This document shows, one piece after another, positions 1 to 64,000 of a stretch of 64,000 nt of DNA; position 1 is the stretch's first letter; every line of letters starts with the position of its first letter. The notes under the pieces were generated by a model. The model ran no database searches and had not been told where the DNA came from. It was given only the letters and a program-made list of their open reading frames with translations. The DNA is from Clostridiales bacterium. GTDB lineage: Bacteria; Bacillota; Clostridia; Oscillospirales; CAG-272. A program made the translations under genes and the position numbers. The DNA lies in the NCBI GenBank assembly GCA_021202555.1, contig JAJQCT010000032.1, positions 1-64,000 of the forward strand, in the 5' to 3' direction.

Positions 1-705
1 CATCTCGTATGTGGCGGCAGAGGTACGCTCATAATCGACTCAAAGGACAGGTATCCGCTTGAAAAGGGCTCACTTTACATGACGGGACCCGACATTGTTC
101 ACGAGCAGCTGACCGACAGCGCAATGATGATGGAGGAATACTGCCTCGGATTTGAGGTAAACCGTCCAAAGGGAAGCACGGACAGTGAAGCGTCCGCCGC
201 GCTTCTCAACAATCGCTTCTGGATAGGCACAGACGGCGGCGAATGCGAGACTCTTTTCGAGAAGCTCTCACTCGAATCCCGCGAGCGGAAAATAGGCTTT
301 CAGAACAACGTCAAAAATCTCATCTCGTCGATTCTCGTCGTCCTTGTAAGAGGCTACACCGGCTACGCGCCAAGCGCGGAAATGAGCCGCTCAACTCTCG
401 ACGACAAGCGAAACTTCATAATCGACGCCTGCTTTCTGCAGGATTATGCCACAATAACGCTTGAGGAGCTTTCGGGGCTTCTTGGATTGAGCTCACGCCA
501 GACAGAGCGCTTCTTAAAAAAGCAGTACGGCAAAACATTTTCAGAAAAGAAGCGTGAATCACAAAAAAGCAAGGCTGCGGAGCTTCTGCGCGACGGCGCG
601 AATCTTGAGACGGCAGCCGCGAAGGTCGGATATTCGGATATGCAGAGCTTCAGAAGGCTCATATCAGAAGCATCGTCATCCGATTCATGTCGGAACGATA
701 TATAA
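1..705 (+). CDS. AraC-family transcriptional regulator, 5' end outside window
   Basis: Frame is open from base 1; C-terminal HTH-like segment (ITLEELSGLLGLSSRQTERFLKKQYGKTFSEKKRESQKSKAAELLRDGANLETAAAKVGYSDMQSFRRLI). Confidence 0.85.
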   Translation, partial: HLVCGGRGTLIIDSKDRYPLEKGSLYMTGPDIVHEQLTDSAMMMEEYCLGFEVNRPKGSTDSEASAALLNNRFWIGTDGGECETLFEKLSLESRERKIGFQNNVKNLISSILVVLVRGYTGYAPSAEMSRSTLDDKRNFIIDACFLQDYATITLEELSGLLGLSSRQTERFLKKQYGKTFSEKKRESQKSKAAELLRDGANLETAAAKVGYSDMQSFRRLISEASSSDSCRNDI

Positions 706-746
706 AAATTATCTGCTCTAAATTTCATCGAAAAGGAGGATGTTTT

Positions 747-2186
747 ATGATGAAAAAATTTTTCGCCTTTATCCTTGCGGCGTGTATGTTGCTGATTCCG
801 CTTGTCTCATGCTCCGACAGCGCCGATGTGAACGGGAACGTAGCGGACACGGCGGAGGGAACGGGTGACACAGCGGCTGCGGTCGAGACGGAGGAGGAAG
901 AGGAAGCTCTCGGCATACCCGACGCTGATTACAAAGAATATGTGTTCACAATACTTTGTCACTCGGACGTATCGTACAATTACGGCACGACCGACTGGGA
1001 CGAGCCGTCCGACGATGTGCGCGAGCAGGCGCTTTACGAACGCGGACTCGCGGTCGAGGATTTATTGAACGTCACGATAGATATGTATCAGACCAACATC
1101 GGCGGCGACGTTTACTCAATATTCAAAACGGATACCGATTCGGGACTTTACACCTACGATATAGTATTCAACAGCACGGATTATCAGTGTACTGCCGTAA
1201 CGAACGGCTACTGCTACAACATTGACGAGATTGAGTATATCGACCTTGACAAATCGTGGTGGAACGCGGACTGCACAGAGCAGCTTTCAATCGGCGGCAA
1301 TCACTACATGGTATCGGGCGACATCGCGGTTTCCGACAAGGAATGCACATGGGTCGTCTACTTTCTCAAGGATTTGCTCACCGCTGTGGGAATCACCGAA
1401 AGCCCCTACGATCTTGTAAAGAGCGGTGAGTGGACATGGGACAAGCTGTACTCGATGGCAGCGAAGGCAGCCTTTGACACCAACGGCGACGGCACGCTTG
1501 ACACAAGCGACAGATACGGACTTACGACACACGGTGAGAGCTACGCCGCAAGCTGGCAGTCTGCGGGTCTTAAGTTTGTCACGACTGACAGTGACGGAAT
1601 GCCACAGATAAGCTGGGGAACGGACACATTTGTCGAGGTATACGAAAAAATAAACGATATTCTCACAGATTCGGACATAGTATACTGCATAAACGATTCT
1701 TTCGCGCAGTCGGCGCTTTTAAGCGAGCAGACACTTTTCATGGCGATGGATATTTCCTTCGCAAGCACATACCGCAACAGCGAATACGTATTCGGAATTG
1801 TTCCCTATCCGAAATATTCCGAGGATATCGACCGCTACTATTCGTATATGACGCTTTCATCATGCACAATGATAGTCCCCATAACGTGTTCAAACACCGA
1901 GCGCACGGGGATAATCACGGAAGCTCTCGCGTATTACGGACAGAAATACATAACTCCCGCGTATTACGACGTTCAGCTTAAGGCAAGATATTCGCGCGAT
2001 GAGGAATCGCAGGAAATGCTCGATATAATTTTCACATACCGCGCATATGATCTCGGCGTGTTCTTCAATTGGGGCGGAGCTTACAGCTCGCTCGTGGCGG
2101 GAGACGCGAGTCCCGCGACACTTTATGCGTCCCTTCAGAAGGCAATGTCGAAATCGATAGAAAAATCCCTATCCGGCTTAAGCTGA
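747..2186 (+). CDS. Extracellular solute-binding lipoprotein (family 1-like)
   Basis: RBS aaaggagga; lipoprotein signal MMKKFFAFILAACMLLIPLVSCSD; SBP-like body (GEWTWDKLYSMAAKAAFDTNGDG...). Confidence 0.85.
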   Translation: MMKKFFAFILAACMLLIPLVSCSDSADVNGNVADTAEGTGDTAAAVETEEEEEALGIPDADYKEYVFTILCHSDVSYNYGTTDWDEPSDDVREQALYERGLAVEDLLNVTIDMYQTNIGGDVYSIFKTDTDSGLYTYDIVFNSTDYQCTAVTNGYCYNIDEIEYIDLDKSWWNADCTEQLSIGGNHYMVSGDIAVSDKECTWVVYFLKDLLTAVGITESPYDLVKSGEWTWDKLYSMAAKAAFDTNGDGTLDTSDRYGLTTHGESYAASWQSAGLKFVTTDSDGMPQISWGTDTFVEVYEKINDILTDSDIVYCINDSFAQSALLSEQTLFMAMDISFASTYRNSEYVFGIVPYPKYSEDIDRYYSYMTLSSCTMIVPITCSNTERTGIITEALAYYGQKYITPAYYDVQLKARYSRDEESQEMLDIIFTYRAYDLGVFFNWGGAYSSLVAGDASPATLYASLQKAMSKSIEKSLSGLS

Positions 2187-2208
2187 ATTCCCGCAAAAAT
2201 CAAAACAC

Positions 2209-2242
2209 AAAGCATCCCGAAGATTTGTCTTCGGGATGCTTT
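2209..2242. terminator. Bidirectional terminator-like hairpin between convergent genes
   Basis: aaagcatcccgaaga ttt gtcttcgggatgcttt inverted repeat between two convergent CDS. Confidence 0.85.
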
Positions 2243-2250
2243 GATTCTCT

Positions 2251-4203
2251 TTATCTTCTCTTATATACCGGCATTTTGTCAAGCGGGGCGGCTGCCGTAA
2301 TATATTCGCCGGCGCTCGAGATGAGCTCCCCGCCCGGGACGCTCTCCCACTCGCCCGCGGGCAGATAAACGCGCCGCTCGCGCGCACCGTAATCAGTCAC
2401 GGGCGCGACAAGATAATCGGAGCCGAACATATATTGATCGCCAAGCCCGCGGCATACCTCGTCGTCCGGGAATTCAAGGAACATAGCCCTTATCATCGGA
2501 ACTCCCGTCGCCGCCGCCTCGTCGGCGGTTTTTTTGATGTACGGCTTTATCCCCTCGCGGATTTTAAGATACTTCACGAAAATCTCGTACATATCCTCGC
2601 CATAGCTCCAAAGCTCATTCGGCGCGCCCGACGGATTGAAGCCGCCGCCACGGTCTGTGCCGTGCACAAGCGATCCCATCGACGGAAGTCTGTCGCCGTG
2701 CATACGAAGCACGGGGCAGAAGCACGCCCACTCATACCACCTCACAAGCAGCTCGCGGAACACGGGATCGTTCACGTTTCCGCTGTAAAATCCGCCCGTA
2801 TCCGAAATCCAGTATGGAATCCCCGCGATTCCCATGTTGATTCCGTTTACAATCTGCACCTTCATCTCGCGGAATGACGACTCAATGTCGCCGCTCCACA
2901 CAAGCGCGCCGAATCTCGCGCTCCCGACCCACGCGGAGCGCACAAGATTCAGTATATCGCCTACCCCGTCGGCTGACTGCCCGTCATAAACCATCTTTGA
3001 ATGGAGACGCGGATAAATGTTGCCGACCTCGGCGGCGGAGCCGAGCCAGTAGCGGTAATGATCGGGATGAACCTTTGTAACCTCCGGCTCCGCCTCGTCG
3101 AGCCAGAACATATCAATCCCGTATTTTCCGTAATTTTTGCGAAGCAGCGCGTAAGCAGCCTCCCTCGCCTCGGGATTTGTCGAATCAATCAGCCGCGAAT
3201 AGCCGTTGAAGTCAAACGCCACGTCAAGTCCCCTGTCGGCTTTGACAAAATACCCGTTTTCCTCAAATTCGCGGAAATTTTTCGAGCGCGGGTCAAATGT
3301 CGGCCATACCGACACCATCGTGCGTATTCCCATATCCGACAGTTCGTCCGTCATCGCCTTCGGGTCAGGCCAGTAATCGGGGTCGAAATCCCAGTCGCCC
3401 TGATAAATCCAGTGGAAAAAGTCGATTACAATCACGTCGGGAATAATTCCGCGCCGCTTATATTCGCGCGCGACCTCAAGCACCTCGTCCTGCGTGCGGT
3501 AGCGCAGCTTGCACTGCCACAGCCCGAGCGTGCTTTCGGGGAGCGGGGACGGATGACCGATGACATCGGTGTATTTTTCGATTATACGCTTCGGCTCCTC
3601 GTCCGCCGTCACCCAGTAGTCTATTTTGTTCGTGCTGTCGGTGTGAAACGTCGTCCTGTTTGTGCCGAATGCCGCGTACCCGACGGCAGGCGAATTCCAT
3701 AAAAATCCGTAGCCGCGCGAGGAGAGGAAAAACGGCACGGAAATCTGCGAATTGCGCTGCGCCATCTCGAGCTGCTCGCCCTTGACCTCGTATTTCGCGT
3801 CGCGGTACTGCCCCATTCCGTGAATGCTTTCGTCATCGTAAGCCTCAAACTGCAAATCGAGCGCAAATCCCTCGCCGCCCTGCCGCGGTCTGTATTCGCG
3901 CGCCGTCTCGCGCAGCGCCCACGGATAGCGCGCCTCCTCGAAAAGCAGCCGCTCTCCCATGAAAAACGAAAGATGCCCACCGCCGTCAATCACGCATTTT
4001 ATCTTCCCGCAGCGGATGAAAACGGGATTTTCGCGGTGAATCTCGACCTCTCCCTTCGGCACGTCAATATCGAGCGCCCAAGCCTCGTCGGGAATTTTGC
4101 CGACAGGCACCGCGCGGACGCGAAGTCCCTCGCCCCACGCCTCAACTCTCACTGTCTCCCCGCCGTATTTTCTCTCAACGGCGCTGTCATAAAAAGCAAA
4201 CAT
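2251..4203 (-). CDS. Glycoside hydrolase family 31 (alpha-xylosidase/alpha-glucosidase-like)
   Basis: GH31-type blocks: PDVIVIDFFHWIYQGDWDFD, GIDMFWLDEAEPE, RSAWVGSARFGALVWSGDIESSF. Confidence 0.93.
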   Translation of the reverse strand: MFAFYDSAVERKYGGETVRVEAWGEGLRVRAVPVGKIPDEAWALDIDVPKGEVEIHRENPVFIRCGKIKCVIDGGGHLSFFMGERLLFEEARYPWALRETAREYRPRQGGEGFALDLQFEAYDDESIHGMGQYRDAKYEVKGEQLEMAQRNSQISVPFFLSSRGYGFLWNSPAVGYAAFGTNRTTFHTDSTNKIDYWVTADEEPKRIIEKYTDVIGHPSPLPESTLGLWQCKLRYRTQDEVLEVAREYKRRGIIPDVIVIDFFHWIYQGDWDFDPDYWPDPKAMTDELSDMGIRTMVSVWPTFDPRSKNFREFEENGYFVKADRGLDVAFDFNGYSRLIDSTNPEAREAAYALLRKNYGKYGIDMFWLDEAEPEVTKVHPDHYRYWLGSAAEVGNIYPRLHSKMVYDGQSADGVGDILNLVRSAWVGSARFGALVWSGDIESSFREMKVQIVNGINMGIAGIPYWISDTGGFYSGNVNDPVFRELLVRWYEWACFCPVLRMHGDRLPSMGSLVHGTDRGGGFNPSGAPNELWSYGEDMYEIFVKYLKIREGIKPYIKKTADEAAATGVPMIRAMFLEFPDDEVCRGLGDQYMFGSDYLVAPVTDYGARERRVYLPAGEWESVPGGELISSAGEYITAAAPLDKMPVYKRR

Positions 4204-4223
4204 TTGCTAAAAACCTCCGTTTT

Positions 4224-6704
4224 TTATTTTAAGAGCGTCATCGAAACTCCGCTCACACCCGCGTCAACAAAGTCGCGGTCGTTTTCAAAAATATCCTTGA
4301 AGCTGCCGTTTTGGCGCGATGCCTCCTCGCGCCCGGCAGTGCCGAGAAATGCCGCGGCGTCCGCGTTCAGCACCTCGATTTTCACGTCGTATTCGCCCTC
4401 CGACATCTCAAAATCGGCGTGATACGGCGCAAAAGCCGCTTTTTTTGTCGTCGTCTCACTGCCAGAGACGGTTGCAATCGTCACCGTAGCCGCGTATGCG
4501 AGCCGCTCAAACGTCATCCGATAGACTCCCGAAACGGGAACACTCGCCTTCGCCGTATATACGGTAATTCCAGCAAAATCAGCGCCTTCAATGTATTTCG
4601 CCTCATCCCCCGTCATCTCCGTCACGCCATTCGGTGTCGTGACGGTGAAATTGAACAGCCTCGCGCAGATTTCCGTCATCTCGGGCGCTTTTGCCGCCGA
4701 TTTTTTGTCGGACGACCTGATAATTTTCATCTCGAGCGGGCAGAGCGAGAGCGTAAACTCGCCGCCTTCCGTTTTGACCGAAATCCACTCGCCCGTATCA
4801 AAATCATACGATGAAAGCTGCCGCAGCTCCCCGCCCGACAGCCTTGCCTGAGAGGTGAATTGTTTGTTTTCCTCGTTCAGAATGAAATAAAGCCTGTCGC
4901 CCTCTCCGTTTTCGCGCACGGTGACTGATAAAAGCGCCTCCTTTGCCAAAATCGCGGGCGTCACAAATTTTCCGATGTCCTCGGGATATGTCGCCGTCGG
5001 CGCGCCGACAAAGCCGTCCGAGGCGTACCCCACAAATACTATATTCGCGCCGCGCGAGCGCATAATTTCAAGCTTTTCGCGAACCTTCTCGCCGAGCATC
5101 CGCACGGCGGGTATTATTATCGTTTTAACAGCGCTCCCGTCGGGCAGAATAAGCTCGCCGCGCCCGTCAATTTCGCCCTCCGCGATTATATCGTCCCAGA
5201 TGTAGTCAAAATCAACATGAGATTTTATGAGCGCCCTCGCCGTGTCGTTCACCCATTCCCACGGCATATGAAGCGACACCCTGTTCGGGCGCGCGGGCGG
5301 ATATTCGGCTGAAATCTCGCGCCTCGGAATGTAAAGCGCCGTGTCCCCGACGGGAGTCGCTCCCTTCAGAAGCGCGTTCACTGTCTCCACGTGACGGTTC
5401 ACCTCGGCGGCGTAATTTTTCGCCAGACTGTGAGTCGGGTCAATAGGGGATGCGTATATGTTTCTTTCCATTTTCGGATCCGCTATCATGAGATAAAATC
5501 TGTCAATGCCGCGAATCGCCTGATGCTCCATCGCCCATCTCATGTAGTCGGGCGTCATGCACCGCCCCGTCGCCGCAAAGCTCTCGCTTGTCGCGTGCGC
5601 CTTCCCCGTCATCCGAGAAAACGACCCCGCGAAGCGCGGATAATCGGCGGCGATTCCCGGGCGTATCTGCGCCCAGATGTAGTCAACGCCGGGCGAATCG
5701 TTGTAGCGGCTGTTTTTGAAAAAGTCCCCGCTCACAGTCGCTGTCGAGCGAACGTCATGGTCGAGATCCTGATGTCCCGTCAGCTCTACCCCGTGCGCGT
5801 GACACCATTCGCCGATGCGGCGAAGAAACGCCTGCGACATTCGCGTCGTCGCGACATCCCGCCAGTCAGCCGCAAGCCTCCCGTCGCCAAGCGCGAGCAG
5901 ACGCGGCAGGTTCGGCGTCGGGTCGTACCCCTTTTTCTCAAAAAATTCGTCGATTAAATCAAACGTGTATGGGTAAGGAAAAGACAAAAACGGCTCGTCG
6001 TAGAAAAATCCGCGTATCGCCCCGCCGAAATGCTTCCCGAGCCGCCTATAATATTCCTCGTGCATGACGGAAATGAGAGATGCGACAGCCTCATGCGACA
6101 AAAGGTCGAGCGTGCATAGCGTGTCGTCCTCCGCGTCCTTTTCAAATACGCCGACGGTGCGCGTCGTGTCGTATTCCCATGTCACGGCGGCAAATCTGCA
6201 CCGTTCGTGTATCGCCGTATACGTGAGCTTCCCGTCACATACGGGTATATTCTCATATCCGCCGACAGGTCCCGCGAACACGTTCGCGCTCGTGTGCCAC
6301 GCGGCGGCGGATAGCAGATGGGCGGGCGCGGTAAATGAAACGCTCTCTCCGAGCGAGAGCGTCACGTCAATCGCAAGATGAAGCTTTTTGCTCCTGTATT
6401 CGGGGTGATTTTTCATCGAAAGCCCTGCCGCCGTCCCCGTCGGGTATCCCCACTCGTCGAATATCCAGAGCGACATTCCCCTTGCCTCCAGCGCGTCGGC
6501 GGCATAGGAAAGCCCTCTCATGTACCCGTCAATCCACTCGCCGATTTTTTTCTTCGGCACGGGCGCATCCGTCTTTCCCTCAACGGAAATTCCGCCATAT
6601 CCCGCCTTGTCAGCCCATGCGACAAAGCGCTCGACCTCATCCTTCTCGTAATTGTTCGCAAATCCCGTGTGAAGTATGGGCGCGAACGGTCTTTTCAGCT
6701 TCAT
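4224..6704 (-). CDS. Large glycosidase, GH106/alpha-L-rhamnosidase-like
   Basis: N-terminal TIM-barrel-like region (GYGGISVEGKTDAP...LWIFDEWGYPTGTAAGLSMKNHPEYRSKKL) typical of GH106-related proteins; no signal peptide. Confidence 0.65.
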   Translation of the reverse strand: MKLKRPFAPILHTGFANNYEKDEVERFVAWADKAGYGGISVEGKTDAPVPKKKIGEWIDGYMRGLSYAADALEARGMSLWIFDEWGYPTGTAAGLSMKNHPEYRSKKLHLAIDVTLSLGESVSFTAPAHLLSAAAWHTSANVFAGPVGGYENIPVCDGKLTYTAIHERCRFAAVTWEYDTTRTVGVFEKDAEDDTLCTLDLLSHEAVASLISVMHEEYYRRLGKHFGGAIRGFFYDEPFLSFPYPYTFDLIDEFFEKKGYDPTPNLPRLLALGDGRLAADWRDVATTRMSQAFLRRIGEWCHAHGVELTGHQDLDHDVRSTATVSGDFFKNSRYNDSPGVDYIWAQIRPGIAADYPRFAGSFSRMTGKAHATSESFAATGRCMTPDYMRWAMEHQAIRGIDRFYLMIADPKMERNIYASPIDPTHSLAKNYAAEVNRHVETVNALLKGATPVGDTALYIPRREISAEYPPARPNRVSLHMPWEWVNDTARALIKSHVDFDYIWDDIIAEGEIDGRGELILPDGSAVKTIIIPAVRMLGEKVREKLEIMRSRGANIVFVGYASDGFVGAPTATYPEDIGKFVTPAILAKEALLSVTVRENGEGDRLYFILNEENKQFTSQARLSGGELRQLSSYDFDTGEWISVKTEGGEFTLSLCPLEMKIIRSSDKKSAAKAPEMTEICARLFNFTVTTPNGVTEMTGDEAKYIEGADFAGITVYTAKASVPVSGVYRMTFERLAYAATVTIATVSGSETTTKKAAFAPYHADFEMSEGEYDVKIEVLNADAAAFLGTAGREEASRQNGSFKDIFENDRDFVDAGVSGVSMTLLK

Positions 6705-6720
6705 TCTTAATACCATAGCC

Positions 6721-6875
6721 TTCGCGTCAGCGAAAGGTTCCTTTCTTTCGGAATTGTGCTACGTTCCGCATAGCGGAATCGTTTTTCCACGCGGTGGAAT
6801 CGTCGCACCTGATTATGTGCGACGAAGGACACAAAACGGCAAGAAACCGCAAGGGTTGAAAGATTTATCTTTCAA
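6721..6875. repeat. Cluster of five short hairpins of unrelated sequence
   Basis: ttcgc-gtca-gcgaa; ttccgc-ata-gcggaa (6764-6778); ttccac-gcg-gtggaa (6785-6799); gtcgcac-N8-gtgcgac (6802-6823); ttgaaagat-tt-atctttcaa (6856-6875). Confidence 0.8.
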
Positions 6876-6881
6876 ACTTTG

Positions 6882-7163
6882 TTACCCTACAAAATACCAT
6901 ACGGCGGCGATGATTACGACGACGGTGACGACTGTCGAGAGAAGCGGCGTTATGTAGGAAAGTGCGTTTGTCACGCCTCCCGCTCCCGTCGCCTTTGCCA
7001 CACGCCGCCGCTCGCACCATTCGCAGACCGTAATCACGGCGCAGGCGGCAGCACCCAAAATGAGCGCCATGCCGTAGTAATCAGAACCTTTTACATACGC
7101 AAAAATGCAGACCACAGCCGCCACGACGGACGCCGCCATCGATATTATTTTATACTTGCTCAT
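6882..7163 (-). CDS. Small multi-helix membrane protein, function unknown
   Basis: 93 aa, three hydrophobic segments, same strand as the downstream surface cluster. Confidence 0.6.
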   Translation of the reverse strand: MSKYKIISMAASVVAAVVCIFAYVKGSDYYGMALILGAAACAVITVCEWCERRRVAKATGAGGVTNALSYITPLLSTVVTVVVIIAAVWYFVG

Positions 7164-7176
7164 ACCACTCGCTCCC

Positions 7177-10100
7177 TTATTTTTTCTTATTTTTCAGCGC
7201 GGCGCCGCGCAGAAAAGCGTAGCCCGCGGCGGTGACAACTACGGCAGCGAACACAACCGCCGCAATCATTATGATATTTGTCTCATAAACCTCGCCGTCC
7301 GCGTCGTCAACATTTGCGGATGCGTAAAGCTCGCAAAGCGCGTCGTCGTCGAGCGTGTCGCTTAAAACCGAAATCGTCCTCACGTAAAAGCTCCCCACGG
7401 TGTTTACACCGTTGTCACCGGTGTTGCCGTCCCGTGCCGCGTGAATATAAATCGCGCGGACGCTTCCCGCGCCGTCAAATCCCGAAATATCGAGATAAAC
7501 GTCGCCATCGTCTATATTCCCGGGATAAAACTCGACCGTGTAAGCGCCCGTGTCGGAGATGAAAACGGCAAGAAAGCGCGTTCCCTCGCCCATGTCGGAC
7601 GCGCACGTAATTTTAAGCACGGATGCGCCCGAAAGGTCAAGCCCGCCCGCGGGGGCGTAAATTATCCCGTCGTAAGCCGATTCCGCCCTCATGGCGCGCG
7701 CTGTGCCGAGCTTCACTGACGAGCATTCGGACGTGCCGCCCGAAAACCAGTCGTTGGTATCATACGCCGACGTGAAATCGAAAAGAGTGTATTCGCCTAT
7801 GGCGTCCGAGGGCTTTGTGTATTTCGCCGCCGAGGAGGAATACGTGAAGGGATGCGCGCGTGACGCCGCCGCCTCATCGTCAAGACCGATTGACGGTGAC
7901 AGCCCCTCCGAGAGCGCCGCCTCGTTTGCGGCGTCCTCGGCGAAAGCGTAAAGATTCGTGTCGAGCTTTACGAAAAGCGCGAGAAATTCCGTATAAATCT
8001 CCGCGTTTTCGCCCATGTCCGTCCCCGTGGCGTCAAATATGAAATCCGTCACGTATTCATAGCCCGCGGCGGTGTAATACGCGGAAATATAATCGTACAT
8101 CGCCGACCCCGCCGACGGGTAGGAGAATATAATCGGCGTATATTCGACCGCAAGCCGCGAGGGCGATGTGCCGTCGGATGCCGATACTCTCTGCCAGAAA
8201 AGCGAGACTGAAGCCATGCTCTCCGTTTCAAGGTAAATTCCCCATCCGGCGCCGCCAAGCCCCGTCATGTATGCGGAAATGAAGTCAATATACGTAATCA
8301 TCTCTGCAAATTCTGCGGAGGAAACGTCGGCTGCAACGGAAAGATAAACGGAAAATCCGTCAATGCGGTGTCTGCCGACGGTGTAAACTGCCGAAAGGGA
8401 CGCGGCAGCCGCAAACGCCCGCTCCCCCGTCGTGCCGCCGACATCCGACATATCAAGCACAACGCCCGATATATACCCGTAATCGTCGCTCGAATATCGG
8501 TCGCAGAGAAAATCGACGACGGCAAAAAGAAGCCCGCTCTCGCCGATATAAACATCCCCGCCGTAGTCCTCGCCGCCGGTGATATAAAGTAGGCACCTCG
8601 TCCCCGAAAGCGACAGCGGCTTGATTTTCGCGTCGAGCGAGGAAAGAGCGGAGCCGTCAAAATAATATACAGTCCCGCCGTAGGTGTAAATTCTGCCCGA
8701 GCTGCCCCCGCCGAGCAGCTCCGTGATGTCAACCGTCACGACAGTTTCGGCGGCAAGCCCGTCAATCGTCAGAAAATCGGCGCAAATCCCCTTTATGCTC
8801 CCGCTGCGCGAAAAAACCGACGCGCCGATTCCGTCATACGATATTGGCAGCGGCTTTCCGACGCGAATTTTCACCGTTTCGGTAGTCGCGGGCGCATCGG
8901 TCGTCACATTTTCGGCAGTCCCGCTGTCCTCCGCCGCCGTCTCCTCAGCCGTTTCCGCCCCGCCGCCGTCATCGACGCCGTCATCGGCGTTGTTATCGCC
9001 GCCGTCGTCGGCGTTGTCATCGCCGCCGTCGTCGGCGTTGTCATCGACGCTGTCATCGACACTGTCGATTGAAATCTCCGCCTCGATAACGACGACAAAA
9101 AGCATCGCGTCGTACCCCTCGGGCAAGTCGTCCTCGTCTATTTTTATCTTGAAGCGCGTCGTCATATCCGATGTCGCAATCGGCTCGGCGCTCTCAATCG
9201 TTCCGTCAACGTCCGCGTATACGGGAACTGCGTAAACAGAAAGCCTCCCGTCGATATACTCGGCGACGGTAGAGGACGGAATTGTCCCGCCAAGCGAAAG
9301 CACGCCGTCAGAGGTCATGCGGCACGAATCGAGCGAGCCGGTGCCGGACGACACGGATACGGGATATTCAAGCGTGTCAATTCCGTATATCTCAATGCTC
9401 GCGCTCGCCTCTCCCGTCCCGCCGTCATCGATCGAGACGGTAAGCACCGCCGAGTCAAGCTCCCACACGTCCGCCGTGTCAAAATATATGACCTCGAAGG
9501 TCCCGTCGCCCAAAGCAGACGCGGTCTGCGCGCTCTCCCCGCTCTCCTCGCTCACGCCGTCCGCATCAGCCGTCCTATAGTAAAGCTCAAGGGTCAGCGT
9601 GACGGGAATATCCGAGACAAGCACAAGCCTCAATGTATCGTGAGAGGAAACGCTCGCCTCATCAGGAAAAACGAAGCTCCACGAAGCGCTCCCGCCGTCA
9701 CCGACACCCCACAGAAGCGCCTCGCCGTCATATATAAGCGCCTCGCCGTCCGAATAAACTGCCGGGGTTGAGAATTTATCCTCAAGCTCCGTGTCGGCGC
9801 TTCCCGTCGCGGCAAGCGCGTCAAGCCGCAGCGTCACGGTCGAGTAATCGTCCGCCGTCTCCTCGTCCGAGGGCGATACTGTCAGCGCGATAAGAACGCC
9901 GGTGACGTGACCGCGCCCCGTCCAGCCGTCAAGCGAAAACGTCAGCGTCTCCCACTGCCCGTCGGGCGAAATCACGGCGCTTTCCGTATATTCGAGGCTT
10001 GACGGCGAGCCCGAATAAAGCGTCAGCGTGAGGACATACTCGTAATCGGAGGAAAACGACGCATCCGCTTCAGTGAAATTAAAGGAAAGCGTCACCCCGT

Positions 10101-10470
10101 CGTAGGCGTAAAGATTCATCTCCGAATCAAATTCGCGCTTCAATGTAAGCCCCGTACCGACGGTGAGCTTTCCGTCGCGCACGAAAAGAAAGCCCGCGTC
10201 GTCATCCCCGCTCGCCATCGCGGAGGTTGTGCCCGAATATTTGCGCATGAGCTTATAAACGTCCCCGCCCGAAATCTCCCATGAGTCCGCATCATCAAAG
10301 CAGTCAAGCGTCAGCGAGCCGTCGTAAACGCTCGCAGTGTCGCCCTCCTCCTCGTTTCCGCCGTCATCCTCATCGCCGTCTGCGAGCAGCGGAAAGGCGC
10401 AGGTCAGAATCGCAGCTAAAAGGGCAGCGAGCGCCAAAACGAATATTTTATTTTTTCCGTCCTGTTTCAC
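7177..10470 (-). CDS. Large secreted/membrane-anchored surface protein (CBM-like domains, possible TIM-barrel-like middle, C-terminal TM)
   Basis: GTG start after ggaggcgg; N-terminal hydrophobic signal, two FDDADSWEISGG/FDFTSAYDTNDWFSGG-type beta-sandwich segments, D/N-rich linker, C-terminal IIMIAAVVFAAVVVTAAGYAFLRG plus KNKKK. Confidence 0.75.
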   Translation of the reverse strand: MKQDGKNKIFVLALAALLAAILTCAFPLLADGDEDDGGNEEEGDTASVYDGSLTLDCFDDADSWEISGGDVYKLMRKYSGTTSAMASGDDDAGFLFVRDGKLTVGTGLTLKREFDSEMNLYAYDGVTLSFNFTEADASFSSDYEYVLTLTLYSGSPSSLEYTESAVISPDGQWETLTFSLDGWTGRGHVTGVLIALTVSPSDEETADDYSTVTLRLDALAATGSADTELEDKFSTPAVYSDGEALIYDGEALLWGVGDGGSASWSFVFPDEASVSSHDTLRLVLVSDIPVTLTLELYYRTADADGVSEESGESAQTASALGDGTFEVIYFDTADVWELDSAVLTVSIDDGGTGEASASIEIYGIDTLEYPVSVSSGTGSLDSCRMTSDGVLSLGGTIPSSTVAEYIDGRLSVYAVPVYADVDGTIESAEPIATSDMTTRFKIKIDEDDLPEGYDAMLFVVVIEAEISIDSVDDSVDDNADDGGDDNADDGGDNNADDGVDDGGGAETAEETAAEDSGTAENVTTDAPATTETVKIRVGKPLPISYDGIGASVFSRSGSIKGICADFLTIDGLAAETVVTVDITELLGGGSSGRIYTYGGTVYYFDGSALSSLDAKIKPLSLSGTRCLLYITGGEDYGGDVYIGESGLLFAVVDFLCDRYSSDDYGYISGVVLDMSDVGGTTGERAFAAAASLSAVYTVGRHRIDGFSVYLSVAADVSSAEFAEMITYIDFISAYMTGLGGAGWGIYLETESMASVSLFWQRVSASDGTSPSRLAVEYTPIIFSYPSAGSAMYDYISAYYTAAGYEYVTDFIFDATGTDMGENAEIYTEFLALFVKLDTNLYAFAEDAANEAALSEGLSPSIGLDDEAAASRAHPFTYSSSAAKYTKPSDAIGEYTLFDFTSAYDTNDWFSGGTSECSSVKLGTARAMRAESAYDGIIYAPAGGLDLSGASVLKITCASDMGEGTRFLAVFISDTGAYTVEFYPGNIDDGDVYLDISGFDGAGSVRAIYIHAARDGNTGDNGVNTVGSFYVRTISVLSDTLDDDALCELYASANVDDADGEVYETNIIMIAAVVFAAVVVTAAGYAFLRGAALKNKKK
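8975..9070 (-). repeat. In-frame 24-bp tandem repeat encoding a (D/N)DGGDDNADDG linker
   Basis: gccgccgtcgtcggcgttgtcatc repeated with minor variants; encodes DDNADDGGDDNADDGGDNNADDGVDDGGG. Confidence 0.85.
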
Positions 10471-10502
10471 CCCGCCGCCTCCATTTATATAATTTATAAT
10501 TT

Positions 10503-10538
10503 GCGGTCGCAAATGTGCGGTCGCAAATGTGCGGTCGC
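10503..10538. repeat. 14-bp short tandem repeat (gcggtcgcaaatgt) upstream of the surface-protein gene
   Basis: gcggtcgcaaatgt gcggtcgcaaatgt gcggtcgc read directly. Confidence 0.85.
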
Positions 10539-10542
10539 CGCG

Positions 10543-11034
10543 TCAGCTCACGACCGCAAGCTCCGTCACGCTCCCCGTAAAGGAAACGTACTTTGACATA
10601 ACAGTCACGCTTCTCGCGTAGGCGAGCGTTGTTCCGTCGGGAAGCACATATCCGGTCTCCGTCTCCCTCGCCTCGCTCGAAATCGTGATGTAAACATCGT
10701 ATCTGTCGTATATATCGATTATTGTCGCGACGGCGCTTTCATCGACGGCAGTCTCCGTCGCCCCCTCGCTTGTGACATTTGTAATCTCTCCCATGTCGCA
10801 CGTCCCGTCGGAGCTTAAAAGCCTGCCGCCCTTTTCAATCGCCTCGACGTAAAAATCTCTGACCGCGCTTACCTTTAAGGTGTATTCTACGGTAATGTTC
10901 GTCCGAACGCTTACCGTAATGTCGGCAGTGTAGCGCGCGGCGACGCCTATGATTAAAAGCACAGCTAAAATAAGCGCGCATATATCAAGCGAATTGAGCC
11001 GCTTTTTTTTCGTTTCGCGTTCCCGTTCGTTCAT
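10543..11034 (-). CDS. DUF4330-like membrane-anchored protein
   Basis: Single N-terminal TM followed by beta-rich domain; paralogue-like neighbour at 11031-11522, overlapping start/stop. Confidence 0.65.
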   Translation of the reverse strand: MNERERETKKKRLNSLDICALILAVLLIIGVAARYTADITVSVRTNITVEYTLKVSAVRDFYVEAIEKGGRLLSSDGTCDMGEITNVTSEGATETAVDESAVATIIDIYDRYDVYITISSEARETETGYVLPDGTTLAYARSVTVMSKYVSFTGSVTELAVVS

Positions 11035-11522
11035 TCGCCGCCTCCGTCGTCAGTCGATATGACGTTCCCCGCCACCGAATAGCTCTTTGTGGCAATTCGC
11101 AGCGCCGTGCCGAGACGAAGCTCCGTCCCCTCAAATGTTATCGCCGTGTCGGTGACGGTACACTCAAGCGACAGCTCGACTGTAATGTCAACCGCCTCGG
11201 GATAATACGTGTAGACGTACTCGAGGCTGTCCTCCACGTATGCAAGCTCCTTTGCCGTCTCGTAGCTCACCCCGAGCAGCGTCCCCGAGTATTCGCCCGA
11301 CGAGCCTATGAAAATCTCCTCGCCGACGCTCTCCTCAATAAGCTCCGCCAGCGCCTCGTCGCTTTTGTATATCTTGATTTTTACAGTGACTGCCTCAGTT
11401 TTTGCCGATGAAATCGAGGACGGAAAAAACATGACGACCGCCAGAATAACCGCCGCCGCCAGAATAAGCAGCACCGCCGCGTCTATGATGTTGAATCTTC
11501 TCTTTTCGCTTCCCTCGCTCAT
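11031..11522 (-). CDS. DUF4330-like membrane-anchored protein
   Basis: MSEGSEKRRFNIIDAAVLLILAAAVILAVVMFFPSS start resembles DUF4330 N-termini; translationally coupled. Confidence 0.7.
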   Translation of the reverse strand: MSEGSEKRRFNIIDAAVLLILAAAVILAVVMFFPSSISSAKTEAVTVKIKIYKSDEALAELIEESVGEEIFIGSSGEYSGTLLGVSYETAKELAYVEDSLEYVYTYYPEAVDITVELSLECTVTDTAITFEGTELRLGTALRIATKSYSVAGNVISTDDGGGE

Positions 11523-12658
11523 TTCGCGCGTCCTTCCTTTCCCCGCAGCACCTCGAGATAATATTCCCCCGTCTCGCGCACCATGCGCTCCGAGGTGTAT
11601 TCCCCGCGGAATATCCGCTCTGCCGCAAGCGACATTCCGGCGTACAGCTCCCCGTCGGAAAGCAGCCGCAGAATCGCCTTCGCCGTCGCCTCAGGGTCTC
11701 GCTGCGCAACGATAATACCGTTTACGCCGTCCCTCACGACCTTTGTGTTCCCGCCGTAATCAGACGCGACGACGGGTACGCCGACGCTCATCGCCTCAAG
11801 CAGCGCGAGGCTCGTCGTCTCCGTTCCGACAGATTCGTTCACGATTATATCCGTTATATTCGCAATCCCCTCAATGTCGTCCGTGAAGCCCGTGAATATT
11901 ATATCACATCCGCGCCCCAGCGCGCGCGCCTTTTCCTTATATTTTTCAAGAAAGCTCCCCGTCCCGACAACCATGAACGTGACGTTTTCAAGTGACCCCA
12001 GCACAATGTCGGCAGCATCAATGAAATATTCCTGCCCCTTGTAGTCCTCGACACGTCCGACAATCGACACGACGCGGTTTCCCTCGGGAATGCCGTATCG
12101 CTCCCGCGCCGATAACCTTTCGCCGCCGCTGTATTTGCGATACCCCGCCGTCCCGTTCAGAATAACCCTGATTTTGTCGGGATGAACGCCCGTATCGACA
12201 AGATTCTGCTTTGCCGCCTCCGCGACGGCTATTATTCCGTCGGCGTAATGCTCGTTTAAGGCTCCGAGTATATTTTTTATCGGCGGGATGGTCATGATTT
12301 TTGACGGCGGGAACGCCGAATGGCGCGTAAAGACGACGGGAATCCCCTCCCGCTTTGCGGCAATCCTTGCCGAGAAGCTCGCGTGGGCGTGAACAATGTC
12401 GGGCGATGTCTCGGCAAACACAGCCCGCAGGCTCCTCACCGCGGCAGGGTCGTAGGATTTGTCGGCAATTCCGTCTGCCTCCACAGTCTTGACGCCAAGC
12501 CTCTCAAGCTCCGGCATAAGGTCGCTTTTCGGCGGGAGAATTACCGTCACGTCGAATTTTTCCGTGTCAAGCCCGCCCGCGAGCATTAAAACGCACTTTC
12601 CCGCGCCCCCTATGTTGGTGTCCGTCGATACCATTGAAACCTTTATTCTGTCATTCAT
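11519..12658 (-). CDS. Glycosyltransferase family 4
   Basis: GGAGKCVLMLAGGL, VVSIVGRVEDYKGQEYFIDAADIV, NESVGTETTSLALLEAMSVGVPVVASDYGGN motifs. Confidence 0.93.
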   Translation of the reverse strand: MNDRIKVSMVSTDTNIGGAGKCVLMLAGGLDTEKFDVTVILPPKSDLMPELERLGVKTVEADGIADKSYDPAAVRSLRAVFAETSPDIVHAHASFSARIAAKREGIPVVFTRHSAFPPSKIMTIPPIKNILGALNEHYADGIIAVAEAAKQNLVDTGVHPDKIRVILNGTAGYRKYSGGERLSARERYGIPEGNRVVSIVGRVEDYKGQEYFIDAADIVLGSLENVTFMVVGTGSFLEKYKEKARALGRGCDIIFTGFTDDIEGIANITDIIVNESVGTETTSLALLEAMSVGVPVVASDYGGNTKVVRDGVNGIIVAQRDPEATAKAILRLLSDGELYAGMSLAAERIFRGEYTSERMVRETGEYYLEVLRGKEGRAK

Positions 12659-14498
12659 TCTGTCCGCCTCCCGTCATATGTCTTATTGCCGACGAAAAGC
12701 CGACGTAAAGGAAGAAAATCGCCGCAACGCGGTAATTATAAAACGTGTAGTCGAAAAAGCCCTCGACGGCAAATCCGAGCATACCCGCGCCGAGCGCGAG
12801 CGACATCACCGAATAAAACGAGCGCTTCCCGCCGGCACCATATGAAAAGGTCACGTTTTTGAAAAATGAGAGCGTAAGCGCCGAAAACGCCAGAAGCGCG
12901 GGAATCCCGCCGTCACAGACAAGCTGCAAATATGTGCTGTGCGAATGAGGCGCGTCAATTCCGCTGTATGAAAAATATGGGTAAGCGATGCCGAATGCGC
13001 CCTCGCCAAGCCCCACGCCGCCGAGAAAATAATACCGCAGCATATCGAGCGTGCCGAGCCAGATATAGACGCGGTACGCGGTCGAGGTGTCGGACGTATT
13101 CCCGATGCTCGAAAGGCGCGTTAATACCGTGTCGGGCATGACTAAAAAGAGCGCCAGAATTAAAAGCGGAGCGGCAGTCCACACTCTTCCCTCGTAAAAG
13201 GTAATGAAGAGGGCGGCGGCGATAATAATACCCACCCAGCAGCCGCGCGACTGCGTAAAAACAACGGACGCCGCCGACAAAATCAGCGATACGCCCCAGA
13301 GGGCGCGGCGGTATTTTGATTTTTTCTCCGTGAGGAAAAGCGCCGCCGTCACGGGAATCAAAAGGAGAAGATATTCGCCGAAAACATTCGGATTTGCGAA
13401 GGTGGAATAGACGCGCACGGTGTCCCCCTCGAACATTGTAACGTCAATCCACGAGGTCTCACCGACGCCGCCGCCGAAAACATACTGAATCACGCCGTAA
13501 AGCGACACGACGGCTCCCGACGCGGCGAATGCCCACACGGCGAATCTGAAATCGGACGGCGTTCTTATGATATTCACAAAGGAAAAATAAAAAGTCGAAA
13601 ACGCGAAAAGCATAAGCCACGATGAAAGCGAGCTTGCGGGCGAAAACGAAAAGACGCTCGATACGAAAAGCACTGTTATGAGCGCGGCGACGGCGCACCC
13701 CGTCCCGTCGCGAAGCCATGAAATTTTCCGCTCGCCGGTTATTCCCTTCACGGCAAGGGAGAAAAACGTGAGAAGGCAAATAATTGCTATCGGAAGCGAG
13801 CTTTGAATAAGCGGGGCTGCGAAAATGACAAGATAAACGCCAAGCTCGGGCGATGTAAGCACGAGGACGGCGGCAGCGGCGGCAACGGGAACGGCAATTC
13901 CGTAAAGCGCCGAATAGCACGAAAGCGCACCGCCGACAGCGCCCGCGATGAGAGCAAAAATTTCGCGCCTTGCCGTAATTTTTCCTCTCCTTTTCGCTAT
14001 AGGCTCCCACGGCGAGAAAAGCAGCGCGCATCCCGCCCCGACAAACGCAAGGGGGAAAAGCACCGAACCGACGCCCGCGAAAAGATTTCCCGATACAGCG
14101 GCAAAAACGGCGTTAAAAACGCCGAAAATGAGCGCCATCACGCCAAAAAAGGCGGCGTCGAGGCTGAAAAATGCGTCCATATATTCAGCCCCAGCCGCGA
14201 CGAAAAAGCTCTCTGAAACCGCGCGCCTGACTGTTGCGCCGAGCTTATCCCTCAAAAAATCGATAAACGTAAACGGGGAATATACCGCCCGCATAAGCAC
14301 GCTCCCCTCAGCGTTCATATGCTCCGTTTTGAAAAAGCCGACAACACCGCTTCCACCCCACGCGCGCGACGCCGAATTTTTCATCCTGTTTGCCGCCGAC
14401 ATGACGGCGCTTTCGGAAAGAAGCGATTTTATCTGCCCGTATGCCGCCGTGACGGCAAGCATTGCCCTTTGGCGCGGGCTGCCGTTTGATTCATTCAC
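12651..14498 (-). CDS. O-antigen ligase/polymerase (Wzy-C) family membrane protein
   Basis: Polytopic; TFANPNVFGEYLLLLIPV, SRGCWVGIIIAAALF, GVGLGEGAFGIAYPYFSYSGIDAPHSHSTYLQLVCDGG are O-antigen ligase hallmarks. Confidence 0.93.
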   Translation of the reverse strand: MNESNGSPRQRAMLAVTAAYGQIKSLLSESAVMSAANRMKNSASRAWGGSGVVGFFKTEHMNAEGSVLMRAVYSPFTFIDFLRDKLGATVRRAVSESFFVAAGAEYMDAFFSLDAAFFGVMALIFGVFNAVFAAVSGNLFAGVGSVLFPLAFVGAGCALLFSPWEPIAKRRGKITARREIFALIAGAVGGALSCYSALYGIAVPVAAAAAVLVLTSPELGVYLVIFAAPLIQSSLPIAIICLLTFFSLAVKGITGERKISWLRDGTGCAVAALITVLFVSSVFSFSPASSLSSWLMLFAFSTFYFSFVNIIRTPSDFRFAVWAFAASGAVVSLYGVIQYVFGGGVGETSWIDVTMFEGDTVRVYSTFANPNVFGEYLLLLIPVTAALFLTEKKSKYRRALWGVSLILSAASVVFTQSRGCWVGIIIAAALFITFYEGRVWTAAPLLILALFLVMPDTVLTRLSSIGNTSDTSTAYRVYIWLGTLDMLRYYFLGGVGLGEGAFGIAYPYFSYSGIDAPHSHSTYLQLVCDGGIPALLAFSALTLSFFKNVTFSYGAGGKRSFYSVMSLALGAGMLGFAVEGFFDYTFYNYRVAAIFFLYVGFSSAIRHMTGGGQNE

Positions 14499-14507
14499 TT
14501 TGATTTT

Positions 14508-16106
14508 CTACCTCGTTCTGGTATGCGCGCCTATCCAAGCGAGAAGCTCCCTCACCTCGCGGACGCGCAGTATGACGAGCATAAGCCCGTAGATTATAAC
14601 GCCGATAAGAGCGATGACGGCGCACAGGAGAAGCTGCCCCAAAATGCCGTCAAGCCCCAAATACGAAACGAAATACCCGACGGCGCCGTATGCTGCCGAA
14701 ACGACGCCTCCCATAACGACAGCGGAGAAAAGCGCCTTCACAATCGTTTTCACGTCATCCCCAGACAGAAGCCCGGGCGTGCTTTTGAGAAGCGCGCCGC
14801 CCGAAAGTGCCGCCGTGACGGCGCTGCCGCAGGAAACCGCGAACGCAAGCCCTGCCGTGAGCGTTTCCGCGTCGTCATTTATAAACTCAAACGACACAAA
14901 AACGACAGCAAAGTTGACGAGCATTCCGATAAGCGAGCATATCATCGGTATTTTCGACTGCTTTCTCGCAAAAAACGCCTTTGAAAAGACCTCGTTGAGC
15001 GCATAAAACAGCATACCGAAGGAATAAAAGGTGAGCGCCGAGGCGACAGCGTCGGAGGACGACAGCTCGCCATGCTCATATATCACCGAAACAATCGGCG
15101 AGGAGAGCGTCATCACGCCGAGGGAGAGCGGCGCTATTATGAGTACGACCGCCTTTATCGACGAGGAGGTCAGCCCGCGCGATTCGCTCTCGTCGCCGCC
15201 CGAATTTGCCGCCGCGAGCTTCGGATAGACGAGATTTGTCACGACAAACGAGAAAATTCCCGTTATTGTGACATAGAGCCTGTTTGCGTATTCAAGAGAG
15301 GAATACGCGCCCGAAATATGCGAGGCAAAGCGCGAATTTACAATCGAGGAAAGCGGCTGAATCCATGTGCTGACAAGCATCGGCAGCGCGAGATGAGCGG
15401 CGCGGGCGATATTTTCGTCGCGGAAATGAAAATCGGGGCGCCAGCGGAATCCGAATTTCCGGAGCGCCGGAATCTGCACGAGCATCTGAAGCGACCACGC
15501 GGCTATCATCGTCACCGCAAGCCCGTAAACGCCGAATCTCTCGCCGAATATGAGAAAATACAGGATTATTACGACGTTCGATACAAAGCTTATAATCGAG
15601 GGGACTATGTATTCGCCGTATGACTGAAGAATGCCGACAAACGAAAAGGCAAAGCCCGTAAATATCAGCATCGGGAACATTATAATCGTCAGATTGACGG
15701 AAAGGCTGTGCGTTTCGGCGTCGAAATCGGGTGCCATAAACGAAACGAGCGGGTCGGCGAAAATTATTCCGAGCGTGACGATTATCAACGTGACAAGCAC
15801 GACGAGGGTGATGAATCTGTTTGAAAACTGGCGCGATTCGCCCGCGTATGCGGGGTCCTCCTCCTTTTTGAGCGCGTCGGAGAATATCGGTATCAGCGAC
15901 GCCGAAATTACGCCGCCGACAACGGCGTCAAAAAGCGTCGTCGGGATTTTTGTCGCGAGCATATATGCATCAGCCTCAGCGCCCGTGCCGAAATACGCGG
16001 CGACAAGCATATCGCGTATAAGTCCGAGCGCCTTCGCGGCGAACGTCGCCGCCGCCATGAATCCCGCCGTGAGAATTATGCTTTTTGCTCCCTTGTCCTT
16101 TGCCAA
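14508..16106 (-). CDS. murJ: MurJ/MviN-type lipid flippase
   Basis: AATFAAKALGLIRDMLVAAYFGTGAEADAYMLATKIPTTLFDAVVGG...LIPIFSD, MviN family pattern across 532 aa. Confidence 0.9.
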   Translation of the reverse strand: MAKDKGAKSIILTAGFMAAATFAAKALGLIRDMLVAAYFGTGAEADAYMLATKIPTTLFDAVVGGVISASLIPIFSDALKKEEDPAYAGESRQFSNRFITLVVLVTLIIVTLGIIFADPLVSFMAPDFDAETHSLSVNLTIIMFPMLIFTGFAFSFVGILQSYGEYIVPSIISFVSNVVIILYFLIFGERFGVYGLAVTMIAAWSLQMLVQIPALRKFGFRWRPDFHFRDENIARAAHLALPMLVSTWIQPLSSIVNSRFASHISGAYSSLEYANRLYVTITGIFSFVVTNLVYPKLAAANSGGDESESRGLTSSSIKAVVLIIAPLSLGVMTLSSPIVSVIYEHGELSSSDAVASALTFYSFGMLFYALNEVFSKAFFARKQSKIPMICSLIGMLVNFAVVFVSFEFINDDAETLTAGLAFAVSCGSAVTAALSGGALLKSTPGLLSGDDVKTIVKALFSAVVMGGVVSAAYGAVGYFVSYLGLDGILGQLLLCAVIALIGVIIYGLMLVILRVREVRELLAWIGAHTRTR

Positions 16107-16210
16107 GCTCCCACACCTCCAGATGCAAATAGCTCAATATTATAAGTATAACACATTAAAGTTAAAAAATCTACACGGCTGATGTGAACATGATATTAAA
16201 TAGCTAAATC

Positions 16211-16433
16211 ATAGTATTCGCGAAGCGCTGTGCGCATTGCGAAACTGTCGAGAATACAAAAAAAGTGAGCTGCGCTCACTTTTTTGTATTCTCGCTCGCC
16301 TTCCGCTCACGTGAAGTTTCGCGAATGTTTTGACAAGCTTTCCTCAACCGCCGCTTCGCGGAGATTTTACGACGTTCAACTGGCGTTGAAGTCGTAGTTT
16401 CGCAGAAACGCTTTGCGTTTCTGCGAATACTAT
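16211..16433. repeat. Nested/serial palindrome cluster bounded by an 11-bp inverted repeat
   Basis: Outer arms atagtattcgc (16211-16221) / gcgaatactat (16423-16433); inner hairpins 16249-16294 and 16401-16425 plus imperfect ones. Confidence 0.85.
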
Positions 16434-16447
16434 ACTTTATTTTTTAC

Positions 16448-16476
16448 TTGACAAAGCAGCGCGAATGTTGTACAAT
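16448..16476 (+). promoter_or_regulatory. SigmaA-type promoter of the transketolase operon
   Basis: TTGACA-N17-TACAAT. Confidence 0.8.
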
Positions 16477-16542
16477 AATTGCAGACACAAAAAGCAGCTC
16501 CGCCGCCGGGCGGCGGAAAACCAATGTAAGGAGACATATTTC

Positions 16543-17385
16543 ATGGACAAATCAAAGGAAAACGAGCTCCGCCGCACGGCGACGGACATTCGTATCGGTA
16601 TTGTTGACGCCGTGTACAGCGCGCAGTCGGGACATCCGGGCGGCTCGCTCTCGATTGCGGATATTATGACGTATCTCTATTTTGAGGAAATGAACGTCGA
16701 TCCGACAAATCCCAAGGCGGAGGGGCGCGACCGCTTCGTGCTTTCAAAGGGACACACATCCCCCGCGCTTTATTCGACACTTGCAAACCGCGGATATTTT
16801 CCTGTGGAGGATCTCAAAACCTTCCGTCATCTCGGCAGCTATTTGCAGGGACATCCCGACATGAAGGGAATCCCGGGCGTTGATATGTCGTCAGGCTCGC
16901 TCGGTCAGGGACTGTCGGTCGCCTGCGGAATGGCGCTCGCGGGCAAAATGAAGGGCGCTTCATACCGCGTGTTCGCCGTTGTCGGCGACGGCGAGGCGGA
17001 GGAAGGTCAGATATGGGAGGCGATTATGTTCGCCGCTCACTATAAGCTTTCAAATCTCACGCTTATAATCGACCAAAACGGGCTTCAGATAGACGGCAAA
17101 ACGTCAGACGTAATGAACACCTCGCCGCTCGACGAAAAGCTTGAGGCATTCGGGTGGGATGTGACAAATCTTGAAAATGCGCATGATTTTAACGAAATCG
17201 AGAGCGTATTCGCAGCCCGTCACGGAGTCAAGTCCGACAAGCCCTACGCGATAATTGCTCATTCGCACAAGGGACGCGGCGTTTCCTATATGGAGGATCA
17301 GGCTGGCTGGCACGGCAAGGCACCGAATGAGGAGCAGTACAAACAGGCAATCGCGGAGCTTACGGCTTACCGCGAATCAATATGA
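16543..17385 (+). CDS. Transketolase, N-terminal (TPP-binding) subunit
   Basis: RBS aaggaga; SGHPGGSLSIADIMTYLYF, GDGEAEEGQIWEA, DQNGLQIDG. Confidence 0.95.
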   Translation: MDKSKENELRRTATDIRIGIVDAVYSAQSGHPGGSLSIADIMTYLYFEEMNVDPTNPKAEGRDRFVLSKGHTSPALYSTLANRGYFPVEDLKTFRHLGSYLQGHPDMKGIPGVDMSSGSLGQGLSVACGMALAGKMKGASYRVFAVVGDGEAEEGQIWEAIMFAAHYKLSNLTLIIDQNGLQIDGKTSDVMNTSPLDEKLEAFGWDVTNLENAHDFNEIESVFAARHGVKSDKPYAIIAHSHKGRGVSYMEDQAGWHGKAPNEEQYKQAIAELTAYRESI

Positions 17386-17404
17386 GAGAGGACGGCAGGC
17401 AGAA

Positions 17405-18346
17405 ATGGCAGAAACGATTGCAACAAGAGAGGCATACGGAAAGGCTCTCGCCGAATTCGGCGCAAAATATGAAAATCTCGTAGTTCTTGACGCCGATCTC
17501 GCGAACGCGACAAAGACGGATACATTCAAGAAGGTGTTCCCCGAGCGCCACATAGAATGCGGTATCGCCGAGGCGAACATGATGTGCATAGCAGCGGGGC
17601 TTTCGACGTGCGGATATATCCCGTTCGCGTCAACCTTCGCGATGTTCGCGTCGGGACGTGCGTTCGAGCAGGTGCGCAATTCAATAGGCTACCCGCACAT
17701 GAACGTGAAAATCGGCGCGACCCATGCGGGCGTTACCGTCGGCGAGGACGGCGCGTCGCATCAGTGCAATGAGGATATTGCCCTCATGAGAACGATACCG
17801 GGCATGATGGTTATCGTGCCGTCTGACGCTGTTGAGGCAAGAGCCGCAGTCGAGGCGGCAATCAAGCATACGGGACCCGTTTATCTGCGCTTCGGGCGCA
17901 TGGCTGTGCCCGTCATAAACGACACGCCGAGCTACAAATTCGAGGCGGGACGCGGCATTCTTATGGCTGACGGCACCGACGTGACAATTGTAGCGACGGG
18001 GCTTATGGTGGAGGTTTCGCTCCGCGCACGCGATCTTCTCGCAAACGAGGGAATTTCCGCACGTGTTGTCAATATCCACACGATAAAGCCGCTTGACGAG
18101 GAAATTATACTTGATTCGGCAAAGAAAACGGGCGCGATTGTCACCGCAGAGGAGGCTACCGTCGTCGGCGGTCTCGGCGGCGCCGTATCCGAGCTTCTCT
18201 CCGAAAAGCTTCCGACACCCGTCGTAAAGCTCGGAATCAACGATGTGTTCGGTCAGAGCGGTCCCGCTAAGGCTCTTCTCGGCTTCTATGGGCTTACCGC
18301 CGAAAACGTAGCCGCAAAGGCAAAGGCTGCAATTGCACTCAAATAA
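17405..18346 (+). CDS. Transketolase, C-terminal subunit
   Basis: ATREAYGKALAEFGAKYENLVVLDADLANATKT, HAGVTVGEDGASHQ, EDIALMRTIPGM. Confidence 0.95.
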   Translation: MAETIATREAYGKALAEFGAKYENLVVLDADLANATKTDTFKKVFPERHIECGIAEANMMCIAAGLSTCGYIPFASTFAMFASGRAFEQVRNSIGYPHMNVKIGATHAGVTVGEDGASHQCNEDIALMRTIPGMMVIVPSDAVEARAAVEAAIKHTGPVYLRFGRMAVPVINDTPSYKFEAGRGILMADGTDVTIVATGLMVEVSLRARDLLANEGISARVVNIHTIKPLDEEIILDSAKKTGAIVTAEEATVVGGLGGAVSELLSEKLPTPVVKLGINDVFGQSGPAKALLGFYGLTAENVAAKAKAAIALK

Positions 18347-18349
18347 ATA

Positions 18350-18626
18350 ATAATCGGGGGGGCTTCGCCCCCAAACCCCGGACTTAAGTGACTTTTCGAG
18401 AAAAGTCACTTAAGAATCTTCAAAAGCTTTTTACCGCTCCCATGCTTCGCATGGTCGCTGAAATAATAAAATAATAATTTCAGCCAATCAATGTGAAACA
18501 TTGATTGTGCAATGTGAAACATTGATTGTGCAATGTGAAACATTGATTGTGCAATGTGAAACATTGATTGCGGCAAAAGGTTTTTGGGGGTTCAAGGGGG
18601 TCTTTTTGAAAAAAGACCCCCTTGAA
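18350..18626 (+). repeat. Composite palindromic repeat element, long copy
   Basis: Modules aatcggggggg...ccccaaacccc; cttaagtgactttt-cgag-aaaagtcacttaag; ccatgc-ttc-gcatgg; ttcagccaatcaat..attgattg; cggcaaaaggtttttgggggttc; aagggggtctttttgaaaaaagaccccctt. Ends match the reverse-complement copy at 52481-52585. Confidence 0.85.
18489..18570. repeat. 21-bp palindromic tandem repeat, 4 copies (last truncated)
   Basis: caatgtgaaacattgattgtg x3 plus caatgtgaaacattgattg, identical. Confidence 0.95.
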
Positions 18627-18654
18627 TTTTGCCTCATCCGGAAGCGCTAAAATC

Positions 18655-20952
18655 ATGACCGAAAAGGAGACTGCGGGATTTCTCATGACTGCCAAAAATA
18701 AAATTTTCGTCACCGCCGCTGCGGCGTCGGCGATTCTCGTGCTTTCGCTTATTTTTATATGCGGCACGGGAGTATTCGCCGCCGATTCAGGCACGCTGAG
18801 TGCGGCATCGGATACAATTCTCGCGGGGCTTCTTTCCTCGGAGAGCGAAATTGACATCGCGGAATATAACCTCTCCGCCGACGAGCTTCGCAGCATTGTG
18901 AGCAAGCTTATCGAGACGCACCCGGAGCTTTATTACGTAAGCACCGCGTATACGTATACATACGACGACGAGGACGTGAACATGACGATAACCTCGATGA
19001 CGCCGACGTACACGCTTTCGGGAGCGGAGCTTGCGGCTGCGGGAGCGGTCGTAGATGAGCTTATATCGGACATCATCTCAGGCGTGACGTCAAACATGAC
19101 GACAGTCGAAAAGCTTCTCGTCATACACGATTATCTTCTTCTCAACTACAGCTACGACTCGTCGGTGACAAATTATAATCTTTATCTTTTAGCGACGAAG
19201 GGGTCGGGCACCTGCGTCGCATATTCCCTTGCCGTAAAGGCTGCCTGCGACGAGCTTGGAATCGAATGCTCGTTTGCGACAAGCGAATCGATGAATCACG
19301 AATGGAACGTCGTGAAAATCGGCTCGTACTGGTATCATATGGATGTCGCGTGGGATGACGTTGTTCCCGATATGCCGGGGCGCGCGCTTCATAATTCGTT
19401 TCTCAAAAGCGATTCGGCTATTGTAACGGCGACAACGACGGAGCATACGGGCTGGGAATGCGATTACAGCTGCGATTCGACGCTTTACGATTCATACGTG
19501 TGGGATTCCGTCAACTCCCCATTCGTTTACGTCGGCGGCAGCTGGTATTCTGTCGATGCGTCCGAAAAGGAGCTTCGGATTTACGATTTTTCGGCGGGAA
19601 CATCGACTGCTGTCGCCTCAATTTCGGAAAAATGGCAGGTTTCCGGCTCGACAAACGTATATACTCTCGCCTATTCGGGCGTCGGCACATACGGCGGGTA
19701 CGTATATTATAACGATCCGACGACAATTTACTCATATAACGTGTCAACGGGTGTGTCAAGCGAGGTGATTTCACCCGACGTCGGCAGCTATTCAATTTAT
19801 TATTTCACCATATCGGAGAGCGGAACGCTCACATATTACCTCTCCGACGCACCGAACAAGAGCTATTCCTCATACGGCACAGTAGCGCTTTCGGAAATCT
19901 CCGCAACATACACCGTCACATACATGGTCGGCGGCGAGGTATACGCGACCGACACGTATTCCGAGGGCGACACGATAACACCGCCCGAGGATCCGACGTC
20001 CGATTCGGGTACATTCTCGCGCTGGGAATCCCTTCCCGAGACGATGCCGGCATATGACATTACAGTGACGGCAATTTTCACCTCCGCGGAGTGCGATCAC
20101 TCGGAAACGACGCTTTACACGATAACGGCTGCGACCTGCACGACTGACGGCGAGGCTGAAATCATCTGCTCGCTCTGCGGCGAGATTTTGGGGTATCAGA
20201 CAATCCCCGCATCCCACACGGAGGGAGAATGGGAAATCGTCACGGAGGCAACCTGCACCGCCACCGGCGAGCGCGTGAAAAAATGCACCGTCTGCGGGCA
20301 GACGCTTGAAACGGAGGTTATCGCCATGACGGCGCACACCTACGGCGACTGGGAGGTTGTCGATGGTGAGACGGTTCACGTCTGCACCGTCTGTGGCTAC
20401 ACCGAAACATACGCGGCGGCATCCGAAACGGAGGGAGTGACCGGCACATCGGACGGCACAGCAGACGATACGGCGGGCGGCACATCCTCCGACACGGGAG
20501 ATGCGGACGACGGCACGTCACGCGGAGTTTCCGCGGCGGCTGTTATTATATATATAATTGTGCTTATTGTCGTCGGGTGCGCTCTCGGCGCGGTGATTTA
20601 TTTCGCTATCAAGATGGACAAAAAACATTCAAATTCGCCGAAGTCGAATTTGAATGTAGCGAGTACGGCAAAGCCGTACTCGGGACATGGCGCTCAAAAT
20701 GAAGATACAGCGGCAGGGGATGAAACCGTCGTGTTCGATAAAGTAAGCTATTTAAATGGCATTCAAGGCGCTCAGAATGAAGATACAGGCGCGGCGGGGG
20801 ATAATACCGACACCGTTGTATATTCGGACATTGATGCAGCTCCCTCGCCAAAGAAAAGCGATGTCTCACCGTCAAAGACGTCCTCATCGACGACAACGTC
20901 CTCATCGACGTCAGAGACAATCTTTGACGACTGGACTGACGAGGAGCGCTGA
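18655..20952 (+). CDS. Transglutaminase-domain surface protein with InlB-B-like repeat, Cys-rich repeats and C-terminal TM
   Basis: Transglut core GTCVAYSLAVKAACDELGIECSFATSESMNHEWNVVKIGSYWYHMDVAWDD; TVTYMVGGEVYATDTYSEGDTITPPEDPTS; repeated CxxC; TM AAVIIYIIVLIVVGCALGAVIYFAIKMDKK. Start codon uncertain (18655 or 18685). Confidence 0.85.
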   Translation: MTEKETAGFLMTAKNKIFVTAAAASAILVLSLIFICGTGVFAADSGTLSAASDTILAGLLSSESEIDIAEYNLSADELRSIVSKLIETHPELYYVSTAYTYTYDDEDVNMTITSMTPTYTLSGAELAAAGAVVDELISDIISGVTSNMTTVEKLLVIHDYLLLNYSYDSSVTNYNLYLLATKGSGTCVAYSLAVKAACDELGIECSFATSESMNHEWNVVKIGSYWYHMDVAWDDVVPDMPGRALHNSFLKSDSAIVTATTTEHTGWECDYSCDSTLYDSYVWDSVNSPFVYVGGSWYSVDASEKELRIYDFSAGTSTAVASISEKWQVSGSTNVYTLAYSGVGTYGGYVYYNDPTTIYSYNVSTGVSSEVISPDVGSYSIYYFTISESGTLTYYLSDAPNKSYSSYGTVALSEISATYTVTYMVGGEVYATDTYSEGDTITPPEDPTSDSGTFSRWESLPETMPAYDITVTAIFTSAECDHSETTLYTITAATCTTDGEAEIICSLCGEILGYQTIPASHTEGEWEIVTEATCTATGERVKKCTVCGQTLETEVIAMTAHTYGDWEVVDGETVHVCTVCGYTETYAAASETEGVTGTSDGTADDTAGGTSSDTGDADDGTSRGVSAAAVIIYIIVLIVVGCALGAVIYFAIKMDKKHSNSPKSNLNVASTAKPYSGHGAQNEDTAAGDETVVFDKVSYLNGIQGAQNEDTGAAGDNTDTVVYSDIDAAPSPKKSDVSPSKTSSSTTTSSSTSETIFDDWTDEER
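20626..20682. repeat. Two perfect hairpins inside the transglutaminase CDS
   Basis: cattcaaattcg-ccgaagt-cgaatttgaatg (20626-20656) and cgagtacggc-aaa-gccgtactcg (20660-20682). Confidence 0.9.
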
Positions 20953-20958
20953 TGGCAA

Positions 20959-22215
20959 ATGGAAACACGCGATATGAAAAAGCCGGAGCTTCTCGCGCCC
21001 GCGGGAAATTTTGAAAAGCTTCGCGCCGTACTCGCGTTCGGCGCGGACGCAGCGTATCTTTCGGGCGAGCGCTTCGGAATGAGAGGTGCGGCGGGAAATT
21101 TCACGGCGGGGGAGCTTGAAGCCGCCGTAGAATACGCGCACGGTCTCGGTCGGCGAATATACGTAACCGTCAACACAATGCCGCACACGGACGAATACGC
21201 CGCCCTTCGCGAATACGCGAAATTTCTCGGCAAGATCGGCGCCGACGCGGCGATAGTATCGGATCTCGGCGTGCTTTCGCTCTTTCGCGACGCCGCGCCC
21301 GAGCTCGAGCTTCACATATCGACGCAGGCAAGCGTCGTTTCAGCCGCCGCCTGCCGCGCGTGGCACTCGCTCGGTGCAAAGCGCGTCGTTCTCGCGCGCG
21401 AGCTTACGCTTGAGGAAATACGCGAAATCCGCGAAAACGTGCCTGACGGGCTTGAGCTTGAGGCGTTCATTCACGGCTCGATGTGCATTGCCTACAGCGG
21501 GCGGTGTCTTTTGTCAAATTATTTCACGGGGCGCGACGCAAACCGCGGCGGGTGCGCGCAGCCGTGCCGCTGGAACTACAAAATGATAAGCGCCGCCGTC
21601 ACGGAGGAAAAGCGAGGAGGCACGGAAATCCCGATTGAGGAGCATCCGGAGGGGACGTTCGTCCTCGCCTCGCGGGACCTTTGCATGATTGAGCATATAC
21701 CCGAGCTTGTCGGCGCGGGGCTTGACAGTCTCAAAATCGAGGGGCGCGTCAAAAGCGCTTACTACGGTGCGGTGACCGCGAACGCATACAGAATCGCGCT
21801 TGACGGATACTTTGCCGACCCCGAGGGATATAAATTTGACGAGCGGCTGCTCTTTGAGCTTGAAAGCGTTTCCCACAGGGAATATTCGACGGGATTTTTC
21901 TTCCGGCGCCCGGGGGAGGACGCGAACACGGCGACAGCGGACGGATATATACGCGACAGGGCGTATATTGCCGTAACGGTTTCATATGATGAGGACACGG
22001 GGCGCGCCTTATTCCGCCAGAAAAACAAGCTCACGGAGGGCGAGGCGGTCGAGGTCGTGTCGCCGGGCAGCCTCGGCAAGAGATTTATCCCGACGGACAT
22101 GAGAAACGAGTCGGGAGACGCAATTTCATCGACGCCCCACCCGGGAATGCTCTGGTCGGCAAGCGTGCCGTTCCCGCTCTTTGCGGGAGACATCCTTCGC
22201 GGCGCGGGAAAATAA
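20959..22215 (+). CDS. Peptidase U32 family protein (TrhP-type tRNA hydroxylation protein-like)
   Basis: PELLAPAGNFEKLRAVLAFGADAAYLSGERFGMR, HGSMCIAYSGRCLLSNYFTGRDANRGGCAQPCRW. Confidence 0.95.
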   Translation: METRDMKKPELLAPAGNFEKLRAVLAFGADAAYLSGERFGMRGAAGNFTAGELEAAVEYAHGLGRRIYVTVNTMPHTDEYAALREYAKFLGKIGADAAIVSDLGVLSLFRDAAPELELHISTQASVVSAAACRAWHSLGAKRVVLARELTLEEIREIRENVPDGLELEAFIHGSMCIAYSGRCLLSNYFTGRDANRGGCAQPCRWNYKMISAAVTEEKRGGTEIPIEEHPEGTFVLASRDLCMIEHIPELVGAGLDSLKIEGRVKSAYYGAVTANAYRIALDGYFADPEGYKFDERLLFELESVSHREYSTGFFFRRPGEDANTATADGYIRDRAYIAVTVSYDEDTGRALFRQKNKLTEGEAVEVVSPGSLGKRFIPTDMRNESGDAISSTPHPGMLWSASVPFPLFAGDILRGAGK

Positions 22216-22249
22216 GCAAAATTTATAATACATATCTAAGGAGAGCGCT

Positions 22250-23080
22250 ATGCTTGAAATTTTGAAGGCGATATTTTTCGGAATCGTGCAGGGGATAACG
22301 GAATGGCTCCCCATTTCGTCAACGGGACACATGATTCTGCTCGACGAGTTCATCCACCTCGACGTTTCCGAGGATTTCATGGAGCTTTTCGAGGTGCTCA
22401 TACAGCTCGGCTCGATTATAGCAGTCCTCGTCGTCTACTTCACGAAGCTGAATCCATTTTCGCCAAAAAAAACGCCGAAGGAAAAGAAATCAACATGGCA
22501 TATGTGGATGTGCGTCATAGCGGGAGTAATCCCGTCGGCTGTCGCGGGTATTCTGCTCGACGACTGGTTCAACGAGCATTTCTACAATTGGTACACGGTC
22601 GCGGCGACGCTGATAATTTACGGGATTGCGTTTATCGTAATCGAGCGGCTCAACCGCGGGCGCGAATACAAAATCAATTCGCCCGAGGATATTGACATCA
22701 AAACGGCGCTTTTAATCGGCTGCTTTCAGGTTCTGGCGATTATACCCGGCACCTCGCGCTCCGGCTCGACGATAATAGGCGCTATGCTTCTCGGCACATC
22801 GCGCACGGCGGCGGCTGAATTTTCGTTTTTCATGGCGATTCCGACAATGCTCGGCGCATCGCTCTTAAAGGGCGTGAAAATTCTCGCGATTGACGGGCTT
22901 GCCGTCACGGCAAACGAATGGCTGCTTTTAGCCGTCGCGTCAGTCGTCGCGTTCCTCGTCTCCCTCGCGGTGATTAAATTCCTCGTCGGATTTGTGAGAC
23001 GTCATTCGTTCTCGTCCTTCGGCGTATACCGCATTATTCTGGGAGCAGCGGTGATTATATATTTTGCGATAGTTTCTTGA
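22250..23080 (+). CDS. uppP: Undecaprenyl-diphosphatase
   Basis: ILKAIFFGIVQGITEWLPISSTGHMILLDEF, IPGTSRSGSTIIGAMLLG. Confidence 0.97.
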   Translation: MLEILKAIFFGIVQGITEWLPISSTGHMILLDEFIHLDVSEDFMELFEVLIQLGSIIAVLVVYFTKLNPFSPKKTPKEKKSTWHMWMCVIAGVIPSAVAGILLDDWFNEHFYNWYTVAATLIIYGIAFIVIERLNRGREYKINSPEDIDIKTALLIGCFQVLAIIPGTSRSGSTIIGAMLLGTSRTAAAEFSFFMAIPTMLGASLLKGVKILAIDGLAVTANEWLLLAVASVVAFLVSLAVIKFLVGFVRRHSFSSFGVYRIILGAAVIIYFAIVS

Positions 23081-23115
23081 TTTGATTCTCGATTTCTGAA
23101 GGGGTTTGATTTGAA

Positions 23116-23922
23116 ATGAAAAATGGTACGGATTTATTTTCGCTTGAAGGCAAGGTTGCGCTGGTGACGGGCGTGTGCTACGGCATCGGGTTTGCCGTCG
23201 CTGGGGCGCTCGCGGACGCGGGCGCGAAAATCGCGTTCAATTCGCGCCATGAGGACGCGGTGGCGCGCGCGGCAGAGGATTACGCCGCCGCCGGCATTGA
23301 TGCGTTCGGCGTCGTCGCCGACGTGACGGATGAGGTTGACGCGAACCGGCTTGTAGGCGCTGTCGCCGAAAAGCTCGGCGAGATTGACATTCTCGTAAAC
23401 AATGCGGGGATAATAAAGCGCATTCCCATGCACGAAATGTCGGCGGACGAATTCCGCGAGGTGGTCGACATTGACCTTGTGGGTCCGTTTATAATGTCAA
23501 AGGCGGTGCTGCCGTCAATGATGCGCCGCGGCGGGGGAAAGATTATCAATATATGCTCCATGATGAGCGAATTCGGGCGTGAAACGGTCTCCGCATACGC
23601 CTCCGCGAAGGGAGGACTTAAAATGCTCACGCGCAATATCGCCTCCGAATACGGGGAATACAATATTCAGTGCAACGGCATAGGTCCCGGCTATATCGCG
23701 ACGCCGCAGACCGCTCCTCTGCGCGAGCGCCAGCCGAACGGCGAGCGCCATCCGTTTGATTCGTTTATCGTCTCAAAAACGCCGGCGGGCAGATGGGGTA
23801 CGCCCGACGACCTCATGGGGACGGCGGTATTCCTCGCATCCCCCGCGTCCGATTTTGTCAACGGGCAGATACTCTATGTTGACGGCGGCATATCTGCTTA
23901 TATCGGAAAGCAGCCAAAATAA
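23116..23922 (+). CDS. SDR-family oxidoreductase (gluconate 5-dehydrogenase-like)
   Basis: LEGKVALVTGVCYGIGFAVAGALADAGAKIAFNSR, NNAGIIKR, YASAKGGLKMLTRNIASEY. Confidence 0.9.
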   Translation: MKNGTDLFSLEGKVALVTGVCYGIGFAVAGALADAGAKIAFNSRHEDAVARAAEDYAAAGIDAFGVVADVTDEVDANRLVGAVAEKLGEIDILVNNAGIIKRIPMHEMSADEFREVVDIDLVGPFIMSKAVLPSMMRRGGGKIINICSMMSEFGRETVSAYASAKGGLKMLTRNIASEYGEYNIQCNGIGPGYIATPQTAPLRERQPNGERHPFDSFIVSKTPAGRWGTPDDLMGTAVFLASPASDFVNGQILYVDGGISAYIGKQPK

Positions 23923-24019
23923 TAGAGGACATACCGGCGTATGTCCGCCGAAAAATATGTCTTTCTCAGTCTCCAATTTTTTTGAGCGATTTTGAAGGAA
24001 AGATTGTGCAAATTTGCCC

Positions 24020-24048
24020 TTTACAAATTCGGGTTGAAGTGGTACAAT
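24020..24048 (+). promoter_or_regulatory. SigmaA-type promoter upstream of the MATE-kinase gene
   Basis: TTTACA-N17-TACAAT. Confidence 0.7.
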
Positions 24049-24086
24049 ATAGAGCGTACAATAAAGTACATAATATGGCAACAACG

Positions 24087-24147
24087 ACACACGTAGTGCT
24101 TTGCACGTAAATCTGATTACGGTACAAAGCTTCGCGTGTGTTTTTTT
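24087..24147 (+). terminator. Intrinsic terminator/attenuator in the 5' leader of the MATE-kinase gene
   Basis: acacacgtagtgctttgcacgtaaatc / gattacggtacaaagcttcgcgtgtgt imperfect stem followed by TTTTTTT, located between promoter and RBS. Confidence 0.7.
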
Positions 24148-24170
24148 GCGCGCAAAAAGGAGAATTATTT

Positions 24171-26159
24171 ATGCAGGAACAAGGCTATCTGGGAACCGAA
24201 AAGACTTCAAAGCTGCTGCGGCAGTTCGCGATTCCCTGTATTTGCTCTCTCATCATTTCGTGTCTTTACAATCTGGTTGACCAGATTTTCGTCGGAAATG
24301 GTGTGGGCTATCTCGGCAACGCCGCGACGGGAGTTGTATTTCCGATAACTGTCGTCGGATGGGGCGTATCGCTTCTTTTCGGCGACGGCGCCGCCGCCGC
24401 GCTGAGCGTTTCGCTCGGGCGAAATGAAACAAAGGACATCCACAGAATTGTCGGAAACGCGATTTTCGGCTCGTTTTTCTGCGGGCTTGTCATTATCGGC
24501 GTAAGCTACATCATGGGCGACACGCTTTTGCTCTTAATCGGGGCGACAGACGCGAATCTTTCGCTTGCGCATGACTACGGCTTCATTATATACGCGATGA
24601 TGCCGCTGGCGCTTGTGCAGAACACGCTTGCGTCAATCATTCGCGCGGACGGAAGCCCGCGATACGCGATGGGTGCGATGTTTGCCGGCGCGATTATAAA
24701 CATTGTCGGCGACCCTGTTGCGATTTTCGTGCTGGATTTGGGGATAAAGGGCGCGGCATACGCTACAATTATAGGTCAGTTTGTGAGCTTTCTGATATGC
24801 GCCGCGTATCTGACGAGAAGCAAAACCTTCAAAATATCGCGCACAAGCTTCATTCCGAGCGCAGCATCCTTAAAGCGGATTGCCTCTCTCGGCACCTCGA
24901 GCTTCCTGACGCAGTTCAGCATAGTTGTAATCACAGTTGTAAACAACATACTTCTTGTCAGCTACGGCGCAGAATCAATTTACGGCGCGGATATTCCGCT
25001 TGCGGCGTTCGTCGTGATTATGAAGCTTTTCCAGATAGTTTTGAATATCGCTATAGGAATTGCCGCGGGCGCGCAGCCCATTGTAGGCTACAATTACGGT
25101 GCGCGCAAATACAAGAGGGTAAGGGAGCTGCTGAAGCTGACAGTTGCATGGACTGCCGTCATATGCCTCTTTTGTACGGTGCTTTTTGAGGCGATTCCGG
25201 GCGTGTTTATCAGCATTTTCGGCGTTGACAGCGAGCTTTATATGGAGTTTGCGACGCTTTGTCTCAGAATTTATCTCTCGCTCATCGTTCTCACCTGTGT
25301 TCAGAAGGTGTCGGCTATATTCTTACAGTCGATAGGTCATGCAAAATCGGCGGCTCCGCTGTCTGTTCTGCGCGACGCGCTTTTGGTGGTATTTTCGCTC
25401 ATTCTTCCCGTTTATTTCGGCGTGACGGGCGTGTTCTGGGCAGCGCCCGCAGCGGATATTATCGCCGCCGTCATCACCGCTGCTGTAATGATTCGCCTCT
25501 GGCGTCAGCTTTCGGCGGCAGACGATGCTGACGGCGCATCGGAAAGCTCGGTTTCGGAGGTTGCAAAGCCCGACCGAAAGGGCGTTATCCTCACGATTTC
25601 CCGCGAGCACGGCTCATGCGGCAAGCACATAGGTCAGCTTGTCGCCGAGAGGCTCGGCGTGCCGTGCTACTATAAGGAGATGATAGCGGTAGCGGCAAAG
25701 GAAAGCGGTCTTTCGGAGGAGTTCATCTCAAATATCAACTCAAACGAAAACGCGGTGATGAGGGAGCTTTATTTAAGCTCGGATGCGGTCAGCATGGCGA
25801 TTACGGCGCAGGATAAGGCAATCAAGCAGATTGCGGATATGGGCTCGTGCGTTATTGTCGGGCGTGCCGCGGATTATGTATTGAGAAACAATGAAAATGT
25901 CGTCCGCGTGTTCATATACGCGCCGTCGGAATACAGAGCGGGCAACGTAATGAAAATGTACGGCGACACGCATGAGGAGGCTCTTAAAAATATTGCCGCG
26001 TCAGATGCCGCAAGAGGCGCATATTATAAGAACATTTCCGGCAAGCAGTGGGGAGACATTCACGAATATGAGCTTTGCATTGACAGCTCCATAGGAGACG
26101 AGGCGGCGGCTGATCTGATTTTCACATATATAAAAGGCAAGGTCGCTCATACGGCATAA
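24171..26159 (+). CDS. MATE-family efflux transporter fused to C-terminal cytidylate-kinase-like domain
   Basis: 12-TM MATE body then GVILTISREHGSCGKHIGQLVAERLGVPCYYKEMI...GSCVIVGRAADYVL (Cytidylate_kin2-like P-loop). Confidence 0.9.
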   Translation: MQEQGYLGTEKTSKLLRQFAIPCICSLIISCLYNLVDQIFVGNGVGYLGNAATGVVFPITVVGWGVSLLFGDGAAAALSVSLGRNETKDIHRIVGNAIFGSFFCGLVIIGVSYIMGDTLLLLIGATDANLSLAHDYGFIIYAMMPLALVQNTLASIIRADGSPRYAMGAMFAGAIINIVGDPVAIFVLDLGIKGAAYATIIGQFVSFLICAAYLTRSKTFKISRTSFIPSAASLKRIASLGTSSFLTQFSIVVITVVNNILLVSYGAESIYGADIPLAAFVVIMKLFQIVLNIAIGIAAGAQPIVGYNYGARKYKRVRELLKLTVAWTAVICLFCTVLFEAIPGVFISIFGVDSELYMEFATLCLRIYLSLIVLTCVQKVSAIFLQSIGHAKSAAPLSVLRDALLVVFSLILPVYFGVTGVFWAAPAADIIAAVITAAVMIRLWRQLSAADDADGASESSVSEVAKPDRKGVILTISREHGSCGKHIGQLVAERLGVPCYYKEMIAVAAKESGLSEEFISNINSNENAVMRELYLSSDAVSMAITAQDKAIKQIADMGSCVIVGRAADYVLRNNENVVRVFIYAPSEYRAGNVMKMYGDTHEEALKNIAASDAARGAYYKNISGKQWGDIHEYELCIDSSIGDEAAADLIFTYIKGKVAHTA

Positions 26160-26175
26160 AGGCATAATACAAGAG

Positions 26176-26209
26176 AAAAATCCGCATTCCACATGGGTGC
26201 GGATTTTTT
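26176..26209 (+). terminator. Intrinsic terminator after the MATE-kinase gene
   Basis: aaaaatccgcattccacatgggtgcggatttttt. Confidence 0.85.
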
Positions 26210-26241
26210 GCTTTCATTTTCACATTTTGAAAATGAAAGCC

Positions 26242-26270
26242 TTGACAGATTAAAATCGATGTGCTATAAT
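26242..26270 (+). promoter_or_regulatory. Perfect consensus sigmaA promoter
   Basis: TTGACA-N17-TATAAT. Confidence 0.85.
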
Positions 26271-26317
26271 AAACTTGAAAATAAAAATTTGAGTTAATTT
26301 CGAGGAGAAAAAGCTCC

Positions 26318-26377
26318 ATGAAAGATGTTTTTGAAATTGTACCGCATCATATTCTCGAGCTTTTTCCCTGCGCATGA
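26318..26377 (+). CDS. Candidate 19-aa leader peptide MKDVFEIVPHHILELFPCA
   Basis: Purine-rich RBS-like gaggagaaa upstream; stop codon sits in the left arm of an 11-bp hairpin (26370-26402). Confidence 0.35.
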   Translation: MKDVFEIVPHHILELFPCA

Positions 26378-26459
26378 ATCACGGGCGCGGGGATTCATGC
26401 GCGAAAACGGCGAGCCGCCGCTGAATGACTGAAAATATGATGACATAAAGGAGAATATC

Positions 26460-27020
26460 ATGAATAAATCTCAAAAAATCGCTTTTATTGTTCTTGCCGC
26501 TATTACTATATTACCCGTGTTGTTGTCAGCTTTTTATTTGTCATCACAATGGGAGCAATGGGGTACCGGTGACGACGGCAAATGGGCTTTCGTTGCGCTT
26601 GCTCTTTACTTAATTTCGGGCATTGTGATAACCATATTATGGCTTTCGGTTTGTCACGATATTTTATATTATCTTGCTGATAAATCAAGAAAAATTGTGT
26701 GCTACACCGTTTTTCATATAGTTTCGACGACCTTATCGTCGCTGCTGTTTGTCTGGTGTATCTACGCACTTAACGAGCTTGATTTAATTCGGCTTGGAGA
26801 TTTGATTACTTCATTATTTCGTATGTTATTTGGCGCTATCGGATCTCCAAATGCGTTGGGCGGTGCATTTATGATTTTGTTAGCTCCATTGTCTTTTGTG
26901 GTTTTGATAGCTTCCAAGCTGGCACACTTCATCATCTGGCTTACACGCCGCAGCATAAAGACGCGCAAAATTGTAAAAGCATACGAAGCCGAACACGCAT
27001 CCGATTCCTGTCAGTTATAA
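26460..27020 (+). CDS. Hypothetical polytopic membrane protein
   Basis: RBS aaaggag; 186 aa, four hydrophobic segments. Confidence 0.75.
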   Translation: MNKSQKIAFIVLAAITILPVLLSAFYLSSQWEQWGTGDDGKWAFVALALYLISGIVITILWLSVCHDILYYLADKSRKIVCYTVFHIVSTTLSSLLFVWCIYALNELDLIRLGDLITSLFRMLFGAIGSPNALGGAFMILLAPLSFVVLIASKLAHFIIWLTRRSIKTRKIVKAYEAEHASDSCQL

Positions 27021-27073
27021 TCCCATCGCATCATAACCCCATCGCCGGTAAGGGGGTAAGGAGGTAAATCGCA

Positions 27074-27514
27074 ATGAAAAAAAGTACAGTAAAATCAGCT
27101 TTTGTAGCTGTTTTGCTTATCACATTAGTATGCATGGTAATTTTTGCTTATATTGACAAGTCAAATGGCAAAGCAATTTTAGGCAACGATTATTACAAAC
27201 CGCTCGGAAGAGGGTTTGACTATTTTATTTATTTTCTCATAACGCTTCCGATTATTTTGCTTGAAACTGTCGCTTATCAGGCGGCATCCTGCTTCTTCAT
27301 TTGTAAGCCGTCTTACAAATCGAGCCGGTTTTTTGTCGCCGTCCTTCTTGTGCTTTCCGCCGCCGAAATTATAAGCGTAATTCTCGGAATCGCTGTCAAC
27401 GAAAGCTTTTTGCTTGTGATGTTTTTAACTATGCCTGTTATGCTCTTCGTCGAGCTTGCGTATTTCATCACATGGCTGAAGCTCACCATACAAAAGAAAA
27501 AGGCGGCGCGGTAA
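27074..27514 (+). CDS. Hypothetical polytopic membrane protein
   Basis: RBS aaggaggt; 146 aa, three to four hydrophobic segments. Confidence 0.75.
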   Translation: MKKSTVKSAFVAVLLITLVCMVIFAYIDKSNGKAILGNDYYKPLGRGFDYFIYFLITLPIILLETVAYQAASCFFICKPSYKSSRFFVAVLLVLSAAEIISVILGIAVNESFLLVMFLTMPVMLFVELAYFITWLKLTIQKKKAAR

Positions 27515-27534
27515 TTCATGCGCGAATACATAAA

Positions 27535-27578
27535 AAAATGAAAGACCGCAGTTTGCAGCTGCGCTCTTTCATTTTTTA
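27535..27578. terminator. Bidirectional terminator between convergent genes
   Basis: aaaatgaaagaccgcag tttgcag ctgcgctctttcatttttt. Confidence 0.85.
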
Positions 27579-27991
27579 TAATTTCTGTTCGCCTTTATTC
27601 TTGTAAGCGCGCGGGAAAGCTTTGCGGATGCCGCGCGGAATTCAAGCCCGCTCCGGCTTCGTTTCAGCTCCTCTTCCGCCTCGGCAGCGCTTCTCTCTGC
27701 GCGCAGAACGTCTATATCCGCGGGATGCTCCGCCGATTCAACAAGAATCAGCACATCCCCGTCCGACACCTTCACCACGCCGTCCGACACCGCCGCATGA
27801 AACACATCCCCGTCGGGCGTGCGGTATGACAAAATCCCGGGCGCGACCGCAGCCGCCATATTCGCGTGACCCGCCATAATCCCGTATTTGCCGTCGGGAC
27901 AGGTCACGGTGACTGACGACGCCTCGCCGTTATAAAAAATCCTGTCCGCCGCGATTATGCGCAGCGGAAACGTATACGCTCGCTCTGCCAT
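27569..27991 (-). CDS. atpC: F1 ATP synthase epsilon subunit
   Basis: FPLRIIAADRIFYNGEASSVTVTCPDGKYGIMAGHANMAAAVAPGILSY; last gene of the atp operon. Confidence 0.95.
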   Translation of the reverse strand: MAERAYTFPLRIIAADRIFYNGEASSVTVTCPDGKYGIMAGHANMAAAVAPGILSYRTPDGDVFHAAVSDGVVKVSDGDVLILVESAEHPADIDVLRAERSAAEAEEELKRSRSGLEFRAASAKLSRALTRIKANRNYKK

Positions 27992-27993
27992 CG

Positions 27994-29409
<1,416 letters not shown>

Positions 29410-30291
29410 TCATCTGCCCGCTCCCTGCGGCTGCGAGCCTGCCGCAATTTCCGTTATTTCCTCCGTAATTGCCGCCTGTCGCTCGCGCATATAGTCCCTT
29501 GTCAGCTCCTCAAGAAGCTCGTCCGCGCTCCTGTTCGCTGCGTTCATCGCCATCATACGCGACTGCTGCTCGCACGAGAAGCTCTCGACGAGCGCGCCGT
29601 ATATGAAGCCCACCATGTAGCCGGGAATCATGCTGTCGATTACGTCCTTCGCCGTCGGGAAATACTCAAATTCGCTGCTCGCTCCCTCCTCGCCGTCCGG
29701 CACATACGCCGTTCGGTTTAGCGGAAGCAGGCGCGGCATGAACGCCTTCGGCGCACCGCCCTCAAAGCTCGAATAAATTACGAAAATTCGCCCGATTTTG
29801 CCCGAATCGTACAGCCTCAGCATATAATACGCTATTTTTCGCGCAAGCTGAAGCGTGGGATTTTCGCCCGAAAACACGAAATCCTCGTCAACGTCATATC
29901 CCCGCTCCAAAAGCGCGCGCCGCCCGTATTCCCCGACGGGGAAAAATTTCAGGTGCGTATGCTCCGCGCACGCCTCCTCGGCGCGCCTTACCGCGTTTTT
30001 GTTGTACGAGCCTACAAGCCCTCTGTCTGACGTTATCACAATGCAGGCGTGCGTCAGATGGTCGGGAATCTCATCGGGGCGCGGATTGACGTATTTGCTC
30101 TCGACGCTCGGAGACACCTTGAAAATGTGCTTTATCTCGCCCCGCAGCGCGTCGAAATAAATCCTCGTGTTCGCCGCGGATTCGCGCGCGCGGCGCAGCT
30201 TCGAGGACGAAATCAGATACATCGCGCCCGTGATTTTGCGCGTTTCGCGGACGCTTTCGATTCGCTCCTTTATTTCCTTTAAGGACGACAA
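29410..30291 (-). CDS. atpG: F1 ATP synthase gamma subunit
   Basis: LKEIKERIESVRETRKITGAMYLISSSKLRRA, ITSDRGLVGSYN, C-terminal RQAAITEEITEIAAG. Confidence 0.97.
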   Translation of the reverse strand: MSSLKEIKERIESVRETRKITGAMYLISSSKLRRARESAANTRIYFDALRGEIKHIFKVSPSVESKYVNPRPDEIPDHLTHACIVITSDRGLVGSYNKNAVRRAEEACAEHTHLKFFPVGEYGRRALLERGYDVDEDFVFSGENPTLQLARKIAYYMLRLYDSGKIGRIFVIYSSFEGGAPKAFMPRLLPLNRTAYVPDGEEGASSEFEYFPTAKDVIDSMIPGYMVGFIYGALVESFSCEQQSRMMAMNAANRSADELLEELTRDYMRERQAAITEEITEIAAGSQPQGAGR

Positions 30292-30311
30292 GACCCCGCC
30301 CCCTTTTTTCT

Positions 30312-32081
30312 TTAATTTTCTGACCCGATAAATTCAAGCGCGTATTCCGTCGCCGCCGTGACTATTTTTTCGCGCAGCTCGTCGGAAAGCGTCTTTTTCT
30401 CCGCCAGCTCACGCGAAACCGACGGGAGCTTTTCGTCAAAATACGCGCAAAGCCCGAGTGCAAATTCGGGCGCGCGCGAGGCGGGTACGCCGTCCGCCGC
30501 GTGAGAGAGCGCCGCGACAAGCACTATTATCTGATGCTCGGCGCTCATAGGCGAATTCTTCGGCTGCCTCATGAAGGCTGTCAGAAGCTCGCCGTACATT
30601 ATGCTCCTTCGCGTTGTCTCGTCAAGGTCGGAGGAAAATCTCGTGAACACCTCCGTTTCGCCGTACTGCTCAAGGAGCAGACGCAGCGATTTTGACGCGC
30701 TTCTCATTGCCGGCGTCTGCGCGTCACCGCCGACGCGCGACACGGAAAGGCTCACGTTTACGGCGGGGCGCTGCCCCGAATGAAAGAGATTCGATTCAAG
30801 GTAAATCTGCCCGTCGGTGATTGAAATTGTGTTTGTGGGGATATACGCCGAAACGTCTCCCGACAGCGTTTCCACAATCGGAAGCGCCGTCATGCTGCCG
30901 CCGCCAAGCTCGGGCGAGAGCTTCGCCGCGCGCTCAAGCAGGCGTGAATGAAGATAAAATACGTCCCCGGGATATGCCTCGCGTCCCGGAAATCTGCCGA
31001 GAAGAAGGCTCATGGTCCTATATGCGACGGCGTGCTTTGATAAGTCGTCGTAGACGATAAGCACGTCGCGCCCGCGCTTCATGAAATATTCGCCGAGTGT
31101 GCAGCCCGCGTAGGGTGCGATATACTGTATCGGCACGGAATCCGACGCGGATGCTAAAACGACTGTAGTATATTCCATCGCGCCGTGCGAGGCGAGCGTG
31201 TCCGCGATTTTCGCGACCGAGCTTGCCTTTTGCCCGATTGCGACATAAATGCAGATGACGTCCTTGCCCTTCTGATTTATAATAGTGTCAGTTGCTATCG
31301 TCGTTTTTCCCGTGCGTCTGTCGCCGATTATAAGCTCGCGCTGCCCTCTCCCTATCGGGAACATCGAATCGATGACAAGAAGCCCCGTTTCAAGGGGCGT
31401 GCTGACGGGCGTTCTGTCTATAATTCCGGGTGCTGGCGCCTCCGTCGGCATATAATCGTCCGCAGCAATCGCGCCCTTTCCGTCAAGCGGTGTCCCGAGC
31501 GGGTCGATAACACGTCCGATGAAGCCCTCGCCGACGGGAATACCCGCCGTTTTTCCCGTTCTGTAAACGCGGCTCCCCGACTTTATATTTTCGTCCCCGC
31601 CGAAAAGGATGCATCCGATTTTGTCCTCGTCAAGCTCCTCGGCAAGTCCGCGCACGCCTCCGTCAAATAGAAGGATTTCGCCGTATTCCGCGTCAGAAAG
31701 CCCCGAAACCGTCGCGATTCCGTCGCCGACGGTGACGACGCGCCCGATTGTTTCGGACACGATGCGGGGCGTCCAGTCCTCTATCGCCTCGTGCATTAAG
31801 GGAATCAAGCCCTCCGCGCTTACGTGACCGCCGGCGTTTTCCGCGGCGGCGCTCCGGGAGAGCTTTTCTTTTATGTCGGAAAGATGACGCTCAAGGCTCC
31901 AGTCGTATATGTCGTCCCCGACAGTGAGGCGGAATCCCGCGACAACGGAGCTGTCGCGCTCAAAGACAAGCTTTACGGGCGCGCCGTATTTTTCCGAGAT
32001 TATTTCCGTGAGCTTCGCTTCGGCTTCGGGAGACGGCGGCACTCTGCCCGTGACCTTTGCCGTCACAATATCAGCCGCCAT
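30312..32081 (-). CDS. atpA: F1 ATP synthase alpha subunit with N-terminal delta (OSCP) C-terminal-domain fusion
   Basis: ATG at 32081 overlaps the atpF stop; 589 aa; N-terminal ~80 aa IVTAKVTGRVPPSPEAEAKLTEIISEKYGAPVKLVFERDSSVVAGFRLTVGDDIYDWSLERHLSDIKEKL matches the delta CTD, then a complete alpha (GDRRTGKTTIATDTIINQKG). Confidence 0.93.
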   Translation of the reverse strand: MAADIVTAKVTGRVPPSPEAEAKLTEIISEKYGAPVKLVFERDSSVVAGFRLTVGDDIYDWSLERHLSDIKEKLSRSAAAENAGGHVSAEGLIPLMHEAIEDWTPRIVSETIGRVVTVGDGIATVSGLSDAEYGEILLFDGGVRGLAEELDEDKIGCILFGGDENIKSGSRVYRTGKTAGIPVGEGFIGRVIDPLGTPLDGKGAIAADDYMPTEAPAPGIIDRTPVSTPLETGLLVIDSMFPIGRGQRELIIGDRRTGKTTIATDTIINQKGKDVICIYVAIGQKASSVAKIADTLASHGAMEYTTVVLASASDSVPIQYIAPYAGCTLGEYFMKRGRDVLIVYDDLSKHAVAYRTMSLLLGRFPGREAYPGDVFYLHSRLLERAAKLSPELGGGSMTALPIVETLSGDVSAYIPTNTISITDGQIYLESNLFHSGQRPAVNVSLSVSRVGGDAQTPAMRSASKSLRLLLEQYGETEVFTRFSSDLDETTRRSIMYGELLTAFMRQPKNSPMSAEHQIIVLVAALSHAADGVPASRAPEFALGLCAYFDEKLPSVSRELAEKKTLSDELREKIVTAATEYALEFIGSEN

Positions 32082-32613
32082 CCTGCGGCTCCCCCACGGC
32101 TCCCGCGCGTTCCTTCCGCTTTTCGGAAAGCGCGTATGAAATGAAGCTGTCGTATGTCGTCTCCGACAGAAGCTTTTCCGTCGTCTCAATCGCGAGGCGC
32201 TCGATTTCCTCGCCCGCGCCGTCGATTATGGCGCGCTTTTCGCGCTCGCCCTCAAGCTTTGCCGCCGCCACGATTTCCTCCGCGCGTGCCTCAGCCTCGG
32301 CAATTTTTTCGCCGCAAAGCGTCGATGCCTCAGCCTCGGCTTTTGATTTTATGCTAGCTGACTCCGCGTCAAGCCTTGACTTTTCCATGGAATTTGCGGC
32401 TTCAAGCTCCTCTGCATGGCGCAGCTTTTCATCCGCCGTCTCGGTTTTCTCACGGAAACTGCGCTCGCGCTCGTCCATGAATTTTTTCACGGGCGAATAA
32501 AGCAGGAAATAAAGCCCGCCCGAAAGAATCGCGAAATTGAAAAGGTGAAGGAGTATCTGCCGCAAATCAATATTGAGCGGCAGCGCCATAAATAAATTTC
32601 CTATGCTCATCAC
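32071..32613 (-). CDS. atpF: Fo ATP synthase b subunit
   Basis: LLHLFNFAILSGGLYFLLYSPVKKFMDERERSFREKTETADEKLRHAEELEA. Confidence 0.94.
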   Translation of the reverse strand: MMSIGNLFMALPLNIDLRQILLHLFNFAILSGGLYFLLYSPVKKFMDERERSFREKTETADEKLRHAEELEAANSMEKSRLDAESASIKSKAEAEASTLCGEKIAEAEARAEEIVAAAKLEGEREKRAIIDGAGEEIERLAIETTEKLLSETTYDSFISYALSEKRKERAGAVGEPQDGG

Positions 32614-33011
32614 AAAACGAATATAATGAGAATTGCGGTGACAAGCGCGTAAATGACGACTGTCTCGACAAATACAAGTCCGAGCATCATGACAGTCTGA
32701 ATCTGACCGCCAGCCTCGGGCTGACGCGCGATTCCGCCGACGGATTTAACGACGACAGCGGCAATTCCCGCGGCGCCCGCAACTGTTGCCGCGCCTATAA
32801 GGCAAGCCGCAGCAATCGCCTTTGTGGCGTCAAGGCTTGTCCCATCGTCTTCTGTCGTCGCCTCTGTAGTTTCCGCGTCCGCCGTCTCCTCGTCGTCCGC
32901 GTAAACTATTCCCGACGCGAGCATGAATGACGAGATAAGCGCAAATATCATTGCCCCCGCGAGCGCAAAAAGAAGCGCTCTTTTAATTTTTCTTTCCATA
33001 ACCATAATCAA
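32610..33011 (-). CDS. atpE: Fo ATP synthase c subunit with signal-peptide-like N-terminal extension
   Basis: C-terminal hairpin GGIARQPEAGGQIQTVMMLGLVFVETVVIYALV; N-terminal MERKIKRALLFALAGAMIFALISSFMLASGIVYADDEETADAETTEATTEDDGT. Confidence 0.93.
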   Translation of the reverse strand: MIMVMERKIKRALLFALAGAMIFALISSFMLASGIVYADDEETADAETTEATTEDDGTSLDATKAIAAACLIGAATVAGAAGIAAVVVKSVGGIARQPEAGGQIQTVMMLGLVFVETVVIYALVTAILIIFVL

Positions 33012-33048
33012 AAAATCCTCCCTATCGGAAAAATGAAATTACAAAAAT

Positions 33049-33822
33049 TTATGTGCCGGCGACCTCTCTGCTCTTTTTAGCCTTCCGCTTTTTCTTCGGC
33101 GCCTTCGGATGCGTCGCCTCACCGTAGAAAAACGACGTGAGCATTGTAAGCACATATGTCTGCACTACCGCGTGAATCATCGTGAAAAGCACTGCCACAA
33201 GCACGGGAAGCACGAATGAAAGCTGTATCGCGTAATAGACAAGCTCCGTCACAAGCACGCCGCTGATAAGCGCGCCGAAAAGCCTGAAGCTCATCGAAAT
33301 CATGAGCGAGAAATCCTTCAGCACGTTAAGCGCGCCGGAAAAGCCGTTTGCAACAATGCCGCCGCTCAGAATTATGAGATACGAAAGCACACCGAGGCAT
33401 ATTGCCGCGTTAATATCGGAGAGTACGGCGGGAAGTGAGATTGACACACCCTCCGTCGTTACCGCCTGAACGCCGAAAAGCTCGAATATCGTACCCGCGA
33501 AAATGTAAACGCCCGCCGAGAAAATGTATGCGCCGAGAAATCCGTTTTTATGAGGGCTGTTTTTCTTTGCAAGCCCGTCGAAAAATCCGACGAGAGCCTC
33601 AAGCAGCATCTGAAATTTTCCGGGAACGTCAGTGAATTTCGGTATGACAAGAACCCGTATGAGCGCCGCCGCGATAAGAAGAATCCCCGTCACGCAAATT
33701 CCCGATATGACGGAGGGATTCACGTCGATAAGACCGAAAAGGCTTATCTTGTTCGTCTCGTGCAGTATCGCGTCGTTCATCACCTCGGAAAGATTCTCGC
33801 TCGACTCGGGAGCGTCCGTCAT
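33049..33822 (-). CDS. atpB: Fo ATP synthase a subunit
   Basis: SMSFRLFGALISGVLVTELV containing the stator Arg; first core gene of the operon. Confidence 0.95.
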   Translation of the reverse strand: MTDAPESSENLSEVMNDAILHETNKISLFGLIDVNPSVISGICVTGILLIAAALIRVLVIPKFTDVPGKFQMLLEALVGFFDGLAKKNSPHKNGFLGAYIFSAGVYIFAGTIFELFGVQAVTTEGVSISLPAVLSDINAAICLGVLSYLIILSGGIVANGFSGALNVLKDFSLMISMSFRLFGALISGVLVTELVYYAIQLSFVLPVLVAVLFTMIHAVVQTYVLTMLTSFFYGEATHPKAPKKKRKAKKSREVAGT

Positions 33823-33827
33823 GGCAA

Positions 33828-33896
33828 TCAAAACGAGAGCAATATGAGCACCGCCGCGAAAATTATAATCCGCCGCCTGAATTTGCCCTTTTCCAT
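33828..33896 (-). CDS. Candidate 22-aa membrane micro-ORF upstream of atpB (MEKGKFRRRIIIFAAVLILLSF)
   Basis: ATG preceded by ggagacgg; ends just upstream of the atpB start. Confidence 0.45.
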   Translation of the reverse strand: MEKGKFRRRIIIFAAVLILLSF

Positions 33897-33951
33897 TTGT
33901 CCGTCTCCTTCCGTTTTTTGTTCCTGCAATTTTTCTCTGTCATTTTCCCAA

Positions 33952-33980
33952 TAGTATAGCACCGAAAAATAAAAAAATCA
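33952..33980 (-). promoter_or_regulatory. SigmaA-type promoter of the atp operon
   Basis: Minus strand TTGATT-N17-TATACT. Confidence 0.7.
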
Positions 33981-34099
33981 AGCTTTTTGCGCGAAAAATG
34001 CGCGCTTTTTCGCATATTGCGCCCATGTACCGCGCGGACAATAAAAAACATTTTCGCAAAAGGAAAATCTTATGGTATAAATCGCGCAAAACAAAAAAT

Positions 34100-34140
34100 A
34101 TTCCGCCGCGAGCAGAAATTCGCAGCGGAATATATTATGT
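34100..34140 (-). terminator. Terminator-like hairpin downstream of the SPOCS gene
   Basis: aatattccgccgcgagcagaaattcgcagcggaatatatt, T-rich on the minus strand. Confidence 0.65.
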
Positions 34141-34153
34141 TTGATGTTAAAAA

Positions 34154-35638
34154 TCAGATGACAATTACCCTTGACGGCTTGCCGCGCGACATATTTTCAT
34201 CCGTCGCGACATCCGCGAGCGGTACGCGGAATTTTTTCGCAATATCCCACGTCTCCTCGTCGGCGTCGGGATAATAGACTGTGATTCCGCGCTTTTTTTC
34301 CTCAACCTCCGGCATAAACACGAGCGAATCAAGCACTTTTTCATGTCGCGTCAGCGCGGCGGTGCCGTTAATTGACAACTCCGCGTCAATTTCAAGCTCG
34401 CCTCCCGCGCGGCATGACACGGACGCGACTATAGCCTCGCCTCTGAAATATAGCTCGCCGTCTGCGTCCCCGCCGCACGGCACGTCGTATTTCCACGGCA
34501 CGGAAAACGAGGTCGATTCATATCCGCCGCCGGTCTCAAAAAGCACTGTCCCCGTCACCCTTCCCGTCAGGCAGAGCCTACCCGAATCGAGCCGCGCCTC
34601 ATCTATCACCGCGTCGGCAGACGTGACAAATCCCTCGCCCGAGGCGCGCACGCCGGCGCTCTCGTTTACCGAAAGCGTGCATGAGACAGGCAGCAGTGGG
34701 GTCAGGTATGCAGTGTCCTTATATGACGCGGTCGCGGGAACGCGGCAGTTATATGCGTCGGCAGTGACGCTCACTGTCTCTGGCGCAGTGCATTCTGCCG
34801 TGAGCGCGTATGTCACCTCCGCTCTCGTGCCTGACGCCGCGTCGTCAACCACATCAACCGACGCTATTCTGCCGACAGCGTAAAGTGCTGCGCCCGGCGG
34901 CGCGCTGCCGTCAAGCATGACGCTTTCCTCAAATTCAGCGCTCGCGGTGTCCCTTGTGATTTTACCTTCCTCAACTGACAGCATTCGCGCCGTAATTTTT
35001 CCGCGGCACCTGCATTCGGACGCAGAGACGGCTGCGCACTCAACATGACCTATCCATGCGTCGCACGAGAGAATGTTCGTCGAGGGCGGGAGCGAGACGG
35101 CACATAACAGGTCGTGCGCGCTCCCCGAGACACTTTTCATTGTCACAAGAGAGGCGATTTTCATTTCCGTGCCGTCCGCCTCGCATTCCTGCGGGATTTT
35201 AGTCGGCGCGGACACCTCCGCCATTACGCGCGTTGTCATTTTCGTGCGAATTTGCAGCCTGCGCGGTCCCGATACGCGGCAAATCACGCCCCCTACGCAC
35301 GTCTCGCCGCGGCACACAGGCGTCTCATCGAAGCTTCCGAGCGACACCGAGGTAGAATATTCTCCCTTCAGCGTCGCTGAGCATACGGCGGGCGGCGAGG
35401 CGTCCTCGCCGTCAACAATTGACGTTTTTTCATCCGACGTCCAGTAAACCGTGTAAAGAAGCAGACCGCCCGCCTCCGCAATTATTCCGTTTGATTCGGA
35501 AAGGTAAATTCCCTCCGGCACGACGCGGCATGAAGCCGAGAGCAGCCTGCTCACCGCGGGCAGATAATCGGGAAGCGTAAATTCCGCCGCCGCCTCGTGG
35601 CTTACCTTCACGTCACGTCCTAATTTTGTTATTTCCAT
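34154..35638 (-). CDS. SPOCS (DUF3794) domain protein with C-terminal LysM-like segment
   Basis: MEITKLGRDVKVSHEAAAEFTLPDYLPAVSRLLSASCRVVPEGIYL...; C-terminus ITVYYPDADEETWDIAKKFRVPLADVATDEN. Confidence 0.85.
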   Translation of the reverse strand: MEITKLGRDVKVSHEAAAEFTLPDYLPAVSRLLSASCRVVPEGIYLSESNGIIAEAGGLLLYTVYWTSDEKTSIVDGEDASPPAVCSATLKGEYSTSVSLGSFDETPVCRGETCVGGVICRVSGPRRLQIRTKMTTRVMAEVSAPTKIPQECEADGTEMKIASLVTMKSVSGSAHDLLCAVSLPPSTNILSCDAWIGHVECAAVSASECRCRGKITARMLSVEEGKITRDTASAEFEESVMLDGSAPPGAALYAVGRIASVDVVDDAASGTRAEVTYALTAECTAPETVSVTADAYNCRVPATASYKDTAYLTPLLPVSCTLSVNESAGVRASGEGFVTSADAVIDEARLDSGRLCLTGRVTGTVLFETGGGYESTSFSVPWKYDVPCGGDADGELYFRGEAIVASVSCRAGGELEIDAELSINGTAALTRHEKVLDSLVFMPEVEEKKRGITVYYPDADEETWDIAKKFRVPLADVATDENMSRGKPSRVIVI

Positions 35639-35734
35639 GCTGATTACCTCCATAGTTTGTATATGTTTATGCTGTGTCGGGCGGCAATATGACATGGTTA
35701 GGAGCGATTTTCCCGATTTATTGGGTGCCTGCGT

Positions 35735-35780
35735 TAAAAAAAGCCGCCCACCATGCAAAAGCATGATGGGCGTTTTTCTT
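35735..35780. terminator. Hairpin terminator at the end of the SBP/permease operon
   Basis: aaaaaaagccgcccaccatgcaaaagcatgatgggcgtttttctt. Confidence 0.8.
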
Positions 35781-35816
35781 ATTCGGCAAATTAAACCGGT
35801 AGTATAGCACTCTCTA

Positions 35817-36902
35817 TCAGCCGACAATACCCGAGCGCTCGATACCCTGTACCAAGTACTTCTGAAGGAATGCGTACATGATAACGAGAGGCATCATAAT
35901 GAGTATACCGCAGGTATTTCTGATTGCGGCGACGTACATATTCTCGCCGGCATAACTCGTATCGAGCGAGCTCGGCACGGTGATTATGTCCTTGAGAGTA
36001 TAGGGTCCGCTTGTTGTGAAGAATACGTTGACGTAGTAGTTATCAGTCCACTGCCACGAGAATGCAAAGACGAACACCGTCACGAGCATTGCCGTTGAAA
36101 GCGGGAGAATAACGCGCAGGAATGTCTTGAATGTTCCGGCGCCGTCGATGTAAGCCGATTCCTCAAGCTCATCGGGAACTCCGCGGAAGAACTGACGGAA
36201 GAGGAAGATGTAAAGTCCGTTTTTGAATCCCACACCGCAAATCGAGAGGATTATGAACGGCCAGTACGTGTTGGTAAGCTGAACGCTTGTGAAATCAAGT
36301 ATATCGAGCCACTCGAACACACCGCCTCCGAGCAGGTTGAAGAGTCCAATCTTAATGCCTTCTCCGAACTCAAAGCCTATATCAAAGTAGCGGAACTTCA
36401 TGAACATGGCAAGGTGAAGCGTCTCATTCGGGACGATCATCGTTAAGATGACGAACAGGAAGAGAAGTCCGTTGCCGCGGAATTTAAACTTCGCGAATCC
36501 ATAGCCGACAAGACAGGTGATGAACATCTGAATTATAGCCGTGGAGAACGAAAGAATAAATGTGTTGAGAAGAGCCGTGAAGTAATCGTTGTCTGTTATT
36601 ATCGCCTTGTACGTGTCAAGCGTCGGATTTTTCGGTATGTAAAGCACCGTCGCATCGACGAAGTCGTCAGCGCTCATGAAAGACGACGAAACCTTTGATA
36701 TAAAGGGGTAAATTACGATATACGCAATTCCTATAAGGAAGACGTAAAGACAAATCTTCAGAAGAATGTCCTTCCAGAAGGTGAGGGACAGAACCTTGAT
36801 TTTAAAGCGCTCCCATGTGGAAAGCTGACCTTCAAATTCAACCTTCATCGAGTTCTTTGAGCTTTTCTTTACTTTGACCTTTTTTTCTTTAGCTGCATCC
36901 AT
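35817..36902 (-). CDS. Carbohydrate ABC transporter permease (MalG-like)
   Basis: EAA-loop region EESAYIDGAGTFKTFLRVILPLSTAML; TM pattern. Confidence 0.92.
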   Translation of the reverse strand: MDAAKEKKVKVKKSSKNSMKVEFEGQLSTWERFKIKVLSLTFWKDILLKICLYVFLIGIAYIVIYPFISKVSSSFMSADDFVDATVLYIPKNPTLDTYKAIITDNDYFTALLNTFILSFSTAIIQMFITCLVGYGFAKFKFRGNGLLFLFVILTMIVPNETLHLAMFMKFRYFDIGFEFGEGIKIGLFNLLGGGVFEWLDILDFTSVQLTNTYWPFIILSICGVGFKNGLYIFLFRQFFRGVPDELEESAYIDGAGTFKTFLRVILPLSTAMLVTVFVFAFSWQWTDNYYVNVFFTTSGPYTLKDIITVPSSLDTSYAGENMYVAAIRNTCGILIMMPLVIMYAFLQKYLVQGIERSGIVG

Positions 36903-36916
36903 TTCTCGTCACCTCC

Positions 36917-37930
36917 TTAAGTATCGCGTCTCTGATAGAACGTGTACGCGGACAATATTGCCGTAATGACCGCCAGAAGAAGCATTACTATGAGGAAGTA
37001 CATCCATGACATCGCAGCCGCGAGAACGGTGCCTCCTGCCTCCTCGTAAACAGAGCTTATATATTCCATCACGTTGTTGTCCGTCCTCGTCATCTCATCG
37101 ATAACGGTATAAATCGCGTTGACGAGAATCATCGGGCTTATCATCGGGAAGGTTATCTTCCAGAAGGTTTCCCATGCCGTCGCGCCGTCTATCGAGCAGG
37201 ACTCGTAGATTGCGGGCGAGATGGACTGAAGTCCCGCGAGGTAAATAAGCATCTGAACGCCCGATTTGTTTACGATATCAAATATATCGTTTACAAGATT
37301 GGTGACGTATTCGGCAAGCCCCGAGCCTATCTGCATATTCTCAAAGAGTCTCTCCACGTCAACTACGTTGACTATCTGGGAAACGGTGTTTTCACCGTTT
37401 CCCGTATCAATCTGCGAGCTGGTCGAGCCGAGGTTTGAGAGTATGTTCTGCGCGTCGATGTCTGCGAGAAGTCCCGTGCTGATTATGACGGGGATGAAGA
37501 ATATCGCTCGGAAAAGTCCGCGTCCTGCCATATCCTGATTGAGCAGGATAGCCATAAACAGCGAGAATATGACTATCGCGGGGATGTTGAACAGCAGCGA
37601 CTGTATTCCTTCGATAAGCTCCTGAACGTATGACGAATCGACGAGCAGTGCGTTCGAGTAGTTTTCAAGTCCGACGAATACAAGCTCGTAGCCGCCGCCC
37701 TTGACCGAATTCAGCTCCATGAAGCTGTAGTTTATGGACTGTATTATCATCGGAAGATACACGACGATAAGTCCGATTATGAAGGGCAGAACGAAGAAGT
37801 ATCCCGCGCGCGCCTTCGTGCGTTCAAGCGATTTGCCGCGTTTTCTCTTTTTGGGAGCCATATCAACGGCAGAAACGCTGCTCTTTTTGGAAGCCGGTTT
37901 CTCTTTTACATTTTTGACCTTTTCGCTCAT
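36917..37930 (-). CDS. Sugar ABC transporter permease (MalF/UgpA-like) with enlarged extracytoplasmic loop
   Basis: YESCSIDGATAWETFWKITFPMISPMI; extra ~60 aa loop (NILSNLGSTSSQIDTGNGENTVSQIVNVVDVERLFENMQ...). Confidence 0.92.
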   Translation of the reverse strand: MSEKVKNVKEKPASKKSSVSAVDMAPKKRKRGKSLERTKARAGYFFVLPFIIGLIVVYLPMIIQSINYSFMELNSVKGGGYELVFVGLENYSNALLVDSSYVQELIEGIQSLLFNIPAIVIFSLFMAILLNQDMAGRGLFRAIFFIPVIISTGLLADIDAQNILSNLGSTSSQIDTGNGENTVSQIVNVVDVERLFENMQIGSGLAEYVTNLVNDIFDIVNKSGVQMLIYLAGLQSISPAIYESCSIDGATAWETFWKITFPMISPMILVNAIYTVIDEMTRTDNNVMEYISSVYEEAGGTVLAAAMSWMYFLIVMLLLAVITAILSAYTFYQRRDT

Positions 37931-37945
37931 TTCCGTTTTCCTCCC

Positions 37946-40900
37946 TTAGCTTTCCCAGATTACTTCGTAATCGTATGCGCCAATGGTGTACTCCGTGCCG
38001 TTTACGGTTACTTTTATCTGGAAGTTGTTGTAGTTGAGTATGAAGCTTCTGCCGTTTTCGTAGGTTACGAGCACAACCGAGCCATCATCGACAATGTACT
38101 TGGATGTCGTATCGACAAGAACGGTTTCCTCTTCCTCCTCTGACGGATCCTCTGTCTCCTCTGTCTCTTCAGGCTCATCGGAATCGCCAGATTCGCCGGA
38201 TTCGCCAGATTCTGTTTCAGCGGGTTCATCCGTCTCTGTGCCGTTGCTCTCGGTTTCCTCGCCTATCATCGTCGTATCAACCGACGCATAGAGCGTTTCC
38301 ATCTGAGACATAGCATTCTCAACCGATGTGAGAAGGGTTTCAGCCTCTGCCACGAGCGCATATGTTGACGCAGCGTCCTCGTCGCTTATAAGCGTTACGG
38401 GGTAATCGCTCGGATCAGCGATGTAAGCCTTGACGCTCTCTTCAAGCGCCTGTGCGGACTCAACATCAGCCTTTGCGCTTTCAAGCGCTGCCGCCGCGTT
38501 TGCATACTGATTGTTTATCGATGTGATAAGCGCGTTGTATGCGGAAACTGCGCTGTCGTATGCAGCCTCTGCTTCCTCAACCTTGCCCTCGTAGTACTCT
38601 ACAAGCTCTTCCTCGGTGAGTGTGGAGATGTCAACCTCTTCTTCCTCTTCAGATTCGTCAGAATCTGTGTCTTCAGATTCATCAGAATCTGTGCCATCGT
38701 CGTCAGACGATGTGTCGTCAGATTCGGTGTCGTCAGATTCGGTAGAATCTGTAGAATCAGCGTCAGTATCTGTGTCCTCGGTTTCAGCTTCATCAGCATC
38801 CTCGCCGTCAGCGCTTACGTCAGCCTCATCCTCGGTTGTGGTGTCGTCTGATTCGGTAGAATCTGCAGATTCGCCAGAATCTGTGTCATCAGATTCTGTG
38901 CCGTCATCCTCGGTGCCGTCGCCATCGTCGTCAGACGATGTGTCCTCAATTCCAGCCGCAACCTTCGCTGCCGCAAGGAGAGCTTCCATTTCCTCGAGAG
39001 CATCCTCGGCATCATCAACGGACGCAAGCGCCGCATCAAGTCCTGCCGCTGTCTCTGTTATCGATGCCATAGCTTCCTCGATAGCAGTTATATAGCCCTC
39101 AAGATTTTCAACGTACTCGGCAGCCGTATCGGGAGCCGCCTCAATGAGCTTGCGGAGTGCGAGCGCAGCAGCAGCCGCTTCCTTCGCCGCCGCAGCAGCC
39201 TCTTCCTCAGCCGCAGCAGCTTCTGCCGCAGCTATATCGGACGCATCCTGTGCCGCCTCATCGTCCGTCGGAACGCGCTGCGCGTCGAGCAGCAGCTCAT
39301 GTCCGGTTATGAGTGAGGTCTGGAGGTCGCCGATAAGTGAATTCAGCTCCGTGTACATCTCAACGATGTCCTCTTTCCAGATGTCGTATCTTACAGAGTA
39401 GTAGGAGTTGAGCTGTTCATCCTCTTTAAGTGCGGATGTATTCTGATATGCGAGTATGAAGTTGAGCGACGCGCCCGATTCTATCGCCTTGAGGAACGCC
39501 GATTCAACGTCGCCCTCCTCGTTAATCGGATTGCCCGCTATGTTGATATAGCCGTGAAGCACAAGTCCGATGAACGGGATTTCATATGAAGCGTAATAGA
39601 ACTGGCTGCTGTTGAGCGTTACGTTCACGATGTGTTTTACATACGCGAAGGTATATGCGTTTCCGCCGTCAACCATTACGTCGTAGTTCGCCGAGATATC
39701 CTCAAGCAGCTCCATCGTATACTGCTTGGAATCCTCGCGGTTGTACGGATCGTCCTCGTCAAAGTCGGAGTTGAGGTCCGTGCCGAGCGTTGAAACGGAA
39801 ATTCCAACCGCGTCGTATTTAGCATAGTTTACGGAGAACTTCTCCCAGAAGTGGTAATATACCGACGGGGAAATAGCTATCTCGTAATTTCTCGTGTACG
39901 ACTGCGTCGTCGCGTCATAATAACGCTTTGACGTGTATCTGTCGTCGATTGTCTTTACAGCGTGCGAGCTGTAGGAGAATCCGTCGAGCAGCTTGTCGTT
40001 TGCAGCGTAAGCGAAGTCGAAGTCGGGATAAATTCCGAGATTCTTGTCGCTCGCGTATTCGAGAAGCGCCTCAAATCCGTCGGAGCCGCCGACCGCATCC
40101 TCCCAGTTGAGATTATACGGTACGTAGGAATCGGAAAGTCCTCCGTTCGCGAAGCCTGTCAGCTTGAAGTTGATGTTGTCAACTCCCTCCGCCGACAGCT
40201 CCTCGTACATCGTGATGATGTCCTCGAATGTCGTTAGTGCGGTGTCCACCGTCACAGGAATTGACAGGATTTTCTCCGTCGTCTGAAGCGTGCCGAGAAC
40301 CTCTATGTAAAGGGGCATATTTTCGGCAGTTTCTTCCTCTGTTATCCTTGTGAGGATTCCCTGCTTTTCAAGATAATCACGGTAAGCGGACGCCATGCCG
40401 TAATATGTCGGCTCGTATGTGGAGCTCATCGTTCCCGCCGCAATCGCGTCAGCCGCCAGCTCCTCATCGTCAAGCATGATATAGAGGATTCTGTAGCTGT
40501 CGGTGTACTTACGCGACGAGGTTACGCGCCATGTCGTGTTTGAAGCAGCGGAAATCAACTCGGAAAGGTTATATTCGTCGGACGGCTGCGGCGTAAACGA
40601 AACCTGCATCGACGCATATTTGTTTATCGAGCCGCCGTTCGCGTACATTAGCTCCGCCATCGAGTCGCCCTCGGTTATGATTGCGACATAACCCTTGCTC
40701 CTCGTCACCTCTTCCGTTGTCGTGGTTGTCTTAGTCTCCGCAGGGACCTCGACCTCCTCGCCCGTTTCCTCATCCGTATACGTGTACGCCTCGGTTATAA
40801 TCTCCGTCTCCGTAGTCGTCACGCTCTCCGTGACGGTTGTGACAGCGCCCCAGACAGGTACTGTCATCACCTCCTGATGCGCGCCGGAGATTTCGGAATA

Positions 40901-41956
40901 CGCATAATCGGGTCCGTACATCTGACCGGCTCGGTTCCACGTTATGCCCGCTAGGTCATCCGCGTTTATCAGCGAGCCTGAGCCGTCGGGCAGGAATGAA
41001 TAGCCCTCATTTTCTGAGCTTATCGCTCCCATATAGGGAAGCACCGTAATGTCAATCAGGGTGTATGTCGTCTCGTCGTAGCGGATGCCGTTCGCGGGGA
41101 GACGAGCCTCGATTCCGTCCTCGGAAAGAGTATACTCAAGTGCGAGACGGAAGAGTGCGGGCGCCTCATCGGTGCCTTCATACCCTGTCAGCTCGTGGTC
41201 GTAGTCGAGATCCTCATACGAATAATCGGGGCAGTACGTCTTAATCGTCGTTTCACTCGTCGTAAGCTCGTAGTCCGATGCGTTCGTAGCGTAGATGTAG
41301 ACCGCCATCGAGTTTGTTATCGGGTATTTTGCCTGCATTTCCGCGATTGCACGCTCCGAAAGGGTGGTGTCATACGGGTCCTGAAGCACGTACATCGAAA
41401 GGAGCTTATTATAGTAGAATTCGCTGTCGATGTTCGCAAGAATGAGCGTTTCAAAGCGCGTCTTTTCAATCATTCTCGGAACAAGTCGTCTTGTATCCTG
41501 ACGACCCATCGCGTATTCAACACGAATACCGCCCTTGATGTTCTTGATTGTTACCTGGCTGCGAAGGGAAGCCTCGGTGTAGCTGTACATCGTGCTTTCC
41601 GTTCCCTCGTCATCCTCATACGTGATGATTATCTGCGAGAGAAGCTGCTGCCTTACCGTCGCCGAGCTTGCAGCGCTCGTGCCGCCCGCATCATAAGGAT
41701 TCGTAAAGAGGACCTGCCCCGTCGAAACCTTCACAAATGCGACCTCGCCCGAATACTCGTCGGCGTAAATCTGATAGCCGTAAGCCTCTTTATAAAGCGT
41801 CATTGTCGCGAGCTTCGCGCTCTCCGACGCCATTTCAACATTGGCGTAATCGTAATTTGCCGTTGCCGCCGCCGAAACGGACGTGATTCCTATCGAGGTC
41901 ACGACCATAATAGAGGTAAGAATAACGGAAATGATTTTTATAATGCTCTTTTTCAT
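37946..41956 (-). CDS. DUF5696-type secreted protein with large acidic/coiled-coil insertion
   Basis: Signal peptide MKKSIIKIISVILTSIMVVTSIGITSVSAAA; SENEGYSFLPDGSGSLIN and following barrel-like region typical of DUF5696; low-complexity insert. Confidence 0.8.
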   Translation of the reverse strand: MKKSIIKIISVILTSIMVVTSIGITSVSAAATANYDYANVEMASESAKLATMTLYKEAYGYQIYADEYSGEVAFVKVSTGQVLFTNPYDAGGTSAASSATVRQQLLSQIIITYEDDEGTESTMYSYTEASLRSQVTIKNIKGGIRVEYAMGRQDTRRLVPRMIEKTRFETLILANIDSEFYYNKLLSMYVLQDPYDTTLSERAIAEMQAKYPITNSMAVYIYATNASDYELTTSETTIKTYCPDYSYEDLDYDHELTGYEGTDEAPALFRLALEYTLSEDGIEARLPANGIRYDETTYTLIDITVLPYMGAISSENEGYSFLPDGSGSLINADDLAGITWNRAGQMYGPDYAYSEISGAHQEVMTVPVWGAVTTVTESVTTTETEIITEAYTYTDEETGEEVEVPAETKTTTTTEEVTRSKGYVAIITEGDSMAELMYANGGSINKYASMQVSFTPQPSDEYNLSELISAASNTTWRVTSSRKYTDSYRILYIMLDDEELAADAIAAGTMSSTYEPTYYGMASAYRDYLEKQGILTRITEEETAENMPLYIEVLGTLQTTEKILSIPVTVDTALTTFEDIITMYEELSAEGVDNINFKLTGFANGGLSDSYVPYNLNWEDAVGGSDGFEALLEYASDKNLGIYPDFDFAYAANDKLLDGFSYSSHAVKTIDDRYTSKRYYDATTQSYTRNYEIAISPSVYYHFWEKFSVNYAKYDAVGISVSTLGTDLNSDFDEDDPYNREDSKQYTMELLEDISANYDVMVDGGNAYTFAYVKHIVNVTLNSSQFYYASYEIPFIGLVLHGYINIAGNPINEEGDVESAFLKAIESGASLNFILAYQNTSALKEDEQLNSYYSVRYDIWKEDIVEMYTELNSLIGDLQTSLITGHELLLDAQRVPTDDEAAQDASDIAAAEAAAAEEEAAAAAKEAAAAALALRKLIEAAPDTAAEYVENLEGYITAIEEAMASITETAAGLDAALASVDDAEDALEEMEALLAAAKVAAGIEDTSSDDDGDGTEDDGTESDDTDSGESADSTESDDTTTEDEADVSADGEDADEAETEDTDTDADSTDSTESDDTESDDTSSDDDGTDSDESEDTDSDESEEEEEVDISTLTEEELVEYYEGKVEEAEAAYDSAVSAYNALITSINNQYANAAAALESAKADVESAQALEESVKAYIADPSDYPVTLISDEDAASTYALVAEAETLLTSVENAMSQMETLYASVDTTMIGEETESNGTETDEPAETESGESGESGDSDEPEETEETEDPSEEEEETVLVDTTSKYIVDDGSVVLVTYENGRSFILNYNNFQIKVTVNGTEYTIGAYDYEVIWES
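38625..38950 (-). repeat. In-frame S/D/E/T low-complexity repeat tract in the DUF5696 gene
   Basis: Repeated gattcggtagaatctg / tcatcagaatctg / gtcgtcagacgatgtgtc units encoding TESDDTESDDTSSDDDG etc. Confidence 0.9.
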
Positions 41957-41976
41957 CGATTATTCCTCCTTCACCG

Positions 41977-44130
41977 TTAACTTCGGTACGACAGCTCGAC
42001 CGCGATGCTCGAGACGAAGCTTACCATCTGCGCGACAAGGCTCGAGAAGAGTACCGCCACGAAGATTATGAACGCCATGGCGACAACCGTACCGAGTATC
42101 GTCGTCAGATTCTTTAAGAGTGAGTAGTCATGCGTTACCATCATTCCGAAGAAGAGGAGAATTCCCGTCCAGATCCATCCAAGCGCTACGAGGAGCGTCA
42201 TTACGCCTTCCTCATCGTCAACAAGGACGTTCGAGAGAAGCGTTGACGGGATTATTATCATCGGAAGCGGAAGCAGACTGTATGTTGATGCAATGAAAAT
42301 GTCCTTGAAGCTTCCTTCGCCGTCAAAGAGCGTCGTCAGACACCAGTTTCCGACAGCAAAGAGGATAAGCGGCACGCAGACGGAAGCAACGCACGCAAAC
42401 ACGCTCATCGAACTTTGCGTCGGGTTGAATATATAACCCGTGCCTACCGACTGGTAGAAGAAGGCGAAAATAGTGATAACCAGATACACAATTCCCGCTC
42501 TCACCGAGCCTCTCTGCTCATGCTTGAGGTCCCAGAAGCCGTCGAACGGATGGAAGATCAAGTGGAATGCGTAGAGCATTTCCTCCTTGAAGCTCTTTCG
42601 ACCGACCTTTAGCTGCGTTTCCTTGTTCACCTTGTTCGCGTACTTGAAGAACCTCGAAATTGCAACGCATACGACGATAATTACTATCGGGATTACCCAG
42701 ATCCACGTCGACATCCATTCGCTTCTTACCTCACGGAAGGCATCGGAGTAGCCCTCGGTGTCATATGCGAGCGAATAGTATTCCATCGCTTCCTCATAAT
42801 CGCCGTCGCGGTATAGCGCGTCGCCGATTCCGATATAAGCGGAGTCAAAGTTACTGTTGCGCTGCAAGATCAGCGTCCAGTCTTCAACCGCAAGGTCGTA
42901 AATTCGGTCGTTCTGGTGTTCGAGTGCGGTTATAAGCAAATCTCCGTACTCGGTGCGTCTGTAAACGGTGAAGCTGTTCCTTGAGCTGTCAAGAAGCAGT
43001 ATATCGGTGCCGTTATAGACGATTGCAGCCACCTTCGAGATATTTCCGAGCTGGTCGCCCGTATCGCCGAAGATGAAGAGCATATTGCCCCATTTATCAT
43101 AGGTATAAACCTTGGAGCGCTTCTGGTCGATTATTGACCATGTTTCCTCGGGTCCGACGGCAACGTCAACGATTGTCGACGCACCCGTTATGGACGCGGT
43201 TGAGGAGCTCGATACCGAAACCTCACCTGACGGCGGCCAGAAGCCCGTTCTGCTCATAACGTCGTTGCCGGCGGAATTGAGCTTCTTGACGGGGGCGTAG
43301 TCGCCCGACGTGGAACGTGAGCTGATTGCCGACTGCTGCGTGTCCTCGTCGATTGAGGAGGTTGTCACGTAAATGAAGCCGTCCTCATCAATTGTGATGT
43401 TGTTGAACTCTGTCGAAACGTATTCAGCCGTCGATTCTCTCTGCTCGTCAGTCTGGAAGTTGCGCCAGATGATTTCCCATGCGGAAATCGTAACCTTCTG
43501 CGCTCCGATGAAGCCCATGAAGCTTGCGTCGTCATCCATGACGATGATGCCCTGATATGTCGTACTCGACACGACGAAGATACGTCCGTAGTTGTCAACT
43601 GCACAGGCTATGGGTCTGTAGAGGTTGCCCTCCTCAAAGTACGATGACGTCGGTTTCGGAATCGTCTTATAGTAACCGCCGTCGCGGTCGAACATGACGA
43701 TTCTGTTGTTGCTCGTGTCGCAGACGTAGATGTAATCCTCGGAGATGAACACGCCCGCGGGGCTGTTGAAGCTGTCAACGACGCCCCATTCGTTTGTAAA
43801 TTCCGTAATCATGTACTTGAGCTTATAGTAGTTGTCCATGACTATGACTGCGTTGAGGGACGCATCAACTATGTAGATATTGCCCTCGTCGTCGATTTCA
43901 AGGTCGCGGACATCGCTCAGCTCAGTTTCAAGTCCGATGTAAGAGGAGTCAACGCTTCTTTCGGGGACGTAGGCGTCAGGTGACTGAAGCGCGTAGCCCT
44001 CATACGAATACGTATACGTCGCATACGATGATGCCGATGCTCCGATCGTGAAGACGGAGAGCAGCATAACGAATGTAACCACGAGTATCGCCCTTGAAAG
44101 GAAGCGTCTCTTTTTTCCGTAATGTTCCAT
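41977..44130 (-). CDS. NHL/beta-propeller repeat protein with C-terminal YIP1-type membrane domain
   Basis: Signal-like MEHYGKKRRFLSRAILVVTFVMLLSVF; repeated DIEDEGNIYIVDASLNAV / FISEDYIYVCDTSNNRIVMFDRDG blades; C-terminal 5-TM region. Confidence 0.8.
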   Translation of the reverse strand: MEHYGKKRRFLSRAILVVTFVMLLSVFTIGASASSYATYTYSYEGYALQSPDAYVPERSVDSSYIGLETELSDVRDLEIDDEGNIYIVDASLNAVIVMDNYYKLKYMITEFTNEWGVVDSFNSPAGVFISEDYIYVCDTSNNRIVMFDRDGGYYKTIPKPTSSYFEEGNLYRPIACAVDNYGRIFVVSSTTYQGIIVMDDDASFMGFIGAQKVTISAWEIIWRNFQTDEQRESTAEYVSTEFNNITIDEDGFIYVTTSSIDEDTQQSAISSRSTSGDYAPVKKLNSAGNDVMSRTGFWPPSGEVSVSSSSTASITGASTIVDVAVGPEETWSIIDQKRSKVYTYDKWGNMLFIFGDTGDQLGNISKVAAIVYNGTDILLLDSSRNSFTVYRRTEYGDLLITALEHQNDRIYDLAVEDWTLILQRNSNFDSAYIGIGDALYRDGDYEEAMEYYSLAYDTEGYSDAFREVRSEWMSTWIWVIPIVIIVVCVAISRFFKYANKVNKETQLKVGRKSFKEEMLYAFHLIFHPFDGFWDLKHEQRGSVRAGIVYLVITIFAFFYQSVGTGYIFNPTQSSMSVFACVASVCVPLILFAVGNWCLTTLFDGEGSFKDIFIASTYSLLPLPMIIIPSTLLSNVLVDDEEGVMTLLVALGWIWTGILLFFGMMVTHDYSLLKNLTTILGTVVAMAFIIFVAVLFSSLVAQMVSFVSSIAVELSYRS

Positions 44131-44141
44131 GTGCGCCTCCC

Positions 44142-45017
44142 TTAGTCTTTCATTCCCGACGAGCCCATCGTCTCGATGATGTTGCTCTGTGAAACAACGA
44201 ATACGAGAATCGGGACTGCCATCATTACGACTGTTGCGGCTGCGGACGCGCCCGCACGGGCGATACCGCCTGCCGTAATCTGCGAAATTGCGTAGTTGAG
44301 CGTCTTGAGCTGCTCGGAATAGATGTAAATCGACGAGCCGGAGTTCCAGAGTCCCTGGAAGCAGTAGATGATGAGCGTCAGCCATGCGGGCTTAACCATC
44401 GGCATTGCGATTGCCCAGAAGGCGTAAAGCTCGGATGCGCCGTCAAGACGTGCGCTCTCGAGGATTTCATCTGCCACGTTCGTCTCCATGAACTGCTTCA
44501 TGAGGTAAAGACCGAGGGTGTATCCGAAGGACGGAACGATAACCGCCAGATACGTGTCGATCCAGCCGAGCCAGGACATGATGATGAACACGGTCACGCT
44601 CGTTACGGTTGAGGTAAACATGAGCGATTTAACGACTATGTTGAACATGAAGTCGCGTCCCGGGAAATGAAGCTTAGCGAGAGCGTAAGCGGCGAGAGAT
44701 GCGAATACGAGGTTTCCGAAGGTTCCCGCAACGGAGATGAACACCGTGTTGAATATGTAGCGGGAGAAGGGGACCCACGAATCCGCCATCAGCGAGAACA
44801 GGTCGCTGAAGTTTTTAAGAGTGGGGTTGATTACGTAAAAGCGGGGAGGATACATCCACAGCTCGTCAAGCGGCTTGAGCGACTGAAGAAGAACGTAAAG
44901 CATGGGAAGGAACATGAACACACCCATGATTACGAGGAATACGGTAATGCCCGCATCTCCTCCTCTTGATCGGTTGAGGACAACCTTATGACCTCTTGTT
45001 CTTAATTTTCTCGCCAT
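44142..45017 (-). CDS. Carbohydrate ABC transporter permease (MalG-like)
   Basis: ESARLDGASELYAFWAIAMPMVKPAWLTL EAA loop. Confidence 0.93.
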   Translation of the reverse strand: MARKLRTRGHKVVLNRSRGGDAGITVFLVIMGVFMFLPMLYVLLQSLKPLDELWMYPPRFYVINPTLKNFSDLFSLMADSWVPFSRYIFNTVFISVAGTFGNLVFASLAAYALAKLHFPGRDFMFNIVVKSLMFTSTVTSVTVFIIMSWLGWIDTYLAVIVPSFGYTLGLYLMKQFMETNVADEILESARLDGASELYAFWAIAMPMVKPAWLTLIIYCFQGLWNSGSSIYIYSEQLKTLNYAISQITAGGIARAGASAAATVVMMAVPILVFVVSQSNIIETMGSSGMKD

Positions 45018-45018
45018 T

Positions 45019-45987
45019 TTATTGTCCTACCTTTGAAAGTAATTTCTGTACCAGCATGTTCGCGCCCATCTCCATCGCGAACAGTAGCACGGCAATGCAG
45101 GATGAATATCCGACCTCCCAGCGCTGTCCGCCGTAGTCCTCCAGATGATGGACTATAGTCCAGCAGCAGTAGTCAACAGACGGGAATCCGCAGAGTGCGG
45201 TAACGATTCCGCCGAATCCGAACGAGCCGGTGATGGCGAGAATAGCACCGAACATGAGCTGCGGCTTCATGACGGGAAGGGTTACATACCAAAGCTCCTG
45301 CCAGCGGTTTCTGATTCCGTCAACCGCCGCCGCCTCATAGTATGATTTGGAGATTCCCTGAAGTCCCGCGATGAATGAGAGGAAGGCTGTTCCGAGTGAT
45401 GTCCAGAGGGCGACGACTATGCAGAGCGGCATTGCATAGTCCGCGTCGTAGAACCACAGTATAGGTTCGTCTATGAGTCCCCAGTTGAGAAGCCAGCCGT
45501 TTACCCAGCCGTAGGAGTCGCTTGAGAAAAGCGTACCCCAGACAAGATATACGTTGCCTCCGATTGAAGGAGCGTAAAAGACGAGTGTTACGAGCGCTCT
45601 TACCTTCGGCGAAAGCTCATTGATGAACCATGCGATGAAGAGTGAGAGGAAATAGGACGTAGGTCCCGTGATGACCGCGAAAATCAACGTATTCTGGATT
45701 GCCGTGATGAACAGGTCATCCTCCAAAAAAAGGCGGATGTAGTTATCAAGGAATACGAAGTTCGGCCACTGAAGCATATTGAAGTCGGTAAAGCTCAGGA
45801 ATATCGAAAGGACGACAGGAATTACCGTGAAGGCGAGGAAGACAATCATGAAGGGCGCCACCATGAAGTAGCCGACCTTATTCACTTTCATCTCCCTCAG
45901 CGTCCACTGAAGTCTCGTCATATCCTTGCGGGATACGGGGTGCTTTCCCGGAGTTTCAACCGCTGCAGTCTCTGTGTTGTTTGCCAT
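45019..45987 (-). CDS. Sugar ABC transporter permease (MalF/UgpA-like)
   Basis: YEAAAVDGIRNRWQELWYVTLPVMKPQLMFG EAA loop. Confidence 0.93.
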   Translation of the reverse strand: MANNTETAAVETPGKHPVSRKDMTRLQWTLREMKVNKVGYFMVAPFMIVFLAFTVIPVVLSIFLSFTDFNMLQWPNFVFLDNYIRLFLEDDLFITAIQNTLIFAVITGPTSYFLSLFIAWFINELSPKVRALVTLVFYAPSIGGNVYLVWGTLFSSDSYGWVNGWLLNWGLIDEPILWFYDADYAMPLCIVVALWTSLGTAFLSFIAGLQGISKSYYEAAAVDGIRNRWQELWYVTLPVMKPQLMFGAILAITGSFGFGGIVTALCGFPSVDYCCWTIVHHLEDYGGQRWEVGYSSCIAVLLFAMEMGANMLVQKLLSKVGQ

Positions 45988-46024
45988 CGGTGTTATATCT
46001 CCTTTGCAGTTTTATAAATCTTTA

Positions 46025-49000
46025 TCAGACATAGGATTCGAGCGCCGTCACCGCCTCGGATGCGTATGTGTACGCATCGTCGAAGAGACTGCTTGCTTCC
46101 TTGAGGTTTTCCGCCGCTGTCAGAAGCGCGTCGTAATCCTCCTGCGTCGCGCTGCCCGAAAGGGCGTTGTCGCACGCCGTTTCAAATTCCTCGATGAGAA
46201 TCTGATATGTCGTCTTGTCGTTGGACGAGAGGCTGTCGATAACCTCGAGCGCCTGATCTACGCGCTTTTCGGCGAGCGTCTGACCGACCTCAAGCGTTTC
46301 AAGTCCGAACTCCTCACGTTTTCGCGTGAACTCCTTGTTGATTGTGTTCACGTAGCCGAGCAGGGCGTTGGACGGTGATGCGCCGTCGTTATACGCCGAG
46401 AGGAAGGCGAAGTTCGTGTAACGTGAAATGATGTAGGAGCCGGGGTAGTTGGGAACTGCCGTCAGGTGCGAGAACTGATCGTAGAGCGCCGCGTACTCGG
46501 ACTTCGTCCATGAAAGCGTCTCGAGCGCCTCGATGTTCGCCGTCGGGTTCATACCTGCGTCGCCGAGCAGCGCAACCAATTCGTTGCTGTACGAGGACTG
46601 GAAGTCGGAATCCGTGTACCAATCGATGAACGCCCATGCGTTTTGCTTGTTTTCGCTTCCCTTTATCATGACAACGCCGACAACGGTTGAAACTGCCGTG
46701 TAGTTGATCGTGCCGTCATCCTGCTCCATACCGGGGATTGTGGTGAATTCCCAGAGTCCGGAGATTTCCGTCGCGAATACGGTGAGCTGGTTATATGATG
46801 TGTACGACGCGACCGCGACGGGCATCTCACCCGTTCTGAATCTGTTCGCGAAGTCGTAGGAATACGGCAGCGAATACATCGTGAACATATTACACATCAT
46901 CTCGAACGCTTCGAGCGCCAGGTTGGAGTCAAGGTTGACTCTCATTCCGTCGTCAGCGTAAAGCTCGCCGCCCATCTGATAGAGGTAGGTGAGGTAATCC
47001 GACGTCAGACCGACATCCATGTTGTTGTACTGAAGCACGGGGATGAGCGAGAGAAGGTCATCCCACGTCTCGGGAACCTCAAGTCCGAGGTCAACGAGAA
47101 CGTCCTTGCGGTAGAAGAGCATCGGGAAGGTCTGCGTTTCGGGGATTGCGAAGGTCTCGCCGTAAAGCGTGAGCGGGACGGTCGCCGATTCCGAGAATCT
47201 CGCCGTTACCTCTTCAAAGGTATCGAAGTAAACCTCCCAGTTGTCCTCGCCCGAAGCGCCGCAGACATCGCACGTCGTGTCGCCGCCGTCAACGTATTTG
47301 AGCGTTTCGACGCCGTGCTCGGAGCAGTTCTTGCAGAGCTTGTCGTTCATTCCCTGAAGCGCTCCGCGGATAGCGTAGTTGATTACGTCGCCGTCGCCCG
47401 TGAACAGCGATACGTCAGGTCCGACTCCCGCGAGAATTGACGGCAGTAGCGTCCCGCTCGCGACGAGCTTCAGGTTGACTGAGATATTTGAATAAGGAGT
47501 AAATGTGTTATCTATAAGGGTGCGGATTATGTTCGCCTGATCGCGTCCCGTAACAACCCAGACCTCAACCGAGTTCGATTCGTCAACCTCGACCGTTGAG
47601 CCGAGCGAGTTGTAATCCGTGTAGAAGCTTCCGACGAACGAGCGGATTTCAAACCAGATGGCCTCGAAGAAGCCCGCCTCTGCCTGAGGAAGCTCAGCCG
47701 ATGCCGGCTGCACCATTATGTAGTCGATTTCGAGCGGCTGGCTGACGACGGTGTTTATCCACGTTCCGAGCGAGCCGATGTATGTCTTGAGAAGCGAGAG
47801 GTTCGAGGCAATTTCATCCTCGTCCGAGCCCATCTTCTCGACAAGCCTCTGAATTTCGGACAGTGTCGCGGTGTTTTCACTCGCGCCTCCGTTCAGCGTT
47901 TCAAGCTGGTCTATAACGTCCTGAAGGTTTCTGCCCTCCTTGACGAGGTTGACAAGCGTATCGGGAATCGTGCGGCTGAAGCCGTAGTCGCGGTACGAGT
48001 CAGGGCTTGCTCCCGTGAGCTTCAGGATTGAAAGGTAGCAGTCGTTTATGACGTCGAGCGAATCGCTTACCTGACGAACTATTGAGCCGAGCTCGCCGAG
48101 CGTTACCTCAAAGCGCAGCGTGTGAGTTCCCGCCGTGAGATAGAACTGATAGGGTTCGTCGCCGTCCTCGTTGACGCCGAGGGCCTTCGACTGCCAGTTG
48201 TTCGAGTACTCGAAGCGCAGATAGTTGCATTCCTCAAAGGGAACCTCGCCGTCTATGTAAAGTCTGCGCGAGGTGAAAAGACCCGACAACTCCGACTGCT
48301 TGAATCTCATCGCAATCGTGTAAAGTCCGTCCTCCGGCACCTCAATCTCGTACTCAATCCACTGTCCCGCCGTCTCCCAGTGTTCGTCGCCTATCGTGTT
48401 GAGCTTGATAAGCACCGGATCCTGCGGATCGGTTATAGCGGACGATCTGTCGTAAATCGGGTAAATCGTTATATGCGAGACCGCCGTCGTGAACTCAGCG
48501 TCGATTTTTATCGACGAGGTAGCCTCGGTGTAGCCGTTTGCCGCATATTCCGCCTCGACCTCATCATATGTGGGAAGATCCTCATACGGGTAAAGCGTTA
48601 TCGAGTAGATGACGACAGGCTCGCGCACTGCCTCGAGGGCTATCGTGTTTTCGCCCTCCTCGAAGTAAAGCTCGAGCGCGTCAGCGTAATATCCGTTCGA
48701 GTCCATCAGCGTGTACGTGCACCACTCGGGAGATGTCGTTGACGACGGGCGGATGTCGTTGCCGTTGATGTCCGTGTCAAAGACGTAATTTCCGTCCTCG
48801 TCAACGGAATACTCGTTGACGTAGATTCTCGTCATCGCGAGGTAGCGCGCCTCGGAGAAGGGAACCGACCCGTTGATGTAAAGCATACGCTCGATTGAGT
48901 TGTCTTTATTATCAATAGGATAATAAATTATCTTCATCGCGTAAAAGCCCGTTTCGGGGACGTCGACGGTCCACGTAACCGTGCCCGTGTCGCCGATGTA

Positions 49001-49369
49001 GAGGCTGTCGCCCGATACGCCGTTATAATCGGTATAAACCTCAGTCTCGGCGTCCGTTTCGTCCTCGACAACCGCCTCGGCAGCAAGAATGGTCACGCTC
49101 TGTGTCGCGCGCTTATCCGTGCTGTAGTCGTAGTCCTCCTGATATTCGGCGTATGATTCCGCGTTCAGCGTATCGCTGAGTTCCTGCAGCGATGTACGCG
49201 ATGACGAGGAAGTGGTCGTCGAATCGTCAGTGTCGTCGTCTGTTTCTTCCGTTTCATCCGTCGTGTCTTCATCATCAGCGGACACCGACGTTGTAATCGT
49301 AAGCGTCCCCATCAGCATAACGACCGTCAGAAGAAGGGCGACAATTCTTTGAAGCTTTGATCTCTTCAT
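46025..49369 (-). CDS. Giant extracellular solute-binding protein with N-terminal CBM-like domains
   Basis: Signal MKRSKLQRIVALLLTVVMLMGTLTITTSVSAD; two beta-sandwich segments (GDSLYIGDTGTVTWTVDVPETGFYAMKIIYYP; EHWETAGQWIEYEIEVPEDGLYTIAMRFKQ); C-terminal SBP (PLTLYGETFAIPETQTFPMLFYRKDVLVDLGLEVPETWDDL). Confidence 0.88.
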   Translation of the reverse strand: MKRSKLQRIVALLLTVVMLMGTLTITTSVSADDEDTTDETEETDDDTDDSTTTSSSSRTSLQELSDTLNAESYAEYQEDYDYSTDKRATQSVTILAAEAVVEDETDAETEVYTDYNGVSGDSLYIGDTGTVTWTVDVPETGFYAMKIIYYPIDNKDNSIERMLYINGSVPFSEARYLAMTRIYVNEYSVDEDGNYVFDTDINGNDIRPSSTTSPEWCTYTLMDSNGYYADALELYFEEGENTIALEAVREPVVIYSITLYPYEDLPTYDEVEAEYAANGYTEATSSIKIDAEFTTAVSHITIYPIYDRSSAITDPQDPVLIKLNTIGDEHWETAGQWIEYEIEVPEDGLYTIAMRFKQSELSGLFTSRRLYIDGEVPFEECNYLRFEYSNNWQSKALGVNEDGDEPYQFYLTAGTHTLRFEVTLGELGSIVRQVSDSLDVINDCYLSILKLTGASPDSYRDYGFSRTIPDTLVNLVKEGRNLQDVIDQLETLNGGASENTATLSEIQRLVEKMGSDEDEIASNLSLLKTYIGSLGTWINTVVSQPLEIDYIMVQPASAELPQAEAGFFEAIWFEIRSFVGSFYTDYNSLGSTVEVDESNSVEVWVVTGRDQANIIRTLIDNTFTPYSNISVNLKLVASGTLLPSILAGVGPDVSLFTGDGDVINYAIRGALQGMNDKLCKNCSEHGVETLKYVDGGDTTCDVCGASGEDNWEVYFDTFEEVTARFSESATVPLTLYGETFAIPETQTFPMLFYRKDVLVDLGLEVPETWDDLLSLIPVLQYNNMDVGLTSDYLTYLYQMGGELYADDGMRVNLDSNLALEAFEMMCNMFTMYSLPYSYDFANRFRTGEMPVAVASYTSYNQLTVFATEISGLWEFTTIPGMEQDDGTINYTAVSTVVGVVMIKGSENKQNAWAFIDWYTDSDFQSSYSNELVALLGDAGMNPTANIEALETLSWTKSEYAALYDQFSHLTAVPNYPGSYIISRYTNFAFLSAYNDGASPSNALLGYVNTINKEFTRKREEFGLETLEVGQTLAEKRVDQALEVIDSLSSNDKTTYQILIEEFETACDNALSGSATQEDYDALLTAAENLKEASSLFDDAYTYASEAVTALESYV

Positions 49370-49521
49370 GAAAATCCTCCTGCCTTGTTTCACTTTAACG
49401 GACGAGGCGTCAGCTCACGAGCGCCGCCGTCCGAAGAGTTTCACTTTTTGTGCCGCACCGTGCGGCGTGATTTGAATAAGTGAGCGGGCAATTCGCCACA
49501 CTACTTATTTTACATAAAGAT

Positions 49522-49550
49522 ATAATATCATAGCTCGAAAAAGTTGTCAA
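49522..49550 (-). promoter_or_regulatory. SigmaA-type promoter of the SBP/permease operon
   Basis: Minus strand TTGACA-N17-TATTAT. Confidence 0.75.
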
Positions 49551-49889
49551 GTATCAATAAAAAAATATGACGGCTTCCTGAAAAGCAGGTGACGAACGCA
49601 TGATAAAATCAAGTGAACGTGTAAATAAAAACTCATTGTTAAGGTTTTGCTTTTCAAATGTTAATCGAGACTTTGACACGCATTTAACGTAAATCAAATT
49701 TACTCAAACCGGCTGTGAAAAGGATTTCTGACGGCTGAAAAATCACCATATGAAGGTGCAATTTCGGACAAAAACGCGCTCGGTAGACGGTCATTTTTCA
49801 TCTGTTTTGCCGGTGAGTAAACGAAATTTACAATGTTTCGTTTTGGAAATAATTCCGCAAATTTCGGTGGAAAGGTGCCGAAAAGGGGT

Positions 49890-49916
49890 GATTTTTGTGC
49901 AATCTGCACAAAAATC
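49890..49916. repeat. Perfect 12-bp-arm hairpin in AT-richer intergenic segment
   Basis: gatttttgtgca-atc-tgcacaaaaatc; partial third copy tgcacaaaaat at 49945. Confidence 0.9.
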
Positions 49917-50094
49917 GAACCGAATTTTCTACACCTGTACAAGTTGCACAAAAATGCACGTTTTGGCGTCGATTTTTGCCTTGATTTAGTGCTTTTTGAT
50001 ATTTTCATACAGATTTCTTCCAAATTGAGGGCGTCCGCGCGTGTTTTCATGTGACGGCGGCGTGAAATGCCAGAAAGCGCCCGACTTCGCTTTG

Positions 50095-51255
50095 TCAAAT
50101 ATGCGTTATTTCCCGCAGGCGAGAAACGCACTCGGAAAGGCAGACCTTGATATATTCGGCGTCATTTGCTGTCGCCCCTCGCGGGAGCGATATGCGAATC
50201 GTTCCGCGGGCGCGCTCCCTGCCGTATCCGAGCGCCGTTATGACGTGCGACGGCTCGGCGGCTCCCGACGAGCAGGCGGATCCCGTTGAGACGCAGATTC
50301 CGCGCGAATCGAGCAAAAGCATGAGGCTCTCGCCCTCAACGCCGTCGAAGCTGACGGAAAGATTGCCGCAAATGCGGTTTTTCATGCTGCCGTTTATGTG
50401 CGATGACGGTATTTCATTTATTATATATTCCGCGATGTCGTTCCGCAGTCCCGCGACACGCTCCGTATCGTCAAAATTTTCAAGCGAAAGCTCAAGCGCC
50501 CTTGTCATTGCCGCCGCCGCGGGAAGATTTTCCGTTCCCGCCCTCATTCCGCGCTCCTGCTCGCCGCCGAGAATGAACGGCTCGATTTCGCATCCGTCCG
50601 AGAGAATGAGCGCTCCGATTCCTCTCGGCGCGCCGAATTTATGCCCCGAAAGCGTCATCATGTCCGCTCCCGTATCGCGAAAGGATAGTTTCACCGAGCC
50701 GACAGCCTGCACCGCGTCAGTCATGAAGTAAGCGCCGACGCTGTGAGCCATTTTTTCAAGCGTTCCTATCGGCTGAATCGTGCCGATTTCGTTGTTTGCG
50801 TACATGACGGAGACGATTCCGACCTCGCCGTCGATTATTTTCGCCGCCCGCTCAATATCGACGGCACCGTCAGGCGTGACAGGGAGATATTCAAGTGCAT
50901 ATCCCTCCCTTTCAAGCGCCCTTGCCGCGTTTATAACGGCGGGATGCTCGACCTCTGAGACGGCGATTTTGTTTTTGCCGAAGCGCTCCTTCATGAAGCG
51001 CGCGCCCGAAACGACTGCCCAGTTGTCAGCCTCGGTGCCGCCCGACGTGAAAAAGACACGTCTCGGGTTCGCGCCGAGCAGCTCCGCCATGCGCCCTCTG
51101 CATTCGTCAAGCCGCCGTCTTGCCGCCCTGCCGACGGAATACTGTGAGGAAGGATTCCCCCATATCTCACGCGCTGTTTTTTCGTATTCCAAAAGCGCCT
51201 CGGGAAGCGTCGGCACCGTCGCCGCCGCATCCGCGTACACAAATCTTTTTTCCAT
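50095..51255 (-). CDS. Cysteine desulfurase (NifS/IscS-like)
   Basis: YADAAATVPTLPEAL, SGGTEADNWAV, SGHKFGAPRGIGALI, STGSACSSGAAEPSHVI. Confidence 0.95.
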   Translation of the reverse strand: MEKRFVYADAAATVPTLPEALLEYEKTAREIWGNPSSQYSVGRAARRRLDECRGRMAELLGANPRRVFFTSGGTEADNWAVVSGARFMKERFGKNKIAVSEVEHPAVINAARALEREGYALEYLPVTPDGAVDIERAAKIIDGEVGIVSVMYANNEIGTIQPIGTLEKMAHSVGAYFMTDAVQAVGSVKLSFRDTGADMMTLSGHKFGAPRGIGALILSDGCEIEPFILGGEQERGMRAGTENLPAAAAMTRALELSLENFDDTERVAGLRNDIAEYIINEIPSSHINGSMKNRICGNLSVSFDGVEGESLMLLLDSRGICVSTGSACSSGAAEPSHVITALGYGRERARGTIRISLPRGATANDAEYIKVCLSECVSRLREITHI

Positions 51256-51497
51256 GTTTCTTCCTTATAGATATGTGCCGTCCGCAAAAATTTTACGCAA
51301 AATTTCGCGCTCCGCGCTTGCGTTTTTTTTCGCGCTGTGATATTATATTAGCCGCCCCGAGCTGTTGTCGCGCACCAAAGACAGCGCGCTGGTGTCGCGT
51401 TAATCGTGTTAATATTATACACCGGATGACCGGATTTTTCAAGCGGTGACCTGCGGGTGCGCTCGGAGCATTTTTTATAAACGGAGGATTTCAGGTT

Positions 51498-52472
51498 ATG
51501 ATAAAAATAGGTGTTGATCTTGGCGGCACGAACACAGCCGCGGGAATTGTAGACGGGAGCGGAATGAAGCTGTTAGCGAAGGTTTCCGTGCCCACAAAGC
51601 GCGGGGACGAAAACGAAATCGTGGAAAGCATCGTATCTGCCGTCGAGGGACTTCTTTTAACTGCGCGCGCCGAGGTCGGCGACGTGATGAGCATAGGGCT
51701 TGCGTCTCCCGGAATCGTAAACCGTGAGGAGGGAATCGTAGAATTTGCGTCAAATCTTCCGCTGCGCGATTTTCCGCTCGCGGCGGCGGTATCGGAAAGG
51801 CTCGCGATAGACAAAGAGCGCGTTCACATGGTAAACGACGCGGCGGCGGCTGCGATTGGAGAATATTTCGCGGGCGCGGGGCGCGGGACGCGGGATTTCA
51901 TAGTAATGACACTCGGAACGGGCATTGGCGGCGGAATCATCGTTGACGGGCATCTGCTCACGGGACATAATCACGCCGGCGGCGAAATCGGGCACACCGT
52001 AATTGTCGAGGGGGGCGAGCCGTGCGGCTGCGGAAGGCGCGGCTGCGCCGAGGCGTACTGCTCCGTGACGGGGCTTATACGCATGACAAAGGAATCAATC
52101 GACAAATGCGGCAAAAGCTCCGTGCCGACGCTCATGACGGACATTGCCGCCGAGGCGGGCAAAATCGGCGGGAGAACGGCGTTTGACGCAATGCGCGCGG
52201 GTGACGCGGCGGGAACTGTCGTCGTCGAGCGCTACATAACGTATCTTGCCGCTGCCGTGACAAATTACATCAACATATTCCAGCCGGAGGTTTTAGCCGT
52301 CGGCGGCGGAATTTCAAATGAGGGCGACACTCTCATCGTGCCGCTGCGCGAGAAGGTTTACGCCGAAATGTACAATCGCTCGCAGCCGAGGGCGCTTTTC
52401 TGTGAAATCAAGCGCGCCGAGCTTGGCAATGACGCGGGGATATTCGGCGCCGCTCTCGCGGAAAACGTGTAA
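51498..52472 (+). CDS. ROK-family sugar kinase (glucokinase-like)
   Basis: IGVDLGGTNTAAGIVD, TLGTGIGGGIIVDGHLLTGHNHAGGEIGHTVIVEGGEPCGCGRRGCAEAYCS. Confidence 0.95.
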   Translation: MIKIGVDLGGTNTAAGIVDGSGMKLLAKVSVPTKRGDENEIVESIVSAVEGLLLTARAEVGDVMSIGLASPGIVNREEGIVEFASNLPLRDFPLAAAVSERLAIDKERVHMVNDAAAAAIGEYFAGAGRGTRDFIVMTLGTGIGGGIIVDGHLLTGHNHAGGEIGHTVIVEGGEPCGCGRRGCAEAYCSVTGLIRMTKESIDKCGKSSVPTLMTDIAAEAGKIGGRTAFDAMRAGDAAGTVVVERYITYLAAAVTNYINIFQPEVLAVGGGISNEGDTLIVPLREKVYAEMYNRSQPRALFCEIKRAELGNDAGIFGAALAENV

Positions 52473-52480
52473 TAGACCAA

Positions 52481-52585
52481 AAAAGGGGGTCTTTTTGCAA
52501 AAAGACCCCCTTGACCCCCAAAAATCCTCTGCCGCAATCAATACGTTGTATTGATTGCTGAATGGGGTTGCCCCGATTTTCTGTT
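52481..52585 (-). repeat. Composite palindromic repeat element, short copy (reverse orientation)
   Basis: Reverse complement reads aatcggggcaaccccattcagcaatcaatacaacgtattgattgcggcagaggatttttgggggtcaagggggtctttttgcaaaaagaccccctt; cf. 18350-18626. Confidence 0.85.
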
Positions 52586-52618
52586 GCACTTCACATCATT
52601 TTATGATATAATAAGACA

Positions 52619-52649
52619 TTGAATAATGAATCGCAGATTCATTATTCAA
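52619..52649. repeat. 14-bp-arm palindrome TTGAATAATGAATC-gca-GATTCATTATTCAA
   Basis: Same arms as at 62158-62188. Confidence 0.95.
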
Positions 52650-52655
52650 GTCTGT

Positions 52656-52696
52656 TGAATATTCGATTAAAATCACAGATTTGAATCGAATATTCA
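52656..52696. repeat. 13-bp-arm palindrome TGAATATTCGATT...AATCGAATATTCA adjacent to the 52619 element
   Basis: Perfect inverted arms 52656-52668 / 52684-52696. Confidence 0.9.
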
Positions 52697-52789
52697 CAAT
52701 ATAGCGCTCTATATAAAGCATTGCTGTTGCAGCGCTATCCATTATCTTAGCACTGCACACTAAAAAATTTGCGAGGAGATTTTGCGGGA

Positions 52790-53322
52790 ATGAAGAAAAT
52801 TGCACTTTTGACGGCAGCGGTACTTATTATGACGGCGCTTTTGTCATGCTCCGCCGCAAACGACGACGAGACACCTTACGGAATGCAGCTGATCGACGAC
52901 GAGGTGGTTGACTATAAGCTCTATGTCCCCGAGGACTGGACGCCGTCGATTTCAACGGGAGCTGTCGGAGCGTATTATTCCTCCGACGACCCGACAAGCG
53001 TCACTGTCATGATGTGGAACGATGACCTGAACGCGACGCTCGACGAATGGTGGGAGGGCTACCAAGAGGAGTTTGAGGCTGTTTACGAGGATTTCACCGT
53101 CATCTCGACCGACAGCACGACGCTCGGCGGGGTTTCTGCCATGAGATACGAATACACGGGGACGTTCGCTGGGACGGAGCTTCACTATATCCAGTACGTC
53201 TGCATGAGGTACAGCCTCTCCGTGAGCGCTGTCTACATTTTGACGTTTACCTCGACTGAGGCGAATTACGAGTCGCATCTTGAGGAGCTTTCCGACATAG
53301 TGGACAACTTCACGTTTATAGG

Positions 53323-53326
<4 letters not shown>
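52790..53326 (+). CDS. Small lipoprotein (PsbP-like/unknown)
   Basis: MKKIALLTAAVLIMTALLSCSAAND lipobox; stop overlaps the next start. Confidence 0.8.
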
Positions 53327-55945
<2,619 letters not shown>

Positions 55946-55951
55946 ATAAAG

Positions 55952-56090
55952 GTCATCTCCGCCAGACGTTATGGCGGACAGGATATTCTGCATAAAGTGC
56001 AGCTTTGCATAAACTGCAAACCGGAAAGGGCGATCCTTTCCGTCTCCCGAAAGGCGGGCGGAGAGGGTCGCCGATTCTGTGCAAAGATTT
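55952..56090. repeat. Cluster of short hairpins downstream of eno
   Basis: tccgcca-gacgtta-tggcgga; tttgca-taaac-tgcaaa; cggaaagg-gcgat-cctttccg; quasi-palindrome cgatcctttccgtctcccgaaaggcgggcggagagggtcg. Confidence 0.7.
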
Positions 56091-56139
56091 TTTAATGCGA
56101 AAAAAATGCCGGAAAGCGGCAAAAAAGAGGGCAAAAGCA

Positions 56140-57054
56140 ATGTCTGAAAAGCTCAAAAATATTAACGTAAAGGCGATAACGGGAGAGGTACTTTACATTA
56201 TCCTCGGCTCCGTGCTTTACGGTCTTGCAATCGATATGTTCCTGACCCCGTCGGGAACCGTCATGGGAGGCGCTACAGGTATCGCGACGCTTCTGAATAT
56301 CCTATTTGACCTGCCTACAGGTACCGTAATCCTTATAATCAATATCCCGATACTTCTCGTCGCGTGGAAAATATACGGCATCGGCATGATTTCCCACACG
56401 ATAATAGCCGTCGCGGCGACCTCGGTAACGACCGACCTTCTCGATTTGCTCTTTTCCGCCGGTATTCTTCCCGTCCCCGAAATTGATCCGCTTTTCTCCG
56501 CCATATGCGGCGGCGCGCTTCTCGGAGCGGCGGCAGGACTTCTTCTTTCGCGCGGCTACACGACGGGAGGGAGCGACCTTACGTCCGTCATGCTGAAGCG
56601 CAAAATCAAGCGGCTTTCAACGGGAAATATCATATTCATTCTCGACCTTATCATAATCGGCGGCTCGGCGATTGTGCGCTTCATTTTCACCGAGGATGCG
56701 ACATTCGCGACACTCATTACGGGTGTGCTTTATTCCATCGTCGCGGTGTACGTTTATTCATTCGCGCTCGATACCGTTGTCGGTGGTACGAAAACGTCGA
56801 AGATGGCTATTATCGTCTCGGACAAGTACGACGATGTTGCTGACGGGATTTTCCAAGACCTCGCCCGCGGCGTGACGATTCTGCACGGGCTCGGCTGGTA
56901 TTCCGGGCAGGAGAAAAACGTGATTATGTGCGTCGTGAAGCGCGGCGAGCTGTTCATCCTGAAATCAACGGTGATGAGAACAGACGACAAAGCGTTCATG
57001 ATTCTCCTTGATGCGAAAGACGTTCTCGGTCACGGATTCGGACAAATTGAGTAA
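56140..57054 (+). CDS. YitT-family membrane protein (DUF161/DUF2179)
   Basis: GSVLYGLAIDMFLTPSGTVMGGATGIATLLN, C-terminal DUF2179 SDKYDDVADGIFQDLARGVTILHGLGWYSGQEKNVIMCVVKRGEL. Confidence 0.93.
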   Translation: MSEKLKNINVKAITGEVLYIILGSVLYGLAIDMFLTPSGTVMGGATGIATLLNILFDLPTGTVILIINIPILLVAWKIYGIGMISHTIIAVAATSVTTDLLDLLFSAGILPVPEIDPLFSAICGGALLGAAAGLLLSRGYTTGGSDLTSVMLKRKIKRLSTGNIIFILDLIIIGGSAIVRFIFTEDATFATLITGVLYSIVAVYVYSFALDTVVGGTKTSKMAIIVSDKYDDVADGIFQDLARGVTILHGLGWYSGQEKNVIMCVVKRGELFILKSTVMRTDDKAFMILLDAKDVLGHGFGQIE

Positions 57055-57083
57055 TTGCGCTTTATTTTTGTCATGAAGCTTCA

Positions 57084-57146
57084 GCCTTCATGATCCTTCT
57101 TGACGCAAAAGACGTTCTCGGTCACGGATTTGGACAAATCGAGTGA
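57084..57146 (+). pseudogene. Duplicate remnant of the yitT 3' end (AFMILLDAKDVLGHGFGQIE*)
   Basis: 21 codons incl. stop encode the same peptide as 56992-57054 with only synonymous changes. Confidence 0.92.
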
Positions 57147-57150
57147 AATC

Positions 57151-57381
57151 GCTTCAAACGCTTTCGCGTTTGAAGCGGATAAATCGCCGCTTCGCGGTGG
57201 TGAAATCCATCTTGCGCCTACAGCGCAAGATGGGTGAAATCCGTCGCTAGCGCGACGGGTTAATGATAGCACTTGAAAGCTTTTGCTTTCAAGTGCTAAT
57301 TTTATTGAATGGATTTCCGAAGGAAAGCCCTCTAAAACCACAGTTTCTCAAAGTGCACTGCGCTTTGAGAAACTGTGGTTT
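57151..57381. repeat. Array of five to six perfect hairpins, several separated by TGAAATC(C)-like spacers
   Basis: Stems at 57151-57176 (11 bp), 57187-57197 (4 bp), 57207-57233 (11 bp), 57241-57258 (7 bp), 57267-57298 (14 bp), 57335-57381 (19 bp). Confidence 0.92.
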
Positions 57382-57440
57382 CACCATCCCGTCTCCATCG
57401 TCATATACTGATAAAAAAGCAAATGACGGAGGCATAACAC

Positions 57441-57905
57441 ATGGACGACGGCATAATGCATGACGGGAGCGGCAAGCTCGATAACGCGCCTGACGGCTAC
57501 ACCGAAACGGGCTATCTTATAGTAAACACATACACGGCGCGGGGAGCGATTCCCGTCGAGGGGTCGCTTGTCACCGTATTTTTCGGCGACGCGGCGATGA
57601 CATCGCCCGAAGCGGTGCTGACAACTGACGAAAGCGGCAAAACGGCAAAGCTTTCGCTCCCCGCGCCGCCGAAAAGCACCTCGCTCATTCCGGGCGGGGG
57701 CGAGGGGACGCCGCCCTACGGCATATACAATATTTCGATAATACACGAGGGCTTCATTCCCGTGTACGACATCGGCGTGAAGATTTTCTCGGGCGTGACG
57801 GCGATTCAGAGCGCCGACCTCATCCCCGAAATTCAGTCCTTCCCGCCCGATAACATAATTGACGACACCGATTATGTAGACGAAACGGGGGATTACAATC
57901 TGTGA
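57441..57905 (+). CDS. Hypothetical protein of a PG-binding gene cluster (carboxypeptidase-regulatory-like beta fold)
   Basis: GYLIVNTYTARGAIPVEGSLVTVFFGD... ; overlaps the next start (GTGA). Confidence 0.75.
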   Translation: MDDGIMHDGSGKLDNAPDGYTETGYLIVNTYTARGAIPVEGSLVTVFFGDAAMTSPEAVLTTDESGKTAKLSLPAPPKSTSLIPGGGEGTPPYGIYNISIIHEGFIPVYDIGVKIFSGVTAIQSADLIPEIQSFPPDNIIDDTDYVDETGDYNL

Positions 57906-59299
57906 CTGACGGCTCGCTCAATCTCCCATACATACCCGAAACGATTACGGTTCATCTCGGCTCGCCCACCTCGGGCGCCGAAAACGTCACCGTCGATTTC
58001 CCCTACTACGTGAAAAACGCGGCGTCGAGCGAGATTTACCCGACATGGCCCGAAGCTGCGCTGCGCGCGAACATTCTCGCCATAATTTCATTCGCGCTCA
58101 ACCGCGTCTACACCGAATATTATCCTTCGCGCGGGTACAATTTCAACATCACGAACGACACGACGATTGACCAGTCGTTCGTGCGCGGACGCGACACCTA
58201 CGAAAATATAGGCGCGATTGTTGACGAGATATTCGATTCCTACATACGGCGCGAGGGGGCTGTCGAGCCGCTCTACGCCCTTTACTGCAATGGTACGACA
58301 TCGACGTGCGCGGGGCTTTCGCAGTGGGGGAGCGTCACGCTCGCGGACGAGGGGATGGGAGCGCTTGAAATTCTCTCGTATTATTACGGCGACATCGAGC
58401 TTGTGACGGACGCTCCCGTCGAGGGAATAACCGAAAGCGTTCCGTCCTTCATTCTGCGTCTCGGCTCCGCGGGAAACGAGGTCGAAGCAATACAGATAAA
58501 GCTCAACCGCATATCGAAAAATTATCCCGCTATACCGAAAATCAATCCAACTGACGGAATTTTCGGGACGCAGACGGACGCGGCGGTGCGGGAATTTCAG
58601 AGCATATTCAATTTAACTGTTGACGGGCTTGTCGGACGCGCGACATGGTACGCGATAGCGCGCGTTTTTGCCGCCGTCAAGCGCCTGAACGACCTTGAAT
58701 CGGAGGGGCTGACGGAGGATGAGATAACGAATATTTACTCGACGCTGAAGGTCGGCGACACGGGAAATTACGTGCGCGAGGTGCAGTATCTGCTCTCATT
58801 TGCCGCAGAGTTCAACGATTTTATCCCGTATATTGAAATTGACGGGATATTCGGCGAAAAAACGGAGGCTGCCGTCGAGGCGTTTCAGACATATTACGGG
58901 CTTCCCGCGACGGGAGAGGTCGATTCCGCGACATGGACGGGGCTTTATCTCACCTACCGCTCATATCTTTCATCCCTCGGGGACGATTATTTTGACAGCT
59001 CGACAGTCCCCTACCCCGGATATCCACAGCGGCTCGGCGAGGAGTCGGACGCTGTTGCGGCACTTCAGGAATATCTTTCGCTCATCTCGACGGTTTACTC
59101 CGAAATTACCTCTCCCGAGGTCACCGGGACGTTTGACGAGGCGACGGAGAGGTCGGTTGAGGAATTTCAGTCGTATTTCGGGCTTCCCGTGACGGGAATT
59201 GCCTCCGCATACACATGGAACGCGATAACGGACGCATACCGCAGCATATTTGACGGAAATTTAGCGTCGGGGACGCAGTATCCCGGCGCGGACGAGTGA
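57902..59299 (+). CDS. SpoIID-like domain protein with multiple peptidoglycan-binding (PG_binding_1) repeats
   Basis: WPEAALRANILAIISFALNR and LSQWGSVTLADEGMGALEILSYYYGDIELV (SpoIID-like) followed by VEAIQIKLNRI..FGTQTDAAVREFQ type repeats. Confidence 0.85.
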   Translation: MTDGSLNLPYIPETITVHLGSPTSGAENVTVDFPYYVKNAASSEIYPTWPEAALRANILAIISFALNRVYTEYYPSRGYNFNITNDTTIDQSFVRGRDTYENIGAIVDEIFDSYIRREGAVEPLYALYCNGTTSTCAGLSQWGSVTLADEGMGALEILSYYYGDIELVTDAPVEGITESVPSFILRLGSAGNEVEAIQIKLNRISKNYPAIPKINPTDGIFGTQTDAAVREFQSIFNLTVDGLVGRATWYAIARVFAAVKRLNDLESEGLTEDEITNIYSTLKVGDTGNYVREVQYLLSFAAEFNDFIPYIEIDGIFGEKTEAAVEAFQTYYGLPATGEVDSATWTGLYLTYRSYLSSLGDDYFDSSTVPYPGYPQRLGEESDAVAALQEYLSLISTVYSEITSPEVTGTFDEATERSVEEFQSYFGLPVTGIASAYTWNAITDAYRSIFDGNLASGTQYPGADE

Positions 59300-59874
59300 G
59301 GGGCGGACAAATGGATTTTTACGATATAACGGATGAGACCGCCGTAATCGGGCGCTTTCAGGAAATGCTTTCACAGGAAATGCTTTCCTATGTGATACAA
59401 AACGAGGCGCGGGACGGCAGCAGGGCGGCTTTGGTGCCGACGGGCGTGTGGGATGAGGCGACGAGGGACGCGGCGGCGGCGTATCAGGCGGCGGCGGGAC
59501 TTCCCGTAACGGGAGAGCTGAACGAGGCGACGTGGAGCGCCCTCGCGCGCGATTATGAGCGCATTCTTGCGGAAAACGCGCGCCCCGGCTCGATTTCGCC
59601 GTTTCCCTATATCAGGGGCTACAGAATTGCCGTGGGGGAGCGAAGCGACCTTGTGATGATTTTGCAGATAATGATGAACACCGTCTCCGTCGTCTACGAT
59701 GAGCTTCGCGGCATACCGATAACGGGCGTATACGACGCGGCGACGGCGGAGGGAATCAGGCGCTTTCAGTATCGCAACTTCATCGCCGTGACTGATTTTG
59801 TTGACCGTGTCACATGGGACGCGCTCGCAAGGCAGTATGATATATACAGCAATAGCGGAGCGGTCGGTCAGTGA
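59296..59874 (+). CDS. Peptidoglycan-binding repeat protein
   Basis: TGVWDEATRDAAAAYQAAAGLPVTGELNEATWSAL; TGVYDAATAEGIRRFQ. Start may be 59311. Confidence 0.85.
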   Translation: MRGGQMDFYDITDETAVIGRFQEMLSQEMLSYVIQNEARDGSRAALVPTGVWDEATRDAAAAYQAAAGLPVTGELNEATWSALARDYERILAENARPGSISPFPYIRGYRIAVGERSDLVMILQIMMNTVSVVYDELRGIPITGVYDAATAEGIRRFQYRNFIAVTDFVDRVTWDALARQYDIYSNSGAVGQ

Positions 59875-59982
59875 AATTGTGACATCATCTCAGCCGTGTG
59901 CGAAAAAAACGGAGAGCTCCCACCCGGGATCCCTCCGATTTTTTCGCGGCAATTTTCCAGCATTCTCACTCTTAATGTTTTT

Positions 59983-60945
59983 TCAAAAGTCCTTCAAACC
60001 GTATCCTGTGCGGGGCTTCAATTCAGGTATCACCACAAAATGCCTCTCGACGGCGCTTTTGTCGAGTTTTTTGCCTATAATCACGCACTGAGAAACATCG
60101 ACACCCTCCGGCGCACCCGATATTTCATAAACGGAATCTGCAAGATTCACTGACATCCACTCAGTTCCCGCACGCACGACACCTTTAATGCGCACAACGT
60201 CGCCTAACCTCCCGTACAGCGCATCATTTGCGAAAATAATCAGGTCAGCCTCCGAGCGAAAGTAAATCCTTCGATACGAAAGCTCCTCAAGCTCGTCAAA
60301 TTCCGAGTGCCTGCCGGCGGTAAAGCCCCTGTTCCCGTCCCGTTTTTCATCAGAAAGGAGCGAATGCCACCACTCGTCCGAAAGCGTGCCGTAAGGCTCG
60401 CTTATTATCTTCGCCGACCTGTTCATCCTGCGGATTTTGTCTGCCACATCCGCCGTCTCAGCCGCGTCCGCGCGGTCAAGCTTTGAGAAAACTATGGTTT
60501 CTGCGTTTGATATCTGGTCGGTGAGTACACCGCCAAACTCGGTCATATTGGCAGCGAAGCTGTGAGGCGTTACTATCGCAATGGACGGCAAAAGTGATAT
60601 TCTCTCGTAGCAGATTTTGCGCACGTTTTCGATGATGTTTCCGAGCATTGCCGCTCCCGTAGGCTCGACTACCACATAATCGGGAGAAAGTGTGTTTTCC
60701 ACCGCCAAGAGCGACGTGGCAAAGCTGTCCTTCATATTGCAGCAGACGCACCCCTCCATAAAATCGTATACCTCGGCACCGCCGGCAGACGATATAGCCT
60801 GACTGTCAAGCGTCGTGTCGCCCATTTCGTTTTCCATGACGACAATGTTCTCGCGCGTGTGTTTGATAAGCTCCTTTATAAACGTCGTCTTTCCTGCTCC
60901 CAGAAAGCCCGATACAATTAAAATCTTCATGTTATTGTCGTACAA
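59983..60945 (-). CDS. CobW/G3E-family GTPase (metallochaperone-like)
   Basis: ILIVSGFLGAGKTTFIKELI, EGCVCCNMKDSFATSL, SKLDRAD. Confidence 0.93.
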   Translation of the reverse strand: MYDNNMKILIVSGFLGAGKTTFIKELIKHTRENIVVMENEMGDTTLDSQAISSAGGAEVYDFMEGCVCCNMKDSFATSLLAVENTLSPDYVVVEPTGAAMLGNIIENVRKICYERISLLPSIAIVTPHSFAANMTEFGGVLTDQISNAETIVFSKLDRADAAETADVADKIRRMNRSAKIISEPYGTLSDEWWHSLLSDEKRDGNRGFTAGRHSEFDELEELSYRRIYFRSEADLIIFANDALYGRLGDVVRIKGVVRAGTEWMSVNLADSVYEISGAPEGVDVSQCVIIGKKLDKSAVERHFVVIPELKPRTGYGLKDF

Positions 60946-60946
60946 A

Positions 60947-60977
60947 AAATACCGCGCCGCACGGACGCGGTATTTTG
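60947..60977 (-). terminator. Terminator hairpin downstream of the alcohol dehydrogenase gene
   Basis: aaaataccgcg-ccgcacgga-cgcggtatttt. Confidence 0.8.
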
Positions 60978-60987
60978 TTTTATATAA

Positions 60988-62049
60988 TCAGTCAGCGAAC
61001 TTGACTACAGGCTTGATGAGATCAGCCGGCTTGTCCTTCATGAGCTGAAGAGCTACGGGAACATTGTCCCAGCCCTCAAATACATGAGAGACGAGATGGC
61101 TTACATCAAGCTTGCCCGAAGAAACAAGCGAGCCGAGCTTTTCCATGCGCAGACGTCCGCCGGGCATAAGTCCGCCGTTGATGGTCTTGTGACCCATTCC
61201 GACGCCCCACTCAACTCTCGGGATATTTACATATGTGCCGCTTCCGAGATAGTTGACGCTTCCGATATTTCCGCCCGGTTTGAGAGCCTTGACCGCGGAT
61301 TCAAACGTGTTTACGTCACCGCCCGCAATGATAACCTTGTCAACGCCCTTGCCGTTTGTCATCGCCATAACCTGATCCTCGATGGAGCCGTTCTTATAGC
61401 TGATGAACTCGTCAGCGCCGTACTTCTTTGCCGCCTCAATGCACTTCGGTCTTGTTCCGACAGCAATGATTCTCGACGCACCGCGCAGACTTGCGCCTGC
61501 AACGCTCATCAGTCCGACAGGTCCGATTCCGATTACGAGAACCTCATCTCCGTACTGTACATCCGCAAGCTCAGCGCCGTGGAATCCCGTGGGAACCATG
61601 TCAGAGAGCATACAAGCGTTCTCAACGCTGATGTTCGGAGGGAGAAGCGCGAGGTTTCCGTCCGCATCGTTTACATGGAAATATTCGGAGAAAACGCCGT
61701 CCTTGAAATTTGAGAACTTCCAGCCCGCGAGCATTCCGCCGGAATGCATCGAATATCCCGCCTGAGCCTCAAGTGAGTTCCAGTCAGGTGTGATTGCCGG
61801 AACGAGAACTCTGTCACCGGGCTTGAAGTCCTTGACTAAGGAACCAACCTCGACAACCTCCGCGCAGCACTCATGACCGAGAATCATGTTGTGTCTTTCA
61901 CCGACAGCGCCTTCCCATACTGTGTGTACGTCCGAGGTGCAGATTGCGATGGCAAGAGGCTTGCATATCGCATCAAGGGGTCCGCACGCGGGAACCTCCT
62001 TTTCAACCCAGCCGACCTCGCCGATCTTTATCATAGCGAAACCTTTCAT
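60988..62049 (-). CDS. Zn-dependent NADP-type secondary alcohol (isopropanol) dehydrogenase family protein
   Basis: Very close to the clostridial secondary ADH from memory: MKGFAMIKIGEVGWVEKE, CTSDVHTVWEGAVGERHNMILGHE, HSGGMLAGWKFSNFKDGVFSEYFHVNDAD, MKDKPADLIKPVV. Confidence 0.92.
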   Translation of the reverse strand: MKGFAMIKIGEVGWVEKEVPACGPLDAICKPLAIAICTSDVHTVWEGAVGERHNMILGHECCAEVVEVGSLVKDFKPGDRVLVPAITPDWNSLEAQAGYSMHSGGMLAGWKFSNFKDGVFSEYFHVNDADGNLALLPPNISVENACMLSDMVPTGFHGAELADVQYGDEVLVIGIGPVGLMSVAGASLRGASRIIAVGTRPKCIEAAKKYGADEFISYKNGSIEDQVMAMTNGKGVDKVIIAGGDVNTFESAVKALKPGGNIGSVNYLGSGTYVNIPRVEWGVGMGHKTINGGLMPGGRLRMEKLGSLVSSGKLDVSHLVSHVFEGWDNVPVALQLMKDKPADLIKPVVKFAD

Positions 62050-62157
62050 TTCTTAATACCAACCTTTCTTTGAATTTGAGCATAGGAGCAGCACTGCCGA
62101 AGGGACAGTGTTTTCCGATTGCCCTTGTATATTGATCATAAAAATGAGCTGTCGCAC

Positions 62158-62188
62158 TTGAATAATGAATCTGTGATTCATTATTCAA
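62158..62188. repeat. 14-bp-arm palindrome TTGAATAATGAATC-tgt-GATTCATTATTCAA
   Basis: Same arms as 52619-52649, different loop. Confidence 0.95.
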
Positions 62189-62198
62189 TGTTATAATT

Positions 62199-62957
62199 TT
62201 ACACGCAGGTGTATCCGCCGTCTATCGGAAGGATAACGCCTGTAACGTAGGATGCCTCGTCGCTTGCGAGGAAAATAGCGCCGGCGTTAAGCTCGCCCTC
62301 GTTGCCGTAGCGTCCTACGGGAACGGTAGCCTGCATATAAGCCTTGAAAGCGTCCGTGTTGAGCGTGTCAACCGTAAGCTCTGTTGCGAAATAGCCGGGG
62401 CAGATTGCGTTGCAGGTGATTCCGTACTTTGCAAGCTCAGCCGCAACCGCTCTTGTGAAGTTTACGACGCCGCCCTTTGAAGTGTGGTAAGCGACCGTGT
62501 CCATCGCCGTGTTGCCGACAAGACCGTACATTGAAGCGATGTTGATGATTCTGCCGTAGTTATGCTTTTTCATGATGTTCGCAAACGCGCGCGTAACATA
62601 GAATACGCTCGTCATATCAGTTGCAATCGTGAAATCCCACTCGTCGTTCGTCATGTCGCATACGCCCGCATTCTTTGCCGAGCCCGCGCAGTTGACGAGA
62701 ACGTCTACCTTGCCGTATTTCTTCTCAACCTCAGCCGCTACCTCATCGACCATCTCTGAATTTGTAACGTCGCACTTGAGCGGAAGCACCTCCGTGCCGC
62801 CCGCGCGAAGCTCTGCTGCGAGCGCCTCGAGCTTTTCAACACGGCGCGCCGTGATTACGAGCGTAGCGCCCTGTCCCGCAAATCCCTTTGCCATCTGTGC
62901 GCCGAGCCCCGATGAAGCGCCCGAAACAACAACAACTCTGCCTGTAAGATCAAACAT
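62199..62957 (-). CDS. SDR-family oxidoreductase
   Basis: LTGRVVVVSGASSGLGAQMAKGFAGQGATLVITARR, NCAGSAKN, YHTSKGGVVNFTRAVAAELAKYGITCNAICPGYF. Confidence 0.92.
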   Translation of the reverse strand: MFDLTGRVVVVSGASSGLGAQMAKGFAGQGATLVITARRVEKLEALAAELRAGGTEVLPLKCDVTNSEMVDEVAAEVEKKYGKVDVLVNCAGSAKNAGVCDMTNDEWDFTIATDMTSVFYVTRAFANIMKKHNYGRIINIASMYGLVGNTAMDTVAYHTSKGGVVNFTRAVAAELAKYGITCNAICPGYFATELTVDTLNTDAFKAYMQATVPVGRYGNEGELNAGAIFLASDEASYVTGVILPIDGGYTCV

Positions 62958-63114
62958 ATCATTTCCTCCTGATTTATCGGTACATGATGTATCGATTTAT
63001 TACGCATATATAATAGCATACGGCAAAAGCGATTGTGTGAACGAAATGTAAATCTTATCACAGCATCCACACGGGGACGATTAAATTGTCGGATGAAACC
63101 GCTCAGCGTCAATA

Positions 63115-63159
63115 TTTTTTCGGCAGATTTCGTCCCACGGCGGAAATCTGCCGAAAAAA
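63115..63159. terminator. Perfect 17-bp-arm hairpin upstream of cotJ genes
   Basis: ttttttcggcagatttc-N11-gaaatctgccgaaaaaa. Confidence 0.75.
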
Positions 63160-63257
63160 CGCCTTTGGCGAATGCGCCGCGCCGTGCATATAATGACATC
63201 AGGGGCGCGGCACACGCCGTGTCCCTCTCACAAACAAAGCATTTGGAGAATATAGAT

Positions 63258-63515
63258 TTGGAACGTGAAAATGACAACAGAACGCTGCGCGAGCGCATTG
63301 CCGACGAATTTCGCCTCATCGAGGCGGCGTCGGGAGTTGTATGCGATCCGCCGAGCACGGCTGTGCTTGACGGATTCCCGCTTGTGATGGTATATGCGCC
63401 GAGCCAGAAATGGCGCAACGCATACTCCCCCGAAGAGGCTCTTTTCGCGGGGACTATGTTCGCGGAGCTTGACCTGCCGCTTGAGGCGGTGCGAAAAAAG
63501 GGAGGCGCAAAATGA
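63258..63515 (+). CDS. cotJA: Spore-coat-associated protein CotJA
   Basis: TTG start after ggag; FPLVMVYAPSQKWRNAYSPEEALFAGTMFAELDLPLEA. Confidence 0.8.
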   Translation: MERENDNRTLRERIADEFRLIEAASGVVCDPPSTAVLDGFPLVMVYAPSQKWRNAYSPEEALFAGTMFAELDLPLEAVRKKGGAK

Positions 63516-63781
63516 ACGCCGAAAAATGCGAAAGGCTGCTTTACTGCGTGCAGATGTACGGATTTGTGCTTGACGAGACGCGCCTTTTCCTCGACACCCA
63601 CCCCGAAAACAGGCAGGCGCTCGAATATTACAAAAAATACAGCTCGCTTTACCGCGACGCCGTGGCAGAATATGAGGCGGCGTGCGGACCGCTCACGACA
63701 CAGAGCGACGCCGTGACCGGCGACACATGGATGTGGAGCTACGGCGGCTGGCCGTGGCAGTTTGCAGGGGAAGGAGAATAA
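63512..63781 (+). CDS. cotJB: Spore coat protein CotJB
   Basis: CVQMYGFVLDETRLFLDTHPENRQALEYYKKYSSLYRDAVAEYEAACGPL; overlaps cotJA stop. Confidence 0.9.
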   Translation: MNAEKCERLLYCVQMYGFVLDETRLFLDTHPENRQALEYYKKYSSLYRDAVAEYEAACGPLTTQSDAVTGDTWMWSYGGWPWQFAGEGE

Positions 63782-63784
63782 ATT

Positions 63785-64000
63785 ATGTGGTCATATGAAA
63801 AAAAGCTTCAGTTTCCCGTAAAAATAAAGAATCCGAATCCCGAGACAGCATCGCTCATCATCTCGCAGTTCGGGGGACCCGACGGCGAGCTGAGCGCGTC
63901 GATGAGATACCTCTCGCAGCGATATTCAATGCCGTACCGCGACGTCGCGGGGATACTGACCGACATCGGCACGGAGGAGCTGGCGCACATGGAGATGGTT
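63785..64000 (+). CDS. cotJC: CotJC / manganese-catalase family protein, truncated by window end
   Basis: MWSYEKKLQFPVKIKNPNPETASLIISQFGGPDGELSASMRYLSQRYSMPYRDVAGILTDIGTEELAHMEMV. Confidence 0.93.
   Translation, partial: MWSYEKKLQFPVKIKNPNPETASLIISQFGGPDGELSASMRYLSQRYSMPYRDVAGILTDIGTEELAHMEMV

Follow-up and report, generated by a model that had tools for sequence, protein, structure and literature searches.

A silently diverged duplicate of the 3' end of a yitT-like gene next to a Gut-1-like hairpin string

A yitT-like gene in the 64-kb window (the whole stretch of DNA analyzed here, part of a 170-kb contig) is followed by a second copy of its own 3' end, which raises the question of how an intact gene came to be trailed by a stub that encodes the same peptide in different codons. 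The gene (56140..57054, plus strand) encodes a protein of 304 aa, in which a Pfam scan detected the domains YitT_membrane (PF02588) and DUF2179 (PF10035), and it terminates in TAA. It is located after the enolase gene and before a gene at 57441, an order that is the same in the nearest congener, G007. The host draft genome comprises 1.97 Mb in 40 contigs and is 97.8% complete, with an estimated contamination of 0.14%.

The final 20 codons of the intact gene and its TAA (copy 1, 56992..57054, plus strand) recur on the same strand as 20 codons followed by TGA at 57084..57146 (copy 2, or the stub), and both copies encode the peptide AFMILLDAKDVLGHGFGQIE*. These are the only two sites in the genome where AFMILLDAKDVLGHGFGQIE is encoded, and a perfect match over 20 residues is not a product of chance. 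With a direct-repeat finder, the repeat pair was delimited as 72 nt at 85% identity (56991-57062 and 57083-57154) with a spacing of 92 nt. Because the stub is in a reading frame different from that of yitT, it does not form a fusion with the gene. The two copies are separated by a spacer of 29 nt (57055..57083, plus strand), which runs from the stop codon of copy 1 to the stub, has no counterpart in G007 and ends in the junction. There, an 8-bp inverted repeat (57071..57093; TCATGAAG-cttcagc-CTTCATGA) straddles the start of the stub. An earlier sequence-only reading of this DNA had drawn attention to this inverted repeat, which is real but constitutes weak evidence, since about 2% of 53-nt stretches drawn at random from the window contain one as good. 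Template switching via the junction hairpin was set aside on the same ground.

The duplicate was claimed in that reading to differ only synonymously, at eight positions, and this description is exact: the two copies differ at seven third codon positions and in TAA versus TGA, and all eight differences are silent. A random single change in the duplicated stretch is silent with a probability of 0.21-0.28, depending on ts/tv, so that eight silent changes out of eight would be expected under drift with a probability of approximately 4e-6 to 4e-5 by multiplication (order 1e-5); in a drift simulation, the pattern was obtained 0 times in 60,000 for each ts/tv setting. This result indicates that copy 2 diverged as the end of a working gene. 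Judged by their codons, both copies diverged while they were the ends of working genes, in agreement with the protein-level selection that had been proposed for the second copy. With dN = 0 and dS of about 0.95 (NG86; a rough value, as it comes from 63 nt only), the pair has the appearance of two alleles of one locus that diverged under selection. The copies match each other at 55/63 nucleotides and match G007 at 45/63 and 46/63, and being nearer to each other than to G007, they separated after the split from that genome. Identity to G007 is approximately 74% at the nucleotide level, the yitT proteins share 77% amino acid identity, and the divergence of yitT from G007 is nothing unusual next to that of the following gene.

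A full second yitT matching the stub was looked for in the 98%-complete genome and was not found, indicating that the stub is not a complete second gene that the assembly broke. Ten congeners have no stub behind yitT; they comprise G007, at the syntenic place between enolase and the 57441 gene, and nine further genomes with a single yitT end each. None of the ten thus carries two copies, identical or not, and the relatives with identical copies that would have pointed to a recent duplication were not encountered. G007 lacks the hairpin string described below at this place as well. A search of genome contigs for a donor or sister allele returned only a G007-like contig (76% identity) and one match of 31%, and no donor yitT allele was present in viral contigs; the whole-genome collections searched hold one genome per species.

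The stub had also been described as lying between hairpins, correctly, and we found that the hairpins on its right form a Gut-1-like string. This half of a hairpin-string element (57142..57310, plus strand) begins with AGTGAAATC, which contains the TGA of the stub, and consists of hairpins at 57150-57177, ~57186-57199, 57207-57233, ~57240-57257 and 57267-57298, with the joints GATAAATC, GTGAAATCC and GTTAATGA between string hairpins. The region 57050-57400 has a fold z-score of -11.9, and a separate long hairpin (57335..57381) precedes the next gene. Gut-1 RNA (RF01706) was described as three consecutive short hairpins joined by GUGAAAU spacers (PMC2864571). The segment 57141-57245 aligns to the whole model (1-77), with one joint reading GATAAAT, at a score of 33.7 bits, which is under the gathering cut-off of 50, and all Gut-1-like scores in this genome are below that cut-off (33.7-45.3 bits). 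The string family appears recognizable as a sub-threshold Gut-1 RNA: it resembles Gut-1 in its strings of short hairpins with GUGAAAU-type spacers, whereas the low scores, the longer stems and the use of GATAAATC at some joints set it apart.

Searches for string patterns, run on 391 genomes from the class and on IMG/VR, yielded only chance matches outside this genome, because the stems vary, and the string copies of relatives were found with the Rfam model instead. In these relatives, Gut-1 RNA appears to form a single arm of a hairpin-string element present in many copies, with up to 61 matches per genome, and plus and minus matches often face each other within approximately 110 nt. In about 11 of 16 loci examined, the string stands immediately behind a tRNA or tmRNA gene, mostly after a terminator-like hairpin. 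In the present genome, the strings follow the ends of protein genes.

We surveyed roughly 1,050 ORF ends in approximately 1.33 Mb of this genome for further stubs. Only yitT has an identical repeat of its end in a downstream stub, and a single other 3'-end stub was detected, at an aprA/aprB-like junction. The aprA-like gene (C36:148854-150824, minus strand) lies on the same contig as the window but outside it. Its last ~17 codons recur together with the first codons of the aprB-like gene, in diverged form, from 26 nt past the stop, and the copies show both silent and non-silent differences. The junction is present in one copy in G007. The duplicate region (C36:148588-148900) adjoins a gap of 100 N that has an identical 54-nt word on either side, and the case reflects either a scar like that at yitT or strains mixed during assembly. 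A search for other 3'-end stubs beside hairpin arrays had been proposed in the sequence-only reading; the aprA-like stub has no string. Comparable stubs were not seen in approximately 389 kb of congeners, nor in 400 kb from a complete genome belonging to the same order. The remaining survey matches were dropped as neighboring paralogues, repeat proteins, CRISPR repeats or a palindromic repeat that supplies a gene's last codons. As a separate observation, the palindrome ATCGGTCAAAAAGTATACTTTTTGACCGAT recurs at C23:1135-1764 and C36:75009-75226, its core also being present at C36:75040-75069 and 75200-75226; the C23 copy supplies the last codons (SVKKYTF) and the stop of a gene.

The explanation that we favor, at a probability of about 0.55, is that the stub is the scar of a one-sided exchange of alleles, in which one yitT carried a string and the other did not, with a homologous junction on one side and an illegitimate join on the other. 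Copy 2 would then have been the terminal part of another allele of yitT rather than of another gene. In one lineage, yitT would have ended in GAG TGA and run directly into the AGTGAAATC edge of a Gut-1-like string, and in the other, a string-free yitT would have ended in GAG TAA. A transfer of DNA would have brought the alleles together, and either may have been the resident one. On one side, the exchange would have proceeded through ordinary homology; on the other, string and string-free DNA would have been mismatched, and an illegitimate join may have formed about 20 codons before the old stop. The outcome would be an intact gene with 29 nt of its own trailer, followed by the displaced old end with its string. 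The string is found on copy 2 only, which places the difference between the alleles at the very point where an exchange by homology would break down. Replacement of most of yitT by a diverged homologue that left the old 3' end behind had been among the origins proposed from the sequence, and it is this origin that our explanation adopts, the replacement itself being somewhat more likely than not. The aprA/aprB-like case lends support, as it has the same shape, with a diverged duplicate 26 nt past the stop; that it touches an N gap counts against it. The ordinary divergence of yitT from G007 also speaks against this explanation. The genome encodes a ComEC-family protein, but this family matches non-competent controls such as E. 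coli as well.

Homology-facilitated illegitimate recombination has been described in competent bacteria and was proposed for the displaced 3' ends at the T6SS and Rhs loci of V. cholerae (PMC5361080). As in those orphan ends, a new gene end lies upstream at yitT and a displaced old 3' end lies behind it. The Rhs and T6SS orphan ends, however, belong to different toxins or immunity genes and may be kept by selection (PMC5361080), whereas the yitT stub encodes an identical protein segment of 20 codons with no apparent use. Insertion with long target duplication, known for restriction-modification genes, likewise duplicates part of a gene at the edge of the inserted segment; the term is used in PMC3031569 and PMC1643837. 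The yitT copies differ from that arrangement in being 29 nt apart, with no inserted gene, and in being diverged rather than identical. The yitT stub is new as an instance but known in kind, and does not represent a new system. If the favored explanation holds, the stub preserves a legible trace of allele exchange at a membrane gene of housekeeping type in an uncultured lineage, and testing whether all changes are silent would tell such scars from ordinary tandem duplications. Stubs are rare in this genome (two in ~1.33 Mb, including the one at an assembly gap); if frequent, they could gauge how often exchange between related strains ends illegitimately.

An unlikely alternative is that the stub is what remains of a tandem paralogue, produced by duplication of the full yitT, silent divergence of two functional copies and deletion of the second except for its last 20 codons. 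The same silent divergence would be predicted, and genomes often contain several YitT-family paralogues. However, none of 58 genomes searched has two intact yitT genes in tandem at this place or elsewhere, as judged by the match table. Within the genus, paralogues share 24-30% identity with the query, compared with 100% for the stub protein, and dN of exactly 0 with dS near 1 suits orthologous alleles better than paralogues in one cell.

We consider it a little less likely still that the assembly stitched together in tandem two versions of this 3' end from different strains mixed in the metagenome. Two alleles of one gene would show just such silent differences, and the genome is a draft with N gaps, of which the one at the aprA-like stub is flanked by the repeated 54-nt word in the manner of overlapping de Bruijn contigs; this proposal keeps its weight because of that gap. 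At yitT itself, however, there is no N gap, and the longest exact word common to the copies is 23 nt, which is too short for a 55-mer graph. A jump through a common word would yield a mosaic rather than a tandem copy plus a new 29-nt spacer, and the contamination estimate of 0.14% also argues against it.

Far less probable is a mobile hairpin-string element that targets the 3' ends of genes for insertion and leaves them duplicated or restored. Some integrative elements do insert at the 3' end of a gene and restore it, and the silent-variant gene end beside yitT resembles their product, as the sequence-only reading had suggested. The resemblance ends there, since the yitT copies are only 29 nt apart with no gene between them, so that neither copy is the restored end of an integrative element, and no integrase or transposase is encoded in between. 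Further strings with the same joints are located at C28:147682 (behind thrS), C36:90934 and C36:123928, and the right half of a string occurs alone at C28:107608; the full strings are symmetric, with the terminal sequence GATTTCACT. Strings start right behind gene stops, as a mobile element of this type would, but no end duplicate comparable to that of yitT accompanies those after thrS and the C36:90934 gene. The end of thrS is unduplicated whether the string is present, as in this genome, or absent, as in G007 and two further congeners where thrS ends without it. With three other strings following gene ends without a comparable duplicate, the string itself does not make stubs; strings attach to gene ends, generally without duplicating them. 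A copy made by insertion would moreover begin identical, without the eight silent changes, and the aprA-like case has no string. What speaks for mobility is the string at C36:123928, where the string edge carries a small direct repeat (GAGCAGTAA/GAGCAGTGA) of the gene's last codons and the gene end CAATATGAGCAGTAATGCTCATATTGAGCAGTGAAATC (C36:123870-123940) contains an 11-bp inverted repeat over the stop, with TGA for TAA in the repeat.

Had the duplication arisen recently by slippage, with the stub drifting neutrally afterwards, the tandem arrangement and the 92-nt spacing would be accounted for, but the silent pattern (8/8, near 1e-5 under drift) in practice refutes this origin, as the copies are neither identical nor differing regardless of codon position.

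An extension of the favored explanation, which we regard as improbable, is that Gut-1-like strings joined to the 3' ends of genes present barriers of heterology at which allele exchange regularly fails, leaving diverged stubs. If this were true, 3'-end stubs would be a general and countable scar of gene flow in genomes. Another dispersed family of intergenic hairpins, TTGAATAATGAATC...GATTCATTATTCAA, is found in the window at 52619-52649 and 62158-62188, in L093, and in tandem on C28.
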